Assembly: GCA_021156345.1 (NCBI GenBank)
Contig: JAJNDJ010000073.1
Coordinates: 1-11,560 of the forward strand
Length of the DNA stretch: 11,560 nt
DNA from: Rubrobacteraceae bacterium
GTDB lineage: Bacteria; Actinomycetota; Rubrobacteria; Rubrobacterales; Rubrobacteraceae
Reading direction: 5' to 3'
Shown: in pieces, positions 1 to 11,560 of the stretch
Position numbering within the stretch: the first letter of the stretch is position 1
Layout: each line of letters starts with the position of its first letter
Notes under the pieces: model-generated
The model's input: the letters and a program-made list of their open reading frames with translations, nothing else
Databases searched by the model: none
What the model was told of the DNA's origin: nothing
Translations under genes and position numbers: made by a program

Positions 1-238
1 GCATGTAGAGCCCCTCGCGGCGCGCCTCGACCATCCGCGCCGTTTTGAGCGCCTGGAGGTGCTGCGAGGCGCTTGCCACGGACATGTCCGTATCCCTGGC
101 GATCTCCTCGACCGTACGCTCCCCTTGGGCAAGGAGGTCCACTATCTCCAAGCGCTTGGGACTAGCCAGAGCCTTGCCCACCCTGGCGAACTGCTCGAAG
201 AGGCGGTCTTTGAACTCCCTGTGGGTGGCAGCGTTCAT
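1..238 (-). CDS. ArsR-family winged-helix repressor (N-terminal part, runs off the window)
   Basis: The gene reads leftward from an ATG at 238-236 and is cut by the window edge after 79 codons. It begins MNAATHREFKDRLFEQFARV, continues with the ArsR-type helices (KALASPKRLEIVDLLAQGE) and has the recognition helix region DTDMSVASASQHLQALKTARMVEARREG. Members are small dimeric DNA-binding repressors released by metals, metalloids, sulfur species or redox change. In actinobacteria this subtype often carries a C-terminal rhodanese domain, but that part is outside the window. The start is fixed by a sigma-70-like promoter whose predicted transcription start lies only a few bases upstream of the ATG, so the mRNA is probably leaderless. 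A palindrome covering the -10 box suggests autoregulation. The inducer cannot be told from this fragment. Confidence 0.9.
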   Translation of the reverse strand, partial: MNAATHREFKDRLFEQFARVGKALASPKRLEIVDLLAQGERTVEEIARDTDMSVASASQHLQALKTARMVEARREGLYM

Positions 239-240
239 AT

Positions 241-276
241 ATTCAACAGATTAATTGAATAGAACCCGGGCGTCAA
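241..276 (-). promoter_or_regulatory. Promoter with ArsR-type operator for the ArsR gene
   Basis: Read on the minus strand, TTGACG (276-271) and TAATCT (253-248) are separated by exactly 17 bases, a good -35/-10 pair. The inverted repeat ATTCAA-(8)-TTGAAT occupies 241-260 and covers the -10 box and the predicted start of transcription. AT-rich palindromes of this shape are usual for ArsR-family repressors. The ATG lies at 238, so the transcript would have almost no leader and no ribosome site. Confidence 0.65.
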
Positions 277-338
277 GACGGACCTGTTCACCCGAGTACG
301 TGGTCACTCGATTGCGTGGAAGATCGATTCTCAGAAGT

Positions 339-752
339 TCAGGAGCACTTCGGTGCCCGCAGGAAGCCGGTGGGGTCGTCGGCGTGCGCCCAGTGCTCTA
401 CTATCTTGCCGTTCGCTATGCGGAACATATCTATCGCTCTCACCTCCACCCGCTTGCCGGTGGGTGCGATCCCCTGGTACTCTCCCCGGTGGGTGCCGCG
501 CATGGTGACGCGGGCCGCCACCCGGTCCCCTTCGGCCATCACGTCCTCGATGGTGATGCTGAGGTCGGGGAAGCCGGCGCGGGCCTCTGCAAAGGTTTCC
601 TTGAAGGTGTCGATGAGCTTGGCTGGCGGGTCATCCGGGAGTAGCTCGTTATCGGGAGCCTCGGGGTCCACGATCTCTTCCGCCCGCCCGAAGTCGCCTG
701 TCGAGATGATCTTGTAGACCCGTCTAGCGATTGCCTTGTTCTCTTCCGTCAT
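339..752 (-). CDS. SnoaL-like / ester cyclase-type small protein
   Basis: A 137-residue protein of the SnoaL-like (NTF2 fold) family. It starts MTEENKAIARRVYKII and has the family pattern of a helical N-terminus, the segment FPDLSITIEDVMAEGDRVAARVTMRGTH split over two strands, and a terminal IVEHWAHADDPTGFL. Typical members are 130-150 residues and form a small alpha+beta barrel. Some are polyketide cyclases, but most bacterial ones have no known substrate, so the reaction here is unknown. The ATG at 752 is chosen because GGAAGG lies about 10 bases upstream and relatives start at this point; the frame is open 20 codons further upstream, which would overlap the preceding gene. It lies 40 bp after the thioredoxin-like gene on the same strand, so the two are probably co-transcribed. 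The ArsR gene follows after 100 bp. Confidence 0.85.
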   Translation of the reverse strand: MTEENKAIARRVYKIISTGDFGRAEEIVDPEAPDNELLPDDPPAKLIDTFKETFAEARAGFPDLSITIEDVMAEGDRVAARVTMRGTHRGEYQGIAPTGKRVEVRAIDMFRIANGKIVEHWAHADDPTGFLRAPKCS

Positions 753-792
753 GCTGGTTCGCCTTCCCAGGTGCCTTTGGTCTTGCCCGATA

Positions 793-1119
793 CTACGACA
801 CACCCGGCACAAGGTTGCGTTCGGCCAACGAGGCCCGCACCATCTTTGCCGTGGGCCAACCCCTCAGCCCCTCCGGGGTGGCGTACATCCTGCAACTGAG
901 CGCGTACTCCGCCCGATCCGGCACGGGGAACAGGTCCTCGCTGTCAACCCTGATCGTCGGGCTGCCTGGGAACCGGAGCCTTCGGGCCTCCTCGTCGGTG
1001 TTGACCGCCACCAACTCGACATCGGCCTCAACCTCCTCCTGGGTAAGCACACCGCGCAAGGTCTCCTCCGCCGCCCGGTAGGTCGGGCACCCGTCGAAGT
1101 ACAGCACCTCTATCCGCAC
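793..1119 (-). CDS. Thioredoxin-like fold protein with single active-site Cys
   Basis: A 108-residue thioredoxin-fold protein. It opens with a beta strand (RIEVLYFDGCPTY) carrying Cys11 at the usual active-site place, has the cis-Pro segment FPGSPTIRV at about residues 51-59, and ends with the conserved SCRMYATPEGLRGWP block containing Cys76. The second Cys of CxxC is Tyr14, so ordinary dithiol exchange within CxxC is impossible; Cys11 and Cys76 are the only cysteines. Related small actinobacterial proteins are found beside mercury, arsenic and redox genes, but their partner is unknown. I prefer the GTG at 1119 over the upstream ATG at 1152 because GAGGAG lies 7 bases before the GTG and the fold begins there. 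An inverted repeat at 1151-1174 sits just upstream and may be an operator. Confidence 0.85.
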   Translation of the reverse strand: MRIEVLYFDGCPTYRAAEETLRGVLTQEEVEADVELVAVNTDEEARRLRFPGSPTIRVDSEDLFPVPDRAEYALSCRMYATPEGLRGWPTAKMVRASLAERNLVPGVS

Positions 1120-1150
1120 AGTCGCGCTCCTCAAGCCGCCGAACATGGAC

Positions 1151-1174
1151 ACACATACAATATCGCGTATGTGT
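1151..1174. promoter_or_regulatory. Inverted repeat, possible repressor operator
   Basis: ACACATAC (1151-1158) and GTATGTGT (1167-1174) are perfect 8-base arms around an 8-base AT-rich centre. The repeat lies 32 bp upstream of the chosen start of the thioredoxin-like gene and has no T-tract, so it resembles an operator more than a terminator. It differs in sequence from the ATTCAA/TTGAAT repeat at the ArsR gene. I could not place a convincing -35/-10 pair around it. Confidence 0.4.
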
Positions 1175-1239
1175 CTAGTAGACTCTGTTCACTCGAGTGC
1201 CTAGAAGATGAATTCTGCGAACTCCGGCTCTTCTGCTCC

Positions 1240-2007
1240 TTAGGTGCTTGGGATGTCGCTGACGTGCCTGGCGCGGATAACTCGCGGAGACTCAGAGCCA
1301 CGCTGCACGAGCACTCTAACCTCCTCTCCGAGCGAGTGCTTGCGGATCGCAGTTTGGATCTCAGCAATGCTTTCCACAGGCTGATCGTCTACCTCCAAGA
1401 GGCGATCTCCTCCTTGAGCGTCGGTGAGGGACAGCGGGCTGCCGGCTCGCGGAGGTAGCAGCAGGAACCCTCGCTCTGTCTCTCCACTACTGGGCGCTGT
1501 CTCGCGCCATGCTTCGTTCACATAGTAGGTGCCGGCCGCCACGCATCCACACACACCCATGCTGCACATGGGGCATATGCAGCGGCACTCCAACCCTTGC
1601 TGCTCAAGCTCCCATGCGACCACGCTGGCGATGAGCTGGTCTATCTGCTGCGTTGCCTCAGCGTACGCCCGCAGGTGCCGCAGTGCGATCTCGCGCAGGG
1701 GTGGATCGTAGAGGCGAAGCCCCATCTCGCACAGCGTAGCGTAGCTGATCGCGGCAAAGTTGAAGGCCGTATAGTCAGCTCGTAGCACATCGGACACCGT
1801 TGGCGTCTGTACGCCATCCGCCTCACCCGCGCTTGCGCCAAACAAGGCAGAAACGGCGGTCCCGGTCGGCTCGACCGTCTCGTCTCCTGGCCTCTCCAGG
1901 TAAGCCTCGAGCGCCTCTCGCTGGCTTCTGGCTATCTCGCGGAAGTGCCGCACCACCGCCGCCGTCTCGGGATGAGCAAGCAGACTTTCTACGAGATGCG
2001 GGCACAT
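1240..2007 (-). CDS. Ferritin-like/Cys-cluster/PDZ fusion protein, 5' end cut by an IS
   Basis: The readable part is about 255 codons. Residues 11-135 are helical with a ferritin-like look (HPETAAVVRHFREIARSQ near the start, then YTAFNFAAISYATLCEM and LREIALRHLRAYAEATQQID). Residues 141-155 contain six cysteines in a tight cluster (CRCICPMC, then CGC) that could bind metal or an Fe-S cluster. Residues 178-249 look like a PDZ domain (GSPLSLTDAQGGDRLLEVDDQPV, then a typical helix and strand). The gene ends with TAA at 1242-1240. Its true start is missing: at about 1980-2000 the sequence passes into transposase coding sequence on the opposite strand, so the first residues (MCPHLVESLL) are probably IS-derived. 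It may still be expressed but is best treated as 5'-truncated. Function is unknown; the domain calls are from sequence appearance only. Confidence 0.7.
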   Translation of the reverse strand: MCPHLVESLLAHPETAAVVRHFREIARSQREALEAYLERPGDETVEPTGTAVSALFGASAGEADGVQTPTVSDVLRADYTAFNFAAISYATLCEMGLRLYDPPLREIALRHLRAYAEATQQIDQLIASVVAWELEQQGLECRCICPMCSMGVCGCVAAGTYYVNEAWRETAPSSGETERGFLLLPPRAGSPLSLTDAQGGDRLLEVDDQPVESIAEIQTAIRKHSLGEEVRVLVQRGSESPRVIRARHVSDIPST

Positions 2008-2446
2008 CTGCGTATCTGCTGGCCAGGGGTGATCGTCGATATGAACCTAGCGCCCGCCAACGTCCATGACCTACACATGGCCGAAGAACTACTGCTCGAA
2101 AGAGGAGGCGCAAAGGGCGGGGCCTTAGGCGACAGGAACTATTGGAGTCCACGGCTTGCCGAGCGGCTCAAGGTCGAGGGGTTGGACTTGCTCGCGCCCT
2201 ACAAGTCCAAAGACGGGAGACGGGGTACTGGCCCCGCTTTGTAGTGCGAAAGTGTCGCAGGATCGAGACGGTGATCGGGCACTGATGGGGCGCTACCGGA
2301 TCAAGCAGATGTGGGCTCGAGACCGCTGGCACCTCACCTCTCGCTGGCTGCGCAAGGTCCTGAGCCACACCATGGGTGTTTACCTCTGCCAAGGAGCCGG
2401 GCACTGCTCTTCGCCGTTATGTTTCTCGGAGCTTAGCACGCATTGA
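1980..2446 (+). mobile_element. Degenerate IS982-like transposase (C-terminal part)
   Basis: Three consecutive reading frames together give the catalytic C-terminal half of a DDE transposase: first FYEMRAHLRICWPGVIVDMN ... GDRNYWSPRLAERLKVEGL, then WPRFVVRKCRRIETVIG (from 2229), then MGRYRIKQMWARDRWHLTSRW to the stop at 2444-2446. The GDRNYWS Asp and the Glu of IETVIG are candidate catalytic residues. Frame changes occur near 2222-2229 and near 2281, where one base of a Gln-Leu pair seems lost. The N-terminal half is absent, and the left edge falls inside the ferritin-like/PDZ gene. I assign IS982 by overall resemblance; another DDE family (IS4/IS5) is possible. Terminal inverted repeats were not identified. 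It cannot encode an active enzyme. Confidence 0.7.
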
Positions 2447-2493
2447 TCAAAACCTGCACACGGAGTTGGCTACCAATCCTATCAAAGGTGGTT

Positions 2494-2499
2494 TATTAT
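2494..2499 (+). promoter_or_regulatory. Possible -10 box for the SARP-type regulator
   Basis: TATTAT lies about 70 bp upstream of the GTG chosen as start of the large regulator, in an AT-rich patch just after the IS remnant. No clear -35 hexamer was found at 16-18 bases, so this is a weak suggestion. Confidence 0.3.
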
Positions 2500-2571
2500 C
2501 TTGATGCACTTGCAGCAATAGGGGTCGCTGTGTCAGCTGGATCCTCCTCAGCAACATCTTGCGAGAGGGAC

Positions 2572-5500
2572 GTGAGTATCCACCTGAGTCTACTCGGAGG
2601 ATTCTCCGTTCGGCTCGACTCGCAAGAGGTGACGGAAGCAGCCTTTGCCCGCCGCAAAGCTCGCAGCCTGCTGAAGCTCTTGGCGCTTCGCCCTGGATAC
2701 CGGTTGCACCGGTATCAGGCGATGGACCTATTGTGGCCTGGACTATCTCCCCGAGGGGCAGCCGCCCAATTGTACAAGGCCGTCCACCACGTTCGGCAGG
2801 CTTTTGCCACCGTTTACCCCGAGCTCCCGCCAGAGACGCTCCTAGAAATACGTGGCGAGGTGCTTAGCCTGAAGGCTCCGGGCGGGATACATACCGATGT
2901 AGAAGAGTTCGAAGAGCTGGCTCAAGCGGCGATTCGCGATCGAGATCTGAACCTACTCCAGAGGGCGGTCGCTGACTACAGAGGGGATCTTCTCCCCACC
3001 GATCTGTATGAAGAGTGGACGGTAGAGTACCGCGATGTGCTACGAGAACGCTTTTTGGAGCTGTTGGTAAAGCTGGGCGAAGATTACGTAGCCGCCGGGT
3101 ATCCGGCCGAGGCCGGAGATGTCTTCCGTCAGGTTCTGACGCGGGAGCCAACCAGGGAGGAAGCGCACCGTGGCTTGATGCGTGTTTACTCTGCCCGGGG
3201 CAGTACTGCCCGGGCACTGCACCAGTACCGGCTGTGTAAAGAAATACTGGTAGATGAATTAGGTGTGGATCCCTCTAACGAAACTACCCGGCTGTACCAG
3301 GATATCCTCAGAGGTGAGGTAAAGTCGCTCCACCTGCCAAACTCTCTGCCGAGCACGAAGCCCATACCTCTGCCGCCGCTGGCCGGTCGGCGGTCAGAGT
3401 TGGAGACGATCTCTACGCTGCTGGAGCGTCTGGGTAGCGGAGAGGGATCTGTCCTGGGTATAGAGGGGAGCACGGGCATCGGGAAAACCCGCCTTGTGCA
3501 GGAGATCCTGCAGATCGGTCGAGGTAAGGGTTACCAGGTCCTCATCGGCCACACCAATGAGTTGGAGGGCCCATCCCCATACACACCATTTATCGAGGCC
3601 CTGCGTATGGCCCTACGTGAGGATCTGACTCATGCCGGTCTGATTCCGTCGGAACTAGCCGTCGCCATACCGGAGCTTCCCCCAACCGCACAGCCGGTAG
3701 TCAGTGCCGATAAGGTAGCCGCTCAGAACGCCTTGTTTGCGGGAGTACTGCGTTTTCTCGCGGCTTGGGCACAGGACGTACCGGTCATCCTGATACTAGA
3801 CGATCTGCATGTCGCCGACGAAGGATCGCTGAAGCTCTTCCACTATCTGGCTCGCCAGGCTTCATCGCAAGCGCTTCTGCTGGTAGGAACTTGGCGACCC
3901 CATGAACCCGGCGCTGCCCCGGCGCTAGAGACCGCGATCAGCAGCCTAGAGCGTCAAAACCTCTTGCACTTGCTAACTTTGGCACCCCTTTCCAAGACCG
4001 AACATCGCGCCCTGCTGGAGCAAGTCCTGAAAGGTAGTGTGGACGATCGGTTGACTAATGAGATCTATCGCATCTCTGAGGGCAACCCGCTTTTCGCAAG
4101 CGAGATAGCGCACCAGCTGGCCACCACCGACCAAATCTCTTTGAAAGAGGGCATGTGGCGCATCGCCAAACAGGAAACACTTCCTCTTCCTCCCTCGCTG
4201 CAGACGCTGTTCGGTCGTTATCCGGCGCGTCTCTCGCTACCGCCCTCCCTGCAAACGCTGCTTAACCGACACCTGAGAAGCATCTCGCCGGCAGCGCTCC
4301 AGCTACTCCAACTGGCCGCGGTGGTAGGCCGGGAAGTGTCCTTTCCGGTCCTCCAAGCCGATACGGGTCGGGATCGTGAACCAACTTCTCTACTAGACGT
4401 GCTGGATGAGCTCCTGGATGCACGGCTCTTGGAAGAGACCGGGTTGAGTTACAGGTTCCCGCACCCTTTGTTGCGCGAAGCCGTCTACCAACAAATGTCC
4501 GAAGTCCGGCGGCGAGCGCTCCATGGTCGAGTAGCACGCGCGCTGGAGATGCTTTACCGGGACGATCCGGAGATGCCTGTCGAGGCTGTTGCCTACCACT
4601 ACCTGCAGGTCGGGGAGGTAGAGCAGGCGGTAGGCTACCTGATCCGGGCGGGAGATAGGGCTGAAGCGGTATACGCCCACGACGATGCGCTACTCCGCTA
4701 CGAAGAGGCACTCTCGCTCCTGGAAGAGGAGATTAGCACAGGGCTGCTGCTCCTCTCGGCCGAAGTGCAGGAGCGGGTCGGCGATGTACACCGGGCAACT
4801 GGTGACGTGGCCCGCAGCGTGGAGGCGTACCGGACAGCGCTTGAGGCTTTGACCCTGGCGAACATAGCGCCCTCCGAAGGGCCTCAGTCTACCCTACACC
4901 GCAAGATCGCCCTGGGCGCCATCCTGACTACCGACATGGCCACGGCCTCCGAACATCTGGGGCGGGCCCGCGAGATGCTGGGCCCGGATTCTTTAGAAGA
5001 AGCCCGGTTGTTGATCGCCCAGTCCCTGTTCGAATGGCACCGTAACGCCCTCGAGGAAGCCGTGCAGCATGCGCTGCAGGCTTTGGAAATCGCCGAAGCG
5101 GGCGATGCCCAAGTCGAGATCACCCAAGCCTGCGAAATGCTAGCCTTGGCCTATCTACCGCTGGGTAACTGGGAAGAAGGGTTGAAATACGAACTGCGCC
5201 GCCAGGTGACGGGATGGTCGCCCGACGTCGTGGTGGCCACCGACGGCCACCTGTGCCTGTGGGAGTACCACGTGCACGGCGACGATCCGTACCAAAAAGC
5301 CCAAGAGTTTATAGAAACCGTGGCAGAACATGCTACCGCTGTCGGAGACCTGCGGTGCGTAGCCGTCTGCCACTATGCTCTGGGCAGCATGGCCTTTTTG
5401 CGGGGCCATTTGGAACCGGCAGCGCAGAATCTGGCTCGGGGCTTGGAACTCAACCGGCGCATCGGCTCATCCGCTGGTGTGGCCTACACCCTGGCACGCC

Positions 5501-5574
5501 AAGCCAGCTTGATGACGGCTCAAGGAGACGCCGAAACCGGTTTCAAATGCTGGAGAGCTTGTGGAGACGGCTAA
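2572..5574 (+). CDS. SARP/BTAD-AAA-TPR transcriptional activator (main part, frameshifted near the C-terminus)
   Basis: About 1000 residues in this frame. Residues 1-95 are an OmpR-type winged helix (VSIHLSLLGGFSVRL ... FARRKARSLLKLLALRPG ... DLLWPG). Residues 100-250 are the BTAD helical domain, ending with the typical ELGVDPSNETTRLYQDIL. From about residue 275 an AAA/STAND ATPase starts with LAGRRSELE; Walker A is GSTGIGKT (Lys305) and Walker B is VILILDDLH (Asp410-Asp411). The rest is helical TPR-like repeat. Such proteins bind direct repeats near the -35 region and activate transcription, with ATP and an unknown ligand as switch. The frame is open back to a TTG at 2443, but I choose the GTG at 2572: GAGAGGG lies just upstream and family members start at this strand. 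Near 5545-5561 the frame is lost and the stop at 5572-5574 is premature; the TPR continues in another frame. A 17-residue tandem duplication lies at 539-572. Confidence 0.88.
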   Translation: MSIHLSLLGGFSVRLDSQEVTEAAFARRKARSLLKLLALRPGYRLHRYQAMDLLWPGLSPRGAAAQLYKAVHHVRQAFATVYPELPPETLLEIRGEVLSLKAPGGIHTDVEEFEELAQAAIRDRDLNLLQRAVADYRGDLLPTDLYEEWTVEYRDVLRERFLELLVKLGEDYVAAGYPAEAGDVFRQVLTREPTREEAHRGLMRVYSARGSTARALHQYRLCKEILVDELGVDPSNETTRLYQDILRGEVKSLHLPNSLPSTKPIPLPPLAGRRSELETISTLLERLGSGEGSVLGIEGSTGIGKTRLVQEILQIGRGKGYQVLIGHTNELEGPSPYTPFIEALRMALREDLTHAGLIPSELAVAIPELPPTAQPVVSADKVAAQNALFAGVLRFLAAWAQDVPVILILDDLHVADEGSLKLFHYLARQASSQALLLVGTWRPHEPGAAPALETAISSLERQNLLHLLTLAPLSKTEHRALLEQVLKGSVDDRLTNEIYRISEGNPLFASEIAHQLATTDQISLKEGMWRIAKQETLPLPPSLQTLFGRYPARLSLPPSLQTLLNRHLRSISPAALQLLQLAAVVGREVSFPVLQADTGRDREPTSLLDVLDELLDARLLEETGLSYRFPHPLLREAVYQQMSEVRRRALHGRVARALEMLYRDDPEMPVEAVAYHYLQVGEVEQAVGYLIRAGDRAEAVYAHDDALLRYEEALSLLEEEISTGLLLLSAEVQERVGDVHRATGDVARSVEAYRTALEALTLANIAPSEGPQSTLHRKIALGAILTTDMATASEHLGRAREMLGPDSLEEARLLIAQSLFEWHRNALEEAVQHALQALEIAEAGDAQVEITQACEMLALAYLPLGNWEEGLKYELRRQVTGWSPDVVVATDGHLCLWEYHVHGDDPYQKAQEFIETVAEHATAVGDLRCVAVCHYALGSMAFLRGHLEPAAQNLARGLELNRRIGSSAGVAYTLARQASLMTAQGDAETGFKCWRACGDG
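4186..4287 (+). repeat. 51-bp imperfect in-frame tandem duplication inside the SARP-type gene
   Basis: Two adjacent 51-base units (4186-4236 and 4237-4287) encode LPPSLQTLFGRYPARLS and LPPSLQTLLNRHLRSIS. The first eight residues are identical. Family members normally have one LPPSLQ.LI..RL..L segment at the end of the ATPase domain, so the first copy is an extra unit that keeps the reading frame. Confidence 0.7.
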
Positions 5575-5938
5575 GAGGATGGAAGAGGAGCGGCGGATGT
5601 GCACCGTCTGTGGCTTGCAGTTGTATCCTGCCTTGGCCTCTTTCCAACTTGCTTCCGGTGACCTGGAGACAGCATGGGCCTACACGGAGAAGGCTCAACA
5701 ACTGGCGGAGGCGGGCCAAAACCGAGCTGGGGAGGCACAAGTGTTGCGGGTGCGGGGTGAGATCCACGCCGCGCGAGGTGATCCGGGCGAAGCAAGAGCC
5801 TGCTTGGCCAGGGCAGCAGATATCTTTCGAGAGCTAGACCAGCGCTACGATCTGGCGCGCACGTTGCGGATCTGGGGCAATCTGCCTATCGGGACAAATC
5901 CCGAGACGCAAAGAGGCGGCCGGGCCCAGCCACGCTAG
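5545..5938 (+). pseudogene. C-terminal TPR continuation of the SARP-type activator, in shifted frames
   Basis: The TPR sequence of the preceding gene continues here out of frame. Reading with two small corrections gives FQMLESL, then VETAKRMEEERRM, and then clear repeat helices (ALASFQLASGDLETAWAYTEK, QVLRVRGEIHAARGDPGEAR) to the stop at 5936-5938. The frame moves twice in the same direction, as if one A was lost after 5547 (AAA before TG) and one G near 5561 (TTG-TGG). Both are short homopolymer sites, so either recent mutation or sequencing error fits. If corrected, the activator would be about 1120 residues long, a usual size for the family. Without correction the product lacks its last two or three TPR units and could still act. 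Confidence 0.7.
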
Positions 5939-6029
5939 GCGAATTTCTAAACCGGTCATCGTTAACCTCATTTCGCTTGCACGAATAACCTTTGAGCTGC
6001 TCATTAGAAAGCGCCCATCGGAGCAAGCC

Positions 6030-6075
6030 GTGGGGAGATCTTGGGAAGATTTTGGGAAGCTGTGCCATTTACGCT
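6030..6075 (+). promoter_or_regulatory. Putative SARP operator (three direct repeats, 11-bp period) and -10 box
   Basis: TTGGGAAG occurs at 6041-6048 and again at 6052-6059; a weaker copy, GTGGGGAG, lies at 6030-6037. The period is exactly 11 bp, one helical turn, which is the known arrangement of SARP-family binding sites, where the repeats replace the -35 box. A TAnnnT hexamer (TACGCT, 6070-6075) follows about 10 bases after the last repeat. The SARP-type activator gene ends 92 bp upstream and the small-protein/OsmC operon starts at 6136, so this is the expected place for its target promoter. Confidence 0.6.
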
Positions 6076-6135
6076 TAAGGCAAGGATAAACGATGCGGTC
6101 TCTTCGTGGAGCAGCACCAGCCAAAGGAGAAGGCC

Positions 6136-6435
6136 ATGAAGACGGTGAACGGGATAGACATCGGGAGTCTCTTAATGGTAGAAGCTGAGATTCCGCCTGT
6201 CTGCCACATCGAGACTCACGAGCCCTCCGAACCGTTTCTAGTGCCGGCGGAACTGAACTTAGAACCTGTCGAAGGGGCGACGATCGGGCCGGTTCGTTAC
6301 CCAGCGACGGAGGACAAGCGGTTCTTCTGGAGCCCAGCGGTGCAGCTGATCGAAGTGGAGCTGGATGTTAATTCGGATAAGAGTTGTAACAACGAGAAGA
6401 AACCAGAGGGAAATGGCGATGCAAACCCTGACTAA
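6136..6435 (+). CDS. Unrecognised small acidic protein, first gene of the OsmC operon
   Basis: A 99-residue protein that I do not recognise. AAAGGAGA sits 6 bases before the ATG at 6136, which makes this start more likely than the ATG or GTG codons upstream. It has no membrane segment, a single Cys in PPVCHIETHEP and another (SCNNEKK) near the hydrophilic tail, and many Glu and Pro. Its first residues (KTVNGIDIGSLL) resemble the first residues of the OsmC-family protein encoded at 7353 (ATINGVNVDQLV), which may be a shared targeting or interaction element. The gene lies directly behind the proposed SARP operator and overlaps the next gene by 17 bases, so the two are translationally linked. 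Confidence 0.65.
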   Translation: MKTVNGIDIGSLLMVEAEIPPVCHIETHEPSEPFLVPAELNLEPVEGATIGPVRYPATEDKRFFWSPAVQLIEVELDVNSDKSCNNEKKPEGNGDANPD

Positions 6436-6778
6436 TCACGAACTGGACATGTGGTCGTTCTACGAACCAGGGGATTGGCCCCTTGCAAAGACGAATACAG
6501 ACTTTATCTGGTTTCTGCTGAGTCCTAGTACGCAGAGCATGGAGATAATTGACCTCGATTGCGACCACATGACTCTTGCTTTATATGGACCACCTGGGGA
6601 AGACGGAGTACCTGGGGTAGTTCGGAGAATACTCGAAAGAGCGAGTATACAGCCAGGCGAACGGAAGCTCATAGTCGCTGCGATATACGATAGCTATCCG
6701 GGAATTCCTTGCGAGAAACGGCGGATGGCCAGAACCGTTGCCGCCTATTTCGATGTTCCGTGGAAAGTAAGAGCTTGA
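6419..6778 (+). CDS. Unrecognised small protein, second gene of the OsmC operon
   Basis: A 119-residue soluble protein that I do not recognise. It starts MQTLTNHELDMWSFYEPGDW; the ATG at 6419 is preferred over the ATG at 6413 because AGAGGG (6405-6410) lies 8 bases from it. The middle has two or three hydrophobic strands (FIWFLLSP, MTLALYGPPG) and the C-terminal half is helical and basic (VVRRILERASIQPGERKLIV, CEKRRMARTVAAYF). Its start lies inside the preceding gene, and the membrane-protein gene follows after 29 bp. Base composition looks more AT-rich than the genes after it. No function can be assigned. Confidence 0.65.
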   Translation: MQTLTNHELDMWSFYEPGDWPLAKTNTDFIWFLLSPSTQSMEIIDLDCDHMTLALYGPPGEDGVPGVVRRILERASIQPGERKLIVAAIYDSYPGIPCEKRRMARTVAAYFDVPWKVRA

Positions 6779-6807
6779 CATGAGTAGCAGAAAGGAGGTG
6801 AAAACAA

Positions 6808-7302
6808 ATGACAACTGAAAGACATGTGCAGCGCCAGCCGATTGCCGGCACCTCGCAGCTCAACCTCGGGGCCACGCTCGTCGCTCTCTCGGGCATAGGT
6901 CTGGTGGGTTACGGGGTGATGTTCCTGATCCGCAACTTCACCGGCTTTATCGAGCTGGGGCTCACCCCAGAGCACGTGGGCGGCACCCCAGCCCAGATAC
7001 ACACCTTCAGCCCCAACCTCTACGAATACATAAGCCACCTGCAGGTGGCTGTCTCTGGGTTCATCATTGCGCTAGGGGTCGTGATCATCGCCCTCGCATG
7101 GTACGGGATCAGAAAGGGCGAGCGCTGGGCGCTATGGACGGCGTTTTTGGGTCCGCTGATCGGAGTAGGAGTGGCTGTACCTTTGCACTTCCCCTATGGG
7201 ATCGCCACTATGGGGCACCTGGGCCTGATCTACCTCGACGCCCTGATCCTGTTAGTCGGAACGGTGCTCGCCTACACCGGCCTGCGCAAGGCGGAGGACT
7301 AA
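6808..7302 (+). CDS. Small integral membrane protein (four predicted helices)
   Basis: A 164-residue hydrophobic protein. Membrane segments lie at about residues 20-42 (LGATLVALSGIGLVGYGVMF), 76-100 (VAVSGFIIALGVVIIALAWY), 107-128 (WALWTAFLGPLIGVGVAVPL) and 135-159 (LGLIYLDALILLVGTVLAYT). The N-terminal 18 residues are polar and the loop between helices 1 and 2 is about 30 residues long. The ribosome site AAGGAGGTG, 8 bases before the ATG, is close to a perfect anti-16S match, so expression should be high. I cannot name the family; DoxX-like or a quinone-linked small membrane protein are possible comparisons. It stands between the two small proteins and the OsmC gene in the same operon. Confidence 0.75.
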   Translation: MTTERHVQRQPIAGTSQLNLGATLVALSGIGLVGYGVMFLIRNFTGFIELGLTPEHVGGTPAQIHTFSPNLYEYISHLQVAVSGFIIALGVVIIALAWYGIRKGERWALWTAFLGPLIGVGVAVPLHFPYGIATMGHLGLIYLDALILLVGTVLAYTGLRKAED

Positions 7303-7352
7303 GTGATGATCCCCTAGAAGCGCAGACGCAATCTGTTAGGAAGGAGGACATA

Positions 7353-7925
7353 ATGGCGACGATCAACGGGGTGAACGTTGACCAGCTCGTCTCTACGATC
7401 GAAGCGATAGAGGAGAACCCCAGCCTGGCCGAGTTCAAGTTTCGGACCGAGACGCAATGGATCGAAGGGGGCCACACCCGGACCAAGGTCCAGGGCTTCT
7501 ACGGCGCTGGCGCCGAGGACACTTCGCGCGTCGAGCCGTTCTACCTCGAGGGGGATGAGCCGCCGGTGCTCCTGGGCACCAACGCGGGGCCGAACGCGGT
7601 CGAAAGCGCACTGCATGCCCTGGCCTCGTGCCTCGCTGTCGGGTTCGTCTACAACGCCGCCGCCCAGGGCATCAGCGTCGATGCGCTGAACTTCGAGCTG
7701 GAAGGCGAGATCGACCTGCACGCTTTCCTAGGGCTCTCGGATGACGTGCGACCAGGTTACAAGAACATCAGCCTCCTCTACTGGGTCGAAAGCGATGCTC
7801 CGCGGGAGGAGATCGTGGAGCTCTGCGAGTATGTTCAGAGAACCTCACCCGTGCTGGATCTTATCCGCAATCCCGTGCCGGTCTCCGTGCGGCTGGCAGA
7901 GGGAACGGCCAGAGCCAGATCCTGA
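7353..7925 (+). CDS. OsmC-family protein
   Basis: A 190-residue OsmC/Ohr-superfamily protein, members of which reduce organic hydroperoxides or handle reactive sulfur through a Cys thiol. The core helix SALHALASCLAVGFVYNAA holds Cys93 at the peroxidatic position. The second conserved site, usually a Cys before PV, reads RTSPVLDLIRNPVPVSV, so the resolving Cys is absent; the only other Cys is 158. The N-terminal extension MATINGVNVDQLVSTIEAIEE is longer than in classical OsmC and resembles the start of the first operon protein. GGAGG lies 6 bases before the ATG. The gene is the last in the operon and is followed 28 bp later by a strong hairpin terminator. Confidence 0.88.
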   Translation: MATINGVNVDQLVSTIEAIEENPSLAEFKFRTETQWIEGGHTRTKVQGFYGAGAEDTSRVEPFYLEGDEPPVLLGTNAGPNAVESALHALASCLAVGFVYNAAAQGISVDALNFELEGEIDLHAFLGLSDDVRPGYKNISLLYWVESDAPREEIVELCEYVQRTSPVLDLIRNPVPVSVRLAEGTARARS

Positions 7926-7953
7926 GGTGGGACGGCCCAGAGGACGAGGCTCC

Positions 7954-7996
7954 GGGCGACTGGCCGGTTCGTCAGAACTCGCCAGTCGCCCCTTTT
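7954..7996 (+). terminator. Rho-independent terminator after the OsmC gene
   Basis: GGGCGACTGGC (7954-7964) pairs perfectly with GCCAGTCGCCC (7981-7991), and inside the loop GTTC (7967-7970) pairs with GAAC (7975-7978). The stem is followed by CTTTT. It separates the OsmC operon from the methyltransferase gene, whose start lies about 50 bp further on. The short T-tract may allow some read-through. Confidence 0.75.
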
Positions 7997-8043
7997 CGGC
8001 GGAGGGCATGAAGATGAGGAAAGTAGATTATGGAAGGGAACTG

Positions 8044-8925
8044 ATGAGCGATCATACACTCGAAAATCAAGACCTTGACGTAGAAGTCCTGCGAGAGGCC
8101 ATCCAGGAGGAGTACGCCGAGGTGGCGGCCAACCCCCATAAGGGCTTCCACTTCCACACCGGTCGTCACTTGGCCCGCATGCTGGAGTACGCCGACGAGT
8201 GGCTCAAGGACATTCCAGAATCCTCAATCGAGTCCTTCGCTGGTACCGGCAACCCCTTCAGCCTGGGCGAGCTGCATCCTGGCGAGCGGGTCGTGGACGT
8301 AGGATGCGGCGCCGGGATAGACACTCTGATCGCGGCGAAAGAGGTCGGCTCCGAGGGCCGAGTGATAGGGGTGGACATGACCCCCTCCATGCTGGAGAAG
8401 GCTCGCCATGCTGCGGAGGAGATGGACCTCGCCAACGTGGAGTTCCGGAAGGGTTACGCTGAGGGGCTGCCTATTGCCGACAAGTGGGCGGACGTGATCA
8501 TCTCCAACGGCGTGCTCAACCTCATGCCGGACAAGGCGGCGGCGCTGGAAGAGATGGCGCGGGTGCTGAAGCCCCGCGGTCGGCTGCAGATCGGGGACAT
8601 ACTGGTGCAGAAGCCTGTCCCCGATAGCGCCAAACGCAAGATAGAGCTCTGGACCGGGTGAATAGCCGGTGCTCTGCTGGAAGCAGAGCTAGAGGTCACG
8701 GTCGTGACCGCCGGCTTCGTGGGATTCGAGATCACCTGGCGCAAAGACGTCTTCAGCGATGCTCCCCAAGCAGGTAGCGCTGAGAAGTTCGGTACGTTGG
8801 GCATCAACTTCCGGGCTTGTAAGGCTGCCACCGAGGAAGAGTGGTCCGCGGCTATGGCGGCATTAAGCTGCGAGATCCCGCTCGGCGCTACAGGAGAAGA
8901 GGAAGCACGGCCCACACCTCTATAG
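8044..8925 (+). CDS. Selenocysteine-containing SAM-dependent methyltransferase (ArsM-related), TGA at 8659-8661 read as Sec
   Basis: Class I SAM methyltransferase of about 293 residues when the TGA is read through. Motif I is VVDVGCGAGID (Asp85 to about residue 93); the acidic end of strand 2 is VIGVDMTPSM; the later core is ADVIISNGVLNLMPDK and ARVLKPRGRLQIGDIL. Then comes KRKIELWTG, TGA (codon 206), IAGALLEAEL and a well-kept C-terminus (TAGFVGFEITWRKDVFSDAP, KFGTLGINFRACKA) to the stop at 8923-8925. Relatives have Cys at codon 206 ('WTGCIAGA'), and a SECIS-like hairpin follows the TGA, so Sec insertion is the best reading. The ATG at 8044 has GGAAGGG 5 bases upstream; an in-frame ATG at 8014 with GGAGG is also possible. 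If Sec is not inserted, the product stops at 205 residues and the gene is broken. Two arsenic-binding Cys of ArsM are Thr68 and Gly156 here, so the substrate is probably not classical arsenite chemistry. Confidence 0.8.
8659..8689 (+). promoter_or_regulatory. Bacterial SECIS-like element: UGA plus downstream hairpin
   Basis: After the in-frame TGA (8659-8661), GCTCTGC (8671-8677) pairs perfectly with GCAGAGC (8683-8689) around the loop TGGAA. The loop begins 16 bases after the TGA and carries G in its second position. Both properties match the known rules for bacterial SECIS elements, which bind the elongation factor SelB. The hairpin is inside the coding sequence, as is usual in bacteria. 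Confidence 0.72.
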
Positions 8926-9006
8926 CCTTTAGTCTAGCCACCGGACAGTTTTGGTAGAGAGCGGGGAAGCAAGCGGATAGATGGCCTCGTTACTTGAGCC
9001 AAGCAC

Positions 9007-9547
9007 CTATCCAGCATATTGCACCCCCAGCCGGAACACGCTGTGATCGCGCCCATCACTGCGGTCCACCATACGCCTTTGACCCCGTTTGATCACTCGT
9101 GCTCCGTGCTCCACCAGCCACACATAGAGCATCGCCACCGCCAAGGTTAGCCGAGAGAGCCGTCCGAAGCTACGTAGTTGGGTGCTTTCCAGGTCGAATC
9201 CGTGCCCCTTGGAAATCTGCAAACATCTGCTCGATCCACATCCGCCTTCGATAGCACGAGAGAGCTTTTGCGCACTCGGGCAAATTCGTCGCCAACAGCC
9301 ACGGCTCCTTTTCGCCCCTCTTCCAATAGAGCACCAGGTTCGTCCGGTGGGCGTCTAAGCGGCTCAAGAAGGCTCCCTACAACCATACCCTTTCCCCTCT
9401 TGGCTCGATCAACTCCCCCAACACGTAGTAGAAGCTCCACTCCTCCAGTTGCTCTATCAGCGCCACCGCTACGAATTCGCTGTCGCCGACCACCGAAACC
9501 CGCGCTGCCCCATCGGGCATAAGGCGCCTGATGCCGAGGCCTTCTTA
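9007..9547 (-). mobile_element. Degenerate IS4-family transposase (C-terminal part)
   Basis: On the minus strand the fragments join into the C-terminal half of an IS4-type DDE transposase: RRLMPDGAARVSVVGDSEF and EQLEEWSFYYVLGELIE, then SRLDAHRTNLVLYWKRGEKE, then the signature YRRRMWIEQMFADFQG and GFDLESTQLRSFGRLSRLT, ending at 9007. There is an in-frame TAG at about 9390, a frame change at a GGGG run near 9210 (one G too many), and an in-frame TAA at 9547-9545. Sequence before that is not recognisable, so the N-terminal half is missing. Candidate catalytic residues are the Asp of VVGDSEF and the Glu of WIEQMF. It is inactive debris. Confidence 0.75.
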
Positions 9548-9637
9548 CTGCAACCGGACTGCGACGCCCTGAGCCGTGGCGCTGCGGGTTGCTGCCCGCG
9601 AGAACCCGGCCGTTCTGCTAAAGCTGCACCGAGGAGG

Positions 9638-9657
9638 CTATTGGGGGAGCCCAATAG
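9638..9657. repeat. Perfect 8-bp hairpin with GGAG loop
   Basis: CTATTGGG (9638-9645) and CCCAATAG (9650-9657) are exact inverse complements around GGAG. There is no T-tract. It lies between the IS4 remnant and the PIN pseudogene, and may be an IS end or a leftover regulatory hairpin. Confidence 0.35.
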
Positions 9658-9675
9658 AGGACACTCGCGAGAAGG

Positions 9676-9698
9676 AGCCCGCCGCCCTCCGGGCTTTT
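9676..9698 (+). terminator. Possible rho-independent terminator
   Basis: AGCCCG (9676-9681) pairs with CGGGCT (9690-9695), followed by TTT. The stem is only 6 bp and no intact plus-strand gene precedes it, so it may belong to lost DNA. Confidence 0.35.
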
Positions 9699-9831
9699 GT
9701 ATCATCAGCAGCTACCCGGTGGACGGGTCTGGCGAGAGTTCCCATGGCCTGGTCCATTGGGAGGCGGGCATCACGCCGAGGAGGTGCGCGAGCGCCGCGA
9801 GGCGCAGCAGCACAGCCGCCCAGCCTGACCC

Positions 9832-10256
9832 TTGAGTTCTCCCCTCACTGTCCTCGACACTATGGTTGTCGTGGCCGCGATGGTCCGTCAGCGGCGGTAA
9901 TGGATGCCGTGGCAACAGGAGGCGTGGAACTCGCCATCAGCGACGACCAGCTCGCTGAACTCGTGCGCGTTATGGGCTACGAGGACATCCAGGGCGCGAT
10001 CCAGGGACCCTTGCGCGCCTTAGAGGTGGCGCTCGACATCGGTAACATGGGGTTCATGTACCACCCTCGCCGTCTCGACTGGCCGAGTCTTAGGGACCCG
10101 AAGGACGGTTGGATCTTCGACTTGGCGCACGCCGCCGGCGCGGACTACATCGTCTCCTACGACAGAGCGGTGAGGGACGCAGCCGCAGAGCTCGGGTTCG
10201 TTGCTGTCCTTCCGGAGGAGTTGCTGGAGATCCTTCGCCGCCAGTACGAGGTCTGA
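9832..10256 (+). pseudogene. PIN-domain (VapC-like) toxin, frameshifted
   Basis: The PIN fold is spread over two frames. The first strand, TVLDTMVVVAAMVRQR (9847-9897), holds the first acidic residue but has Met where PIN proteins have Asn (LDTNV), and then hits TAA. The rest is in another frame from about 9897: VMDAVATGGVELAISDDQLAE, then DPKDGWIFDLAHAAGADYIVSYDRAVRD with the remaining acidic residues, to the stop at 10254-10256. PIN toxins are Mg-dependent ribonucleases, normally paired with an antitoxin gene just upstream. No antitoxin can be recognised; a short frame ending at 9828 (HHAEEVRERREAQQ) might be a remnant. A single frameshift at the CGGCGG run near 9893 accounts for the break. 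The open frame upstream of 9830 in the C-terminal frame does not look like protein. Confidence 0.6.
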
Positions 10257-10273
10257 TCTCGAGGGTCCGATTG

Positions 10274-10285
10274 GCTGACGTCAGC
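10274..10285. repeat. 12-bp perfect palindrome
   Basis: GCTGACGTCAGC reads the same on both strands. It lies 18 bp after the PIN pseudogene and may be a regulator site or chance. Confidence 0.3.
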
Positions 10286-10460
10286 GGCATCGTACCGGGC
10301 ACCGACCGAGGATCGCAGGCGCACTGCAACCGTACTGCGACCGGGCCGGTACACGCCAGTACGCAGCGGGCACCAAATTGCCTGCGATACGCCAAGAATC
10401 CCACAGGTAAGCCAAATCACCGGACGCACCAGGATATTTTGGAACGTGCCCGAGCAAACT

Positions 10461-10503
10461 CGTAGCTGGAGCAGATCAGCGGTTGGAGTCCGCTCGTCGG
10501 CTC
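10461..10503 (+). tRNA. Degenerate tRNA 3' fragment (tRNA-Thr-like)
   Basis: AGCGG-TTGGAGT-CCGCT (10478-10494) is a complete T arm with a 5-bp stem and a 7-base loop; only one base departs from the TTCGAGT consensus loop. It is followed by CGTCGGCT (10495-10502), which looks like the 3' acceptor strand, but then by CTCC rather than CCA. Upstream, CGTAGCTGGAGCAGATC resembles collapsed D-arm and variable-loop sequence, with the anticodon arm deleted. It cannot be functional. A fragment of a tRNA 3' half is a common scar of integrase-mediated insertion; the Thr identity is only a resemblance. Confidence 0.5.
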
Positions 10504-10957
10504 TCCTTGGTCGCTCTACCTACGAGCTGCCAAGTCCCCTGACAAATGTCTCATTCGGGTGATGCACCGGGGCGTCACGTACGCTACGATATGTTCTAGT
10601 AAGGTGGGTTATGTCGAACGCCCGGAGCGCACAGCGATGACAGCGTCCAGTGCTGGAGAGGAAGGCTGTTCATTGGTCCCGGAGGGGCCGACAAGGCACG
10701 GCCGGCTATGGCGGTGGCCTTAGAGGCTGTGGAGGGTCTCAAGGACAAAGTGAGGTGGGTCGGGTTGCCTCGCTTTCGGAGTCGATCTCACGTCGCACAT
10801 CTTATGCAGATATTGCTGACAGCATGGACCATGTCTAAACAGGAAGGACGTCTAGGAGTACGCCTACCGGACGATCCGAGGGAGGCTGGGCGGGGCTTGA
10901 CGGCCCTGCAAGCCAAAGATGGACACTAATTGAGCGAAGATCACGGAAGGAGAGGCT

Positions 10958-11560
10958 GTGGATCATCAGGACGCGTTCACGACCGAAACAGCAGGACTCC
11001 CGGAAGCGTCGAGCCCGAGCATAGTCCGCCTCTACGACGGCGATAGCTTCGATCTACGCATCTACCCTGTACGCAAGCGCATCGGCGACGCCGAGGTGCG
11101 CATGCTCGGATACAACGGCTCGATACCTGGTCCGACGCTGCACGTCGAGCAGGGCTCGGAGATCACCGTGCAGGTGACCAACGACGGCGACGTCGAGGCG
11201 ACCGTACACTGGCACGGTCTTAGGCTACAGAATCTTTACGACGGGGTGCCCCAAGAGACGCAGGCGCCTATTCAGCCCGGAGAAGCGTTTACCTACAAGC
11301 TTCGGTTCCCCGACCCAGGACTCTACTGGTACCACCCGCACATCCGCGAAGACTTCGCCCAGGAGATGGGTTTGTACGCCCCGATCATCGTCGAACCCTC
11401 CGACTCTTCGTACTGGCCTGCCGTCGACCGGCAGCTGACCATCACCTTAGACGACGTGCTCATCGAGGACGGAAAGCTGGCGCCCTTCAAGCGCTCAGGA
11501 CCAACCTTCACCGCAATGGGCCGGTTCGGGAACTTAATGCTGATAAACGGCGAGAGCGAG
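10958..11560 (+). CDS. Multicopper oxidase (N-terminal 201 codons, runs off the window)
   Basis: The frame starts at a GTG (10958) with GGAAGGAGAGG just upstream and runs to the window end. The first cupredoxin domain is complete: MLGYNGSIPGPTLHVEQGS, then the copper ligand motif TVHWHGLRL, then LYWYHPHIREDFAQEMGLYAPI. The HWHG and YHPH histidines are the type 2/type 3 copper ligands. The second domain begins near DRQLTITLDDVLIEDGK; the type 1 copper site is outside the window. Multicopper oxidases couple four one-electron oxidations (Cu(I), Mn(II), phenols) to reduction of O2 to water. The N-terminus (VDHQDAFTTETAGLPEASSP) shows no Sec or Tat signal, so this one may act in the cytoplasm or the start may be misjudged. 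No link to the genes on its left is visible. Confidence 0.9.
   Translation, partial: MDHQDAFTTETAGLPEASSPSIVRLYDGDSFDLRIYPVRKRIGDAEVRMLGYNGSIPGPTLHVEQGSEITVQVTNDGDVEATVHWHGLRLQNLYDGVPQETQAPIQPGEAFTYKLRFPDPGLYWYHPHIREDFAQEMGLYAPIIVEPSDSSYWPAVDRQLTITLDDVLIEDGKLAPFKRSGPTFTAMGRFGNLMLINGESE

Follow-up and report, generated by a model that had tools for sequence, protein, structure and literature searches.

The gene at positions 8044-8925 of the stretch of Rubrobacteraceae DNA analysed here (the window, 11,560 nucleotides) very likely encodes an ArsM-like SAM methyltransferase whose UGA at codon 206 is read as selenocysteine (Sec) under the direction of a predicted hairpin. We give this combined reading a probability of roughly 0.85 and, judged from sequence, Sec at codon 206 taken by itself appears nearly certain. 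With high confidence, we infer that the widespread subfamily formed by its relatives is very likely a selenoprotein family. The initial annotation had proposed that the TGA codes for Sec, and this proposal is now supported by the exchange between Cys and UGA, purifying selection, the hairpin and the Sec genes in the genomes of relatives. The features concerned are the following:

8044-8925, + strand: ArsM-like methyltransferase, predicted selenoprotein, SAM-dependent by prediction, 293 residues with the UGA read (fold, alignment)
8659-8661, + strand: TGA within the frame, codon 206, aligned with Cys224 of CmArsM
8671-8689, + strand: SECIS-like hairpin with seven conserved pairs and a 5-base loop at 8678-8682 (folding, covariation)

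From the alignment, the methyltransferase probably starts at the ATG at 8044. The frame 8044-8922 holds a single in-frame TGA, located as first reported at 8659-8661, and is closed by a TAG at 8923-8925. As had been described, the frame stays open past the TGA, although over 87 codons and not 88, and the family-typical segments IAGALLEAEL, EITWRKDVFSDAP and GINFRACKA are indeed found downstream. A tRNA search of the window returned none.

A genome scan using one genome per species gave 202 relatives, of which the best 80, corresponding to 79 distinct loci, were kept. Among these best 79 loci, codon 206 is TGA in 74 and TGC in 5 (L007, L009, L013, L070 and L073), and the in-frame TGA is hence more than a chance event. 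All of these loci have Cys or UGA at this codon, but not every protein homologue does: in the best 120 of 7,996 homologues, inspected at residue 206, 81 stop at residue 205, while the others have Cys (30), Trp (3), Arg (2; P0021 and P0103), Tyr (1; P0015), Gln (1; P0024) or a gap (2; P0093 and P0120). These Arg, Gln, Tyr and gap rows break a strict Sec/Cys rule, and residue 206 is therefore dispensable in some homologues. A sense codon other than Cys, regarded at the outset as evidence against Sec, is thus present in 4 of the 120 listed homologues (69-71% identity), which lowers the Sec reading without overturning it.

According to their record titles, the TGA loci belong to Chloroflexota, Actinomycetota, Acidobacteriota, Gemmatimonadota, Nitrospirota, Thermodesulfobacteriota and Myxococcota, and further ones to Pseudomonadota, KSB1, SAR324, Poribacteria, Latescibacterota and Marinimicrobia; by title, UGA-bearing relatives hence occur in more than 10 phyla, single labels being possibly wrong because the loci are mostly metagenome bins. 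Two loci (L051 and L075), possibly broken copies, contain an extra in-frame stop ahead of the UGA. Viral contigs searched for relatives gave no match, and plasmid records gave only relatives below 60% identity by protein and one short DNA match. Regarding the Cys forms, 15 rows are scattered among the Sec rows of the family and the best tree, computed with the hairpin columns removed, implies 7 changes; with these 93 rows, from which P0008 and most sister-clade rows were left out, the AU test does not reject a grouping of all Cys forms in one clade (p 0.17). In five loci (L112, L114, L121, L126 and L081), a second methyltransferase, about 40% identical, adjoins the family gene, its equivalent codon being TGA in L112, L114 and L081 and TGC in L121 and L126. 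Moreover, two UGA-bearing copies lie a few kilobases apart in one genome (L002, 6001-6825 and 9978-10790) and, likewise, on the single contig that carries L004 and L008.

The sequence behind the UGA, for which the initial annotation had suggested a dN/dS test, is under purifying selection. Comparing the window with L001, L003 and L021, dN/dS is 0.047, 0.113 and 0.058 over codons 218-261, for 0.148, 0.150 and 0.147 before the UGA. Over 17 pairs, two of them Cys forms, dN/dS behind the UGA is at most 0.16 in 16, with a highest value of 0.43 (L043-L047), and exceeds the value before the UGA in 6; saturation of synonymous change makes the value of the pair L038-L058 void. Past residue 261, the tail is under relaxed selection. 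The rows used here and for the codon entropies below are the 73 (69 Sec, 4 Cys) of an 81-row set that remain after omission of eight short or broken ones (L049, L051, L067, L072, L073, L074, L075 and L079). The alignment used for the model, A4, combined 56 UGA rows with 13 listed homologues.

A SECIS-like hairpin, an element for which the initial annotation had suggested a search, was found by folding and covariation right behind the UGA. It begins 9 bases 3' of the TGA, and the minimum-energy fold of the window itself adds an eighth pair to the seven conserved ones. The segment 8656-8712 folds at -25 kcal/mol (z -2.8; 3 of 200 shuffles equally good), which by itself is modest support, and no Rfam family matches the window hairpin. 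Codon choice at Ala210, Leu211, Leu212 and Ala214 is near-fixed among the 69 Sec rows (entropy 0.19, 0.11, 0.34 and 0.11, respectively), lower than at any of the 77 fourfold (lowest 1.20) and 31 sixfold sites (lowest 1.02) counted elsewhere. Across 76 rows, 74 of them distinct, pairing is seen in 98.8% of cells and double changes number 2; with 20 sister-clade rows added (94 distinct; L082 and three second copies left out), 98.2% of cells pair and 25 are changed on both sides, within four of the seven pairs. With these 94 rows, none of 500 shuffles, which ignore kinship, matches the observed values for paired share, double changes or covariation score, and the number of pair types is reached in 17 of 500; slid controls pair at 45% or less. 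None of the five Cys forms folds into the hairpin stem.

The initial annotation had proposed to look for Sec genes in the genome of the window; in the genomes of relatives, such genes were found in all 50 tested, 45 with the TGA form and 5 with the TGC form. selB is above cut-off in 43 of these 50 genomes versus 2 of 14 controls, and tRNA-Sec reaches at least 54 bits in 42 of 50, a limit which we set ourselves because 5 of the 14 control genomes pass the Rfam cut-off of 47 bits. Among the seven genomes without a full selB, five (G006, G019, G021, G026 and G046) have selA above cut-off and the other two (G033 and G047) a tRNA-Sec of at least 66 bits. In the genomes carrying the nearest loci, L001 (G001) and L003 (G003), selA, selB and tRNA-Sec stand in a row, the selA of G003 beginning at a contig end. 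The presence of selB is nonetheless weak evidence because it is common in the background: scores above cut-off occur in 78 of 101 genomes from Chloroflexota and in 149 of 246 from Actinobacteria. In Chloroflexota, selB occurs in 7 of 7 genomes with a family match above 300 bits versus 71 of 94 others. The wider family is present in 20 of the 246 Actinobacteria genomes, 17 having the UGA form and 3 the Cys form. A selB match with an E value no higher than 1e-66 is present in 14 of these 17 UGA-form genomes versus 137 of 229 others, a difference that is not strong. The three UGA-form genomes without a selB match are G019, which has selA above cut-off, G349, with a selA fragment of 48 bits only and no tRNA-Sec above cut-off, and G220, with neither a selA match nor a tRNA-Sec above cut-off; the searches made returned no complete Sec gene from the last two.

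Regarding the function of the protein, the predicted model has an ArsM-type SAM methyltransferase fold, its best solved counterparts being the canonical enzymes CmArsM (4fr0), CrArsM (5evj) and human AS3MT (8xt7), with 33% identity to CmArsM across 219 residues. Cys224 of CmArsM is the counterpart of residue 206 in the alignment, in agreement with the conserved Cys expected before IAGA. The description as ArsM-related is therefore right as to the fold, but the arsenite site lacks its two other cysteines, Cys72, Cys174 and Cys224 of CmArsM corresponding to Thr68, Gly156 and UGA206. In the mechanism that we propose, SelB, loaded with Sec-tRNA, would recognise the hairpin so that Sec is incorporated at the UGA, and the Sec206 selenolate would replace Cys224 as the sole remaining ligand of the arsenite-binding pocket. 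Since Thr68 and Gly156 stand in for Cys72 and Cys174, a soft-element substrate would be held next to SAM by this selenolate alone and would receive its methyl group; His36 and His38, kept in 73 of 73 and 72 of 73 rows, may take part. Candidate substrates are reactive species of sulfur or selenium and metal(loid) compounds in which a single ligand place is free. We consider methyl transfer by a lone selenolate to a non-arsenite substrate about an even bet and a sulfur or selenium species, more specifically, a tentative suggestion; arsenite held by three thiolates would be an unlikely substrate.

The genomic neighbourhood is relevant to this question. Upstream of the methyltransferase, we find:

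7353-7925, + strand: OsmC-family gene, just upstream (Pfam OsmC, 55.6 bits; start placed by prediction)
2443-5574, + strand: SARP-type regulator with BTAD and AAA domains (same kind upstream in other loci)

This setting had been thought unusual, and it turned out to be recurrent, as 12 of 80 loci have OsmC at a distance of up to 2.5 kb and 10 of 80 a SARP gene within the stretch fetched. Indeed, across the 80 loci, window included, the protein clusters comprise OsmC (12), SARP (10), DsrE (8), MFS (6), ArsR-rhodanese (5) and MBL (5), the domains of ten proteins having been checked, and among 79 of 82 adjacent co-directional proteins (three were left out), the most frequent kinds are DsrE (7), OsmC (6), rhodanese (4), MBL (3) and ArsR-type HTH (3). 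The L003 locus aligns an ArsR-rhodanese gene, the Sec methyltransferase, a rhodanese-MBL gene and an MFS gene in a row. A TusA domain is found in some homologues, namely listed Cys forms (precomputed Pfam) and, at cut-off, the UGA form L004. Neighbours and TusA domains together would point to a sulfur relay; most loci lack any sulfur-relay neighbour, and the substrate is hence a guess.

Several other features of the window were observed. The OsmC neighbour scores 53.3 bits against the OsmC-related (seleno)protein model NF041052 (cut-off 95) and has no in-frame TGA, and a small protein at 793-1152 (-) scores 96.8 bits against the DF family (seleno)protein model NF049942 (cut-off 70), with a Cys (DGCP) and not a UGA. 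The end of the SARP gene is overlapped by a frame with TPR-like sequence (5561-5938, +); as a separate TPR-like gene stands there in L005, L014, L016 and L022, this region may be frameshifted. At the window edge, 2-238 (-) is a cut ArsR-type regulator whose start resembles the ArsR-rhodanese regulator of L003. By eye, 9007-9440 (-) and 1945-2244 (+) are fragments resembling transposase remnants. Downstream of the methyltransferase lie a PIN-domain frame (9576-10256, +) and the start of a multicopper oxidase (10958-11560, +).

The alternative that retains most weight, though we judge it unlikely, accepts the selenoprotein but makes it a true arsenic methyltransferase, in which a trivalent arsenical would be bound by Sec206, either alone or helped by another group (the conserved His36 and His38, for instance); this arsenical might be one that already carries two methyl groups and requires a single ligand. 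The retention of both histidines and the identity of the best solved folds, all ArsM enzymes, favour it, as do the ArsR-type regulators among adjacent proteins (3 of 79); moreover, according to PMC3877260, arsenite is bound by three Cys, MMA(III) by two and DMA(III) by only one. It is opposed by the replacement of Cys72 and Cys174, by a score of 232.8 bits with the ArsM model NF008823 (cut-off 263) and by the 25 families listed of the 84 formed by the 79 adjacent proteins, which comprise no arsenic efflux or reductase family. Very improbable is the possibility that the UGA is a plain stop releasing a working 205-residue product, the rest being either a relic or a small gene of its own (GTG 8704-8925). 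In its favour, the 81 of the 120 listed homologues that end there are catalogued as proteins of 203 to 221 residues, and the Pfam methyltransferase match stops at about residue 207; it was rejected because a pure stop would keep neither the frame nor the hairpin, whereas purifying selection continues in the same frame behind the UGA, full-length forms exchange it for Cys and the hairpin is frozen and covarying. Least probable of all, a reassigned code or near-cognate read-through inserting another residue could appeal to the Trp of P0002, P0003 and P0030 among the best 120 homologues, where the LLEAEL stretch is kept and TGA may have been translated by code 4, but was rejected since the usual exchange is Cys (30 versus 3 Trp among the 120 listed), many family genes use TGA as their own final stop, and the hairpin and Sec genes fit Sec.

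With UGA 206 read as Sec, it follows from the 81 of 120 listed homologues ending at this codon that the gene is hidden in catalogues, despite UGA relatives in more than 10 phyla. Furthermore, Sec here would serve methyl transfer, whereas many known bacterial selenoproteins are thiol-redox enzymes (PMC13188914). UGA occurs only in rows with Gly at the Cys174 place (in this comparison of motifs and Cys places, L105p2, L128 and L081p2 were left out, L135 repeats L038 and P0008 repeats L007), a split by which the role of selenium in ArsM-like enzymes can be tested directly and which casts doubt on the arsenite label given to the branch. It is conceivable, albeit speculative, that the whole ArsM-like branch traded its arsenite cysteines for one Sec and consists of methyltransferases in which a lone selenolate acts on reactive sulfur or selenium species (or their metal adducts), with OsmC, DsrE, TusA and rhodanese partners; the label "arsenite methyltransferase" would then be wrong, as the restriction of UGA to rows without Cys174 suggests.

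Sec-containing forms of ArsM have precedents. The family is listed in PMC9312934, with no motif given, and in PMC13188914 with the motif UxxG. Compared by table entry in these reviews, the arsenite methyltransferase selenoprotein WP_011987699.1 has Sec-xxG, as in UIAG of the window protein, yet is assigned to NF008823, whose cut-off the latter misses. NCBIfam includes three ArsM-like selenoprotein models. A review table names Haft and Tolstoy 2025 (PMC12013261) as the origin of three NCBIfam selenoprotein families, and that work may cover the present subfamily; the literature searched contained no description of it. Two of the models, MTase_UXPK_star (NF047649) and ArsM_DUF2284_UU (NF041536), have, per the review table, an ArsM-like part with UxxG; their members contain two Sec, in contrast to the one UGA of the window protein, which stays below both cut-offs (229.7 bits for 460 and 223.4 for 575, respectively). 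The third, ArsM_AhpD_UU (NF041537), is an arsenite methyltransferase/AhpD selenoprotein, for which the window protein scores 246.9 bits (cut-off 510); the latter has no AhpD domain by Pfam and one UGA instead of several. L001 and L043, scanned as examples, likewise fall below the cut-offs of NF008823 and of the three selenoprotein models. L130, by contrast, passes the ArsM_AhpD_UU cut-off; like the nearby rows L131-L134, it resembles the window protein in having a UGA at the same place, followed by a hairpin, and a Gly where CmArsM has Cys174. These five differ from the window protein, which has FHFHTG and FAGTG, by other motifs and by a Cys two residues before the Cys72 place.
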